Source: Pseudomonadota bacterium (lineage in GTDB: Bacteria; Pseudomonadota; Gammaproteobacteria; Burkholderiales; Rhodocyclaceae). From it: DNA of 64,000 bases. The stretch covers positions 16,559 through 80,558 of the forward strand of contig JAGTRU010000022.1 in NCBI GenBank assembly GCA_018261905.1. The letters are read 5' to 3'. Of the stretch, positions 1 to 64,000 are shown one piece after another (within the stretch, counting starts at the first letter, position 1; the number at the start of each line of letters is the position of its first letter). The notes beneath the pieces are model-generated. The model was not told the DNA's origin. It did no database searches and worked only from the letters and a program-made list of their open reading frames with translations. The translations under genes and the position numbers were made by a program.

Positions 1-1728
1 GAAGTGGGTGTAATGCTCGTAGGCCAGGCCAAAATGGCCGACATTGTCCGGGCTGTACATGGCCTGACGCAACGAGCGCAGCATCACCGTCTGCAGTAGC
101 TGGAAATCCGGCCGCAACTTGACCTTTTCGAGCAGCACAGCATAGTCCTTGGCCTGCGGTTCATCGCCGCCGCCCAGGGCGAGGCCGAATTCGCCGATGA
201 AGGTGCGTAGGTTGGCCAGCTTTTCCTCGGACGGCGCCTCATGGATGCGGTACAGGCAGGTCTGCTTGTGCTCGGCAAGGAAAGCCGAGGCGCAGACATT
301 GGCCGCCAGCATGCACTCCTCGATGATGCGGTGGGCATCGTTGCGCACCACGGGAACGATATTTCCGATCTTGCCCTGCTCGTTGAACAGCATTTGCGTT
401 TCGGTCGTCTCGAAATCGATCGCCCCACGCTGCTCGCGTGCCTTGTGCAAGGCATTGAAAAGTTTGTAGAGATCCTGGATCTGCGGCTGCAGCGCCTGAT
501 GCACCTCGTTGGCCGGCTGGCTTTCGCCCGACAGCCAGGACCAGACGAGGTTATAGGTCAACCGCGCATGCGAGCGGAAGACTGCCGGATAGAAGCGGTA
601 TTTGCCAATCTTGCCGACCGCGCTGACTTCCATGTCGCAGACCATGGCCATGCGTTCGACATCGGGGTTGAGCGAACAGATGCCGTTGGACAGTTTTTCC
701 GGCAACATCGGGATCACCCGGCGCGGGAAATAGACCGAATTGCCCCGCTCCGCCGCTTCCTTGTCGAGCGCCATGCCCGGCCGGACGTAATGCGAGACAT
801 CGGCAATCGCCACCACCAGCCGCCAGCCACGGCCCTTCTTTTCGCAGAATACGGCATCGTCGAAATCGCGCGCCGTCTCGCCATCGATGGTCACCAGCGG
901 CAGCTTGCGCAAATCCTCGCGACCGGCGAAATCAGCCTTCTTGACCTTGTCCGGCAAGGCCTTGTTTTCTTCGAGCGCCGCCTTCGAGAATTCAAAAGGC
1001 AAGTCGTGCTTGCGCAGGGCGATCTCGATTTCCATGCCGGGATCGGCATAATTGCCGAGCATCTCGGTAATACGCCCGATCGGCTGCGAGAACTTACTGG
1101 GCTGTTCGATGATGTCGACCATCACCACCTGCCCGGATTCCGGCTTGAATTTCGGCTTTTTCTCCGGCGGCACCAGAATATCCTGGGCGATACGCTTATT
1201 TTCGGGGACCACGAAGACGACGCCATGCTCGATGAAGACGCGACCAACGACCTTGGTATTGACCCGTTCGGTGACTTCGACAATGCTGCCCTCCGGCCGC
1301 CCTTTGCGGTCGACTCCCATGACCCGGACCAGGGCGCGGTCGCCGTGCAGGACTTTGCCCATCTGGTGCTGGTCGAGGAAGATATCGGCGCTCCCGTCGT
1401 CGGGAATCAGAAAACCGTAACCATCCTGATGGCCCTGGATGCGGCCGGCCGTCAGACTGGCCCGCTCGGGCAGGATGTAGCCCCCTTTGCGGTTGCGCAT
1501 CAGTTGGCCTTCACGCTCCATGGCGCCGAGGCGACGCTGGAACATCTCGTGCTCACTTTCCGTAATGTCCAGCAGCTCGACCAGTTCGAGAAAAACGAGC
1601 GGACGACCTTCGTCGGCCATGATCTGGATGATGTATTCGCGCGACGGCAACGGAAATTCGTAACGCACGGATTCACGTTCAAAGAAGGGGTCGGCCCGGC
1701 GAATCTTTGTAATTTTCTTTCTTGACAT
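1..1728 (-). CDS. rnr: Ribonuclease R, C-terminal part truncated by the window edge
   Basis: Reverse-strand translation from ATG at 1728: MSRKKITKIRRADPFFERESVRYEFPLPSREYIIQIMA..., continuing to ...MYSPDNVGHFGLAYEHYTHF at the window start. This matches the RNase R/RNB family. It is missing from the supplied ORF track because it runs off the window. Confidence 0.93.
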   Translation of the reverse strand, partial: MSRKKITKIRRADPFFERESVRYEFPLPSREYIIQIMADEGRPLVFLELVELLDITESEHEMFQRRLGAMEREGQLMRNRKGGYILPERASLTAGRIQGHQDGYGFLIPDDGSADIFLDQHQMGKVLHGDRALVRVMGVDRKGRPEGSIVEVTERVNTKVVGRVFIEHGVVFVVPENKRIAQDILVPPEKKPKFKPESGQVVMVDIIEQPSKFSQPIGRITEMLGNYADPGMEIEIALRKHDLPFEFSKAALEENKALPDKVKKADFAGREDLRKLPLVTIDGETARDFDDAVFCEKKGRGWRLVVAIADVSHYVRPGMALDKEAAERGNSVYFPRRVIPMLPEKLSNGICSLNPDVERMAMVCDMEVSAVGKIGKYRFYPAVFRSHARLTYNLVWSWLSGESQPANEVHQALQPQIQDLYKLFNALHKAREQRGAIDFETTETQMLFNEQGKIGNIVPVVRNDAHRIIEECMLAANVCASAFLAEHKQTCLYRIHEAPSEEKLANLRTFIGEFGLALGGGDEPQAKDYAVLLEKVKLRPDFQLLQTVMLRSLRQAMYSPDNVGHFGLAYEHYTHF

Positions 1729-1749
1729 CGAATAACTTTCCTCTATAAT
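1722..1749 (+). promoter_or_regulatory. Consensus sigma70 promoter for the first tRNA-Leu
   Basis: TTGACA (1722-1727), 16-nt spacer, TATAAT (1744-1749), 19 nt before the tRNA 5' end. Confidence 0.8.
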
Positions 1750-1768
1750 TCTTGGTCTTCGCACCTGT

Positions 1769-1853
<85 letters not shown>

Positions 1854-1917
1854 GATGCAACGAACATGGCGGCCGAAAAATTCCCGAAAAACTTCTATGC
1901 GGCGCACAAAAACTCTA

Positions 1918-1923
1918 TATAAT
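1918..1923 (+). promoter_or_regulatory. -10 box for the second tRNA-Leu, followed by a GC-rich discriminator
   Basis: TATAAT followed by GCGCGCTC, about 19 nt before the second tRNA; no strong -35 seen. Confidence 0.55.
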
Positions 1924-1942
1924 GCGCGCTCTTCGCTCCCGT

Positions 1943-2027
<85 letters not shown>

Positions 2028-2040
2028 ACGATTTTGATTG

Positions 2041-2068
2041 AAGGCCTTGCGCAAACAAGGCCTTTTTT
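2041..2068 (+). terminator. Rho-independent terminator after the tRNA pair
   Basis: AAGGCCTTG (2041-2049) / CAAGGCCTT (2056-2064) with loop CGCAAA, then a T-tract. Confidence 0.85.
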
Positions 2069-2250
2069 CATTTTTGCCCGGGCCGCGTAAAAAGCCAGCC
2101 AAAACCGCACCCCACAAAGCCGAGTGCGCCTTTTCGCCAAACCCGGCTTGCCGTCAGCGGGTAACAATTACTAACATTTGCGTACACGGCAAAGGTAATC
2201 GCCGACTGCCGCCAGGCGTTATTTGGCTCATCAGCACAACGAGCCAAATC

Positions 2251-2613
2251 ATGAAAAAGATCACCACCCTCGGCCTGGCCCTCTGCCTGGCCCTCACTAC
2301 CGCCGGAAGCGCACAGGCCGACTGGGGACGCCACGACAACTACCGTGCCGATCATGGCTCCCGCCACGATCGCGGCCAACGGGGCGGCTCGGACTGGGTC
2401 GGTCCAGTCGCCATTCTTGCCATCGCCGGCCTGGCCATCGGCGCTGCCACTTACAACCAGTATCGTCCGACCCCGGTCTACGTTGCCCCGCCACCCCCGG
2501 TGCAGGAGCAATTGCCGGCCGGCAACTGGTATTACTGCGGCTCAGCCAACCAGTACTACCCCTATGTCGACTATTGCCCGGAAGGCTGGCAACAGGTCAT
2601 GCCTCCGCGCTAG
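2251..2613 (+). CDS. Small secreted protein with signal peptide, one hydrophobic Gly/Ala-rich segment and a C-terminal WYYC...YYPYV...CPEGWQQV motif
   Basis: MKKITTLGLALCLALTTAGSAQA signal peptide; start chosen at 2251 rather than the tracked ATG at 2038, which would run through the tRNA terminator. Confidence 0.75.
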   Translation: MKKITTLGLALCLALTTAGSAQADWGRHDNYRADHGSRHDRGQRGGSDWVGPVAILAIAGLAIGAATYNQYRPTPVYVAPPPPVQEQLPAGNWYYCGSANQYYPYVDYCPEGWQQVMPPR

Positions 2614-2620
2614 AAATGCC

Positions 2621-2642
2621 AACGGGCCCGACCGGGCCCGTT
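2621..2642. terminator. Hairpin between convergent genes
   Basis: AACGGGCCCG (2621-2630) / CGGGCCCGTT (2633-2642); no strong T-tract. Confidence 0.45.
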
Positions 2643-2661
2643 GCAACAAGAAATCGTCCGC

Positions 2662-3969
2662 TTAATTGAACGGATGCTGCTTGAGAATGGTTTCGTCGCG
2701 CTCGGGGCCGGTCGACACAATGGCGATCGGCACCTCGCAGAGTTGCTCGAGACGATCCAGATAATTGCGGGCGTTGAGCGGCAGGTCTTCCCAGCGCTTG
2801 ACGCCGAACGTCGTCTCGCTCCAGCCCGGCATGGTTTCATAGACCGGCACGCAACGCGCCACTTCGTCGGCCCCGATGGGCAGCAGATCGATAAACTTGC
2901 CATCCAGCTCGTAACCGGTACAAATGCTCAGTTCCTTGAGGCCATCGAGCACATCGAGCTTGGTGATGCACAGCCCCGTCAGGCCGTTGATCCGGCCCGA
3001 ACGACGCAGCGCAGCCGCATCGAACCAGCCGCAACGACGTTTGCGCCCGGTCACCGTGCCGAATTCACGACCAACCTGCGACATCTGGTAGCCCGGCACG
3101 CCTGCGGTGTCGATATCCAGTTCGCTCGGGAAGGGACCGCCGCCGACGCGCGTGCAGTAGGCCTTGGTGATGCCCAGCACGTAATGCAGCATGCCCGGAC
3201 CGACGCCAGCGCCAGCCGAAGCCTGACCAGCCACACAATTGGACGAAGTGACGAAAGGATAGGTGCCGTGGTCGATGTCGAGCAGGGTACCCTGGGCGCC
3301 TTCGAACAGCAGGTTCTGACCGGCCTGGTTGGCGGCGTAGAGCGCGGCGGAGACGTCGGCAACCAGCGGCTTGATCTGCTCGGCATCGGCCATCGCCTGA
3401 TCGTAAACCGTCTGGAAATCGACGGCCGGAGCCTTGAAATACTGGGTCAGCACGAAATTGTGGTACTCCAGAACTTCCGTGAGCTTCTCGGCGAAACGCT
3501 CCGGGCAGAACAGGTCATAGACGCGCAGGCCGCGCCGTGAAACCTTGTCTTCGTAGGTCGGGCCGATGCCCTTGCCGGTCGTGCCGATTTTCTTGTCTTC
3601 GCACTTGGCGCCTTCGCGCGCCTTGTCGATGGCCGAGTGGTACGGCAGGATCAGCGGGCAACCCGGGCTGATCTTGAGCCGCGAACGGACGTCGATGCCG
3701 CCCTTTTCGAGCTCGGCGATTTCCGACAGCAGGTGATGCGTATCGAGCACGACACCGTTGCCGATGTAGCACATCACGCCATCGCGCACGATGCCGGAGG
3801 GCACCAGGTTGAGCTTGTACACCTGCGCGCCGACGACCAGCGTATGGCCGGCATTATGGCCGCCCTGGAAACGCACGACGCCCTGGGCGTGATCGGTCAG
3901 CCAGTCGACAATCTTGCCCTTACCCTCGTCACCCCACTGGGTCCCCACCACAATGACATTCTTGGCCAT
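2662..3969 (-). CDS. purA: Adenylosuccinate synthetase
   Basis: [26 protein letters not shown]...; [10 protein letters not shown]; family-diagnostic motifs. Confidence 0.98.
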
Positions 3970-3974
3970 CTGTA

Positions 3975-5129
3975 TTAATCCTCTTGTATTGCTTCAATAA
4001 TCCATTGTCCGCCGACCTGCACCAGCTTGCGGTCGCAAAGCGGGCCTTCGCAGGCGATTTCACCGGGCAGCAACTCGACGACGACTTCCCCCTGGGCACG
4101 GCAGGCGGCGATCTGCGCGGCCAAGCCGCGGTCATGACCGGCCCAGGCGGCCAGGATGGCCCCGGGCGCCTTGACCGGCGGCAGCAGACGCGCCACTTCG
4201 CGCAAGTCCATCGAGAAGCCGGTCGCCGGACGAGCCCGCCCAAACGTCTTGCCGGCGCCGTCATAACGCCCGCCAAGTGCGATAGCGGCCGGGTAATCCG
4301 GGCAGTAGGCGGCAAACACCACACCGTTGTGATAGTGGTAACCACGCAAATCGGAAAGGTCGATCGAGAAGGCCAGATCCGGCGCCGCCTCTACCAGGTG
4401 GCGCAAACCGTCGAGCGCTGCGGTGATCGCCGGCAGGGCCGGCAATTCGGCCCGCGCCCGGTCCAGCACATCGACACCGCCATAGAGTAGCGGCAAGGCC
4501 TGCAACGCCTCGCCATAGGGCGACGGCACCGCACCACAGGCCTCGACCAGACCCGGCACATCCTTGGCCCGCAACAGGCGCAGGACGTTTTCCTCGGCTT
4601 CCTGCGGCAGAGCGGCGGCTTCGGCCAGGGCGCGGAAAATACCGACATGTCCGAGATCGATGCGACTGATTGGCAACTTGATTTTGGCAAAGGCCCCGGC
4701 CATCAAGCGAATGATGTCGAGATCGGCCTCGATACCAGCGAAGCCATAAAGCTCCGCCCCGATCTGCACCGGCTCGCGACCGGCCGAAATACTGGCTGGC
4801 AGCGTATGCAGCACGCTGCCGCAATAACTCAGGCGGGTCACGCCCTGGTGGTTGAGCAGATGGGCATCGATACGCGCCGCCTGCGGTGTGATGTCGGCAC
4901 GCACCCCCATCGTCCGCCCGGAAAGCTGGTCGACCAGCTTGAAGGTGCGCAGGTTGAGATCCTGGCCGGCGCCGGTGAGCAGCGACTCCAGGTATTCCAG
5001 CAGCGGCGGCATGACAAATTCGAAACCGCGCGTCTGGAAATGGTCCAGCACGGTGCGGCGCAGTTGCTCAATGCGAGCGGCTTCTGCCGGCAAGGCATCG
5101 GCAATGTATTCAGGTAACAGCCAGTTCAT
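3975..5129 (-). CDS. hisZ: ATP phosphoribosyltransferase regulatory subunit
   Basis: HisRS-like catalytic fold without anticodon domain: [51 protein letters not shown]; located next to purA and hfl genes. Confidence 0.92.
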
Positions 5130-5311
5130 GAAAAGACCATGAGCAGGGTCAGACCGACGATCATCGACGTCAAGCCGACGAAACGGATCTGCCCGTCCGA
5201 AAATTGAATAAGGCGGCGAAAGGTTTCACGCCACGCCGCCGGGGCTATAAAGGGCATCAGGCCTTCGAGCACCAACATCAGCGCGAAGGCCAGCAACAAC
5301 GTCGAGGTCAT
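5126..5311 (-). CDS. DUF2065 small membrane protein
   Basis: 61 aa, [61 protein letters not shown]; position between hflC and hisZ. Confidence 0.85.
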
Positions 5312-6198
5312 TTGCCTTTGTCGTTACCGCGTCCGAGGCTCTTCATGTACTTGAAGAAATCGGAACTGGGTTCAACCACCATCACGTCGCCCTTGCTCTT
5401 GAAGCTGCCGCGATAGGCTTCCAGACTACGGTAGAAAGCATAGAATTCGGGACTTTGACTAAAAGCACCGGCATATATCGCCGAAGCCTTGGCATCGCCC
5501 TCGCCCTTGATCTTCTGCGCATCGCGATAAGCATCGGCAATGATGATTTCGCGCTGCCGGTCGGCATCGGCGCGAATTTTTTCCGCCTCGGCCGAACCTT
5601 CCGAACGCAATTCGTTGGCCACCCGCTTGCGCTCCGCCTCCATCCGGCGATACACCGCATCGCTGACCTCGGTCGGCAACTCGACCCGCTTGACGCGGAC
5701 ATCAACGATCTGCACGCCGATCTTGCGGGCATCGGCATCGGCCTTCTCGCGCATCTGCTCCATGATCTTGTCGCGCTCGCCGGAGACGACGTCATGCACC
5801 GTGCGCTTGCCGAATTCCTCACGCAGGCCAGCATTGACCGTCTGGTTCAAGCGGGTTTTGGCACGCGACTCGTCGCCGCCGACCGAGATGTAATAGAGCT
5901 TGGGATCGACGATCCGCCACTTGATGTAGGAATCGACCAGTACGTTCTTCTTTTCGGAAGTAATGAAACGTTCCGGTTCGGCGTTATCGAGCGTGATGAT
6001 GCGCTTTTCGAAGAAACGCACGTTCTGGATCAGCGGAATCTTGAAACTCAAGCCCGGCTCGGTGATGATCTGCTTGACTTCACCCAACTGGAAAACGACC
6101 GCAAACTGGCGCTGATCGACGGTAAAGATCGACATCGCGGCCACCACCAGAATGGTGGCGATCAGCGCGCCGGCAAAATTGATACGCGGACTCATCAA
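5308..6198 (-). CDS. hflC: FtsH protease modulator HflC (SPFH family)
   Basis: VDQRQFAVVFQLGEVKQIITEPGLSFKIPLIQNVRFFEKRI; adjacent to hflK. Confidence 0.95.
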   Translation of the reverse strand: MMSPRINFAGALIATILVVAAMSIFTVDQRQFAVVFQLGEVKQIITEPGLSFKIPLIQNVRFFEKRIITLDNAEPERFITSEKKNVLVDSYIKWRIVDPKLYYISVGGDESRAKTRLNQTVNAGLREEFGKRTVHDVVSGERDKIMEQMREKADADARKIGVQIVDVRVKRVELPTEVSDAVYRRMEAERKRVANELRSEGSAEAEKIRADADRQREIIIADAYRDAQKIKGEGDAKASAIYAGAFSQSPEFYAFYRSLEAYRGSFKSKGDVMVVEPSSDFFKYMKSLGRGNDKGK

Positions 6199-7505
6199 CG
6201 ATTCTCCCGATCACGCGAACTCAGCGAGCCTTCGCGCGAGCTCCCAGAATAAGACTTGCCGCCAACCGCCGGCGCATGCTCCAGTTGCGGCGGCACTTCC
6301 GAGGACAATGCGGCGGACGGCTTGCCGGACTGGGTATTCGGCGTTTCCACCGGACCGGCCGCCGCGGCGCCGGCGGCCGCCGTTGCCTGCATCAGCTTGT
6401 CGAGCGGCAGATAGAGCAGGTTGCCCTGCCCCTTGGCGTCGATCAAGACTTTGCTGGTACTGGAATAGACCTGCTGCATGGTTTCCAGATACATACGCTG
6501 GCGCGTCACTTCCGGCGCCTTGGCATATTCCGTCTGCACCTGCTTGAAGCGCGAGGCATCGCCCTCGGCCGTCGAGATGACGCGCTGCTTGTGGCCCTCG
6601 GCTTCCTGCATCAGGCGAGCCGCCGTGCCCTTGGCTTTCGGAATCACGTCGTTGGCGTAGGCCTGCCCTTCATTTTTCTGCCGCTCGCGGTCCTGACCGG
6701 CTTTCACGGCATCGTCAAAGGCCGACTGCACCTGCTCCGGCGGCTGCGCATTCTGCATGGTGACCTTGGAAATCAGGATGCCGCTCTTGTAACGGTCGAG
6801 AATATCCTGCATCAGCTTGGAAGCCTGGGTGGCGATCTGCTCGCGACCTTCGTAAAGCACGAAATCCATCTTGCTCTTGCCGACGATCTCACGCACCGCC
6901 GTTTCGGCGGCACCCATCACCGCTTCATCGGGCGAACGGTTGTTGAACAGGTATTCAACCGGATCTTTCAAGACATACTGCACGGCAAACTGGATATTTA
7001 CGATGTTTTCGTCGTCGGTCAGCATCAGGGCCTCTTTCAGCACCTTATTGCGTTCGCTGCCGCGATAACCGATTTCCACCGTCCGCACGCCGGTCAAATT
7101 GACGATTTCATGCGACTGGATCGGATAGGGAAAACGCCAGCGCAGGCCCGGCTCGGTCGCTTCCTTGAAACTGCCGAACTGGAGGACGAGGCCGCGTTGC
7201 GAGGCATCGACGATATAGAAGCCGGAGGCCAGCCAGACCAGGGCAACCAAGACGGCGACTAGGCCGATACCGCCACCGAGAAAGCGCGGACTGAAATCGA
7301 ACTGCGGCAGGCGCGGCCCATCGCCGCCGCCATTACCACCACCGCCGCCTTTCTTGCCGAACATGCCGGAAAGCTTGCGATTGAAATCGCGCCACAATTC
7401 TTCGAGGTCGGGCGGTCCATCGTTGGGGCGGCGCGGGCCGCCGCCATTGGACTTGTCACCGTCGTTTCCACCACGGTTGCCCCACTGCGGGTCGTTGAGC
7501 GACAT
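6195..7505 (-). CDS. hflK: FtsH protease modulator HflK
   Basis: MSLNDPQWGNRGGNDGDKSNGGGPRRPNDGPPDLEELWRDFNRKL...; SPFH domain. Start at 7505 preferred over the tracked 7529. Confidence 0.94.
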   Translation of the reverse strand: MSLNDPQWGNRGGNDGDKSNGGGPRRPNDGPPDLEELWRDFNRKLSGMFGKKGGGGGNGGGDGPRLPQFDFSPRFLGGGIGLVAVLVALVWLASGFYIVDASQRGLVLQFGSFKEATEPGLRWRFPYPIQSHEIVNLTGVRTVEIGYRGSERNKVLKEALMLTDDENIVNIQFAVQYVLKDPVEYLFNNRSPDEAVMGAAETAVREIVGKSKMDFVLYEGREQIATQASKLMQDILDRYKSGILISKVTMQNAQPPEQVQSAFDDAVKAGQDRERQKNEGQAYANDVIPKAKGTAARLMQEAEGHKQRVISTAEGDASRFKQVQTEYAKAPEVTRQRMYLETMQQVYSSTSKVLIDAKGQGNLLYLPLDKLMQATAAAGAAAAGPVETPNTQSGKPSAALSSEVPPQLEHAPAVGGKSYSGSSREGSLSSRDRENR

Positions 7506-7540
7506 AAATATACCTAGGGTCGGAATCATGGTTCGGGGTA

Positions 7541-8695
7541 TCAGCTTATGTAGTCTTGTTGGGCATCGCGTGCAGCCGCCGCCAGTTCTCGCTGGCGACT
7601 TTCGGCCTTCACCCGGGCATATTCGGCAAGGGATTCACGCAACAAATCCAAGCCATCTCCTGACCGCGCGCTGACGCGAACGCGCGCGATATTACCATAC
7701 TCATCCCGCTCGACTCCCGGCGTGGCTTCGGTCAGGTCGATCTTGTTCCAGACGATGACCTGCCGCACCTGCCGGGCGCCGATTTCTTCAAGCACCTTAT
7801 TCACTTCGCTCATCTGCTCAGCGCGGGCATGACTGGCGCTATCGACGATATGCAACAGCAGATCGGCATCGGTCGCCGCCTCCAGTGTCGCATGAAAGGC
7901 ATCAACCAGCGAGTGCGGCAAATCGCGAATGAAGCCGACGGTATCGGAAACGACAATATTGCCCGCTCCCTCGACCCACAATTTGCGGGAGGTGGTGTCG
8001 AGCGTCGCAAACAACTGATCGGCGGCAAAAACGCCGGCATGGGTCAAGGCATTGAACAGCGTCGATTTGCCGGCATTGGTGTAGCCGACCAGCGAGACAC
8101 TGAGCACATCGCCGCGCAAGCGTGACTTTCTCTGCACGCCACGCTGCCGGGTCAGCTTCTGCAGCCGCCCCTTCAATAATTTGACACGATTGCCGAGCAG
8201 ACGACGGTCGGTTTCCAGTTGCTTCTCACCCGGACCGCGCATGCCGATTCCGCCGCGCTGCCTTTCCAGGTGAGTCCAGCCACGCACCAGGCGGGTAGAC
8301 AAATGCTCGAGTTGCGCCAGTTCGACCTGCAACTTACCCTCGGCGCTCGAGGCGCGCAGGGCGAAGATATCGAGAATCAGGCTGGTGCGATCGATCACGC
8401 GACATTTGAGCTCGCCTTCGAGATTGCGTTCCTGAACCGGCGACAATTCATGATTGAAAATCACCAGATCGGCCTCGCCAGCCGCCAGCATGGCCGCGAT
8501 TTCCTGGACCTTGCCTTTACCGGCAAAGGTTTTCGGATCCGGGCCATGACGCGCCCCAAAGACTTCGGCGACCACCAACGCCCCGGCCGATTCGGCGAGC
8601 AGACGAACTTCCTCCAGCTGATCCTGCAAATCGGGCTGGCCGAAGTCAAGCTGAACGATCACCGCGCGTTCACCGGCGGCGGGTCGTTCATTCAT
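7541..8695 (-). CDS. hflX: GTPase HflX
   Basis: GGIGMRGPGEKQLETDRR, GYTNAGKSTLFNAL, DTVGFIRDLPHSLVDAF. Start at 8695; the tracked upstream extension overlaps hfq. Confidence 0.95.
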   Translation of the reverse strand: MNERPAAGERAVIVQLDFGQPDLQDQLEEVRLLAESAGALVVAEVFGARHGPDPKTFAGKGKVQEIAAMLAAGEADLVIFNHELSPVQERNLEGELKCRVIDRTSLILDIFALRASSAEGKLQVELAQLEHLSTRLVRGWTHLERQRGGIGMRGPGEKQLETDRRLLGNRVKLLKGRLQKLTRQRGVQRKSRLRGDVLSVSLVGYTNAGKSTLFNALTHAGVFAADQLFATLDTTSRKLWVEGAGNIVVSDTVGFIRDLPHSLVDAFHATLEAATDADLLLHIVDSASHARAEQMSEVNKVLEEIGARQVRQVIVWNKIDLTEATPGVERDEYGNIARVRVSARSGDGLDLLRESLAEYARVKAESRQRELAAAARDAQQDYIS

Positions 8696-8716
8696 GGGCA
8701 TTTCCTGGAAAGAAGA

Positions 8717-8737
8717 GGCCCGCCAAGCCAGCGGGCC
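8717..8737 (-). terminator. Intercistronic hairpin between hfq and hflX
   Basis: GGCCCGC/GCGGGCC (8717-8723 / 8731-8737) followed on the minus strand by TCTTCTTTCC. Confidence 0.4.
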
Positions 8738-8753
8738 GCTGTAGGGGAGGAAA

Positions 8754-8990
8754 TTATTCCGCCGCCTGTTCTTGCTGGAGATTGACCGGACGGGCCGGCA
8801 CCACCGTGGAAATTGCATGCTTGTACACCATCTGGGTGACGGTGTTCTTGAGCAATACAACGTATTGATCGAACGATTCAACCTGGCCCTGCAATTTGAT
8901 CCCGTTGACCAGGTAAATCGAAACGGGAACGTGCTCGCGACGAAGAGCGTTAAGAAAGGGGTCTTGTAACAGTTGCCCTTTATTGCTCAT
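8754..8990 (-). CDS. hfq: RNA chaperone Hfq
   Basis: [65 protein letters not shown]. Confidence 0.98.
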
Positions 8991-9067
8991 GGTGTGGACT
9001 CCATGTGTGTTGTTATGAGGTGCCTAATGTACCCAAATTTACTGCGCCTTGCCGAAGAATTTACGGC

Positions 9068-10399
9068 TTATCTTTTATCTTTATCGGCAAATGGGTTTTT
9101 CGCCGTCACAAACTGGATGCGCAAGGGCGTACCGTACAATTTGAAGGCTTCGCGGAAGGTATGTTCGAGATAACGCCGATAACTATCGGCGATGTGATCG
9201 ACCGCATTGCCATGGATCACGATAATCGGCGGATTCGAGCCGCCCTGGTGGGCATAGCGCGGTTTCGGCCGGAACAGGCCGTGTTTGGGCGGCGCCTGGC
9301 GAGCCACGGCGTCGGCCAGGACACGGGCCAGACGCGGTGTCGACATCTTCGACATGGCGGCTGCAAAAGCGGCATCGACCGAACGAAAAACCGCTTCCAG
9401 ACCAATGTTTTCCTTGGCCGAAACGAAATGAAACTTGGCGAAATCGAGGAATTTCAGCTTGCGCTGCAAAATCACCCGCGTCTGCTCGCGGGTATAGGAA
9501 TCCAGGCCGTCCCATTTGTTGACGGCAACCACCAGCGCCCGGCCCGATTGCACGATGAAATCGGCAATGTGCGCATCCTGCTCGGAAACGTCGGCCTGGG
9601 CATCAACCATCAGGATGACGACATTGGCGTCTTCAATCGCCTGCAGGGTCTTGACCACCGAGAATTTTTCGATGGATTCGAAGACCTTGCCGCGTTTGCG
9701 CATGCCGGCCGTATCGATCAGCACATATTTACGACCACCGCGCACGAAGTCGATCTCGATGGAGTCGCGCGTCGTCCCCGGGGCGTCGAAGGCGATGACG
9801 CGCTCTTCGCCGAGCAAGGTATTGATCATCGTCGATTTACCGACATTCGGCCGGCCGACGATGGCGACGCGGATGGCATCCGACTTCTCTTCTTCCTCAT
9901 CCGGCTCGGGAAAGGCTTCCAGGGCAAGATCGACCAGGCCGCGCACGCCTTCGCCGTGGGCGGCGGAAATGGCATTCGGCTCACCCAACCCGAGTTCGTG
10001 GAAGTCGGCTTCGACCATGCCGGAATTCAGACCTTCCGCCTTGTTCACCGCGACAAAGACCGGCCGCGCCAGACGGCGCAGCATGTTGGCGATTTCCTTG
10101 TCGTGCGGTGTCAGGCCAACCCGGCCATCGACCACGAAAATGACGGCATCGGCCTCGACAATCGCCTGTTCGGTCTGCCGTGCCATTTCATGCAGGATGC
10201 CATCCTTGACCAACGGTTCGAAGCCGCCGGTGTCGACCACCAGGTACGGCTTGCGGCCGAGCTTGCCATGGCCGTAATGACGATCACGGGTGAGGCCCGG
10301 CATATCGGCAACGATGGCATCGCGCGACTTGGTCAGGCGGTTGAAAAGCGTGGATTTGCCGACATTGGGCCGGCCAACCAGGACGAGCGTAGGTTTCAT
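9068..10399 (-). CDS. der: Ribosome biogenesis GTPase Der
   Basis: Two tandem G domains: [16 protein letters not shown] and [16 protein letters not shown]. Confidence 0.97.
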
Positions 10400-11556
10400 T
10401 GGATCTCGATTGCACTCACGTTGCCGCCGCTGGTTTGCACCAGGAAGCCGGAACCGAGCTGTTGAACCGGCGTACGGACAGGCGTCCCGTCGGTTTTCTG
10501 ACGGCCGACAAAACTGCCATCTTCACGGGACAGGAAGTGCACGATGCCTTCCGCGTCAGCCACGGCCACCATGCCGCGCCGCACCGCCGGCCCTGAAACG
10601 CGACGGTTCACCAGCTTATCCTGTTTCCACAGACTGCTGCCGGACAGGCGATCCAGGGCATGCACCGCCCCCTTTTCATCGGTCACGAAAAGATAGCGCC
10701 CATCGAGCGCCAGACCGACCGCCGATGAAATATCGCGCGACCAGATCATGGCACCGCTCTGCCCGAGGTCAAAACAAGCCACTTTGCCCTGGAAGGCAAC
10801 GGCACAAACCTGGCTGCCATCGATCACCGGCGACGCCACGACATCGGCCACCCGATCCAGTTCGGTGGCGCCCTTCGGCAGGGCAACCGTCCCCTCCCAG
10901 GCCGGCGCACCGTTCTGCACGCTCAGGGCGAGCAATTTGCCGCCGGGAAAACCCACGAACACATAGCGTTCCGAAAAGACCGGAGCGCCGGCGCTGCGTA
11001 TCGACAGGGATGGCGTGGCGCGCTGGTACACCCATTTGCGGCCACCATCGCCAAGATCAAGCAGGAAAACCCGGTTGTCGCCGCTCTTTACCGCGACGCC
11101 CTCGTCTCCCACCGTCGGCGCGGCCAGCACTTCGCTGGAGACCTTGGCCTGCCAGAGCGGCTTGCCATCCTCGGCGGCAAAAGCCAGCACCTCGCCCTTG
11201 GCCGTACCGACCACGACCAGGCGGCCGTTGGCCCCGACCCCGGCCGACAGGGGCTGACCGGTCTTGATTTTCCAGATCGTTTTGCCGTCTTCCAGACGGG
11301 CCAGGACGCCGTCCTGAGCTGCAACATAAACCGCATTGCCGACAACGGCCGGCGTAAAGGTATACGCCGCCGCCTTGCCGATGTTATCCGCCCAGAGCAG
11401 GCGAATGTCAGCCGGATTCTTGAGCGGGGTCAGCGGCGCCATCTTGGGGGCCGAGCCGGAAAACGGGTTGATCGCGTCAAGTCCGTCGGAAATCGTCGAA
11501 CACCCAGCCAACAACAAACCGCTGGCGGCAAGCAGGGCAAGCAGATGACGGGACAT
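10396..11556 (-). CDS. bamB: Outer membrane assembly lipoprotein BamB
   Basis: Lipobox LLLAGCS, PQQ-like beta-propeller repeats, der-bamB synteny. Confidence 0.93.
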
Positions 11557-12194
11557 CAGGCGGCCTCCCCTAGGCTGTCGAGCTTCTGCTGCAGCAGCTC
11601 ACGGGCCGCCCCGGCTTTCTGGCCGGCCTTGTCAAGCGCCGCCCGGTAGGCGGCACGGGCCTCGGCCTTCTTGCCCTGAGCAACCAGGACATCGCCCTTC
11701 AACTCCAGGAAACGACCGTCGAAGGCCGCGGCATGCGCCACCTCGAGTTGCTTCAGGGCCTCGTCGTAGGCTTTTTCATCAAGTTGCACGGCAACCAGAC
11801 GCAACCGGGCGATATCCTTGAGCTCGTCCTTGCCGTTATCGGCGGCCCAGCTCAATTGGGCGTGGGCGGTTTTCAGATCGCCGGCCGTGAAGGATTGCTT
11901 GGCCGCCAGCATGGCGCCCAGCGCGGCGTAGCTGGTGCGGCCGAATTTTTCCGCCAGTTCGCCGGCGGCCGTCTTGACCTTCTGCGCATCCCCCGCCGCC
12001 ACGGCCTGCTCAAGCACGGCATAGATGGCCGAGGCCTGCGCCGTCTGGCTACGCTGGTACCAGTTCCAGCTCTGCCAGCCGATGACGCTGAGCGAAGCAG
12101 CGACGACCACCCCGGTCACCTGATTGCCGTACATCTTCCACCAGGTTTGCAGGGAAGCGATCTGTTCCTGTTCTTCAAGGTCGTAATGCGCCAT
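11556..12194 (-). CDS. YfgM-type periplasmic TPR ancillary protein
   Basis: MAHYDLEEQEQIASLQTWWKMYGNQVTGVVVAASLSVIGWQSWNWYQ; N-terminal TM plus TPR, between hisS and bamB. Confidence 0.9.
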   Translation of the reverse strand: MAHYDLEEQEQIASLQTWWKMYGNQVTGVVVAASLSVIGWQSWNWYQRSQTAQASAIYAVLEQAVAAGDAQKVKTAAGELAEKFGRTSYAALGAMLAAKQSFTAGDLKTAHAQLSWAADNGKDELKDIARLRLVAVQLDEKAYDEALKQLEVAHAAAFDGRFLELKGDVLVAQGKKAEARAAYRAALDKAGQKAGAARELLQQKLDSLGEAA

Positions 12195-12199
12195 GCTGC

Positions 12200-13489
12200 T
12201 TATTCCTCTTCGTCCGAATCAATGAATTGACCGATGATGGCATCCGCCAGATCGTCGACCTTCAGTTTCAATTGCGCCGCACCTTCTTCGCGCAGCGGCT
12301 TGAGTTGGGCTTCGCCGGTCGCCGCCTCATCGTCGCCGATGATGACGGCGAAGGCCGCACCGCTGCCATCAGCCTTCTTCATCTGCGACTTGAAGCTGCC
12401 GCCGCCACAATGCAGCAGCACGTTGATACCGTGGTCGCGCAAGCCTTCGGCGACACGAAACGCCAGCCGGGAGGCTGCATCACCCTGATGTACAACATAG
12501 ACATCGGGGGCCGGCGCAGCCGGCTCGCCACCGGAATCCTTGATCAGGGCGATCAGGCGCTCGACGCCCATGGCAAAACCGCAGGCCGGCGTCGGCTTGC
12601 CACCGAGTTGCTCGACCAGGCCATCGTAACGCCCACCGGCACAGACCGTACCCTGGGCGCCGAGCTTGTCGGTAACCCATTCGAAAACGGTCAGGTTGTA
12701 GTAGTCGAGGCCGCGCACCAAGCGCGGGTTGATGGTAAACGGGAGGCCGGCATCGCGCAGCACGCGCTGCACGCCTTCGAAATGGGCCAGCGAGTCGGCG
12801 CCGAGGTAATCGATCAGTTTCGGTGCGGCGGCACAGAGGTCCTGCATGGCCGGATTCTTGGTGTCGAGAATGCGCAGCGGGTTGGTGTGCAGGCGACGCT
12901 TGCCGTCTTCGTCGAGCAACTCGGCATGTTCCTCGAAATAGGTGATCAGCGCGGCGCGATGCTGGGCACGCTCATCCGGCTGGCCGAGGCTGTTCAGTTG
13001 CAGTTCGATACCGTCGAGGCCAAGGTCATTCCACAGGCGGGCGCCCATCAGGATCATTTCGGCATCGATATCCGGACCGGCCATGCCGAAGGTTTCGACG
13101 CCGACCTGGTGGAACTGGCGATAGCGCCCCTTCTGTGGCCGCTCGTGCCGGAACATCTGGCCCATGTAGTAGAGGCGCTGGGTCTGACGCGCCGCCAGGT
13201 TGTGCTCGATAACGGCGCGCACGCAGCCAGCCGTACCCTCCGGACGCAGGGTCAGCGCTTCGCCGTTCAGGCCATCGACGAAGGAATACATTTCCTTTTC
13301 GACGATGTCGGTGACTTCGCCGATGGCGCGCTTGAACAACGGCGTCGGCTCGACGATGGGCATACGGATCGGGCGGTAGCCGTAGCCTTTCAGCCAGGCG
13401 CGGATCGCGTCCTCGAACAGTTCCCAGAAGGCGGCTTCGTCGGGCAGGACGTCGTTCATCCCGCGCACGGCTTGCAATGTTTGACTCAT
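12200..13489 (-). CDS. hisS: Histidyl-tRNA synthetase
   Basis: [26 protein letters not shown]...; [24 protein letters not shown]. Confidence 0.97.
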
Positions 13490-14715
13490 GACTTCAGTTT
13501 CTTGGTATAGGTGCGCTCGACATAGCGCTCGATGATCTGCTTGAATTCATTGGCGATGTTATCGCCCTTCAAGGTGACCGTTTTCTGGCCATCCTCGTAG
13601 ACCGGCGCCGATGGCGCCTCGCCGGTCCCCGGCAGGGAAATACCGATATTGGCGTGCTTCGATTCGCCCGGGCCATTGACGATGCAGCCCATGACGGCCA
13701 GCGTCATGTTCTCGGCACCGTCGTAATGCAGCTTCCATTCCGGCATCTTGGCGCGCACAAAATCCTGCACTTCGCCGGCCAGTTCCTGGAACAGGGTGCT
13801 GGTCGTCCGGCCGCAACCGGGACAGGCCGCGACCATCGGCGTAAAAGCGCGCAGGCCCATGGTCTGCAGGATTTCCTGGGCGACGATGACTTCCTGGCTG
13901 CGCGAACCACCCGGCTCCGGGGTCAGCGAAACGCGGATGGTATCGCCGATGCCTTCCTGCAACAGCACGGACAGCGCGGCGGTCGACGCGACGATACCCT
14001 TTGAACCCATGCCGGCCTCGGTCAGACCGAGATGCAGCGCGTAATCGGCGCGTTTCGACAGTTCGCGGTAAACGGCGATCAGGTCCTGGACGCTGGACAC
14101 CTTGCACGACAGGATGATCTTTTCGCCGGCCAGACCGACTTCCTCGGCCTTGGCTGCGGATTCGAGCGCCGAGGTGACCATGGCGTGACGCATCATTTCG
14201 GTGGCGTCGAGCGGCACGGCCTTGCGGCTGTTCTCGTCCATGACTCGGGCTAGCAATTCCTGGTCGAGACTGCCCCAGTTCACGCCGATGCGCACCGGCT
14301 TGTCGTACTTGCAGGCCAGTTCGACCATCTGCGCAAACTGCTCGTCCTTCTTTTTACCGAAACCGACATTGCCGGGATTGATGCGGTACTTGGCGAGCGC
14401 CTCGGCACAGGCCGGATGCTCGGTGAGCAGGCGATGGCCGTTGTAATGAAAATCGCCGATCAAGGGCACGTTGCAGTTCAGGCGCTCGAGATGCTCGCGG
14501 ATTTTCGGCACGGCCGCCGCCGCGTCCGGCGAATTGACCGTGATGCGCACCAGTTCCGAGCCGGCCCGCGCCAGTTCGGCACACTGGATAGCCGTCGCCA
14601 GGTAATCGGCAGTATCGGTATTGGTCATCGACTGGACGACAACCGGCGCCGCGCCGCCGAGTAGGACATCGCCGATACGACAGCTACGGGTCAAACGTTT
14701 TGCCACTGCGCTCAC
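13486..14715 (-). CDS. ispG: 4-hydroxy-3-methylbut-2-enyl-diphosphate synthase
   Basis: [45 protein letters not shown]. Confidence 0.97.
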
Positions 14716-14718
14716 GAC

Positions 14719-15639
14719 TTACTCCAGAACCAACCGGGCGACGTCGCCATGCGTATAGGGGGCCAGGTCGATCGCCTGACCATGCCAGAACAGCTTGACG
14801 CCCGGCGCATAGCCGATGACCAGCGAGAACGGTCCTTGCCCGGAAGCGAGGCTCTGCTCGCTACCGCCCGCCGTACGCTGGGAATAGATAACCTTGCTGT
14901 CACGATCGCGGACTTCGACCCACGACTCTTTGTCGAAAACGAAACGCATGATCGGCGCCCCGGAAACCTGCAAATTCTTCTCGGCAACCGGATTGGCCGG
15001 AGCCGGAGCGCCACTCGGCTCGACCGCAGCCGGCGCCGGCGCGGCAACGGCGGGCACCTCGGCTTGCGGATTCATCACCTGTTGCGGCGTCGTTCCCGGC
15101 GGAAAGACCGGCTCGACAGCGGGTTCGACAACGGCCGGCGGCGGTTGGCGGGAGAAGGAATCGAGCAGCCCCTGGGTAGCATTACGCCAGGCGGAAAGAT
15201 CATTCGGCAACAGGAAATAGATCAGGGCCGCCAGCCCCACCAGCGCCCCGCCGGTGACCACGACGAGACGGTCGCGTCGCGAGATTCCCGGCCCGCCTTG
15301 CGGCATCCGCGCCTGGCGCATTTCGGCTTCGCCCAGCCGCATGACCGGCTTCTCGAGTGTGACATCCAACTGCTTCATCAGCGGCAGCGGATCGAGATGC
15401 ACCAGCCGCGCATAGTTGCGAACGAAGCCGCGAACAAAGGTGGCCCCTGGCAACACTTTCCAGTTGTCGTTCTCCAGGGCTTCGAGCTGACGTTCGCCCA
15501 GCTTCAGGGCCGCCGCCACTTCCGGCAGCAGCAGACCGGCCGCTTCGCGCGCCGCACGTAGCTGACCGCCGACCTTGGGTAGCTGCTCGACAAGTACTTC
15601 CGCTGCCGGAATTTCGCCGACATCCATCTGTTCACTCAT
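14719..15639 (-). CDS. RodZ-like protein (HTH, TM, DUF4115)
   Basis: VGGQLRAAREAAGLLLPEVAAALKLGERQLEALENDNW...; TM; Pro/Ala linker; DUF4115-like C-terminus. Confidence 0.85.
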   Translation of the reverse strand: MSEQMDVGEIPAAEVLVEQLPKVGGQLRAAREAAGLLLPEVAAALKLGERQLEALENDNWKVLPGATFVRGFVRNYARLVHLDPLPLMKQLDVTLEKPVMRLGEAEMRQARMPQGGPGISRRDRLVVVTGGALVGLAALIYFLLPNDLSAWRNATQGLLDSFSRQPPPAVVEPAVEPVFPPGTTPQQVMNPQAEVPAVAAPAPAAVEPSGAPAPANPVAEKNLQVSGAPIMRFVFDKESWVEVRDRDSKVIYSQRTAGGSEQSLASGQGPFSLVIGYAPGVKLFWHGQAIDLAPYTHGDVARLVLE

Positions 15640-16430
15640 TGAAAATCGCCCTTCAGGAATTCCTGATATTCTTGCGAGGTTGGGTAACGGCTGCGCAATT
15701 GCGCGGCATAGCCGCTCTCGGCCGCCCGGTTACCCAGTTTGCGTTCGATGCGCACGCCCAGCCAGAGAGCCTCCGGTGTCGGCTCGACCTGCTTCAGGGC
15801 ATCGCTCAGATAGATACGAGCTTCCTCGTTGATCCCGCGCAGATAAAAAAGTTTGGCCAATTGCAGGCGGGCGGTCCCGCCCCCGTCGCGCGCCAGGCTG
15901 ACGGCATTGAGCAGATATTTTTGCGCCCCATCCAGATCGCCGGCCTTGAGGGCACAGGTGCCGGCATTGGCGTAGGCCCGCTCCGGGGTTTCGTAGAGCG
16001 GATTCTTCAGCGCCTGCAAAAAATAGGCGATGGATTGGCGTTCCTTGCCCGTATCGCAAAGGTACCAGCCGTAATTGTTATTGACCTCCGGATCGCCCGG
16101 CGACAGGCTCAAGGCCCGCTGAAAGTCGCTTTCCGCCCGGGCATACTCCTTGAGCTGACCATAGACCAGGCCGCGGATGCTGTAGGCCTGGACAAAGTCC
16201 GAGTCGGCGCTGAGGGCGATGCGCAACTCGTCGAGCGCGGCCGACATGTGACCGCTCTGAAAATACATGGCACCCAGCTCGGTGTGAATGCGCGCCCGGT
16301 TTTTCGGGTCGCTGGTATTCTGGTTGCGGTTCTGGTTCGGCGCATCGAGGCTCTGGGCCAGCACCCCAAAGGCGCACAACAAACTGAGACAACACCCGGC
16401 AATCAGATTTCTTGACGAAAAGCTATTCAC
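15636..16430 (-). CDS. pilW: Type IV pilus biogenesis TPR lipoprotein PilF/PilW
   Basis: Signal sequence and TPRs ([48 protein letters not shown]); position next to rlmN. Confidence 0.88.
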
Positions 16431-17518
16431 GGCCTCACCTCCTTGAGGGCGATCACCCGCCCGGCAGTACGCTTGGTTTTATCCTGAACTTGCCCGGCCA
16501 ACTGGCCGCATGCCGCATCGATATCGTCGCCGCGCGTCTTGCGCGTCGTGGTAATGATGCCCGCCCCCATCAAGATATCGGCAAAACGCCGCACCCGCTC
16601 CGCTGGCGAACGCCGGAACGGCGACCCCGGGAAGGGATTGAAGGGAATCAGATTGAACTTGCACGGCACCGTCTTGACCAGGGCCAGCAATTCGCGGGCA
16701 TGGGCATCGCTGTCGTTGATACCATCGAGCATGACGTACTCGAAAGTGATGAAATCGCGCGGCGCCTTTTCCAGATAACGCCGGCAGGCCGCCATCAACT
16801 CCCGCAGGGGATATTTCTGATTGATCGGCACCAACTGGTCGCGCAGCGAGTCATTCGGCGCATGCAGCGAGACCGCCAGGGCGACCGGACATTCGTCGCG
16901 CAAGCGATCCATGACCGGCACCAAACCGGAGGTGGACACCGTGACCCGGCGCCGCGACAGGCCGTAGGCATTGTCGTCGAGCATCAGGCGAAGCGCCGCC
17001 ACCGAGTTTTCGAAATTGGCCAGCGGCTCACCCATGCCCATCAACACGACATTGGAGATGATCCGTTGGTCGCCATGGACGGCGCCCAAGGCCTGATTGG
17101 CCTGCCAAACCTGGCCGATGATTTCCGCCACCGTCAGGTTGCGGTTGAAGCCCTGCTTGCCGGTCGAACAAAAAGCGCAATCGAGCGCACAGCCGGCCTG
17201 CGTAGAGACGCACAGCGTGCCGCGGTCGTCTTCGGGAATGAACACCGTTTCGACAGCATTGTTGTTGCCGACATCGATCAGGAACTTGCGCGTCCCGTCG
17301 TCCGACAACTTGTCGGAAACAACCTTCGGCGGCACGATAACCGCCTGCGCCTTGAGCTTTTCGCGCAGGCTCTTGGCGATATCGGTCATCGCATCGAAAT
17401 CGGCGACCCCGGAACGATGTATCCAGCGCAACACCTGGCGGGCGCGAAAGGGCTTTTCGCCCTGGTCAGCAAACCAGGCGGTCAGTCCATCGCCATCAAG
17501 ATCGAGAAGATTCTGCAT
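16427..17518 (-). CDS. rlmN: 23S rRNA/tRNA A2503/A37 methyltransferase RlmN
   Basis: Radical SAM motif [39 protein letters not shown]. Confidence 0.96.
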
Positions 17519-17525
17519 AGGATCC

Positions 17526-17571
17526 AGGATCAAGGATCGAGCTTTTAGCTAACAGCTCGATCCTTGATCCT
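17526..17571. repeat. 18-bp perfect inverted repeat with 10-nt loop in the ndk-rlmN gap
   Basis: AGGATCAAGGATCGAGCT (17526-17543) - TTTAGCTAAC - AGCTCGATCCTTGATCCT (17554-17571). Confidence 0.95.
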
Positions 17572-17582
17572 AATAGCTGCTT

Positions 17583-18011
17583 TTAGCGGCCAGCGTAAAC
17601 GTTCATTTCCGGGAAGAAGAAAGCAACTTCCACGGCGGCGGTTTCCGGCGCATCGGAACCGTGCACGGCATTGGCGTCGATCGATTCGGCGAAATCGGCG
17701 CGGATCGTGCCGGCATCAGCCTTTTTCGGATCGGTGGCGCCCATCAGTTCGCGGTTCTTGGCAATGGCGTTTTCGCCTTCCAGACACTGGATCATCACCG
17801 GACCGGAGATCATGAAGGAAACCAGATCCTTGAAGAAGGGGCGATCCTTGTGCACGGCGTAGAAAGCGCCGGCTTCCTGCGGCGACAGCCAGGCCATCTT
17901 GGAGGCAATGATCTTCAGGCCGTTGGTTTCGAAACGGGAATAGATCTTGCCGATTACATTCTTGGCAACAGCGTCGGGTTTGATGATGGAAAGGGTGCGT
18001 TCGATAGCCAT
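17583..18011 (-). CDS. ndk: Nucleoside diphosphate kinase
   Basis: [28 protein letters not shown]...; [20 protein letters not shown]. Confidence 0.98.
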
Positions 18012-18083
18012 TTATTTGCTCCGCAAAAGCTAGTTAGTTGAAAAACGGGCGATTTTAGCAGATTCGCAATGCGAACGCCCGCC

Positions 18084-18770
18084 TCACTGAGCCACGGCCT
18101 TTGCGCTCTCGGCGGCCAGCAAAGGCTGACGCAGGCTGGCAAAATTGCGCGGCGCGACATACTGCAACAACTCCTTGCCCTCCCCATCGACCAGGATATC
18201 CAGGCCTTTCTGCGGATACAGCAAGTGCACCCGCTGCTCGGCAAGAAGTAGCCGCTCAGCCGGCTGACCGAAGCGCTGCAGCACCGTCGCCTCATCCAGA
18301 TTGACCGCCGGAATAACGCTGATCGCCCGCATCGGCAACTGTTCAACCACCGCCAGATCGTCCGGGTGCAGGGTGATCTTGCGCGTTGCACTTTCCATGT
18401 TTTTCGACTTCAAGGCCCGCTCGCGCATGGCCGCCAGTTGTTCCTTCGAAGCATCGAAGGTGACGATCACCTTGGCCAGCACAAAACCGAGCGCCACCTG
18501 CGAGTAATACCCCTCCAGCGTCCCGGCTTCGTTGGGCTCGGCGATCATCGCCACATCGATTTCCGGCCCCAACAGCCGGCGCACGTCGGCCAGGGTACTG
18601 ACCCCGAGTTGCAGGCCAAAAACCGAACTGCCGCCCCGGGCATCGGTTTCGATCTGCCAGGGCAGATTGCGATTGGGATCCACCCCTTCCTGGCGACCGA
18701 TTCCGGGCATCAGAAAAGGCACGATCAGCACCACGAGAACAAAGGCAATCAACGACAGGGCAAATTTCAT
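18084..18770 (-). CDS. Conserved hypothetical membrane-anchored protein
   Basis: MKFALSLIAFVLVVLIVPFLMPGIGRQEGVDPNRNLPWQIE...; single N-terminal TM. Start at 18770; the tracked extension overlaps dctM. Confidence 0.65.
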   Translation of the reverse strand: MKFALSLIAFVLVVLIVPFLMPGIGRQEGVDPNRNLPWQIETDARGGSSVFGLQLGVSTLADVRRLLGPEIDVAMIAEPNEAGTLEGYYSQVALGFVLAKVIVTFDASKEQLAAMRERALKSKNMESATRKITLHPDDLAVVEQLPMRAISVIPAVNLDEATVLQRFGQPAERLLLAEQRVHLLYPQKGLDILVDGEGKELLQYVAPRNFASLRQPLLAAESAKAVAQ

Positions 18771-18883
18771 TGGGCAACCGGTTATTGCAAACAAGGAGGC
18801 CGATTGTGCCACAGCCCTTCCCAGAAACGCCAAAGCCGCGCCCGGAATCAATCCGAACGCGGCCTTGTGCCGACTTGCCGCGC

Positions 18884-20167
18884 CTAGACCATGCCCAAGG
18901 TGCGTGGCAACCAGAGCGACAAACCCGGCCAGTAAGTGACGACCACCAGGAAAACCAGCATCGAGAGCAGCCACGGCCAGACCGCCACGGTCAGCTCGGT
19001 AATCCCCATCTTGGTAATCCCCGAAGCGACGTAGAGATTGAGACCGACCGGCGGGTGACACATGCCGACTTCCATGTTGACCACCATGATGATGCCGAAA
19101 TGCACCGGGTCGATACCCAGCTTGATCGCCACCGGGAACAGAATGGGCGCAAAGATCAAGACAATGGACGACGGCTCCATGAAGTTGCCGGCCAGCAGCA
19201 GCAGCACGTTGCACATCAGCAGGAAGGCAATCATCCCCAGACCATGGCCCATCATCCAGTCGGCCAGCGCCTGCGGGATGTTCTCGTTGGTCATGATGAA
19301 GGAGAACAACACGGCATTGGTGATGATGTAGAGCAGCATCGCCGACATGTTGGCCGAATTGAGCAAGACTTTCGGCACATCCTTCAGACCCAGGTCACGG
19401 TAGATGAACACGGCGCAAATGAAGGCATAGACCGCCGACATCGCCGCCGCTTCGGTCGGCGTGAAGATACCGGTATAGATACCGCCCATCACCACGACGA
19501 TCAGCAGCAGACCCCAGACGGAAGCGCGGAAGGCCTTCCAGCGCTCGGCCCAGGTGGCTTTCGCCTGGCGCGGGTAGTTGAATTTCTTGGCCCGATACCA
19601 GGTCACACCGCCCAGCGTTGCCGCCAAAGCCAGACCGGGCATGACGCCGGCCATGAACAAGGCGCCCACCGAGGTATTGGTCGCCACCGAGTACATCACC
19701 ATGACGATGGACGGCGGAATCAGGATGCCGAGCGCGCCCGAGGTGGCAATGACGCCCGCCCCGAATTTGTTCGGAAAACCTGCCTTGACCATCGCCGGCA
19801 ACAGGATGGAGCCGATCGCCACCACCGTCGCCGGACTGGAACCGGAGACCGCAGCAAACAGGGCGCAGGCCAGCACGCCGGCCAGACCGAGGCCACCGTA
19901 CCAGTGGCCGACCATCGACGCGGCGAAATTGATCATCCGCTTCGCCACCCCGCCATGGGTCAGGAAATTGCCGGCCAGGATGAAGAAGGGGATGGCCATG
20001 ATCTCGAATTTCTCGATACCGGTGAACAATTTCAGGGCCACGGACTCCAGGGGCACCTGGGTCAACGTAAACAGAAAGGTCAATACGGTCAGGCCGAGCG
20101 AAATCGAGATCGGCATGCCGGTCAGCATCAGCACAGCCAACAGGCTGAAAATCACCAGGGCGTTCAT
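18884..20167 (-). CDS. dctM: TRAP transporter large permease DctM
   Basis: Multi-TM; PFFILAGNFLTHGGVAKRMINFA; SGSSPATVVAIGSILLPAM; DctM family motifs. Confidence 0.95.
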   Translation of the reverse strand: MNALVIFSLLAVLMLTGMPISISLGLTVLTFLFTLTQVPLESVALKLFTGIEKFEIMAIPFFILAGNFLTHGGVAKRMINFAASMVGHWYGGLGLAGVLACALFAAVSGSSPATVVAIGSILLPAMVKAGFPNKFGAGVIATSGALGILIPPSIVMVMYSVATNTSVGALFMAGVMPGLALAATLGGVTWYRAKKFNYPRQAKATWAERWKAFRASVWGLLLIVVVMGGIYTGIFTPTEAAAMSAVYAFICAVFIYRDLGLKDVPKVLLNSANMSAMLLYIITNAVLFSFIMTNENIPQALADWMMGHGLGMIAFLLMCNVLLLLAGNFMEPSSIVLIFAPILFPVAIKLGIDPVHFGIIMVVNMEVGMCHPPVGLNLYVASGITKMGITELTVAVWPWLLSMLVFLVVVTYWPGLSLWLPRTLGMV

Positions 20168-20943
20168 TGCTGATCTCCTTCTTTATCCGCATTGCGCCGC
20201 GCAGAGCGGCGCCGTTCTTCTGCCGCGGCCGCGCTCTCCGACTGGCGACGCTCATCACCGCTGCGGCGATCGCCGATCATCGGGTGTTTGAGATCGTGCA
20301 TATGGAGGTTGTCGTCCATCCCGTAGAGATTGACATCAACCGGCGGCACAACATCTTCCAGACCATCGACATGACCGTGATCGTGGTGCGGCAGTTCGCC
20401 GGTTTTGACGAAGCCCCAGGCCACCTGCAGAAAGCGGAAGCACATCAGCGACGAACCGAGCGGAATGGCGCTGTACACCATCCAGGTCGGCCATTCGAGA
20501 TCGGGCGTCGTCGGCCCTTGGTAGTTATCACCGGTATCCAGGCCCAGGAATTGGAAGATGGCGTAATGGGCGCCGTTTTCCCAGACGAAAGTAGCCCCCA
20601 AAGTGGCCACCGTGCCGGTAAACAGCGCGCCGGCGAGCAGGCCGAAAATAATGAACTTGGCGCGCCACTTATCGTCGAGGCGATTGATCAGGACATCGAC
20701 CCCAACGTGGATGCCGGTCCGCACGCCGTAAGCGGCGCCAAACTTGGCCATCCAGACAAACATGATGATGCAGAGCTCTTGCGCCCAGCCCAGATCGAGT
20801 GTCAGCAACCAGTCCTGCAGGCCCGGAATATCCACCCCGGCCAGATAGCGGTGCACGACGGAGACAAAGATGATCAGCGTGGCCGCCCCCATCAGGAAGG
20901 TGACCAGCAACTCTTCTAGGTGATTCAACGCTTTGTTGATCAT
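20164..20943 (-). CDS. dctQ: TRAP transporter small permease DctQ with a long charged C-terminal tail
   Basis: Four TM segments (LLTLDLGWAQELCIIMFVWMAKFGAAYGVRTGIHVGVDVL), then a His/Asp- and Arg/Glu-rich tail. Confidence 0.9.
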   Translation of the reverse strand: MINKALNHLEELLVTFLMGAATLIIFVSVVHRYLAGVDIPGLQDWLLTLDLGWAQELCIIMFVWMAKFGAAYGVRTGIHVGVDVLINRLDDKWRAKFIIFGLLAGALFTGTVATLGATFVWENGAHYAIFQFLGLDTGDNYQGPTTPDLEWPTWMVYSAIPLGSSLMCFRFLQVAWGFVKTGELPHHDHGHVDGLEDVVPPVDVNLYGMDDNLHMHDLKHPMIGDRRSGDERRQSESAAAAEERRRSARRNADKEGDQQ

Positions 20944-20964
20944 AACGAGTTCCCCCGGTGTGAA

Positions 20965-20984
20965 TTGGGGGCCGCAGCCCCCAA
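20965..20984 (-). terminator. Intercistronic hairpin between dctP and dctQ
   Basis: TTGGGGGC (20965-20972) - CGCA - GCCCCCAA (20977-20984). Confidence 0.55.
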
Positions 20985-21003
20985 GTCTTATTGTTGCGGC
21001 GGA

Positions 21004-22008
21004 TTACAGACTATCGGGCTTGAAGCCGGTGTCCTTGTAAACCGCCTGGATGACGTCCTTGCCAACCCGGCTTTCCATCTTCTGATGGACCGGCACCAGC
21101 GCCCTCTTGAAGGCCAGACGCTCTTCCTTGGTCGGCACATAGACAATCGTCTTGCCGCTCTTCTTCACCGCTTCCAGCGCGCTGTCGTTTTCCACCTTGG
21201 CGATCTGGTTGGCGTAGCGGGTCGCCTGCTCCATGGCATCGTCCAACTGGGCACGGACATCGGCCGGCAGGCCATCCCAGAATTTCTTGTTAACAATCAC
21301 CGCATAGCCGAGATAGCCGTGCTGGGTCAGGGTCAGGTACTTCTGCACCTCGTGCATCTTCTGGGTATACAGGTTGGAGATCGGATTTTCCGTACCATCG
21401 ACCACCCCGGTCTGCAGCGCCTGATAAACCTCGGAGAAGGCCATCACCTGCGGCAACGAGCCCAGGGAACGCATTTGCTCTTCGAGGACCTTGGAGGACT
21501 GGATACGCATTTTCTTGCCCTTCAGGTCGGCCGGCGCCTTGATCGGCGTATTCGCCGAGAAGGCCTTGAAGCCGTTGTCCCAGTAGGCCAGACCGCGGAT
21601 TCCCTTGGGCTCGAGCTTGGTCAGCAACTGCTTGCCAACCGGCCCGTTGGTTACTTTGCGCAGGGCATCGTAGTCGCTGAAGATGAATGGCAGATCAAAG
21701 ACTTCGAATTCCTTGACGCCGAGCGGGCCGAACTTGGCGAGCGAGGGCGCCAGCATCTGCACGGCGCCCAGTTGCAGCGCCTCCATTTCTTCCTTGTCCT
21801 TGTACAAGGTGGAATTGGCATAGACCTCGACCTTAACCCGGCCCTTGGTCAGCTCGGCAGCCTTCTTGGCGAACATTTCGGCCGCCTTGCCCTTCGGCGT
21901 ATCGGCTGCCACCACGTGACTGAACTTGATGACAATCGGTTGCTGGGCATAAGCCGCCAGCGATAATGCACCGGCGAACAATGCAATCAGAAGCTTCGAA
22001 ACTTTCAT
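21004..22008 (-). CDS. dctP: TRAP transporter periplasmic C4-dicarboxylate-binding protein DctP
   Basis: MKVSKLLIALFAGALSLAAYAQQPIVIKFSHVVAADTPKGKAAEMFAKKAAELTKGRVKVEVY. Start at 22008 gives the signal peptide. Confidence 0.94.
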   Translation of the reverse strand: MKVSKLLIALFAGALSLAAYAQQPIVIKFSHVVAADTPKGKAAEMFAKKAAELTKGRVKVEVYANSTLYKDKEEMEALQLGAVQMLAPSLAKFGPLGVKEFEVFDLPFIFSDYDALRKVTNGPVGKQLLTKLEPKGIRGLAYWDNGFKAFSANTPIKAPADLKGKKMRIQSSKVLEEQMRSLGSLPQVMAFSEVYQALQTGVVDGTENPISNLYTQKMHEVQKYLTLTQHGYLGYAVIVNKKFWDGLPADVRAQLDDAMEQATRYANQIAKVENDSALEAVKKSGKTIVYVPTKEERLAFKRALVPVHQKMESRVGKDVIQAVYKDTGFKPDSL

Positions 22009-22094
22009 TATTTTCTCCTCCAATAGATAGCGCACAACAAAAGCCAAAATTTCAGCTTGGTAAAAGTATTACGAAAGATATAACCGTTGCGTAT

Positions 22095-22108
22095 TGTGGA
22101 TATCCACA
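22095..22108. promoter_or_regulatory. Palindromic candidate operator upstream of dctP
   Basis: TGTGGATATCCACA, perfect 14-bp palindrome; shares the TTGTGG-N4-CCACA pattern with 23630-23666. Confidence 0.6.
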
Positions 22109-22162
22109 TAACGGCAGCGGCAGATCGGCGCCATCCCCGCAACCGATGGCGTTTTCCAAGAC

Positions 22163-22190
22163 AAAAAAAACCGCCGGACTCGCCGGCGGT
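22163..22190 (-). terminator. Rho-independent terminator downstream of dctA
   Basis: Minus strand: ACCGCCGG CGAGT CCGGCGGT followed by a T-tract (22163-22170). Confidence 0.85.
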
Positions 22191-22210
22191 TATTGCAACA
22201 CAGAAACTAC

Positions 22211-23560
22211 TCAGTGGTGTTCGACCATCGGCCGCGGACTGTGCGGAATCGGCGATTCCATCCCATCGTCGAGGACCAGTTCCGGGACATTCGCCTCGTC
22301 GGAAGTTTCGCCATCGAGCACGGCGTTCAGCTTTTCCGAATTCAATGCATTGCACCACTTGGCAACCACCAGCGTCGCCACGCTGTTGCCGATGAAATTG
22401 GTCAGCGCCCGGGCTTCCGACATGAAACGGTCGATCCCGAGAATCAGCGCCAAACCGGCCACCGGTACCGTTCCGACGGCCGACAGGGTGGCCGCCAGGA
22501 CGATAAAGCCACTGCCCGTCACGCCGGCCGCTCCCTTCGAGGTCAGCAGCAGGATGACCAGCAGCGTGAGCTGGTGTTGCAGGTCGAGCGGCGTATTGGT
22601 CGCCTGGGCAATGAAGACGGCGGCCATGGTCAGGTAGATCGAGGTACCGTCGAGGTTGAAGGAGTAACCGGTGGGCACAACCAGGCCAACTACCGATTTC
22701 TGGGCGCCGGCATTTTCCATCTTGGCCATCAGACGCGGCAAGGCGGATTCCGAAGAGGAGGTGCCGAGGACCAGGAACAGTTCTTCCTTGATGTATTTGA
22801 TCAGCTTCCAGATAGAAAACCCGTGGAAGGCCGCGATACTGCCCAGCACACCGAAGATGAAAATCAGGCAGGTCAGGTAGAAGGCACCCATTAAGCTGGC
22901 CAGTTGGGCCAGACTGCCGACGCCGTGCTTGCCGATGGTGTAGGCCATGGCGCCGAAGGCGCCGATCGGGGCAACCTTCATGATCACGCCGACGATGCCG
23001 AACAAGACATGCGACAGCTTCTCGATCAATTCGAAAACCGGCTTGCCACGCTCGCCGAAAGCATGCATGGCGTAACCGAAGAGGATGGAGAAGAACAGCA
23101 CCTGCAGCATGTCGCCCTTGGCAAAGGCATCGACGACGCTGGTCGGGATGATGTTGAGCAGGAAATCGACCGTCGACTGCATCTTGCCCGGTTCGGCATA
23201 CTTGGCGATGCCCTTGGTATCCAGCGACGCCGGATCGACATTCATGCCGACGCCCGGCGCCCAGACATTGACCACGATCAGACCAATGACCAGAGCGATC
23301 GAACTGACCACTTCAAAATAGAGAACCGCCAGGCCGCCGGTCTTGCCGACCTTCTTCATGTCTTCCATGCCGGCGATGCCGACGACGATGGTGCAGAAGA
23401 TGATCGGCGCGATGATCATCTTGATCAACTTGATGAAACCGTCGCCCAGCGGCTTCATGGCCGCCCCCGACTCCGGATAGAAATGACCAAGCGACACACC
23501 GAGCGCAATGGCGACCAACACCTGGAAATACAGGCTTTTAAACAACCCTCTTTTAGCCAT
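22211..23560 (-). CDS. dctA: C4-dicarboxylate/H+ (Na+) symporter DctA
   Basis: [70 protein letters not shown]. Confidence 0.96.
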
Positions 23561-23629
23561 CCGAATCGACTCCTCTGGTAATGATTTTTAAAAAATTTTG
23601 CGCAGTATTACCAATCGCCGGAGCCCGCA

Positions 23630-23666
23630 CCATTGTGGTTATCCGAGTTGTGGATAGCCACAATGG
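23630..23666. promoter_or_regulatory. Candidate operator: 15-bp near-perfect inverted repeat between dctA and the divergent sensor kinase
   Basis: CCATTGTGGTTATCC - GAGTTGT - GGATAGCCACAATGG (one T/C mismatch); contains TTGTGGATAGCCACAA. Confidence 0.6.
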
Positions 23667-23701
23667 CCAGCCCGAAAAAAACGTGTTGTACCATTCACTC
23701 C

Positions 23702-25687
23702 ATGAAGCCGCCCCTGAACACCCTGACTTCCGGCAACGGCCACCTGCGCTGGCTGCTGGCTCTCCCCAAGCTGGGCATCGTCCTCCTCCTGGGGGCGCTG
23801 CTGACCCTACTCTGGCTACTGCATTTGAATGAAATCGAGGAGGAACGTTCCGCACTGATCAAGGACGTACTTTGGCTGGAACAGAACCTCTATTTCCACC
23901 TCAACGGCAACGAAGAACAATTGCAACAACTGGCCGTCGATGTAGCCATGCTGCCCGAGCCGCGCCGCATCTTTCGCCTGCGCGTCAGCCACCTGCTGAA
24001 AAACAACCCGGAAATATCCCAGATCCTGTGGCTCGACAAAAACCACAGCGTGATCGACGCCCTGCCCGGCTCCGCCCCCCCCGACCGGGAAATCGAAGCC
24101 TTCGGTCCGCCAGTGACGAGCAAGGCCTTCGACATGGCCCGCCGGCTCGGCAAGCTGGTCTATAGCGAACCTTTTTTCCTGGAAAACAACCACGCCTTCA
24201 TCGAAGTCGCAGTTCCGGTTTATCAGGACAAGGAATTTTCCGGCATGCTGGTCGCCGTATACCCGCTGGAAACCCTGCTCGGCAATCTCGTTCCCTGGTG
24301 GTTCACCGAAAAATACAAGGTTGTCATCACCGACGACAACGACATCCTGTACGCCACCAAGACCCATATCGAAGGGCGCGGCAACCAGACTTACGAAATT
24401 CTCTTCGACCCGCCGGGCTATGGTCTGAAACTGCGGGTCAGCACCTACCAGAACAATGGCAACCCGCTCCAGCAATTGCTCACCGTTGCCATCATCGCGC
24501 TCGGCGCCGGCGTCTTCTGGAGTCTGTGGATCGTCCGCGACCTGATGAAAAAACGCCTGCAGGCCGAAGAGGCGCTACGCTCCGAACATGCTTTCCGCAC
24601 CGCCATGGAGGATTCGCTGACCGTCGGCATGCGGGCCCGCGACCTCAAGGGCAAGGTCATTTACGTCAATCCCGCCTTCTGCAAGATGACCGGTTTTGCC
24701 AGCGAGGAACTGGTCGGCCGGGTGCCGCCCATGCCCTACTGGATTCCCGAACAGATCGACGAAACCTTCGCCATTCACCAGTCGGTGATGGCCGGCAAAG
24801 CCCCCCTGGACGGTTTTGAAATCACCTTCATGCGCAAGAACGGCGAACGCTTCCATGCCCTCGTCTATGAAGCCAAACTGATCGACGGCAATGGCCAGCA
24901 CACCGGCTGGATGGCTTCCGTCCTCGACGTTACCGAACGCAAGCATGCCGAAGAACTGGCCCGTCTGCAGCAGGAGCAACTGCAATTTACTTCACGTCTG
25001 GTCACTATGGGCGAAATGGCCTCCACCCTGGCCCACGAACTGAACCAGCCGCTGGCCGCCATCGCCAGCTACAACAGCGGCTGCCTCAACCTGCTGCAGC
25101 GCAGCGACTGCGAAATAGAAGAGATTCGTCCGGCGCTGGAGAAAATCGGCGTTCAGGCCCAGCGCGCCGGTCGCATCATTCGCCGTGTCCACGATTTCGT
25201 GCGCAAGAGCGAGCCCAAGCGCGCCCCCTGCCAACTGGCCGAAGTCGTCGAAGACTGCCTGGGCTTCAGCGAAGCCGATGCCCGCAAACGGCACATCCGC
25301 ATCGAATGCGAAATCCCCGAAGTCCCCCCCATTCCGGCCGACCGCCTGATGCTCGAACAGGTGCTCCTCAACCTGATCCGCAACGGCATGGACGCCATGG
25401 CCTCGACCCCGGAAGGCCATCGCAAGTTGCACATCAGCGTCGGCCTGGAGGCCGCCGAACTCAAGATCAGCGTCACCGACAACGGTTGCGGCATCGGGCC
25501 CGCCATCCGGGAAAAACTATTCACTGCCTTTTTCACCACCAAACCGGAAGGCATGGGGGTCGGCTTGTCGATCTGCCGCTCGATTGTTGAATTTCATCGC
25601 GGCCGCTTATGGGCCGAAGACAATCACCAATCGCCCACCGGAAGCGGTACGATATTTTCCTTCACCCTCCCCCTGGAAGCCGCATGA
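23702..25687 (+). CDS. dctS: Two-component sensor histidine kinase, DctS-like (periplasmic sensor, PAS, HisKA/HATPase)
   Basis: Two TM segments flanking a periplasmic domain; PAS; LVTMGEMASTLAHELNQPLAAIASYNSGCLNLL; adjacent to dctA. Confidence 0.85.
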   Translation: MKPPLNTLTSGNGHLRWLLALPKLGIVLLLGALLTLLWLLHLNEIEEERSALIKDVLWLEQNLYFHLNGNEEQLQQLAVDVAMLPEPRRIFRLRVSHLLKNNPEISQILWLDKNHSVIDALPGSAPPDREIEAFGPPVTSKAFDMARRLGKLVYSEPFFLENNHAFIEVAVPVYQDKEFSGMLVAVYPLETLLGNLVPWWFTEKYKVVITDDNDILYATKTHIEGRGNQTYEILFDPPGYGLKLRVSTYQNNGNPLQQLLTVAIIALGAGVFWSLWIVRDLMKKRLQAEEALRSEHAFRTAMEDSLTVGMRARDLKGKVIYVNPAFCKMTGFASEELVGRVPPMPYWIPEQIDETFAIHQSVMAGKAPLDGFEITFMRKNGERFHALVYEAKLIDGNGQHTGWMASVLDVTERKHAEELARLQQEQLQFTSRLVTMGEMASTLAHELNQPLAAIASYNSGCLNLLQRSDCEIEEIRPALEKIGVQAQRAGRIIRRVHDFVRKSEPKRAPCQLAEVVEDCLGFSEADARKRHIRIECEIPEVPPIPADRLMLEQVLLNLIRNGMDAMASTPEGHRKLHISVGLEAAELKISVTDNGCGIGPAIREKLFTAFFTTKPEGMGVGLSICRSIVEFHRGRLWAEDNHQSPTGSGTIFSFTLPLEAA

Positions 25688-26286
25688 GACTGTCACAAGC
25701 CCATCTGGTCGACGACGACGAAGCGATCCGCGATGCGCTCGGCTGGCTACTCAAGTCGCTGGGCATTCCGTACACGACCTACGCCAGCGCCGAAAGCTTT
25801 CTCGCCGCCTGGAATCCCGGACTGGCCGGCTGCCTGGTGCTCGACATGCGGATGTCCGGGATGAGCGGCCTCGATTGCTTCGACCGCCTGCGCGAACTGA
25901 AGTCGACGCTACCGGTCATTTTCCTGACCGGCCATGGCGACGTCCCGTTGGCCGTAGCCACCCTGAAAAAAGGCGCTTTCGATTTTTTCGAAAAACCCTT
26001 CAACGACAACGATCTGGCCAGCCGCATCCAGGAAGCCATGGCGCACGACGCTCGCCAACGCGCCGCCAACGCCACCGCCGACTCGCTGAATGCTCGGCTT
26101 TCCAGCCTGACCACCCGCGAACGGCAAATCATGGAACTGGTCCTGGCCGGCAAGTTCAACAAGGTGATTGCCGACGAATTGCATATCAGTATGCGCACCG
26201 TCGAGGTGCATCGCGCCAACCTGTTTGACAAGATGCAGGTCAAAACGGCGGTCGAACTGGCCAATTTAATGAAAGCGGGACGCTGA
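25684..26286 (+). CDS. dctR: FixJ/NarL-family response regulator, DctR-like
   Basis: REC (VDDDEAIRDALGWLLKSLG...LDMRMSGMSG) plus LuxR-type HTH (LTTRERQIMELVLAGKFNKVIADELHISMRTVEVHRANLFDKMQVKTAVELANLM). Start overlaps the kinase stop. Confidence 0.87.
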   Translation: MRLSQAHLVDDDEAIRDALGWLLKSLGIPYTTYASAESFLAAWNPGLAGCLVLDMRMSGMSGLDCFDRLRELKSTLPVIFLTGHGDVPLAVATLKKGAFDFFEKPFNDNDLASRIQEAMAHDARQRAANATADSLNARLSSLTTRERQIMELVLAGKFNKVIADELHISMRTVEVHRANLFDKMQVKTAVELANLMKAGR

Positions 26287-26391
26287 CCCTTCCCTTACCC
26301 CCCTTTTTTCGCTAGCATCTTGCGGAAACTACATCCCCCGCCGGGGATCAATTCTGGCCATTCCGGTTCACTCCAATCCACGAGGCATTTC

Positions 26392-26718
26392 ATGAGCGAG
26401 CATATTCATCACGTCACCGACGACACCTTTGAAGCCGAAGTGCTGCAGGCGCAGCAGCCGGTTCTGGTCGACTACTGGGCCGAATGGTGCGGTCCCTGCA
26501 AGATGATTGCTCCCATCCTCGACGAAATCGCCAGCGAATACGCCGGCAAGCTCAAGGTCGCCAAGGTCAATATCGACGACAACCAGGCGACGCCCGCCAA
26601 ATTCGGTATCCGCGGTATCCCGACCCTGATGATTTTCAAGAACGGCAATGTCGAAGCGACCAAGGTCGGCGCCCTCTCCAAAGGTCAACTCGCGGCATTC
26701 ATTGACAGCAATCTGTAA
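26392..26718 (+). CDS. trxA: Thioredoxin
   Basis: [18 protein letters not shown]...[24 protein letters not shown] active site. Confidence 0.97.
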
Positions 26719-26734
26719 TACCCGTAGTCTCCCC

Positions 26735-26763
26735 GCCTGAAGATGCGTTCTGCGTCTTCAGGC
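26735..26763 (+). terminator. Hairpin between trxA and rho without a clear T-tract
   Basis: GCCTGAAGATGC (26735-26746) - GTTCT - GCGTCTTCAGGC (26752-26763), one G-U wobble. Confidence 0.5.
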
Positions 26764-26874
26764 CGACGCAGCAGCCACCCTGCTTAACGTCCTCCCCTCC
26801 TCAAGCACTTAAACTCTGCGCCCCGGTCCTGGGTTCTACCCGACCCCCAATTTTGGCGCCACGCCCACGCACAC

Positions 26875-28134
26875 ATGCAACTTTCCGAACTCAAGACATT
26901 ACACGTCAGCAAACTGCTCGATATGGCCACCGAACTGGCGATCGAGAACGCCAACCGCATGCGCAAGCAGGAGCTGATTTACGCCATCCTGAAGGCCATC
27001 GCCAAGAACGGCACGACCATCTACGGTGACGGCACGCTCGAAGTGCTGCAGGACGGCTTCGGCTTCCTCCGCTCCTCGGACACCTCCTACCTGGCCAACA
27101 CCGACGACATCTACGTTTCCCCGTCGCAGGTCCGGCGCTTCAACCTGCGCACCGGCGACACCATCGAGGGCGAGATCCGCACCCCGAAGGAGGGCGAACG
27201 CTACGTTGCGCTGACCAAGCTGGAATCGATCAACGGTTTCCCGCCGGAAGCGAACAAGAACAAGATCATGTTCGAGAACCTGACGCCGCTGCACCCGACG
27301 CGTCACCTGAAACTCGAACGCGACATCAAGGCCGACGAAAACATCACCAGCCGGGTCATCGACATGATCGCCCCGGTCGGCGCCGGCCAGCGCGGCCTGA
27401 TCGTCTCGCCGCCGAAATCCGGCAAGACCGTGATGCTGCAGAACATCGCCCACGCCATCACGGTCAACCACCCGGATGTCGTGTTGATCGTGCTGCTGAT
27501 CGACGAGCGTCCGGAAGAAGTCACCGAAATGACCCGCACCGTCAAAGGCGAAGTGGTTGCCTCGACCTTCGACGAACCGGCCACCCGCCACGTCGCGGTG
27601 GCCGAAATGGTCATCGAGAAGGCCAAGCGCCTGGTCGAACACAAGAAGGATGTGGTCATCCTGCTCGACTCCATCACCCGCCTGGCCCGTGCCTACAACA
27701 CCGTACAGCCGGCCTCCGGCAAGGTGCTGACCGGCGGCGTCGACGCCAATGCGCTGCAGAAGCCAAAACGCTTCTTCGGTGCGGCGCGCAACATCGAGGA
27801 AGGCGGCTCCCTGACCATCCTGGCGACGGCACTGATCGATACCGGTTCGCGCATGGACGAAGTGATTTACGAAGAATTCAAGGGTACCGGCAATGCCGAA
27901 ATCCACCTCGACCGTCGCATGGCCGAGAAGCGGATGTACCCGGCGATCAACGTCAACCGCTCCGGCACCCGTCGCGAAGAACTGCTGCTCAAGCCCGACG
28001 TCCTGCAAAAAATGTGGGTCCTGCGCAAGCTCTGCTACCCGATGGACGATCTGGCGGCCATGGAATTCCTGCTCGACAAGGTCAAGTCCACCAAGGGCAA
28101 TGCGGAGTTCTTTGACGCCATGCGGCGCGGCTAA
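26875..28134 (+). CDS. rho: Transcription termination factor Rho
   Basis: [61 protein letters not shown]. Confidence 0.98.
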
Positions 28135-28166
28135 AGCCGCCGGACGACCAAGAAAAACATTGCAAG

Positions 28167-28198
28167 CGCGTGATTATTCGCGGATAATCGCGCGTTTT
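28167..28198 (+). terminator. Hairpin plus T-run between rho and rpmE
   Basis: CGCGTGATTAT (28167-28177) - TCGCGG - ATAATCGCGCG (28184-28194), then TTTT. Confidence 0.6.
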
Positions 28199-28242
28199 CC
28201 AGATCGGCCACATCCGCCGGTCGCATAACGAAAGGACACAAA

Positions 28243-28461
28243 GTGAAAGACATCCATCCCGAGTACAACGAAATCCAGGTCACCTGCTCCTGCGGCAGCA
28301 CCTTCACGACCCGCTCCACCATGAAGAAAGCCCTTCATGTCGAAGTCTGCTCTTTGTGCCACCCGTTCTACACCGGCAAGCAAAAGATTGTCGACACCGC
28401 CGGTCGCGTTGAAAAGTTCAACCAGAAGTTCGGCGCCATGCGCGGCAAGTCCGCTGCCTGA
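28243..28461 (+). CDS. rpmE: 50S ribosomal protein L31 (zinc-binding form, GTG start)
   Basis: (V)[47 protein letters not shown]; CxC/CxxC zinc ligands. Confidence 0.96.
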
Positions 28462-28480
28462 TTCGTCCGAATTGCGGTAT

Positions 28481-28506
28481 AAAAGGCAGCCGGCAGGCTG
28501 CCTTTT
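28481..28506 (+). terminator. Rho-independent terminator after rpmE
   Basis: AAAAGGCAGCC/GGCTGCCTTTT followed by a T-tract. Confidence 0.88.
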
Positions 28507-28533
28507 TCATTTCTGCCCAACACGCGTGAGCTC

Positions 28534-30156
28534 ATGCCCGATTTTGTCGCCCTGATCCGTCGCGGTATCCGCCTGCCGCCGGCCGGCTGGATGCTCGCCG
28601 CCATGCTCGCCTTCTACGTCTTGGCCGGCCTTTTCGGGCGCGATCCATGGAAGGGCGAAGATGCCATCCACATCGGCACGGCCTGGCACATGCTGCACTT
28701 CAGCGACTGGCTGTCCCCCGATCTGGCCGGCCGTCCTTTCCACGAACCGCCGCTCTATTACTGGAGCGCCGCGCTGACCGGCCAACTCTTCGGCGGGCTG
28801 CTGCCGATGCATGAAGCCATCCGCCTGGTCAGCGGCGTCTGGGTCGCCCTCGCCCTGATCGGGCTTTACTATGCCGGCCGCGAACTCTACGGCCAGGAAA
28901 GCGCGGCGGCCAGCCCGCTACTCTTGGCCGGCTGCACCGGCCTGCTTTTCCACGCCCACGACGCGCAACCGATGCTCATTGCGCTGGCCGCCTACGCCGG
29001 CGCCCTCGGCGCCCTAGCGGCACTCGAACACCGCCCCGACCTGAGTGGCGTTCTCTACGGCACCGCCCTGGCCGGCTGCCTGCTCGGCACCGGCATCGCA
29101 CCCAGCCTGCCGTTGTTGGCGATTCTCCCCGTCGCCTGGTGGTTGTCGACCAATCGCCGGCAAGCCCTGAAAACCATCGCCCGCGGTCTGGCTCTCGCGC
29201 TGCTCCTGATCCTGCCCTGGCCGCTGCTGCTACTCGATCTCGAACCGGCCCGCTTTCATGGCTGGCTGAACACCGAATTGACCCCACTCCGGACGCCTTT
29301 TTCCTTTTCCGGCGCCGGGCGCTTCCTGGCCATGCTGCCGTGGTTCGCCTTCCCCGCCATGCCGCTGGCCGCCTGGACCTTATGGACCCGGCGCAAGGAA
29401 ATCAGAGCGGCGCCGCAATTGCTGCCACTGCTCTTCCTGCTCCTGACTTTCCTGATGCTGGCCCTGGCCTATCGGCCGCGGCAAATTCCCGCCCTGCTTC
29501 TCCTGCCACCGCTCGCCCTGCTCGCCACGCCGGGCGCCCTGAGCCTGCGGCGCGGCGCCGCCAACGCCTTCGACTGGTTCGCCATGACGACTTTCAGCGT
29601 TTTTGTCAGTCTCGTCTGGCTCGCCTGGTCAGCCATGGCGCTCGGCTGGCCGGAAAAGTTGGCGCAGCGGGCCATCGTTCTGCGTCCCGGTTTCGTCGGC
29701 CACCTCGACTGGCTGGCCCTGCTCATCGGCCTGGCCACGACCTTGTGGTGGGCCTGGTTGATCGTCACCGCGCCACGTTCGCCCTATCGCAGCCTGACCC
29801 ACTGGAGCCTGGGTTTTACCTGCCTGTGGCTGCTCGCCACGACGCTCATCCTGCCCTGGTTCGATTTCGGCCTGAGTTACCGTCCGGTCGCGCTGGCGGT
29901 CGCCAAAGCCCTGCCGGAAAAACACGGCTGCCTGGCCGAGCGCGGACTGAACGAAACCCAACTGGCTTCGCTGGCCTACTTTGTCGAGATCGAACCCCTG
30001 GCCGCCACCAGTCGCGAAGGCCGCAAGTGCGACTGGATCCTGGTTGGCGGCGATACCCGGCAGGAACAGACGCCGCCGGAAGGCAACTGGGTCAAGGTCT
30101 GGGAAGGCGGCCGGGCGGGCAATCGGAAAGAAAAATTCCGTCTGTTCAGCCGCTGA
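28534..30156 (+). CDS. ArnT-like/PMT family glycosyltransferase, multi-TM
   Basis: GLFGRDPWKGEDAIHIGTAWHMLHFSDWLSPDLAGRPFHEPPLYYWSAAL: GT83/ArnT-like catalytic loop, followed by about 10 TM segments. Confidence 0.75.
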   Translation: MPDFVALIRRGIRLPPAGWMLAAMLAFYVLAGLFGRDPWKGEDAIHIGTAWHMLHFSDWLSPDLAGRPFHEPPLYYWSAALTGQLFGGLLPMHEAIRLVSGVWVALALIGLYYAGRELYGQESAAASPLLLAGCTGLLFHAHDAQPMLIALAAYAGALGALAALEHRPDLSGVLYGTALAGCLLGTGIAPSLPLLAILPVAWWLSTNRRQALKTIARGLALALLLILPWPLLLLDLEPARFHGWLNTELTPLRTPFSFSGAGRFLAMLPWFAFPAMPLAAWTLWTRRKEIRAAPQLLPLLFLLLTFLMLALAYRPRQIPALLLLPPLALLATPGALSLRRGAANAFDWFAMTTFSVFVSLVWLAWSAMALGWPEKLAQRAIVLRPGFVGHLDWLALLIGLATTLWWAWLIVTAPRSPYRSLTHWSLGFTCLWLLATTLILPWFDFGLSYRPVALAVAKALPEKHGCLAERGLNETQLASLAYFVEIEPLAATSREGRKCDWILVGGDTRQEQTPPEGNWVKVWEGGRAGNRKEKFRLFSR

Positions 30157-30171
30157 CCGCCAGCCATCAAC

Positions 30172-30717
30172 TCAACCCTTGAGGAAGTGCGTGCGGTAGT
30201 ACTTCAGTTCGTCGATCGACTCGTAAATATCGGCCAGCGCGGTATGCCGCCCCTTTTTCTTGAAGCCCTTGTAAATCTCCGGCTGCCAGCGCTTGCACAA
30301 TTCCTTCAGGGTGCTGACGTCGAGATTGCGATAATGGAAGAAGGTTTCCAGTTCCGGCATGTAACGGGCCATAAAACGGCGATCCTGGCCGATCGAATTC
30401 CCGCACATCGGCGAATGCCCCTTCACCGAGTACTTCTTCAGGAAAGCCAGGGCCTCGGCCTCGACCGCCGCTTCGTCCTGCGTCGACGCCTTGACCTTGT
30501 CGATCAATCCGGAGCGGCCGTGGGTTTTCTGATTCCACTCATCCATGCCGGCCAGCGTGGCATCCGACTGATGCACCACCCAGGAAGGCGATTCGGCCAC
30601 CATTTCCAGTTCCGAGTTGGTCACCACCATGGCCATTTCGATAATCCGGTCGCCGTCCGGATTGAGGCCGGTCATTTCCATATCCAGCCAGACGAGGTTG
30701 TTTGCGGTGCCTGTCAT
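30172..30717 (-). CDS. orn: Oligoribonuclease
   Basis: [56 protein letters not shown]. Confidence 0.97.
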
Positions 30718-30773
30718 ATAATTGCCTAAATTCCTGAAAACTCCGATTTTCTCACACCTTTGAATCCCGTTTA

Positions 30774-32018
30774 GTGACCACCACCTTCAGCACGCTTTTT
30801 ATTGCCGCCTTCGCCCTGACCCTGCTCGGCCGCCTCTGGCTGACCCGGCGCCAGATCCGCCATGTCGCCGCCCATCGGGCTGCCGTACCGGCCGATTTCG
30901 CCGAACGCATCGGCCTCGAAGCCCATCAAAAGGCCGCCGATTACACCATTGCCCGCAACCACTTGGGCTGGCGCACCAGCCTGGTCGACGCCGCCCTGCT
31001 CCTCACCCTGACCCTGGGCGGCGGTCTGGCATGGCTGCACGAGTTCTGGGCATCCCGACTGGATGGTCTGCCCTACGGGCTGGCGCTGATTTTCAGCCTG
31101 CTGTTGATTTCCGGCATCATCGACCTGCCCTTTTCGCTGTATCGCCAGTTCGTCATCGAAGCCCGCTTCGGTTTCAACCGCATGACGCTCCGCCTGTTCT
31201 TCTCCGACCTGCTCAAACAAGCCCTGCTCGGCCTCGCCATCGGGACCCCGGTGATCCTCGCCGTGCTCTGGCTGATGGGGGCGATGGGCAGTTACTGGTG
31301 GCTTTACGTCTGGCTGTTCTGGTGCATTTTCAACCTGCTCATCCTGTTCATCTACCCGACCTGGATCGCGCCTTTGTTCAACAAGTTCTCGCCGCTCGCC
31401 GAGGGCGAAATGAAAAGCCGCATCGAAGCCCTGCTCGGCCGTTGCGGCTTTCGTTCGAACGGCCTCTTCGTGATGGACGGCTCGAAACGTTCCAGCCACG
31501 GCAACGCCTATTTCACCGGCTTCGGCGACAACAAGCGCATCGTCTTTTTCGACACCCTGCTGGCCCGGCTGGCCCCGGCCGAAGTCGAAGCCGTGCTCGC
31601 CCACGAACTCGGCCACTTCCGCCAACATCACGTCGTCCAGCGCATCGCGCTGATGTTTGCGCTTTCCCTCGCTTTCCTCTGGCTGCTCGGCCAGTTGATC
31701 GACGCCTCATGGTTCTATGCCGGCCTCGGCGTGCCGGCGCAAAACACCGCCCTGGCGCTGGTCCTCTTCTTCCTCGTCATCCCGGTCTTCACCTTCCCCT
31801 TAAGCCCGCTCGGCAGCTACCTGTCGCGCCGCAACGAGTTCGCCGCCGACGCCTACGCGGCCGAACACGCCGCGGCCAGCGACCTGATCCGCGCCCTGGT
31901 CAAACTGTATGAAGACAATGCCTCGACGCTAACCCCCGACCCACTGCATTCGCTGTTCTACGACTCGCACCCGCCGGCCGCCCAGCGCATTGCCCGCCTG
32001 CAGGAACTGGCCCGATGA
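30774..32018 (+). CDS. M48 family (Ste24/CaaX-type) zinc metallopeptidase, GTG start
   Basis: [11 protein letters not shown] zinc motif; [47 protein letters not shown]. Confidence 0.92.
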
Positions 32019-32052
32019 CCAAGCACAGCGCAAACCAACGGTCGCCCCGGCC

Positions 32053-32922
32053 ATGATGGAAGGTCGCGTCGTCGCCGCCCATGGTCGCCAATACGTCGTG
32101 CAACTGGCCGACGGCACCTTGCTGCCCTGCTTTCCGCGCGGCAAAAAAAGCGATGTCGCCTGCGGCGACCGCGTCGATATCGCCCGGACCTCCAGCGACC
32201 AGGGCGTCATTGAGGCGATCCAGCCGCGCACCAGCCTGCTCTACCGCTCGAACGAGATCAAGCAGAAGCTGATCGCCGCCAATGTCGACCAGTTGATCAT
32301 TGTCGTCGCCACCGAACCCGGCTTTTCCGACGAACTGGTGACCCGCGCCCTGCTGGCCGCCGAGAGCGAGGAAATCGAGGTCCTGATCGTCCTCAACAAA
32401 TGTGACCTGAGCGACAAGCTGGACGCCGCCCGCCAGCGCCTGGCAATGTTCGAGAAACTCGGCTACCGCATTCTCCAACTCTCGGCGCTCGAACACGCCG
32501 AAGACCTGCGCCCGACGCTGTACGGCAAGACCAGCGTGCTGGTCGGCCAATCCGGCATGGGCAAATCGACCCTGGTCAATGCACTGTTCCCGGAAGCCCA
32601 GGCCGCGACCCGCGAAATTTCGTCGGCCCTCGACTCCGGCAAGCACACGACAACCCACGCCACGCTCTACAACCTCGATCCCGACAGCCAGTTGATCGAC
32701 TCGCCCGGCCTGCAGGAATTCGGTCTGGGCCACCTTGATCGACAGGAAATTGAGCTGGCCTTCCGCGAATTTCGGCCCTATCTCGGCCACTGCCGTTTTC
32801 GCGACTGCCAACACAACCGTGAGCCGGACTGCGCCCTGACGGCGGCACTCCAGGCGGGAGAAATCGACGAACGCCGTTTCGCCACCTACCACCGTATCGT
32901 CGGCACCCTGCGCGCCCCCTGA
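32053..32922 (+). CDS. rsgA: Ribosome small-subunit-dependent GTPase RsgA
   Basis: Circularly permuted GTPase: NKCDL ... GQSGMGKSTLVNAL ... DSPGLQEFGL; Cys/His zinc finger. Start chosen at 32053 (tracked 31990). Confidence 0.93.
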   Translation: MMEGRVVAAHGRQYVVQLADGTLLPCFPRGKKSDVACGDRVDIARTSSDQGVIEAIQPRTSLLYRSNEIKQKLIAANVDQLIIVVATEPGFSDELVTRALLAAESEEIEVLIVLNKCDLSDKLDAARQRLAMFEKLGYRILQLSALEHAEDLRPTLYGKTSVLVGQSGMGKSTLVNALFPEAQAATREISSALDSGKHTTTHATLYNLDPDSQLIDSPGLQEFGLGHLDRQEIELAFREFRPYLGHCRFRDCQHNREPDCALTAALQAGEIDERRFATYHRIVGTLRAP

Positions 32923-33062
32923 AAACTGCCCACCGAGCCCTGAAGCACCAACAGGCGAAGCATTCGGCATAAACGAAAAGCTTGCCGCGCAGTAGCAATA
33001 TTCCCGGCGCCCCCCCATAATCCGGGAACCATTGTCTCCACCAAAGTCTGCGGGGAAAGAGC

Positions 33063-34148
33063 ATGACCAACGGCCAACCGACCGTTCTGATCGTCGATGA
33101 CACGCCCGAGAACCTGAGTATTCTCGGCGAGTTGCTGCAGCCCACCTACCGGGTCCGCGCCGCCAATTCCGGGCGGCGCGCCCTGCAGATCGCCAGCAGC
33201 CATCCCGCCCCCGACCTCATCCTGCTCGACGTCATGATGCCGGACATGGACGGTTACGCGGTATTGGCCGAATTGCGCCGGTCGCCGGCGACCCGGCTGA
33301 TCCCGGTCATTTTCGTCACGGCCATGGACGGTACCGAAGATGAAGAACATGGCCTCGACTGCGGTGCCGTCGATTACATCACCAAGCCACTGCGCCCGGC
33401 CATCGTCCTGGCCCGCGTCCGCACCCAGCTCGAACTGAAGCGGGCCCGCGACTTCCTGAGCGATCAAAACAGCTATCTCGAGGGAGAAGTGGCGCGCCGC
33501 ATGGGCGAAAACCAGTTGATCCAGCAGGTCAGCATTCACGCCCTGGCCCGCCTGGCCGAGACCCGCGACCCGGAAACCGGCAACCACCTGCGACGGACCC
33601 AGGAATACGTCCGCACCCTGGCCCTGTCGCTGGCCGACCACCCGCGCTTTAGCGCCTTTCTCGATCCGCGCACCATCGATGCCCTGGCCCAGTCCGCCCC
33701 GCTGCACGACATCGGCAAGGTCGGCATTCCCGATCATGTCCTGCTCAAACCCGGCAAGCTGACCCCGGAAGAGTGGGAGGTCATGAAAACCCATGCCAAA
33801 CTGGGCAGCGATGCCATCGAAATGGCCGAACGCGATGCCGAAAAACCGGTCGAGTTTCTTGCCATCGCCAAGCTCATCGCCCATTACCACCATGAGCGCT
33901 GGGATGGCAGCGGTTATCCGGCCGGCCTGGCCGGCGACCAGATTCCGATCGCCGCCCGCCTGATGGCCCTGGCCGACGTTTTCGATGCGCTGATCTGCAA
34001 ACGCGTCTACAAACCGGCCTTCCCGCTCGAACAGGCGCGCAGCATGATCGTCGACGGCAGCGGCAGCCATTTCGATCCCGATATCGTTCTCGCCTTCACC
34101 GGCCAGTTTCCGACATTCAAGGCAATCGCCGACGCCTACGCTGACTGA
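33063..34148 (+). CDS. Response regulator with REC and HD-GYP domains (putative c-di-GMP phosphodiesterase)
   Basis: [17 protein letters not shown]...[56 protein letters not shown]. Confidence 0.93.
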
Positions 34149-34168
34149 GGCAATTTTGTCAGCTCACC

Positions 34169-37100
34169 ATGAAACCCGCCCCGCGCATGCGCCAGTCCAA
34201 GCATAACGAAAGCGTCCAGGCTGGCGTCGCGCAAGTCGTCGTTCCCTATGTCGTGCTCGCCGTGCTGTGGATTCTGGTTTCCGATCGCCTGACCAGCTCG
34301 ATCTTTCCCGACCCGGCGCAGAACCTGATCGCCAACACGCTGAAGGGATGGTTTTTCGTTGCCGTCACCGCCACCCTGCTCGCCCTTTTGCTGCGCCGCC
34401 TGCTCGGCCAGATCAAGGAGCGCCAGAGCATCGAGAATCAGGCCCAGGCAGCCGCCCTCAGCGCCGCCCGGCAAATCGCCGAAGATCGCGGCCGCTTGCG
34501 CAGCCTGCTCGACACCCTGCCCGACCTGGTCTGGCTGAAGGATACCGAAGGCGTGTATCTGAGTTGCAACAAGCGTTTCGAGAAATTTTTCGGGGCCAGC
34601 GAGAAGGAAATCATCGGCCGGACCGATTTTGACTTTGTCGATCATGAGCAGGCCTGCTTCTTCCGGGCCAACGACCAGGCCGCCTTGCTCGCCGACGCCC
34701 CGCGCAGCAACGAGGAGTGGGTCAGTTTCGCCAGCGACGGGCATCGCGAGTTTCTCAATACCATCAAGGCGCCGATGCGCGACGCCGACGGCAAAGTCAT
34801 CGGCGTCCTCGGCATCGGTCGCGACATCTCGCAATTGCACGAAATGCAGGAGCGCTTCGAGGTCGCCTTCAATGCCAGCCCAGCGGCGATCGCCCTGACC
34901 TCGATCAGCGACGGCCAGTTTCTCGACATCAACCCGCAATTCACCAGCCTTACCGGCTGGCCGAGCGCCGAGTTGATCGGCCGCAGTTCGCTCGACATCA
35001 AGCTCTGGCCGAACGCGGAAAGCCGCGAACTGTGGCGGCGCCAGCTCGAGGTGCGCGGTCGCCTGCGCGACTACCAGACGGAATGGCTGATGCGCGATGG
35101 CCAGCCGATGCGGGTCAGCTTGTCGGCCGAAATCATCGCCCTCGGCGACCAGCCTTACATACTCTCGTTCTTCATCGACATTTCCGAGCAGGAACGAGCC
35201 CAGGACGAGATTTCCCAGCTCCAGGAGCGGCTGGCCACGGCCTTCCGCGCCACCCCGATCGCCGCCTGCATCACCCGCCTGCAAGATGGCAAGCTGGTCG
35301 ACGCCAATGACCGCCTGTTGCACGAATACGGCTGGACGCGCGAGGAACTGATCGGCCGCACCACCGTCGAAGCCGGCCTCTGGGGCAACGAGGCGGACCG
35401 CCTGAAAATGCTCGAGATCATCCGCCGCGACGGTTGCCTGTACGATTTCGAAAGCATTGGCGTCGGCCGGGATGGCCGGCAACGAATGATCAGCATGTCG
35501 GCCGAAATGGTACAGATGGACGGTTCGCCCCATCTTGTCGTGTTCATCGACGACATCACGGAACGACGTCAGGCGGCGGCCGAACTGGAAAAATACCGCC
35601 ACCATCTGGAAGAGCTGGTCGCCGCCCGCACCGCCGAGCTGGCCGCCGCCAAGGACCTGGCCGAAGAAGCCAACCGCGCCAAAAGCACTTTCCTGGCCAA
35701 CATGAGCCATGAAATCCGCACCCCGATGAATGCCATCATCGGCCTGACCCATCTTGCCGAACGCAACACCCACGATCCAGCGCAACAAGAACGGCTGAGC
35801 AAGGCCGGCCACGCGGCCCATCACCTGCTGGCCATCATCAACCAGATTCTCGACATTTCGAAAATCGAGGCCGGCAAGCTGGAACTCGTCGCCACCGATT
35901 TCTCGCCGCGCCGGCTGCTCGACAACACCTCGGCCCTGCTCCTTGACCGCATCCGCTCGCGCGCCCTGCAATTCCACCGCAACATCGACCCGGCCTTGCC
36001 GCCGGTCCTCAATGGCGATGCTTTGCGCATCGGCCAGGTCTTGCTCAACTATCTCTCCAATGCCGTCAAATTTACCGAGCGGGGCAGTATCACGGTCGCC
36101 ATCGAGCTCCTGGAAAAAACGGCAAGCGACCTGCTGGTGCGTTTTTCGGTCAGCGACACCGGGATCGGCATCCCGCTCGAGCAACAGGCGCGGATTTTCG
36201 ATGTCTTTGAACAGGCCGACAGTTCCACCACCCGGCGCTTTGGCGGCACCGGCCTGGGCCTCGCCATCGCCCGCCGCCTGGCCTTGCTGATGGGCGGCGA
36301 AACCGGCCTCGACAGCGTGCCCGGCCAGGGCAGCACCTTCTGGTTCAGCGCCCGCCTGCACGCCGGCAGCGCCTTGAGCGAGGACGGCAGCCCGCTCCCC
36401 ATCGAGGCCAATCCCGAAAGCCGACTGGCTGCTGCTTACCGCAACAAGCGCATCCTGCTCGCCGAAGACAATCTGATCAATCAGGAAGTCGCCCTTGACC
36501 TGCTGCGCGCCGTCGGTCTCCAGGCCGAGGTCGCCGACAACGGAAAAATGGCGGTCGAAATGGCCGCCAAACATACCTACGACCTGATCCTGATGGACGT
36601 CCAGATGCCCATCATGGACGGTCTCGCCGCCACCCGGGCGATCCGCCAGAAGGAGGCCGCCAGCGCTCGGCACGTACCGATCCTGGCGATGACGGCGAAC
36701 GCCTTCAGCGAAGACCAGCGACGTTGTCTCGAAGCCGGCATGAACGACCATGTCGCCAAGCCGGTAGACCCGCAGGATCTCTACGCCAGCCTGATCAAAT
36801 GGCTGCCCGCGCCGAGTCCCGCCCAGGCCGATGGCGGCCCCGGCCTGCCACAAGTGGCAGCGGCGGAGAGCACCGTGTACCCCAGCCTGAGCGACGCGCT
36901 GGCCCAGATTTCCGGTCTCGATCCCCATATCGGACTCAACGCGGTGCGCGGCCGGACCGGCAGCTATACCCGTCTGCTCCGCACTTTCACCCAGACTCAT
37001 GCCGACGCCCCCGACGAGATCGCCCGCCTGCTCTCGGCCGGGCAACGGAACGACGCCTTGCGTGCCGCGCATTCCCTGAAAGGGGCGGCTGCCACGCTCG

Positions 37101-37276
37101 GCATCATAGCCATCCAGGAAGCGGCGGCGCGCCTCGAAGCCGCTCTGCAGCAAAGCGCAGCCGGCGCCGAAGTCGAGCAGCGCCTGACCGAACTGGCCGA
37201 ACAACACCAGCGCCTGATTCCCTTGATTACCGACACCCTGCTTAGCCAACCTTCATCCGTCTCAGGCACGCCATGA
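34169..37276 (+). CDS. Hybrid sensor histidine kinase (TM-PAS x3-HisKA-HATPase-REC-HPt)
   Basis: [59 protein letters not shown]...[14 protein letters not shown]; HPt [12 protein letters not shown]. Confidence 0.93.
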
Positions 37277-40200
37277 ACTCCCGGCCCTTCGCGACGCTCG
37301 CCGACATCATGTCGCGCACCGTCCAAAGCATTGCTCCGCAACAAACGCTGGCCGACGTCCTCCGTCGCCTGGCCGAGGCGGGAACGTCCAGCCTGCTGGT
37401 CGAAATCGACGGCGTCGCACAAGGCATCGTTACCGAGACGGACATTGTCCGTTACCTCAACCAGGATGCCGCCCTCGATACGCCGGTCGAGCAGTTGATG
37501 TCGAAACCCCTGATCACCGCCCCGGCCGAGATGGATCTTTTCGCCGCCCGTCAGTTGGCGATGCGGCACAATATCCGCCATCTGGTCATCGTCTCGGCCA
37601 GCGGCCGGACGCTCGGACTGGTCAGCGATACCGATTTCCGCGTGCACATCGGGGCCGACATATTCCGCCACCTGCGTACCCTGGAAAGCCTGATGGAACG
37701 CGATATTCCGCGTCTTTCCCCGGAGGCTCCGCTGAAGCAGGCGATCAGCGCGATGGCGCAACGCGCTTCGGACTACATCGTCATCGCCGATCAGGAGCGC
37801 ACCCTCGGCATTCTCACCGAGCGCGACATCCCGCGCCTGGTCAACCAGTTTCCCAACCCCGCAGCGGTCAGGATCGGCCAGGTGATGAGCCGTCCGGTGC
37901 GCGGTCTCGGCCTTGCGCAATCGTTGAACGACGCGCTCGAGCAGATGACCGAACTGCATCTGCGACACATGGTGGTGTTCGACCTGGCCGGCAATGTTGC
38001 CGGGGTGGTCAGCCAGCGCCGCCTGTTCGACCATCTGGCCAAACAACATTTCGATAGCGCCCTGGAAAAGGTCAGCCAGGAACGCAACCGGCTGCGCCTC
38101 GAAGCGCACATGCAAATGGCACTCGATGCCGCCGGGGCCGGCAACTGGGAATACGACCATGCCCATGACCGCCATATTTTCAGCGGTGGCGCCCTGCACA
38201 TGCTCGGCTGCGATGCCGGCACCGCCCCGCAGTCGCGGGCCGACCTGCTGGCCCGCATCCATCCCGCCGACCTCGGGCCACTGGAAAGTGCCTTCGAGCA
38301 GCTACGCTGCGGTGCCGAAACGACATACCGGGCCGAATACCGGATTCGGCGCGCCGACCAAAGCTGGCTCTGGGTCGAAGACCGGGGCTGTATCATCGAA
38401 CGGCAGGCCGACGGCCAACCGCTGCTGACCACCGGCATCCTGACCGACATCAGCGAACGGCAACAGGCGAGCGTCGCCCTCAATCGGCAGAACCGCGCCC
38501 TGCGCCTGATGAGCAGCGTTGCCCAGGCGCTCATCCGGCACGACGACGAAATCGAAATGCTCAGCGAGATTTGCCATATCGCCGTCGAAATCGGCGACTA
38601 TCGCTACGCCTGGGTGGCCCAGGCCATGGCCGACAGCGAACGTCGCGTCATCCCCTTGGCCGGATCGGGCTTCAGCACCGACTATCTCAACTCGCTCAAC
38701 ATCAGTTGGGCCGACGTACCGCACGGCCAGGGACCGACCGGACGCTGTATCCGGAGCGGCATCCCGGTCATCGTGCACGATGCGCCGAACGATCCATCCT
38801 ATGCCTTGTGGCGCGACTTCGCCCGCGACTCGGCGTTCCAGTCGTCGGCCGCCCTGCCTTTACGCATCAATGGGCAGATCATCGGCACCCTCAATCTCTA
38901 CTCAGCCCATGCCGAGGCTTTCGACGACGACGAAATGCCGCTGCTGTGCGATCTCGCCGGCGAGATCGGCATCGGGCTCGCCATGCAGCGCTCGCGGACG
39001 GCCCTGGCCCAGCGCGAGGCCGACCTGCAACGGGCCGAGCGTCTGGCCCGCCTCGGTCACTTCCAACTCGAACCGCAACGGAACATGTGGACCTCGTCGC
39101 CGATGCTGGACGAGATTTTCGGCATCGACACCCACTTCGTCCGCTCGAAAAAAAGCTGGATCGACCTCGTGCACCCGGATGACCGGGCCAATCTGATTGC
39201 CTATCAGCGGGGGCAGATTCGCGCCCAGAACCTGCATTTCGATGTCGAGTACCGGATCGTGCGCCGCAGCACTGGCGAAGTCCGCCATGTGCATGGCGTC
39301 GGCGAGGTCAAGCTGGATGAAAACGGGCGCATGACCCGCCTCTTCGGCATCATTCAGGACGTCACCGAGGCACACGCCCTCAACCGGCAGTTGCGCGAAA
39401 ACCAGAATGCCCTGCGCGAAGCCCAGGCCATCGCCAATCTGGGGAGCTGGACGCTGGACATTCCAAGCAAGCGGCTGCAATGGACCGACGAAGCCTACAA
39501 GATTTTCGCCTTGCCGAAAAACACCGTGCTCTCGCTCGACTCCTTCGTCGAGCGGGTGCACCCCGATGATCGCGAACGCGTGCTGGCCGACTGGAATGCC
39601 GCACTGCTCGGCCGGGTATACGATACCGAGCATCGCATCGTGGTCAATGAAGCCATCCGCTGGGTGCGCGAGCGCGCCCATGTCCATTTCGCCGCCAACG
39701 GCCAGGCCAGCTATGCCGTCGGTACCGTCCAGGACGTCACCGAACGGCGCGCCGCCGGGGAGGAATTGCGCAAGCACTCGCTGGCCATCGAGCAGAGTCC
39801 GCACAACATCGTCATCACCAATGTCTTTGGCGAGGTCGAATATGTCAATGACGCCTTTGTCTGCAACACCGGTTACAGCCGTCGGGAAATCGTCGGCGCC
39901 AATCCGCGCCTGCTGCATTCCGGGCAGACGCCGCCGGCCACCTACACCAATCTCTGGCAAACCCTGGAGCGCGGCGAAATCTGGCGCGGCGAGTTCATCA
40001 ACCGGCGCAAGGACGGCTCGATTTTCGAAGAATTCGCGATCATCTCCCCGGTCCGCCAGCCGGATGGGCATATCACCCACTACCTGGCGATCAAGGAAGA
40101 CATCACCGAGAAAAAGCGCATTGCCGCCGAACTGGAAAGCCATCGCCACCATCTCGAAATCCTCGTTGACGAACGGACGGCCGAATTGATCAAGGCCAGG

Positions 40201-42036
40201 GATGACGCCGAAAAAGCCAACCGGGCGAAGAGTGCCTTCCTGGCCAACATCAGCCACGAAATCCGGACCCCGATGAATGCCATCATGGGCCTCACCCATC
40301 TCGCCCAGCGCAACACCAGCGACCCGCAGCAACAAAGCCGCCTGGCCAAGGTGGCCGGGGCGGCCCAGCACCTGCTGTCGATCATCAACGATGTCCTTGA
40401 TCTGTCGAAAATCGAGGCCGGCAAGCTGAGCCTGGAAAAAACCAATTTCTCACTGATCGACACCTTCAAAACGGTCCGCGCCCTGATTGCCGACCGCGCC
40501 GAAACCAAGCATCTGCCCATTTTCTGCGAAGTCGACCCGGAACTGCCTTCCTTGCTGCATGGCGACCCGCTCCGCCTGCAACAGATCCTGCTCAATTTCC
40601 TGTCGAATGCCGTCAAATTTACCGAGCACGGCAAAATCACCATCGCCGCCCGCCTGCTCCACGCAAACAGCGATGGCCTACTGGTCCGCTGCGAAGTCCG
40701 CGACACCGGTATCGGTATCACCCCGGAAGCCCAGGCCCGCCTCTTCCATCCATTCGAACAGGCGGACAGCTCGACCACCCGGCGTTTCGGCGGCACCGGG
40801 CTGGGTCTTGCCATCAGCTTCCGGCTGGCCGAAATGATGAATGGGGCGGTCGGCGTAGACAGCAAACCCGGCCAGGGCAGCACCTTCTGGTTGACCGCCC
40901 GCCTCGAAACCGCCCGTCCGGAAAGCCCGCCCAACCAGGCGCGGGTCGCCAACAGCGAGCTGGAAATCGCCGCCCGCCATGCCGGCGCCCGTATCCTGCT
41001 GGCCGAAGACAACGAGATCAACGAGGAAGTGGCGACCGATCTTCTGCTCGGCGCCGGCCTATGCGTCGAGATCGCCCGCAACGGGGCGGAAGCGCTGGCC
41101 ATGGCCGGCCAACAGGCTTACCAGTTGATCCTGATGGACATGCAGATGCCCATCATGGACGGCATCGAGGCGACCCGGCAAATTCGCCAACTGCCCGGCT
41201 ATGCGACGGTCCCCATCCTGGCCATGACCGCCAATGCGTTCGACGAAGACCGGGCGAGTTGCCTGGCGGTCGGCATGAACGACCACATCGCGAAGCCGGT
41301 TGATCCGACCCGCCTTTTTGCCGCCCTGGCCCGCTGGCTGCCGCTTGCCACCGCCTTGCCGCCGCCCGCCCCGGCAGCGCTGGCGACGCTTGCCGCGAGC
41401 GCCGCCAGCGACGATGACGAGTTGCTGGCGGCGCTCGCCAAGCTAGCGGATCTCGACACCCTGTTCGGCCTGCAAGCCGTGCGCGGTCGACTGAGCAGCT
41501 ACTGCCGCCTGCTCGGCAAGTTTGCCGGCAATCACCACGCTGACTTCGCGCAAATCCGCCACGAGCTGAGCGTCGGCAACAACAACGAAGCTCGCCGCCT
41601 GGCGCATTCGCTGAAGGGAGCGGCCGGCACGCTGGGCGCCAATGCCATTCGGCAAGCCGCCAGCGATCTCGAGATGGCGATTCGCGAACCGGGCAAGGGC
41701 AACGACATCGAGGCCCTGATCAGCACCTGTGCCAATGCTTATGGCAGGCTGAGCGAGGCCTTGGCGACGCTGCTCCCCAGCGCCCCGGTAGCGGCCCCGG
41801 CTGTAGCGGCACCGACGGTCGGCGAGGACGAGCAGCGGCAATTGCTCAAACTGCGCCAGCACCTGCGCCATGGCGATCTTGGCGCCCTCCCCCTGATCGC
41901 CGAGGTGGCCCCGCTGCTCGGGAAACTACTGGGCGACCACTACGCCGCATTCGACGCCGCCATCAGCAATTTTGACTTCGAAGCGGCCCTCACCCTGCTC
42001 GATAGCATTTCCCTCGGCCAGCCCGGCAATGTCTGA
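37273..42036 (+). CDS. Very large hybrid sensor kinase (four CBS repeats-PAS/GAF/PAS array-HisKA-HATPase-REC-HPt)
   Basis: 1587 aa; CBS repeats in the first ~260 aa ([21 protein letters not shown]..., [19 protein letters not shown]...); GAF-like ([24 protein letters not shown]); [24 protein letters not shown]; HPt [12 protein letters not shown]. Confidence 0.92.
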
Positions 42037-45000
42037 AGAAGCAGATTCCCCGTCACCGCTGCCCGGCTGGTTCCTGCCCGCCCTGCTGCTCAGCATCCTG
42101 CTGCTGGGCGGCGGCGGCGCCCAGCTTTACCGCGTCGAACGCCAGCAACTGCTCAACCAGGCCGGCCAGCAAAGGCTCGCCGTGGCCGAACTCAAGGCGC
42201 GCCAAATCAACGACTGGCGACGCGAACGGATAGCCGATGCCCAGGTATTGAGCGATGACCCTTGGCTCGGCGAGGAGGTCAGGACCTGGCTGGCCAGAGC
42301 GGATGCGGCGGGCGAAAAAGAACTGCTCGACCGCCTGCAGTCGCTGGCCAAAAACAAGGGCTATGTCGACATCCTTCTCCTCGACGCCGCCGGCAAGATC
42401 CGGCTGAGTCTGAGCAAACGCTCGGGGGAACTGCAGGACCCGCTATTCCTGGCCAACGAAATGCTCACCCGATCACGGCAAGCCGGCCTCACCGACTTGC
42501 ATACCGATCCGGCCAGCGGCCTGCTCCATGCCGACCTGATTGCCCCCTTGCGCCTGAGCGACGCCCCCTCGGCACCGCGCATCGGCTCGCTCGTTCTGCA
42601 GATCGACCCGCGCACCTACCTGTTCCCCACCCTGCAATTGCCCCCCACGCCCAACCAGACCAGCGAAACCCTGCTCGTCCGGCGCGATGAAGACGATGCC
42701 CTCTATCTCAGCGAGTTACGCCACCAGGCCGGCGCGCCGCTCAAATTCCGCCTGCCCTCGAGCCGCACCGACGTACCCGCCATCCAGGCCATCTTCGCCG
42801 GCCGCAGCGGCGTTGTCGAAGGCAACGACTACTCCGGCCGGCCGGTGATTGCCGCCGTGCAGGCGATTCCCGACTCGCCGTGGTATCTGATCAGCAAAAT
42901 CACCCGCCAGGAAGCCCTCAGCAACTGGGTCAGCGCCTCGCGTCTGATTCTCGGCCTGATCGCCGTTCTCCTGTTGAGCACGGCGAGTATTTTCGGCTTC
43001 ATCTATCAGACCCGGGGCATCCGTCGCTATCGTCAGTTATTCCATGCCGAAAGCGCCACCCGGGCCGAACAGGAACGTTTCCGCATTGCCTTCAACGCCA
43101 GCCCGCTGGCCGCCTCCATCGCCCGCACCGATGACGGCCGCATCGTCGATGCCAACGACAACTACCTGCGCTACTTCGGCTGGCAGCGCCAGGAAATGCT
43201 CGGCAAGACGGCGCTCGAACTCGGCCTGTGGAGGGATATCGAAGCCCGTGACAAATGGCTGGCCAACTTGCTGGAACGGGGCTCGCTGCTCAATTACGAG
43301 GCGATCTGGTGCGATCGTATCGGGCAGCCCCGCAATATCGAAATCTCGGCGGCGATCATCGACATCGCCGGCATCTCGCACATTCTCGGTTTTGCCTCCG
43401 ACGTCACCGATCGCCACAAGATCGACAGCGAACTGGAGGAATATCGCCGCCAACTGGAACACATGGTCAGCGAGCGCACGGTCGAACTGGCCGCGGCCAA
43501 GGAACATGCCGAGCGGGCCAGTCGGGCCAAGAGCGCCTTTCTCGCCAACATGAGCCACGAGATCCGGACGCCGCTCAATGCGGTGATCGGCCTGACCCAC
43601 CTGATCCGCCGCGACAGCGCCGATTCCCGCGACAAGGAACGCCTCGACCGGATAGCCGATTCGGCCGGGCACCTGCTCGGCATCATCAACGACATCCTCG
43701 ACATTTCCAAAATCGAGGCGGAAAAGCTGCACCTGGAAGAGAGCGACTTTTCGCTACGTCGCATCATTGCCGAAACCCTGGAGATGGTCGACTATCGGGC
43801 CCGCGACAAAGGCCTGGCCCTCCTCTCGGCGCTCGACCCCGGCCTGCCGGCCGGTCTCCACGGCGACCCCAAGCGCCTGCAACAGGTTCTCCTCAACTTC
43901 CTCTCCAACGCCATCAAATTTACCGAGCGCGGTCATATCCTGTTGCGCGCCAGCGTCGCCGAAAGCAGCGCCGAACGGATCATCCTGCGCCTGGAAGTGG
44001 AAGACACCGGGATCGGCATCGACCCGGCCATCCAGAACCGTCTCTTTCTCCCCTTTGAACAGGCCGACGACACCACCACCCGGCGCTTCGGCGGCACCGG
44101 ACTGGGCCTGGCGATCAGCCGGCAACTGGCCCGCATGATGGGCGGCGAGGCCGGCATGAGCAGCACGCCCGGGCGCGGCAGTACCTTCTGGATGACAGCC
44201 AGCCTGGGCATCGCGGCACTTGCCGAGGACAGCGCACCGCGTCCCGCCGAGCCGCTCGACAGCGAGGCAGAAGTTCGCCGGACCCGCCATGGCGCCCGTA
44301 TTCTGCTGGTCGAGGACGATCCGCTGAACCAGGAAGTCGCCCTCGATATGCTGCGCCATGCCGGACTCAACGCCGATCTTGCCGACAACGGGCAGAAGGC
44401 CGTGGACCTCGCCAGCGAGAAAGACTACGACCTGATCCTGATGGATATGCAGATGCCGGTGCTCGATGGCCTGGCCGCCACCCGGCAGATTCTGGCGCTA
44501 CCGGGAAAGTCATCCACCATCATCGTTGCCATGACCGCCAATGCCTTCAGCGAGGACCGCGAAACCTGCATGGCCGCCGGCATGGTCGACCACATCGGCA
44601 AACCGGTCGCCCCGCAAACGCTCTATGCCTTGCTCCTGCGCTGGTTGCCGGCCGGCGCGCCGCGGCCCGAAGCCGCAATCGCGCCGGCCACCCCGGCGCC
44701 CGCGCCTCTCCCGGCCGTCGCGGTTGTTCTCGAACGACTGGCCGCCCTGCCCGGCATCGACTGCAAGGTCGGCCTGGCCTCGCTGAATGGCAAGGCGGAG
44801 CGCTATATCAGCCTGCTCCACAAGTATCTCGAGCACCATGGCGGGGCCGCTGCCGAAATCTGCCAGAGCCTGGCGGCCGGCGACCAGGCAACGACGCAAC
44901 GGCTCGCCCATACCCAAAAGGGCGTCGCCGCCACGCTCGGCCTGGAGAGCATCCGCGCTGCCGCTTTGGCCCTCGAGCAAGCCCTCCGCAACGATGAGCC

Positions 45001-45325
45001 GAACCAGCGCTGCATGGAACTCGCCGGGGCGCTGGAGGCTGTCCATCAGCAGCAGTTGGCCGCCCTGGGCGCGGCGCTCGGCGCCGATACCCCGTCCCCG
45101 CCGGCAACCGACCCGGCCGGTCACCGCCAGCTAATCGAACAGTTGCTGGCCCTGCTCGCCGAAGACGACATGGAAAGCCTGGCGCTGGCCCAGCAGGGAA
45201 GCGAGCAGCTCAGCGCCACGCTCGCTGCGGACTACCCCGCCTTCCGCCGGCAGCTGGAAAATTTCGACTTCCCGCAGGCCCTGCTGCTGCTCGAAAAAGC
45301 CCTCGCCGGACGGGATACCGACTGA
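42029..45325 (+). CDS. Hybrid sensor kinase (periplasmic dCache-like-PAS-HisKA-HATPase-REC-HPt-like)
   Basis: [35 protein letters not shown]; second [48 protein letters not shown]-terminal [12 protein letters not shown]. Start at 42029. Confidence 0.9.
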
Positions 45326-45337
45326 ACGGCGGGCGTT

Positions 45338-46228
45338 TCAGAGCCTGATGGCAGCTTTGACCTCGTTGCCACAACCGCGGTATTCCAGACTATCGAAACT
45401 GATCATCCTGGACATGGCGATGCCCCGGCCATGCGTATCGAAAGCCCGCTCCGGGCTCATTTCGAGATAACTCGGCCAATCGAAGCCGGGCCCTTGATCG
45501 CGGATGATGAAAACCAGTTCGCCCTCGCTCCGTTCTATTTCGAGTTCGGCGTGGCGGACGAGATGCTCGGGGAGGGTCAGCAAGCGCTCGATTTCCTCTT
45601 GCAGTCGCCCTTCCTCGATGAGTCGCGATTTCTGCTCGTAACCGATCCCCAGATTGCCATGTTCGACGGCATTGAGCATCAGCTCGGACAAGCCGAGAAC
45701 CACGCGGCCCGGATCCGGTGCTGCGTTGGCGGCCAAGGCCGCCAGATTGCGCGCCTCTTCCGGCGTCTGGAAAGCGAAACGCGCCTCGAGCAGGCAGGCC
45801 AGGGTCCGCCCCTGGCGCTTGACCTCATCGGCCAGTTCCTTGTGCCCGCGGTAATCGCGCGTCGCCGCCGCGACGATGGCGAGCAGCGTGTCAGCCGAGA
45901 AGGGCTTGGTCAGGTAATAATAGGCGCCGGCCCGAAGGCCCTCGAGAACGTCGGCATCGGCCGTCATTCCGGTCTGCATGATGACCGGGACATGCGCCAT
46001 ATCGGGGCGCAGTTTGACCCGGCGCAAAATCTCGATACCGTCCATGTCCGGCATCATGCGATCGAGCAGGATGGCGTCGAAACGCTCCGGCGCCGCATCG
46101 ATTTCGCGCCAGGCGGCCGCCCCCGACGCCGTCTCGACCACCGCATAACCTTCCTCGCTGAGGTTTTCGGCCAGGGTCTCACGACCGATCGGCTCATCAT
46201 CGACTACCAGAATACAAGTCTGCGCCAA
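45338..46228 (-). CDS. Response regulator fused to an RsbW-like HATPase domain
   Basis: REC ILVVDDEPIGRETLAENLSEEGYAVVETASG...LLDRMMPDMDG; C-terminal GLSELMLNAVEHGNLGIGYEQK...DQGPGFDW...HGRGIAMSRMISF (N and G boxes). Confidence 0.88.
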   Translation of the reverse strand: MAQTCILVVDDEPIGRETLAENLSEEGYAVVETASGAAAWREIDAAPERFDAILLDRMMPDMDGIEILRRVKLRPDMAHVPVIMQTGMTADADVLEGLRAGAYYYLTKPFSADTLLAIVAAATRDYRGHKELADEVKRQGRTLACLLEARFAFQTPEEARNLAALAANAAPDPGRVVLGLSELMLNAVEHGNLGIGYEQKSRLIEEGRLQEEIERLLTLPEHLVRHAELEIERSEGELVFIIRDQGPGFDWPSYLEMSPERAFDTHGRGIAMSRMISFDSLEYRGCGNEVKAAIRL

Positions 46229-46316
46229 GGCCGCTCCTCCGTATTGATCGCCGGCCAGCCCGGCCGACAGTTTATGGACGCAAGATTAGCCCATTTCCTC
46301 CCGCCGAAACATGTAC

Positions 46317-47549
46317 CTAGGTCCAGTCGCCGCCTCTTCCACCGTCCGCCAGCCAGGCCAGGAGACCATGGCCGGCCGCCCAGCCGCTGGCGAAACAGGC
46401 CGTCAGCAGATAACCGCCGGTCGGCGCCTCCCAGTCCAGCATCTCCCCGGCACAAAAAACCCCGGGCAAACCGCGCACCATGAGTTGGCCGTCGAGCCCC
46501 GCGAAAGACACGCCGCCGGCACTGCTGATCGCTTCGTCGAGCGGGCGCGTCGCGCCCACCGGCAGGGGCAAGGCCTTGATGGCGGAGGCCAGGGCAAGCG
46601 GCGACTGGAAAGTCTCCGGCCGACACAATTCGCGTAGCAAGCCGGCCTTGACGCCCTCAATGCCGGCCCGCCGCCGCAGATGATTGGCCAGCGTATCGCG
46701 ACCGCGGGCTTGCGCCAGATCGGCCGTCAGTCTTTCCAGCGAGCGGCCGGGCGCCAGGTCCAGGGTCAGTGCCGCCGCTCCGTGCTGTGCCAGGCGATCG
46801 CGCAGGGGCGCCGAAAGCGCGTAGATCAAGCCGCCTTCGATGCCCGTCGCGGTAATATTGAACTCGCCCTGTTGGCGCCGCTCGCCGATGGCGGCGATGA
46901 CCGGCTTTACCGGCTGGCCGGCGAAACGTTCGCGGAAATAGGGCGTCCACCCGACATCGAAACCGCAATTGGCCGGTTTGAGCGGCGCGATGGCGATGCC
47001 GCGCTCGGCCAGCAGGGGAACCCAGGCCCCGTCCGAGCCCAGCTTGGACCAACTGCCGCCGCCCAGGGCCAGGATGACGGCATCGGCGGTGATCTCCCGC
47101 CCCCCCTCCGGCGTCGCGAAACGCAAGGCGCCCTCGGGCGTCCAGCCCAGCCAGCGATGGCGGACATGGAAATGCACGCCCTGCTGACGCAAACGGTGCA
47201 ACCAGGCGCGCAGCAACGGCGCCGCTTTCATCCCGCTCGGGAAAACCCGGCCCGAGGTGCCGATGAAGGTTTCGATGCCCAGACCGTGGATCCAGTCGCG
47301 CAAGGCCTGCGGACCGAAGCCGTCGAGCAGGCGAGCGATTTCTTCTTGCCGTTCGCCATAACGCCCGATGAAATCCGGCAAGGGCTCGGCATGCGTGATA
47401 TTCATGCCCCCCTTACCGGCCATCAGGAATTTGCGGCCGAGCGACGGCATCGCATCGTAGACCGCAACTTCAGCCCCCTGCCCGGCGGCCAGCACTTCGG
47501 CCGCCATCAGGCCGGCCGGACCGCCGCCGATGATGGCGAGACGCCGCAT
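46317..47549 (-). CDS. HI0933/YhiN-family NAD(P)/FAD-dependent oxidoreductase
   Basis: MRRLAIIGGGPAGLMAAEVLAAGQGAEVAVYDAMPSLGRKFLMAGKGGMNITHAE; C-terminal GVFCAGEMLDWEAPTGGYLLTACFASGWAAG. Confidence 0.92.
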   Translation of the reverse strand: MRRLAIIGGGPAGLMAAEVLAAGQGAEVAVYDAMPSLGRKFLMAGKGGMNITHAEPLPDFIGRYGERQEEIARLLDGFGPQALRDWIHGLGIETFIGTSGRVFPSGMKAAPLLRAWLHRLRQQGVHFHVRHRWLGWTPEGALRFATPEGGREITADAVILALGGGSWSKLGSDGAWVPLLAERGIAIAPLKPANCGFDVGWTPYFRERFAGQPVKPVIAAIGERRQQGEFNITATGIEGGLIYALSAPLRDRLAQHGAAALTLDLAPGRSLERLTADLAQARGRDTLANHLRRRAGIEGVKAGLLRELCRPETFQSPLALASAIKALPLPVGATRPLDEAISSAGGVSFAGLDGQLMVRGLPGVFCAGEMLDWEAPTGGYLLTACFASGWAAGHGLLAWLADGGRGGDWT

Positions 47550-48532
47550 CAGTCGCTGGCTGGCCCGCCGGCCGGGGCCGCTGGCTTGTCATTCGGCGCC
47601 ACCGCGAGGGCGACGGGCGCCACAGCCTCGTCAAGCGGGGTGACGGTGACCGCAACCTCGGGTTCGGCACCGCCGCCCCCCAGGATGATGCCGCGCAGCG
47701 GCGAAATATCGCCGAAATCGCGGCCAAGGGCGACCGTGATGTGTTCGGTATCGGGCAGCAGGTTGTTGGTCGGGTCAAAATCCACCCAGGGGTCGGCGAA
47801 ACCCGGCGCATAGACCGAAACCCAGGCGTGCGAGGCATCGGCCCCGATCAGCCGGGGTTTGCCGACGGGCGGATGGGTCAGCAGGTAGCCGCTGACATAA
47901 CGTGCCGCCAGACCAAGTGCCCGCATACAGGCGATCATCAGGTGGGCAAAGTCCTGGCAGACACCGCGTTTCTTTTCCAGGACTTCCATGACCGGGGTCG
48001 ATACCGTGGTCGCCTCCGGATCGAACTTGAATTCCTTGAAAATTTTCGTCATCAGCGCCTGGGCGCCGAGCAATACCGGCCGGCCGGGCGGAAAGCAATC
48101 CGCCGCGTAATCGGCCAGCTCATGCTTAATGCGGACATGGGCGCTCTCGAACAGGTAACGCGTCGCCTCGAGATCTTCCGGCGCCGGCGCCGTCGCGTCA
48201 TAGGCCAGGCGGTCGCGCAGTTCGTCCCAGGGCACGGACTTTTCAAGGTTGTCGGGCAGGTGTGGGCGGACCGCGATGGTCATCGCCGAGCTGATGAAAA
48301 GCATCTCGTGCGGCGCATGGAAAGCGATCCAGGTCACCGGATTGCCGAAAGCGTCCTGCCCGTCGCGCCGCCAGTTGGGGGTCGGCCGGATCTCGATGCG
48401 CTGCTCCTCGATCTGCTGCCAGGCCAGAATCCGTGGCGAGAGGTGGAGTTGTTGCTGGGACAGGGAAACGTGACTACCGTAGTCGTAAGTCGTTTCATGC
48501 AGCACGTGGTAACGAACGGGCGTCTTGGCCAT
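47549..48532 (-). CDS. Transglutaminase-like family protein (small form)
   Basis: MAKTPVRYHVLHETTYDYGSHVSLSQQQLHLSPR; KRGVCQDFAHLMIACMRALGLAARYVSGYL; SHAWVSVYAPG; DFDPTNN. Confidence 0.9.
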   Translation of the reverse strand: MAKTPVRYHVLHETTYDYGSHVSLSQQQLHLSPRILAWQQIEEQRIEIRPTPNWRRDGQDAFGNPVTWIAFHAPHEMLFISSAMTIAVRPHLPDNLEKSVPWDELRDRLAYDATAPAPEDLEATRYLFESAHVRIKHELADYAADCFPPGRPVLLGAQALMTKIFKEFKFDPEATTVSTPVMEVLEKKRGVCQDFAHLMIACMRALGLAARYVSGYLLTHPPVGKPRLIGADASHAWVSVYAPGFADPWVDFDPTNNLLPDTEHITVALGRDFGDISPLRGIILGGGGAEPEVAVTVTPLDEAVAPVALAVAPNDKPAAPAGGPASD

Positions 48533-48534
48533 GC

Positions 48535-51054
48535 TCACAGCGCCATCGTTTGCCGGCTGACATCGCCGACGTGAGTGAAGTAGCGCATGCCCAGCCAGTC
48601 GGAGAGCTGGATGGCCGCGGCATCGAGCTCCCAGAGCAGGCCCGCCAGTTCGGCACAGGGCGAATTCGGCTGGCACTGGCCCAGTCGCACCCGTTCGAGA
48701 ACCGCCAGATCGAAGGTGCGCAACCGACCGAGCACATCCGGCAGGGGGCTGCCGCTCTCTTCGCCCAGTTCGCGGGCCATGCGTTCGAGATAGCGGGCGG
48801 CGACCTCGGCCTGGAAGATGACGCCATGCGGGTTGCTGTTGTCGAAGACCAACAGGTCGAGCACCGGCAGCAATTCGGGCAGGCGCGAGTAACGCGAGCG
48901 ATAGGTGATGATTGAATCGCTCAGTTCAAGCAACCACTCCAGGCTGCCCGAACCGCGCGACGACGACATGCTGAGGAAATTGGCGACCGTCTGGGCGAGG
49001 AAGGAGAGGCGTTCGAGACGGCGGCCGATGATCAGGAAACGCCAGCCATCGTCGCGCGTCATGTTGTCCATGGCGAAGCCGGTGAGCGACGAGGAAACGC
49101 TGAGCACGCGGTCGAGAAAGGCAATCGCCTCGGGCAGCGTCGGATGCGTCTTGAGCGCTGTCTGCTGCTCGCGCTGCAGGCGGTTCAGCGAATGCCAGTG
49201 ATCAAGCGAGAGGCGGTCGCGGACATGCGTCGCCGACCACAACAGGCTGCGGATATTACCGGCCAGGCTACCCGGCTGGTCCGGGTCGTAGATCGCTTCG
49301 AGGAGGACATGCTCGCTGCCTTCCTTGATCTTGGTATCCTCTTCCGGCGTCGGCAGGATGCGCAGATGCAGCGCCATATCCATCGCCGAAATCAAGGCCG
49401 GCGTCTTTTCGCCGGCCGATTCGACCACCCGACTCAGCGCCACCCGCAACATCCGGGCGCTGTCGTCGAAACGTTCGGAATAGCGACCGAGCCAGAACAG
49501 GTTCTCGACGACGCGCGAAGTCAGGTTGGCACCGGCCCGCACCAGGTCGCGCACGCCGAGAGAGGGCTTGAGCAGGCTGAAATCGCTGACCGGGCCGTTG
49601 GTCAGCACCCAGGTATCCTTCGAGGAACCGCCGCGCTGCATCGAGATGATGCGGTCGCTGGCGCCGGTCGCGACGCGGGCCAGGCCGCCGGGCATCACCG
49701 AATAACCGTCCGGCGTCGCCACGGCATAGGCGCGCAAGCCGACCGGCCGGGCGAGCAGACGCCGTTCGTGCGAACGGCTCCAGGTCGGCCCCTGCGACAG
49801 GTTGACCATTTCCTGGGCGACATAGGCATGTGGCCGGGCTTCGATGCGGCGCAGCATTTCCTCGCGCGCTTCGCCCTTCAGTTCGTGACCGAACACCGGG
49901 TCCATGCGCTGCGTCGGGTAGGCCGGCTTGATCACCAGGTCGTCGAAATTCTCGCGGACGTATTCGAGCGCCGGCTTCTCGCCGCACCACCAGGTCGCCA
50001 CCGAGGGCATCGCCAGTTCCTCGCCGAGCAGCTTGCGACAGATCGCCGGCAGAAAGCCCATCAAGGCGCCGGAGGATAGCAGGCCGCTACCCAGCGCATT
50101 GGCGATGACGACGCGCCCGGCCCGGGCGACATTGAGCAGACCGGGAATGCCAAGGGCGGAATCGCCGCGCAGTTCGAGCGGATCGCAGTAATCGTCGTCC
50201 TGCCGACGCAGGATGACGTGAATGCGTTTCAGGCCGCGCAGGGTCTTCAGATAGACGGTTTCGCCGCGCACCGCCAGGTCCTGCCCCTCGACCAGCGGGA
50301 AACCGAGATAGCGGGCCAGGTAGGCGTGTTCAAAATAGGTTTCGTTGTACGGTCCCGGGGTGAGCAACACGATGTGCGGCTGTTCGTCGCCCTCGACCGG
50401 CGCCAGCGCCGCCAGACCGTCCTGCTGGTCGTGGAAGAAATCGGCCAGATGCTGGACATGCAGGTCACGGAACATTTCCGGGAAGACGCGCGAGACCACC
50501 AGGCGATTTTCCAGCGCGTAACCGGCGCCGGAAGGCGCCTGCGTGCGATCGGCGATGACCCACCACTTGCCGTCCGGCGAGCGCGCCAGATCGACGGCGT
50601 ACTGGTGCAGCCAGGTGCCGCCGGCCGGCTTGATACCCTGACAGGGCCACAGGTAGCCGTGCTGGCCATAGACCAGGGCGGGCGGCAGCAGGCCGTCGGC
50701 GAGCAGTTTCTGTTCGCCGTAAAGATCGGCCAGCATGGCATTGAGCACGGTTGCCCGCTGGGCGACGGCGGCCGAAACTTCGGCCCATTCCTCGGGCGAA
50801 ATGATCAGCGGCAGCGGATCGAGCGCCCACGGCCGGTCGGCGCCGTTGGGATCGGCGTAGACGTTGTAGGTGACCCCGTTTTCCTGGATCCGCCGATCGA
50901 CGAAATCGAGCCGGCGGTGCATCTCGTCCGGCGCCACCGAATCGAGATGGATGAAAAACTGCCGCCAGTGCGGACGCACAGTACCGTCCGCGGCGAGCAT
51001 CTCGTCGTAGCGGCGGGCAGTGTGGGGATAGATTGCGAGTAGTGTGCGGGCCAT
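48535..51054 (-). CDS. Fused circularly permuted ATP-grasp / alpha-E protein
   Basis: 839 aa. N-terminal half aligns by eye with the stand-alone ATP-grasp at 57471-58883 (GPYNETYFEHAYLARYLGFPLVEGQDLAVRGETVYLKTLRGLKRIHVILRRQDDDYCDPLELR). C-terminal half is alpha-E (ENLFWLGRYSERFDDSARMLRVALSRV). Confidence 0.9.
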   Translation of the reverse strand: MARTLLAIYPHTARRYDEMLAADGTVRPHWRQFFIHLDSVAPDEMHRRLDFVDRRIQENGVTYNVYADPNGADRPWALDPLPLIISPEEWAEVSAAVAQRATVLNAMLADLYGEQKLLADGLLPPALVYGQHGYLWPCQGIKPAGGTWLHQYAVDLARSPDGKWWVIADRTQAPSGAGYALENRLVVSRVFPEMFRDLHVQHLADFFHDQQDGLAALAPVEGDEQPHIVLLTPGPYNETYFEHAYLARYLGFPLVEGQDLAVRGETVYLKTLRGLKRIHVILRRQDDDYCDPLELRGDSALGIPGLLNVARAGRVVIANALGSGLLSSGALMGFLPAICRKLLGEELAMPSVATWWCGEKPALEYVRENFDDLVIKPAYPTQRMDPVFGHELKGEAREEMLRRIEARPHAYVAQEMVNLSQGPTWSRSHERRLLARPVGLRAYAVATPDGYSVMPGGLARVATGASDRIISMQRGGSSKDTWVLTNGPVSDFSLLKPSLGVRDLVRAGANLTSRVVENLFWLGRYSERFDDSARMLRVALSRVVESAGEKTPALISAMDMALHLRILPTPEEDTKIKEGSEHVLLEAIYDPDQPGSLAGNIRSLLWSATHVRDRLSLDHWHSLNRLQREQQTALKTHPTLPEAIAFLDRVLSVSSSLTGFAMDNMTRDDGWRFLIIGRRLERLSFLAQTVANFLSMSSSRGSGSLEWLLELSDSIITYRSRYSRLPELLPVLDLLVFDNSNPHGVIFQAEVAARYLERMARELGEESGSPLPDVLGRLRTFDLAVLERVRLGQCQPNSPCAELAGLLWELDAAAIQLSDWLGMRYFTHVGDVSRQTMAL

Positions 51055-51133
51055 TCAGCCAGTCGAGCAATGCGGGCGGGCTGTTTCCAGCCCTTGTTCG
51101 CGGCCCGGGGGCCGCCACCCGCATCAGGAAGGG

Positions 51134-54100
51134 TTAGGAACGGCGCAAGTCTAGCGTAAACGGGTGCTCCCCGGTAATTACCGGCGTGCCGACCAGCATC
51201 TTGCCCGGCGTGTGGCCGAAGCGGAAGAAACGCGCCAGACGGCGGCTTTCCGCCTCGAAGGCATTGACCGGGAAGGTATCGAAACTGCGTCCGCCCGGAT
51301 GCGCCACGTGGTACTGGCAACCGCCCAGCGAACGCTGCATCCAGGTATCGACGATGTCAAAGACCAGCGGCGCATGCACGCCGATCGTCGGATGCAGGCA
51401 GGACGCCGGCTGCCAGGCGCGATAACGCACGCCGGCGACGAATTCGCCGTTGGTGCCGGTATTCTGCAGCGGCACGGGGACGCCGTTGCAGGTCAGCACG
51501 TAACGATCCGGCGCCATGCCCTTGACCTTGACCTGGACGCGCTCGACCGAGGAATCGACGTAACGCACCGTGGTCCCGGCACTGCCCTCCTCGCCCATGA
51601 CATGCCAGGGTTCGAGGGCGTGACGCAATTCGAACTCGATGCCCTTGACGGCGAAATCGCCGTATTTCGGGAAGCGGAATTCGAAATGCGGGGCGAACCA
51701 TTCCGTCTTGAAGGCAAAGCCCGCCTCGGCCATTTCCTGCATGACATCCTTGAAATCCTGCTCGGCGTAGAAGGGCAGCATGAAGCGGTCGTGCAACTCG
51801 GTACCCCAGCGCGCCAGGCGGGCCGGTTCGTAAGGTTCTTCCCAGAAGCGGGCGATCATGGCGCGCAGCAGCAATTGCTGGGCGAGCGACATGCGGGCGT
51901 GCGGCGGCATTTCGAAGGCGCGCAGTTCGAGCAGACCGAGGCGGCCGGTCGGGCCGTCCGGCGAATACAGCTTGTCAATGCAGAACTCGGAACGGTGCGT
52001 ATTGCCGGTGACGTCGGTGAGCAGGTTGCGCAGGATGCGGTCGATCAGCCAGGGCGGGACGACGCCGCCCGGCTGCGGAATCTGCTTGAAGGCAATTTCC
52101 AGTTCGTACAGCGAATCGTTGCGTGCCTCATCGACGCGCGGCGCCTGGCTGGTCGGCCCGATGAACAGGCCGGAGAACAGGTAGGACAGGCTCGGATGAT
52201 TGTGCCAGTAGGCGATCAGGCTCTTCAGCAGGTCCGGCCGACGGAGGAAGGGCGAATCGTTCGGCGTCGCGCCGCCGAGCACGAAGTGATTGCCACCGCC
52301 GGTGCCGGTGTGGCGGCCATCGACCATGAATTTCTCGGTGGTCAGGCGGGTCAGGTGCGCCGCATCGTAAAGATGGGTGGTCTGCTCGACTAGCTGATCC
52401 CAGCTCTTCGCCGGGTGGATATTGACTTCGATGACGCCGGGGTCGGGCGTCACGCGGAAATGCGTCAGGCGCGGATCGGAGGGCGGCTCGTAGCCTTCCA
52501 TGATCACCGGCAGATTCATCTCTTCGGCGGTGGCTTCGACGGCGGCGACGATTTCCAGGTAGTCGTCGAGTTTCTCGGTCGGCGGCATGAAGATGTAGAG
52601 CTTGCCGTCGCGCGGCTCGGCGCACATTGCGAGACGCGTGATCCAGGCCGCCGATTCCTTGAAACCGGGGCGGGTGTCGGTCGGTTTTTCCCAGGGATGG
52701 CCCTGGCCGGGCGCGGCGGCGAAGCCGGCAGCGGAACCGCTGCGTCTATCCTGCATCTGCGGCGCCCGGGCTTCCCGGTGGCCATCGACGCGAGCCCGCA
52801 GCTCGGCATGGCTGGCCAGCGGATCGGTGGCCATCTCGGCATCCGGCGGATTGACGTAGGGATAGTCGCTCTGCGCCGTCCATGGCTGCGAGTCGATCGG
52901 CAGGCGATAACCCATCGCCGAATCGCCGGGGAACAGATAGCAGCGCTCGGCACGCAGGAACCACGGCCCGGTCTGCCATTGGTCGGCCAGGTTTTTCATG
53001 ATCGGCAGGGTATAACCGACGGTGTACTTCAGCCCCTGGGTGAACACCTTCATCAGGCGTTCGCGCTCCAGTTCGTCATCGACGCGCGAATCGAAGGGAT
53101 CGACATTGCCCGGCAGGCGGCGCTCGCGCCACATGTAGTAATAGACGTCCTCGAAGGCTGGGAAGACGTGTTCGCCCGTGACGCCTAGGCGTTCGGCTAC
53201 GCGGCGCAGGAAATGCCCCGCCTGCTCGGCGGTGACGCCGTAATCCTTGCGCTCGTCGGCGTACAGCGCCGGGGCATTCCAGATTGGCTCGCCATCCTTG
53301 CGCCAGAAGCAGTTCAGCGACCAGCGCGGCAACTGCTCGCCGGGATACCACTTGCCCTGGCCGAAATGCATCAGGCCGTTCGGCGCATATTTCTCGCGCA
53401 GGCGGTGGAACAGTTCGGCGGCAAAGAAGCGTTTGGTTGGGCCGAGGGCGGCGGTATTCCATTCGGCACCATCCGGATCGTCGACGGCGACGAAGGTCGG
53501 CTCGCCGCCCTGGGTCAGGCGGACATCGAGTTCCTGCAGGGTGCCGTCGATCTTGTGCCCGAGATTTTCAATTTCCAGCCACTGCTCATCGGTATACGGC
53601 TTGGTCACGCGCGGCGCTTCCCAAATACGCGAAACTCCCATGTGGTGGGCAAACTCGGTTTCGCATTCGTCGATGCCGCCGCTGATCGGCGCGGCCGACG
53701 AGGGTTCCGGGGTGCAGGCGAGCGGGATATGACCTTCGCCGGCAAACAACCCGGACGTCGGATCGAGACCGATCCAGCCAGCGCCCGGCAGGTAGACTTC
53801 GGTCCAGGCGTGCAGATCGGTGAAATCGGCTTCCGGGCCGGACGGGCCATCCAGCGATTTGACGTCGGCCGTCAGCTGGATCAGGTAGCCGGACACGAAA
53901 CGCGCCGCCAGGCCGAGGTGGCGCAGCACCTGCACCAGCAGCCAGGCCGAGTCGCGGCAGGAGCCGGAACGCTTGGTCAGCGTTTCTTCGGGCGTCTGGA
54001 CGCCGGGTTCCATGCGGATGGTGTAGCCGATGTCCTGCTGCACCCGGGCATTGATCGCCACCAGGAAATCGACGCTGCGCAGCGGTTCGAGCGAAATGCT

Positions 54101-54496
54101 GGCGACGTACTGCGCGAAGGCCGGACCATAGTCGACCTTGTAGAGATAGGGTGCCAGTTCGTGACGCTCGCCGGCCTCGTAGGCGAAGGGAATCTTCTCG
54201 GCATGCGGCTCGAGGAAGAAGTCGAAGGGATTGATGACCGACATCTCGGCCACCATGTCGACCTCGACGCGGAACTCGCGGGTTTTTTCCGGGAATACCA
54301 GGCGCGCCAGGTAATTCCCCTGCGGATCCTGCTGCCAGTTGATGAAGTGCTTTTCCGGCCCGACCTTCAGCGAGTAGGAAAGAATGCGCGTCCGTGAATG
54401 CGGACAGGGGCGCAGACGAATGACCTGCGGGCCGAGATTGATCAGGCGATCATAGGAGTAATGCGTGACGTGATTTAGTGCGACGTGAATGGACAC
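51134..54496 (-). CDS. Large transglutaminase-like protein with DUF2126 C-terminal region
   Basis: 1120 aa; [96 protein letters not shown]; long DUF2126-type region. Confidence 0.92.
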
Positions 54497-54616
54497 GGGC
54501 TTGCTCCGGGCAAATAGACTGAAAGGCTAAAAGCAAGACACGAACCAGCTTGCAAGCCATTGATTTTTCGAATCAGAAAATGGCAACGGCACCAAGCCAA
54601 AGCCGAAACCGATGGA

Positions 54617-54639
54617 AGGCGCACCACAGCGGTGCGCCT
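54617..54639 (-). terminator. Hairpin downstream of the aminotransferase
   Basis: AGGCGCACC (54617-54625) - ACAGC - GGTGCGCCT (54631-54639); weak T-tract. Confidence 0.4.
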
Positions 54640-54650
54640 CGACCAGGGGA

Positions 54651-55778
54651 TTATTTTACTTGCACCAATGCGTCAGCCAGATGACGGACCGTGCGCTCGA
54701 TATTGTGCAGCTTGTCCAGCCCGAACAGGCCGACCCGGAAAGTCCGGTAATCGGCCGGCTCGTCGCACTGCAGCGGCACCCCGGCGGCGGTCTGCAGACC
54801 GAGACCAACGAACTTCTTGCCGGACTGGATATCCGGGTCGCAGGTGTAGCTGACGACGACACCCGGCGCCCCGAAACCTTCGGCCGCGACACTGGGAAAA
54901 CCATTGGCGGCCAACAGCGCCCGCACCTGATCGCCAAGCGCCTGCTGTTCGGCTTGAATTTTGTCAAAACCGTAGGCTTCCATCTCCAGCATCACCTCGC
55001 GCAAGCGGGCAATGCCATCGGTCGGCATCGTCGCGTGATAGGCATGGCCACCCGCTTCGTAGCTTTCCATGATCTGCAGCCATTTTTTCAGGTCGCAGGC
55101 GAAGCTGCTGCTGGTCGTCGCGTCGATCGCCGCCCTCGCCCGCTCGCCGAGCATCACCAGCGCACAGCACGGCGAAGCGCTCCAGCCCTTCTGCGGCGCA
55201 CTGATCAGCACGTCGACGCCAGTGGCTGCCATATCGACCCAGATCGTCCCGGAGGCAACACAATCGAGCACGAACAAGCCGCCGACGGCATGTACGGCCT
55301 TGGCGACCGCCTCCATGTAGTCGGTCGGCAGGATGATGCCGGACGCCGTTTCGACGTGCGGCGCAAAGACCACGGCCGGCTTCTCACGCAGGATGGCGGC
55401 GACGACTTCGGCGATCGGCGGCGGCGCAAACGGCGACTGGGAAGTTTCACCCTGGCGGCGGGCCTTGAGCACGATAGCTTCGGACGGAATCCGCCCCATC
55501 TCGAAAATCTGCGTCCAGCGGAAACTGAACCAGCCATTGCGGATCACCAGCACCTTCTGGTCAGTAGCGAACTGCCGGGCCACGGCCTCCATGCCAAAAG
55601 TGCCGCTGCCCGGCACGATGGCCACAGCCTGCGCGCCATACACCTGCTTGAGAATCCGCGAAACATCGCGCATCACGCCCTGGAAGGACTGCGACATGTG
55701 GTTCAGGGCGCGGTCGGTATAGACCACGGAATATTCGAGCAGGCCGTCGGGGTCGACGGCGGGCAGCAGGCGGGACAT
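54651..55778 (-). CDS. Class V pyridoxal-phosphate aminotransferase (alanine-glyoxylate/serine-type)
   Basis: MSRLLPAVDPDGLLEYSVVYTDRALNHMSQSFQGVMRDVSRILKQVYGAQAVAIVPGSGTFGMEAVARQF; SAPQKGWSASPCCALVML. Start at 55778; the tracked N-terminus (MATFFLAKQEES) is repeat-derived. Confidence 0.88.
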   Translation of the reverse strand: MSRLLPAVDPDGLLEYSVVYTDRALNHMSQSFQGVMRDVSRILKQVYGAQAVAIVPGSGTFGMEAVARQFATDQKVLVIRNGWFSFRWTQIFEMGRIPSEAIVLKARRQGETSQSPFAPPPIAEVVAAILREKPAVVFAPHVETASGIILPTDYMEAVAKAVHAVGGLFVLDCVASGTIWVDMAATGVDVLISAPQKGWSASPCCALVMLGERARAAIDATTSSSFACDLKKWLQIMESYEAGGHAYHATMPTDGIARLREVMLEMEAYGFDKIQAEQQALGDQVRALLAANGFPSVAAEGFGAPGVVVSYTCDPDIQSGKKFVGLGLQTAAGVPLQCDEPADYRTFRVGLFGLDKLHNIERTVRHLADALVQVK

Positions 55779-55890
55779 GGGGTGGCTCCTGAGAGTGTTT
55801 TTGTTGATTTGGGCTTTTGTTGATTCGGGAGAATAACGCCAAAGAGGGATTTCGGGATGTTTCGGCTCGCGGCAAATTGGGTTCTGGTTT

Positions 55891-56123
55891 GTTTGGCGGC
55901 TCGTTTCCGCCTTGAGGGCGGGCATACTTTCTTCTTGCTTCGCCAAGAAGAAAGTAGCCAAAGAAGAAGGCGACCCCAGGGTCGGCGCCCGCTGCGCGGG
56001 TCCCTTGCGCTACTCGAAACGCCGGGCGGCTGGCTAAACTCGCCTTCGGCTCAGACAACGCCAGCCGACTTCCCCCGGCATTCCTGCGTTGCTCAGCGCC
56101 TCTCATGGGGACCCGAAAAACGT
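55891..56123 (+). repeat. Interspersed repeat element, arm 1
   Basis: Homologous to the reverse complement of 56211-56449; 55-nt identical core at 55926-55980. Confidence 0.88.
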
Positions 56124-56210
56124 CACGAAACGACGGCTCTGCCCTGAAAAAACGCCTACAGCAGCCGAATACAAAATTCAGGCAATATTGAGTTCAGTCG
56201 GTTCGGCGGC

Positions 56211-56449
56211 GACGCTTTTCCGGGTCCCCATGTGGAGCGCCGAGCAACGGAGCTGATGGCGGATAAAGGGCGAGGACTGTCTGAGGCCCGCAGGGCCGAG
56301 TTCCGCAGCCCCCGCCAGCAGCGAGTAGCGCAGGGAAGTCGGCGCAGCCGACCGCGTAGCCTGGGGTCGCCTTCTTCTTTGGCTACTTTCTTCTTGGCGA
56401 AGCAAGAAGAAAGTACGCCCGCCCGCAAGGCGGAAAACAGCCGCCAAAC
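56211..56449 (-). repeat. Interspersed repeat element, arm 2 (inverted)
   Basis: Reverse complement matches arm 1; identical core at 56360-56414. Confidence 0.88.
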
Positions 56450-56519
56450 AACGAAATACCTATCTACGAAGGACAACTCCGGCCACCCCAATAACCGGCT
56501 GGCCGGAGAAAAGCAAACC

Positions 56520-57467
56520 TTAAGCCGCCTCCGCCATCGGCACCAAAAAGTCCTTGCTGATCCCATCCCCCAACATATAGATGTGATCCATAAAATCCGT
56601 CAGCCACTCATGCAGCCCCTGCTCGAGAATGTCCTCAACCCGCGCGTAATGCAGTTTGGCATGCAGCAAACCCGCCTGCCGCTGGGTTTCGCCGGAATGC
56701 CGGTTGGCGATCAGGTCGAGATTCTTGACCACGCCGTTCATGCAAAAATGCAGCGAACGCGGCATGTCTTCGCGCAGGATCAGCAGTTCGGCCACCCGTT
56801 CCGGCGTGATCACGTCACGGTACACCTTGCGATAGACCTCGAAGGCCGATACCGAGCGGAGCAAGGCGCCCCACTGGTAGAAGTCGGTGGCGCCTTCGTC
56901 GCCATGCGGGCGCAGGACGTGGTATTTGACGTCGAGTATGCGCGCCGTGTTGTCGGCCCGTTCGAGCAGCGTGCCGAGGCGGATAAAGTGATAGGCCTTG
57001 TCCTGCAGCAGCGTGCCCAACGTCGTGCCGCGCGACAGCGAGGAACGCATCTTGACCCATTCGAAAAATTCGCTGATCCCGGCATTGAGCAGTTGCTCGA
57101 AACTCTTTTCCCGCGCTTCCAGCCAGGTGGCATTCAGCGTTTCCCACATTTCGGTGGTGATTGTGCCGCGCACGGCGTGGGCGTTTTCGCGGGCCATGCG
57201 CAGGCAGCTATGGATGGAGGCAAAGTTGTCGGCATCACTGACCATGAAGCGCAGAACGTTTTCGGCGGTAATTTCCGAATATTTCTTGGCGTAGGTTTCC
57301 TCGAGGCTGTTCAAGGCGATGATCGCATTCCAGTTCTGGTTGGCGGCCTCCAGCGATTGCGGCACCAGGGACATCTGCCAGGTAACGTCGAGCAGACGGG
57401 CGAGGTTCTCCGCTCTTTCAATGTAGCGGGACATCCAGAACAAATGATCGGCAGTACGACTTAGCAT
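56520..57467 (-). CDS. Alpha-E domain protein (stand-alone)
   Basis: MLSRTADHLFWMSRYIERAENLARLLDVTWQMSLVPQSLEAANQNWNAIIAL; family-typical start. Confidence 0.93.
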   Translation of the reverse strand: MLSRTADHLFWMSRYIERAENLARLLDVTWQMSLVPQSLEAANQNWNAIIALNSLEETYAKKYSEITAENVLRFMVSDADNFASIHSCLRMARENAHAVRGTITTEMWETLNATWLEAREKSFEQLLNAGISEFFEWVKMRSSLSRGTTLGTLLQDKAYHFIRLGTLLERADNTARILDVKYHVLRPHGDEGATDFYQWGALLRSVSAFEVYRKVYRDVITPERVAELLILREDMPRSLHFCMNGVVKNLDLIANRHSGETQRQAGLLHAKLHYARVEDILEQGLHEWLTDFMDHIYMLGDGISKDFLVPMAEAA

Positions 57468-57470
57468 GGC

Positions 57471-58883
57471 TTAATCCTCCAGAACCCAGGTGTCTTTGGT
57501 ACCGCCGCCCTGCGACGAGTTGACGACCAGCGAGCCCTTGGTCAGGGCAACGCGGGTCAGACCGCCCGGCACCATGTTGACGCACTTGCCCGAGGACAGC
57601 ACGAAGGGACGCAAATCGAGGTGACGCGGCGCAATGCCTTCCTCGACGAAGGTCGGACAGTTGGACAGGGCCAGCGTCGGCTGACCGATGTAGCCGTCCG
57701 GCTTGGCAATCAGCAATTGGCGGAAATGCTCGATCTGTTCCTTGCTCGCCGCTGGTCCGACCAACATGCCGTAACCGCCGGCGCCATGCACTTCCTTGAC
57801 GACCAGTTCCGGCAGATGATCGAGCACATACTTCAGATCATCTGGCTTGCGGCACATGTAGGTCGGCACGTTGTTGAGCTTCGGCTCTTCGCCGAGGTAG
57901 AAACGGATCATCTCCGGCACGTACGGGTAGATCGACTTGTCGTCGGCGACACCGGTGCCGATGGCGTTGGCCAGTGTGACGTTGCCGGCCTGGTAGGCCT
58001 TGAGGATGCCCGGCACGCCGAGCGTCGATTCGGCGCGGAACACGGTGGGGTCCATATAATCGTCGTCGATCCGGCGGTAGATCACATCGACGCGCTGCGG
58101 ACCCTGCGTCGTCTGCATGTAAACCACTTCGTCCTTGACGAACAGATCGCGACCTTCGACCAGTTCGACGCCCATCTGCTGGGCCAGGAAAGTGTGTTCG
58201 AAATAGGCGCTGTTGTAGGCACCCGGCGTCATGACCACGACCGTCGGGTCGTTGACGCCCTGCGGTGCGACGGCGCGCAGTTTTTCCAGCAGCATGTCCG
58301 GATAATGATGCACCGGTGCCACTTTGTGTTTGGCGAACAATTCGGGGAACAGTCGCATCATCATCTTGCGGTCTTCGAGCATGTAGGAGACGCCAGACGG
58401 CACCCGCAGGTTGTCTTCCAGTACGTAAAATTCGCCTGCCCCGGCCCGCACGATATCGACGCCAGCAATGTGCGCGTAAATGCCGCCGGGCACATCGACG
58501 CCCTTCATGACCGGGCGGTACTGGGCGTTATTGAGTATCTGCTCGGCGGGAATCTTGCCGGCCTTGAGGATTTCCTGGTCGTGATAGATGTCGTGCAGGA
58601 ACATGTTGAGCGCCTTGACGCGCTGGCGCAGGCCGGACTGCAATGATTTCCACTCGGCCGAGGGAATGATGCGGGGAATGATGTCGAAGGGAATCAGCCG
58701 TTCCTTGCCTGCTTCCTCGCCGTAGACGGCAAAGGTGATGCCGACTCGGTGAAAGGCCAGGTCAGCCTCCGCCCGCTTGCGCGCGATGCGCTCGGGTGGC
58801 GTTGCCTTGAGCCATTGATCGTAACCCTGGTAATGAGCACGGACGCCGTCGTTGGCGTCGATCATTTCGTTATAGAAGTTCAT
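57471..58883 (-). CDS. Circularly permuted ATP-grasp protein (stand-alone)
   Basis: MNFYNEMIDANDGVRAHYQGYDQWL...; GVDIVRAGAGEFYVLEDNLRVPSGVSYMLEDRKMMMRLFPELF; ends SQGGGTKDTWVLED. Confidence 0.94.
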   Translation of the reverse strand: MNFYNEMIDANDGVRAHYQGYDQWLKATPPERIARKRAEADLAFHRVGITFAVYGEEAGKERLIPFDIIPRIIPSAEWKSLQSGLRQRVKALNMFLHDIYHDQEILKAGKIPAEQILNNAQYRPVMKGVDVPGGIYAHIAGVDIVRAGAGEFYVLEDNLRVPSGVSYMLEDRKMMMRLFPELFAKHKVAPVHHYPDMLLEKLRAVAPQGVNDPTVVVMTPGAYNSAYFEHTFLAQQMGVELVEGRDLFVKDEVVYMQTTQGPQRVDVIYRRIDDDYMDPTVFRAESTLGVPGILKAYQAGNVTLANAIGTGVADDKSIYPYVPEMIRFYLGEEPKLNNVPTYMCRKPDDLKYVLDHLPELVVKEVHGAGGYGMLVGPAASKEQIEHFRQLLIAKPDGYIGQPTLALSNCPTFVEEGIAPRHLDLRPFVLSSGKCVNMVPGGLTRVALTKGSLVVNSSQGGGTKDTWVLED

Positions 58884-59028
58884 AGTGGACTCTTCGTTGA
58901 GGATGCTCTCGGGTGTGATTCAGCAGTTTCCATGCCACGCTTCAAAATATCAACGAATCAGTGGATTAGGAATCAGGCCGGCAAGACGACGCCCCATGGC
59001 GGTGCATGCGTATTTCAATGTGGTGCAA

Positions 59029-59060
59029 TAAAAAAACCCGCCGGATCGCTCCGGCGGGTT
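59029..59060 (-). terminator. Rho-independent terminator downstream of the thiolase
   Basis: AACCCGCCGGA (59035-59045) / TCCGGCGGGTT (59050-59060) with a minus-strand T-tract at 59029-59036. Confidence 0.87.
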
Positions 59061-59085
59061 TCTGTACAACGAAAGACCGAAGGGA

Positions 59086-60267
59086 TCAGGCGCGTTCGAA
59101 GATAACCGCGATACCCTGACCACCACCGATACACATCGTCACCAGCGCGTACTTGCCGGCAACGCGTTCCAGTTCATACAGCGCCTTGGTGGCGATGAAG
59201 GCACCGGAACAGCCGACCGGGTGACCGAGGGCGATGGCGCCGCCGTTCACATTGGTCTTGGCCGGATCGAGACCGAGACCGCGGGTCACGGTAATCGCCT
59301 GTGCGGCAAAGGCTTCGTTGGACTCGATAACGTCCATCTGATCGAGACTCAGGCCAGCCTTCTTCAGGGCCAGCTTGGTGGCCGGGATCGGACCTTCGCC
59401 CATGATCTCGTTCGGCACGCCGGCAACGGCGTAGGAAACGATGCGGGCCAGCGCCTTTTGACCGGCCTTGGCAGCCACGTCAGCGGCGGCCAGCACAAAG
59501 AAGGCAGCGCCGTCATTGATGCCGGAAGCGTTACCAGCGGTGACGGTACCATCCTTCTTGAAGGCCGGCTTCATCTTGGCCAGGCTTTCCATGGTGGTAT
59601 TGGACTTGACGTGTTCGTCGGTGTCGAACACCACTTCACCCTTGCGGGTCTGCTTGACGATCGGCACGATCTGCGACTTGAAACGGCCTTCGGCGATGGC
59701 GGCCGTCGCGCGACGCTGCGATTCCAGCGCGAACGCATCCTGCTCTTCGCGGCTGATGCCGTGCTTGGTCGCCAGGTTTTCGGCGGTGATACCCATATGG
59801 CCGACGCCAAACGGGTCGGTCAGGATGGCGACCATCGAGTCGATGGCCTTGGTATCGCCCATGCGGGCACCATTACGCAGTGCCGGCAGCATGTAGGCAG
59901 CCTTGGACATGACTTCAACGCCGCCGCCAATACCGTAGTCGGCATCGTTCAGCATGATGTTCTGGGCGGTGGTGACGATGGCTTGCAGGCCGGAGGAACA
60001 CAGGCGGGAAACCTGCATGGCGACGGATTCCATCGGCAGACCGGCCTGGATGGAAGCGACGCGGGAAACATAGGCATAACGGGAATCGGTCGGCATGGTG
60101 TTGCCGACCGTGACATAGTTGATCTGCTGGGGATCAACGCCGGAGCGAGCCACGGATTCCTTCATCACGATCCCGGCCAGCTCGCTGGCTTCGAAATCGG
60201 CCAGGGCACCACCAAAGGTACCGATAGCGGAACGGACTGCGCTCAGAACGACGACTTCTCTGCTCAT
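59086..60267 (-). CDS. Acetyl-CoA C-acetyltransferase (thiolase)
   Basis: MSREVVVLSAVRSAIGTFGGALADFEASELAGIVMKESVARSGVDP; QVSRLCSSGLQAIVTTAQNI; NVNGGAIALGHPVGCSGA; MCIGGGQGIAVIFE. Start at 60267. Confidence 0.95.
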   Translation of the reverse strand: MSREVVVLSAVRSAIGTFGGALADFEASELAGIVMKESVARSGVDPQQINYVTVGNTMPTDSRYAYVSRVASIQAGLPMESVAMQVSRLCSSGLQAIVTTAQNIMLNDADYGIGGGVEVMSKAAYMLPALRNGARMGDTKAIDSMVAILTDPFGVGHMGITAENLATKHGISREEQDAFALESQRRATAAIAEGRFKSQIVPIVKQTRKGEVVFDTDEHVKSNTTMESLAKMKPAFKKDGTVTAGNASGINDGAAFFVLAAADVAAKAGQKALARIVSYAVAGVPNEIMGEGPIPATKLALKKAGLSLDQMDVIESNEAFAAQAITVTRGLGLDPAKTNVNGGAIALGHPVGCSGAFIATKALYELERVAGKYALVTMCIGGGQGIAVIFERA

Positions 60268-60290
60268 AAACATCTCCTTATAAGAATCAT

Positions 60291-61214
60291 TCAGCCTGCC
60301 AGACTGGCAAGCCCCAACAAGAACAACAACAACATCCACAACACCGTGGCGCGCCAGACGAGGCCCACGGCACTCTGCATGAAATCGACATCGGCCGGGT
60401 CACCCATACCCAAGGCGGCGCGGTCCGTCACCTCGCTGCCATCAAGCACCGGCATCCCGAGCTGGACCCCGAGCGCCCCGGCCCCACTGGCCAGGACAAT
60501 GCCCAGATCGCGATCCGGCCATTGCCCGGCCTGCGTCCGCCAGCAATACACCGCGTCTTCGAAATCACCGACGATGGCAAAAGCCGCCGCCGTAGCCCGC
60601 AAGGGCAGCCAGTCGATAATACCGAAAACAAGGCGTGAGAACGCGAAGAACTCATTATGTTCAGCAATATTACAATTGTTCCAGCGCTCGCTAACAATTG
60701 CCGAAATTCGATACAGCACAGCGCCACAGGGGCCTGGCAAAAGCACAAACCAGAGCAGGACGGCAAAGACATGGCGGTGCGAGGCGGCCAGGGCCTGCTC
60801 GATGGAAAGCCGGGCGACATCCTCCGCCGCCAGCGTTTCGGTCGAACGGCCCTGCCATTCTCCGAGGAGCTGGCGGGCTCGCGGCAGATCGTCCAAACGC
60901 AGCGCCAACTGAATTTCCGTGTAATGGTGACTGAACTGCCGAAAACCCATGGTCAGGTACAGGGCGCCGACATTGAGTCCCCAGGCCAGCAGTGGATTGA
61001 GCGAATAAAGCAGGTAGTAGAGCAGGCCGAGCAGACCGACCGGCAGCACTACCGCAAAGCCCCAGGCGATCACGCCATGGCGGTATTCGCCGTCATTGAA
61101 GCGCGCCTCGACGAAGTCCGCCCAGGCGGAGACGGGGTCAGCCACCATGCGACGGTAGGAAAGGGGTTGCAGCTGCTCGATGAGGAAAACTGCAATCAGC
61201 GAGAGAATACTCAT
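60291..61214 (-). CDS. CobD/CbiB family membrane protein
   Basis: MSILSLIAVFLIEQLQPLSYRRMVADPVSAWADFVEARFNDGEYRHGVIAWGFAVVLPVG...; multi-TM; FSRLVFGIIDWLPLRATAAAFAIVGDFEDAVYCWR. Confidence 0.8.
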   Translation of the reverse strand: MSILSLIAVFLIEQLQPLSYRRMVADPVSAWADFVEARFNDGEYRHGVIAWGFAVVLPVGLLGLLYYLLYSLNPLLAWGLNVGALYLTMGFRQFSHHYTEIQLALRLDDLPRARQLLGEWQGRSTETLAAEDVARLSIEQALAASHRHVFAVLLWFVLLPGPCGAVLYRISAIVSERWNNCNIAEHNEFFAFSRLVFGIIDWLPLRATAAAFAIVGDFEDAVYCWRTQAGQWPDRDLGIVLASGAGALGVQLGMPVLDGSEVTDRAALGMGDPADVDFMQSAVGLVWRATVLWMLLLFLLGLASLAG

Positions 61215-61279
61215 GGGGGCTGGGAATTTTGCCGAAATCGGCTTATTTTCTTATGCTAAAACGCCACATTACCACAAGC

Positions 61280-61873
61280 TTACAGTGGATGCAGACCAAG
61301 ACGTGCGGTCAGGGAACGGATCATTCCAGCCGTCGCCCCCCAGATAAAATAATCACCATAGGGCATGGCGAAATAATGCCGTAAGGCACCGCGATAATGC
61401 AACGAGTGCTCCTGGTGATTGGCCGGATCGAGCAGAAAATCAAGCGGCACCTCGAAGGCTTCGGCCACTTCGAAAGGATCGAGCGCCAAAGCAAACGGCG
61501 GCGTCACGAGACCGACCACCGGCGTCACCCGGAACCCGGTGCCGGTGCGGTATTCCGGCAGGAAACCGAGTATTTCGATACATTCCCGCGCCAGACCGAT
61601 TTCTTCTTCGGTCTCGCGCAAGGCCGTATGGATCGGCGAAAGGTCATGGCTCTCGACCCGCCCGCCGGGAAAACTGATCTGGCCGGCATGGTCACGCAAA
61701 TGCGCGGTCCGCTGCGTCAGCAATACCGTTTTTCCGGCATCGCGCAAGACAATGGGAAAGAGCACCGCCGCCGGGACCAGCGCCAAGTCTTCGCCCCCGG
61801 CTTCCTGGACAAAATCGCCCACCGACGGCGCGGGCAACAGACACGCTCTTATTCGGTCAAGATCGAAACTCAT
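61280..61873 (-). CDS. CoA pyrophosphatase (NUDIX hydrolase)
   Basis: LTQRTAHLRDHAGQISFPGGRVESHDLSPIHTALRETEEEIGL, Nudix box with the CoA-type upstream motif. Confidence 0.93.
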   Translation of the reverse strand: MSFDLDRIRACLLPAPSVGDFVQEAGGEDLALVPAAVLFPIVLRDAGKTVLLTQRTAHLRDHAGQISFPGGRVESHDLSPIHTALRETEEEIGLARECIEILGFLPEYRTGTGFRVTPVVGLVTPPFALALDPFEVAEAFEVPLDFLLDPANHQEHSLHYRGALRHYFAMPYGDYFIWGATAGMIRSLTARLGLHPL

Positions 61874-62127
61874 TCTGCCGTAGCGTTGTCCTCGATTTCG
61901 GCATGAACGGCATTCAACGCGTCCTGTAACGTTTCTTCCGGCAGGCAGTTGATCGAAGTGGCAACCATGTCGGCCGCCTCGACCGCCCCCACCGGCAGGC
62001 GCTTGCTGTCCAGGCAGGCGATCAGCGCGGCCGAGGCACCGACGACACGGAGGATGGATTGCCGTTCGCTCATCAGCATTTCCAGCTCGCGGCGCAGCAT
62101 GGTGATTTCGTTGTCTCGGTTGGGCAT
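61870..62127 (-). CDS. Small hypothetical protein, coupled to the NUDIX gene
   Basis: MPNRDNEITMLRRELEMLMSERQSILRVVGASAALIACLDSKRLPVGAVEAADMVATSINCLPEETLQDALNAVHAEIEDNATAE; 4-nt overlap with the next gene. Confidence 0.65.
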   Translation of the reverse strand: MPNRDNEITMLRRELEMLMSERQSILRVVGASAALIACLDSKRLPVGAVEAADMVATSINCLPEETLQDALNAVHAEIEDNATAE

Positions 62128-62137
62128 GGATTCTCTC

Positions 62138-62815
62138 CTAATATCGTTTTTTAAGTGTCATGGTACTGCCATCGCGCTGCATTTCCATACGGTTCAAGAA
62201 GCTCATGCCCAGTAGCGCGACCGGCATCTCTGTCTGCAGGATCAAGGCATCGACCTGGTGCAAGGTGACATCGCCTATCCTCACCGTATCGAGGGCAAGC
62301 TTACTCACGGCGGCCGGGCCGTTGGCCGTTTGCGTCATCCCCTTCTGCCCCTTATTGAAATCCAGGCCAAGGCGGCGGGCATCGCTCGCCCCCAGGGAAA
62401 TCATGGTCGCCCCAGTATCCACCATAAAGCGCACCGAGGTGCCATTTATGGTGCCGGTGGTGAAAAAATGTCCCTGTCCATTGGCCGTCATGATGATCTT
62501 GCCGGAACCGTCACCGGAGGACGCCCCGATGGCATGCTGCCCGACCCGCAGCGGCCGTTTTTTGCCACCGATCTCGACGACCACCTGATCACCTTGTACA
62601 GAGAGCAGCTTGACGCCGTCCATGCTCTGCCCGATGGCCACCGCCTGCGGCTCACTGCCGTTGACCATGAGCATCGCCTTGCTGCCCATGACCCCGGCCA
62701 GACCGACGTCCTGGGCCCCGGCCATGACCGGAAAGAGGCCAAGCAGAACGATAGCCAGCGTAAAATAAGGCCTACCGCGTCCGGAGATATTCGCAAAAAT
62801 GCTACCCGTTGCCAT
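62138..62815 (-). CDS. Retropepsin-like aspartic protease (clan AA, TIGR02281-type), secreted or membrane-anchored
   Basis: GTSVRFMVDTGATMISLGASDARRLGLDFNKGQ (DTGA motif), N-terminal hydrophobic segment. Confidence 0.85.
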   Translation of the reverse strand: MATGSIFANISGRGRPYFTLAIVLLGLFPVMAGAQDVGLAGVMGSKAMLMVNGSEPQAVAIGQSMDGVKLLSVQGDQVVVEIGGKKRPLRVGQHAIGASSGDGSGKIIMTANGQGHFFTTGTINGTSVRFMVDTGATMISLGASDARRLGLDFNKGQKGMTQTANGPAAVSKLALDTVRIGDVTLHQVDALILQTEMPVALLGMSFLNRMEMQRDGSTMTLKKRY

Positions 62816-63512
62816 CGTTCGCCACTCCCCTACTGAAGGTCCGGGCTATTTTGCCATATTCCTTGAACAGCAAGGGATTCCATGGCGGCTGATAGCCCTT
62901 GATGAAGGCCAGGCGGTACCGCTTGCGGCCGACGACTTTTCCGGACTCTGCTTGATGGGCGGCCCGATGAGCGTCAATGACCCACTGCCGTGGATCGAGT
63001 CGGTCTGCGCGCTGATTCGCGACGCCGTCGCCAGGAACATTCCGGTGATCGGGCATTGCCTGGGCGGGCAGTTGATAAGCAAGGCACTGGGCGGCGTCGT
63101 GAGCCGCAATCCGGTCAAGGAAATCGGCTGGAGCAAAGCGAGCGGAGAAGATTACGACATCGCTCGCCACTGGCTGGGGCGATTTGCCGGCCAGCCGGCG
63201 ACCGTTTTCCAATGGCACGGTGAAACCTTCAGCATTCCACCCGGCGCCACCCGCATCCTGGCCAATGCGCACTGTGCCAACCAGATGTTCGTGCGCGGCC
63301 CCCACCTCGGCATGCAGTGCCATGTCGAAATGACGCCGGAAATGATTGCCACCTGGTGTGGCCAATGGGCCGACGAGGCAATCGCGGCAGCCGACCAACC
63401 CAGCGTACAGATGCCGGCCGCCATGCAAGGGGATATTGGCCAACGCCTACCGATCATGCGCCAATTATCCGATCAACTTTACTCGGTGTGGATCAAGGGA
63501 TTGGCCCGCTGA
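62799..63512 (+). CDS. Class I glutamine amidotransferase (GMP synthase-like)
   Basis: GLCLMGGPMSVNDPLPWIESVCALIRDAVARNIPVIGHCLGGQLISKALGG; HWHGETF-like region; C-H-E type amidotransferase. Confidence 0.9.
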   Translation: MLPVAIVRHSPTEGPGYFAIFLEQQGIPWRLIALDEGQAVPLAADDFSGLCLMGGPMSVNDPLPWIESVCALIRDAVARNIPVIGHCLGGQLISKALGGVVSRNPVKEIGWSKASGEDYDIARHWLGRFAGQPATVFQWHGETFSIPPGATRILANAHCANQMFVRGPHLGMQCHVEMTPEMIATWCGQWADEAIAAADQPSVQMPAAMQGDIGQRLPIMRQLSDQLYSVWIKGLAR

Positions 63513-63530
63513 CGACCGGTAGCGGAATAG

Positions 63531-63559
63531 AAAAACGGGCCGTCAGACGGCCCGTTTTT
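63531..63559. terminator. Bidirectional terminator between convergent genes
   Basis: AAAAACGGGCCGT (63531-63543) - CAG - ACGGCCCGTTTTT (63547-63559), perfect 13 bp with A/T tracts on both sides. Confidence 0.9.
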
Positions 63560-63582
63560 CCATGTTTGAAACCGCACCAAGC

Positions 63583-64000
63583 CTAATCGCGGAAATTCCC
63601 GTACTTGATCGGAAAGTCGGTAATCGACTTGGTAATCAAGGCAATGCAGGCCTGCAGATCATCCCGCTTGATCCCCTGCACCCGTACCGTATCGCCCTGA
63701 ATCGAGGCCTGCACCTTCAGCTTGTTGTCCTTGACCAACTTGACGATTTTTTTCGCCAGGTCGCTGTCAATACCATCCTTGAGCTTCATTTCCTGCTTGA
63801 CCTTGTTGCCGGAAACGCTGATCACCTTCTGATGATCGAGGCGCTTGACGCTTTCCTTTTCCTTCTTTTCCATGGCCGGGAAAAGCAGATCCTTGATCTG
63901 ATCGAGCTGGAAATCGGAATCGCCCCACAGGGTGATGACCTTGTCCTTCTCGTTCAGTTCGACCTTGGCGCTGGTGCCCTTGAAGTCATAACGATTGTCG
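63583..64000 (-). CDS. yajQ: YajQ family cyclic-di-GMP/nucleotide-binding protein, N-terminus off the window
   Basis: Minus-strand translation to the window edge: ...NRYDFKGTSAKVELNEKDKVITLWGDSDFQLDQIKDLLFPAMEKKEKESVKRLDHQKVISVSGNKVKQEMKLKDGID...PIKYGNFRD. Confidence 0.93.
   Translation of the reverse strand, partial: DNRYDFKGTSAKVELNEKDKVITLWGDSDFQLDQIKDLLFPAMEKKEKESVKRLDHQKVISVSGNKVKQEMKLKDGIDSDLAKKIVKLVKDNKLKVQASIQGDTVRVQGIKRDDLQACIALITKSITDFPIKYGNFRD

Follow-up and report, generated by a model that had tools for sequence, protein, structure and literature searches.

The window analysed here is a stretch of 64,000 nucleotides, in which the genes of two C4-dicarboxylate transporters lie beside those of a two-component system (Table 1). 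The dctSR genes face dctPQM with dctA lying in between, a placement of dctA that is found in one sub-clade, and this is the adjacency of a DctSR system. The ATG of dctR overlaps the stop codon of dctS. DctR matches both PF00072 and PF00196 above the gathering scores, and its nearest relative of solved structure is FixJ (5xso, E 6e-49). It shares its domain order with FixJ of rhizobia and Bradyrhizobium, but it misses the NCBIfam FixJ equivalog cut-off (218 compared with 255 bits) and its target genes are different. In DctS the PAS, HisKA and HATPase_c domains are all above cut-off, while the Cache-like sensor region is weak (dCache_1, 32.6 bits against a cut-off of 45). The association of a FixJ-type regulator and a PAS sensor kinase with dctPQM is shared with the DctS/DctR-DctPQM systems of Rhodobacter (R. 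capsulatus and R. sphaeroides). Activation of dctPQM by DctSR is established in Rhodobacter (PMC4268860). An intrinsic terminator is located between dctA and dctP, and these are thus separate transcription units.

Table 1. Genes, predicted regulatory sites and promoter elements of the dct locus, numbered from the first nucleotide of the window.
Feature	Position	Strand	Remarks
dctM, TRAP large permease subunit	18884..20167	-	PF06808, TIGR00786
dctQ, TRAP small permease subunit	20164..20943	-	PF04290
dctP, TRAP solute-binding protein	21004..22008	-	PF03480, TIGR00787
-10 of dctPQM, AATACT	22065..22070	-	23 nt downstream of operator
Predicted DctR operator of dctPQM, ATGTGGATATCCACAA on the minus strand	22094..22109	-	predicted centre about -43.5
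Intrinsic terminator between dctA and dctP, AACCGCCGGCGAGTCCGGCGGTT then T run	22169..22191	-	
dctA, C4-dicarboxylate symporter	22211..23560	-	PF00375; NCBIfam PRK01663 DctA above cut-off
-10 of dctA, AATACT	23604..23609	-	23 nt downstream of proximal site
Asymmetric putative DctR site of dctA, promoter-proximal, ACTCGGATAACCACAA	23633..23648	-	conserved in orthologs
Perfect palindrome, putative DctR site	23648..23663	.	distal for dctA, proximal for dctS
-10 of dctSR, TACCAT	23689..23694	+	25 nt past palindrome, 7 nt before dctS ATG
dctS, sensor kinase, PAS + HisKA + HATPase	23702..25687	+	661 aa; start = ATG at 23702
dctR, FixJ-type response regulator, REC + LuxR/GerE HTH	25684..26286	+	

Two copies of a palindrome with the core TGTGG-N4-CCACA are present. 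One, TTGTGGATATCCACAT at 22094-22109 (core 22095-22108), lies upstream of dctP, and the other, TTGTGGATAGCCACAA at 23648-23663 (core 23649-23662), is in the gap between dctA and dctS. These positions and a shuffle test confirm the palindrome TTGTGG-N4-CCACA(A/T) that the first-pass annotation had placed at both locations. Its estimate of 87 nt between the first site and the dctP start was about right, the near end of the site being 85 nt from the ATG (A at 22008). The exact core occurs twice in the 64 kb compared with a shuffle mean of 0.03, and none of 100 shuffled windows reached two copies. The complete 4.9 Mb genome contains three exact copies, of which two are those just described and the third lies within a TraG/VirD4-like ORF. 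The 16-base TTGTGGN4CCACAA has a single copy in the genome with no mismatch, and is found at five more places with one mismatch, the dctP site being among these. At two mismatches the pattern ceases to be unusual (three found in 64 kb, with 1.77 expected), and thus the strength of the signal lies in the exact core.

The dctA-dctS gap contains an extra, asymmetric site, 15 bp from the perfect palindrome, that was not separately listed in the earlier description. An alignment of orthologous dctA-dctS gaps places it at 23633-23648, reading CGGANNNCCACAATGG on the dctA strand. The CGGANNNCCACAA core is present in 13 of 14 dctA upstream regions, including those of two relocated copies of dctA; in the single exception (L181) the sequence is CGGATGTCCTAATGG, and part of CCACAA is lost. 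In genomes G008 and G010 the dctA genes are away from dctSR and retain both of the tandem sites. Their matches to the motif had seemed to be off-target, and were rejected as such once they were seen to belong to relocated dctA genes.

How specific is the motif? The same-genus tally covers 26 of 57 genomes, those with matches listed, and counts an exact core if it lies no more than 300 bp upstream of the gene. Among the matches listed, the exact core precedes dctP in 26 out of 26 genomes and dctA in 15 out of 21. In the remaining six of the 21 genomes with dctA, again among the matches listed, the exact core is not preserved; the four that were inspected (G016, G044, G047 and G060) have a near-match that departs from the 12 fixed positions at one base, together with the CGGA site. 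Among the matches listed for the 26 genomes, the spacer is made of A and T only in 34 of 41 dctP and dctA sites compared with 1 of 36 other matches; the spacer contains G or C in the other 35 of those 36 outside the dctP and dctA promoters. The motif is specific to the promoters of dctP and dctA. Searches of the window's own genome with the asymmetric site, and with the half-site plus a -10, gave no more members of the regulon, the other matches lying inside or overlapping ORFs. The predicted regulon thus comprises dctPQM, dctA and possibly dctSR. The first-pass annotation had named frequency of the motif at unrelated loci and absence from orthologous dct promoters as observations that would speak against its proposal. 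Neither is found in the genome scan or in the 26 same-genus genomes with listed matches, and nearly all dctP and most dctA promoters have the motif. Its suggestion that one regulator co-ordinates the TRAP transporter and DctA is likewise supported by these counts, taken among the matches listed.

The site is found over a much wider range of bacteria. We compared more than 100 related loci, and since these are phylogenetically related their counts overstate independence, though many genera and two classes are covered. Eighty of the loci (L099-L178) were collected by DctR homology and so cannot alone show co-occurrence of DctR and the motif. In most of the 80, dctSR lies opposite dctPQM, an arrangement seen in Rhodocyclales, Azospirillum, Magnetospirillum, Phaeospirillum and Terasakiella; an intervening dctA is confined to some members of the Azonexus/Dechloromonas group. 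TTGTGG is present in 67 of the 71 dctP upstream regions tested, and one of the four lacking it is that of Terasakiella, with the variant AGTGTGG. The half-site CCACAAT precedes dctP in the Rhodocyclales and some Alphaproteobacteria. It is accompanied by GG in the opposite half in 68 TTGTGG-containing dctP upstream regions from Rhodocyclales and Rhodospirillales. In the alignment on TTGTGG the final T of CCACAAT never varies and the GG of the other half hardly does; TTGTGG was used to select the 68 regions, and the final T and the GG played no part in this. The distal half varies, with TGTGG replaced by TGCGG, ACGG or TCGG. Similar sites are found upstream of divergent dctP in five genomes sampled at the level of phylum, and the motif was not seen at Burkholderiales loci with more distant DctR-like proteins. 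Two of the loci, L134 and L136, come from MAGs labelled Stygiobacter and Anaerolineales, and are close to the dct loci of Magnetospirillum and Zoogloea; their assignment is probably due to binning contamination.

The same alignments bear on whether the palindromes could be TTATCCACA-like DnaA boxes, which would tie the genes to replication or to the level of DnaA. The sites of the window, with spacers ATAT and ATAG, are only one base from TGTGGATAA, the sequence complementary to the DnaA box of E. coli. But the spacer of the consensus box occurs in just 6 of the 68 orthologous dctP sites, the dyad is conserved on both sides within the genus, the half-site runs on as far as CCACAAT, and the -10 follows at a constant distance, all of which makes this explanation very improbable. 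The DnaA box TTATNCACA was rejected on these grounds, with only 6 of 68 spacers compatible with its conservation.

A -10-like hexamer (.A.A.T) begins exactly 23 nt past the site in 53 of 67 dctP promoters, compared with 0.8 expected from shuffles, and the gap is 24 nt in six further promoters of the 67. In the window it is 23 nt for both dctP and dctA. No acceptable -35 box was found at dctP or dctA in the promoter search. Assuming a standard placement of the -10, with transcription starts taken from the hexamers, the centre of the site would lie at about -43.5, which is the position of a class II activator. Would DctR instead repress when bound, for example to limit synthesis of the transporters? 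Such a limiting role is compatible with the sequence, and in some dctP-dctS loci, where the site is ~15 nt from the dctS -10, a block to the polymerase becomes likelier. Yet the class II position and the lack of a -35 at dctP and dctA argue against repression, as does the description of DctSR as an activator of dctPQM (PMC4268860), and we regard it as unlikely. The promoters also bear on control by DctBD and sigma-54, known for dctA elsewhere (PMC4268860), which could drive dctA and dctPQM here as it does in rhizobia and Pseudomonas and leave the palindrome incidental. There is however no credible -24/-12 element, with one 7/8 low-stringency match near dctP and none near dctA; a conserved sigma-70-type -10 is found at fixed distance instead. 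Membership of a DctBD/sigma-54 regulon is rejected on this basis, the adjacent regulator being of the LuxR/FixJ type, and such control is extremely improbable.

A connection to DctR comes from a genome of the same genus, G013 (96% complete), in which dctPQM is at another location, beside lolCD-like genes (L241, G013:C116). No DctR ortholog was found there at the search threshold, neither dctS nor dctR was found in the 14 kb around dctP, and the motif was not found before dctP. In three more genomes, all of them incomplete, there is no DctR match, and dctP and the motif are missing as well. The control that is positive for dctP and negative for DctR is thus a single genome, and the link between DctR and the motif is a correlation in a small sample.

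The sites might alternatively be bound by a regulator encoded elsewhere. The genome has a second DctS/DctR-like pair at G000:C64:13603-14169 (L231), whose regulator is about 51-53% identical to DctR. This paralog could share the sites of DctR, given that FixJ-type regulators have similar recognition helices, or a global regulator might be responsible. Against this, the site keeps beside dctSR over many genera, G013 has neither a detected DctR ortholog nor the site, a search around the paralog gave no TTGTGG-type site, and a global regulator would be expected to have more than two target operons. We therefore consider binding by another regulator quite improbable. Conservation, the fixed -10 spacing and G013 together support the earlier proposal that the response regulator at 25684-26286 uses the palindrome. 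The palindrome is very probably the operator of the neighbouring DctR, and this FixJ-type regulator would activate both dctPQM and dctA from about -43.5; we infer direct binding, activation and dependence on phosphorylation from sequence.

Kinases of the DctS family sense C4-dicarboxylates, leading to phosphorylation of DctR. At the locus studied here, C4-dicarboxylates sensed by DctS would cause phosphorylation of DctR, which would then form a dimer on TGTGG-N4-CCACA, immediately upstream of the -35 position. DctR would bring RNA polymerase to promoters with a -10 but no recognisable -35, in class II activation. One site would serve dctPQM, and dctA would be served by two, 15 bp apart, one perfect and the other asymmetric. 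On its other side the perfect site looks onto dctS, and from there it may drive autoregulation through a leaderless promoter.

The evidence for autoregulation, as proposed in the first-pass annotation, is divided. A gap of 25 nt separates the perfect palindrome from TACCAT, the -10 of dctS, in most dctA-linked loci, whereas the distance from site to dctS is variable in loci with dctS directly opposite dctP. Autoregulation is moderately likely at the locus of the window, with the odds slightly in its favour, but it is not a general feature, its geometry being less conserved where dctS faces dctP. In most dctA-linked loci the dctS ATG follows TACCAT by 7 nt with no Shine-Dalgarno sequence, suggesting a leaderless mRNA, and the dctS transcript of the window is probably leaderless. 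The strict pattern of -10 and dctS ATG is found in 31 of the 80 loci, and 29 of these are without Shine-Dalgarno. More broadly, TACCAT, TAACAT or TAAGAT followed by the dctS ATG 6-8 nt on, mostly without Shine-Dalgarno, occurs in many Rhodocyclales loci among L099-L178, and at 23689-23704 in the window.

How does this compare with known systems? In contrast to Rhodobacter DctSR, dctA belongs to the predicted regulon and lies between dctPQM and dctSR, and a predicted operator that is conserved can be defined. In P. aeruginosa, DctBD co-ordinates DctA and DctPQM (PMC4268860), and the control of both transporters by one two-component system is predicted here too. But DctD is an NtrC-type sigma-54 activator, whereas here there is a LuxR/FixJ-type regulator with sigma-70-type -10 elements. 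The window would thus join features of Rhodobacter DctSR and P. aeruginosa DctBD, with a FixJ-type DctR placed over both transporters. No published DctR operator was found in the open-access literature; an earlier description beyond that scope is possible. DctSR is a known type of system, and it is the operator and the membership of dctA that are apparently undescribed so far. The searchable literature stops at the activation of dctPQM by DctSR, and the family now has a predicted operator that is testable. It also has a regulon that can be read from genomes, comprising two operons and possibly dctSR.

There is perhaps an even chance that all this forms a single scheme. Two classes of proteobacteria would share one DctR operator, in which the half nearer the promoter, CCACAAT, is invariant and the distal half differs from clade to clade. 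Within one sub-clade of Azonexus/Dechloromonas, dctA would have joined by means of tandem sites that move with the gene, placing symporter and TRAP transporter on one FixJ-type switch; this switch would also control how much of its own sensor is made, by way of a leaderless mRNA. By carrying a tandem operator, a second, unrelated transporter would have become subject to this switch, and this bears on how denitrifying and aromatic-degrading Rhodocyclales use two succinate uptake routes together. One further feature of the transporter genes is that DctQ (20164-20943) continues past the PF04290 match, from about residue 177 on, as a long charged, His-containing C-terminal tail.
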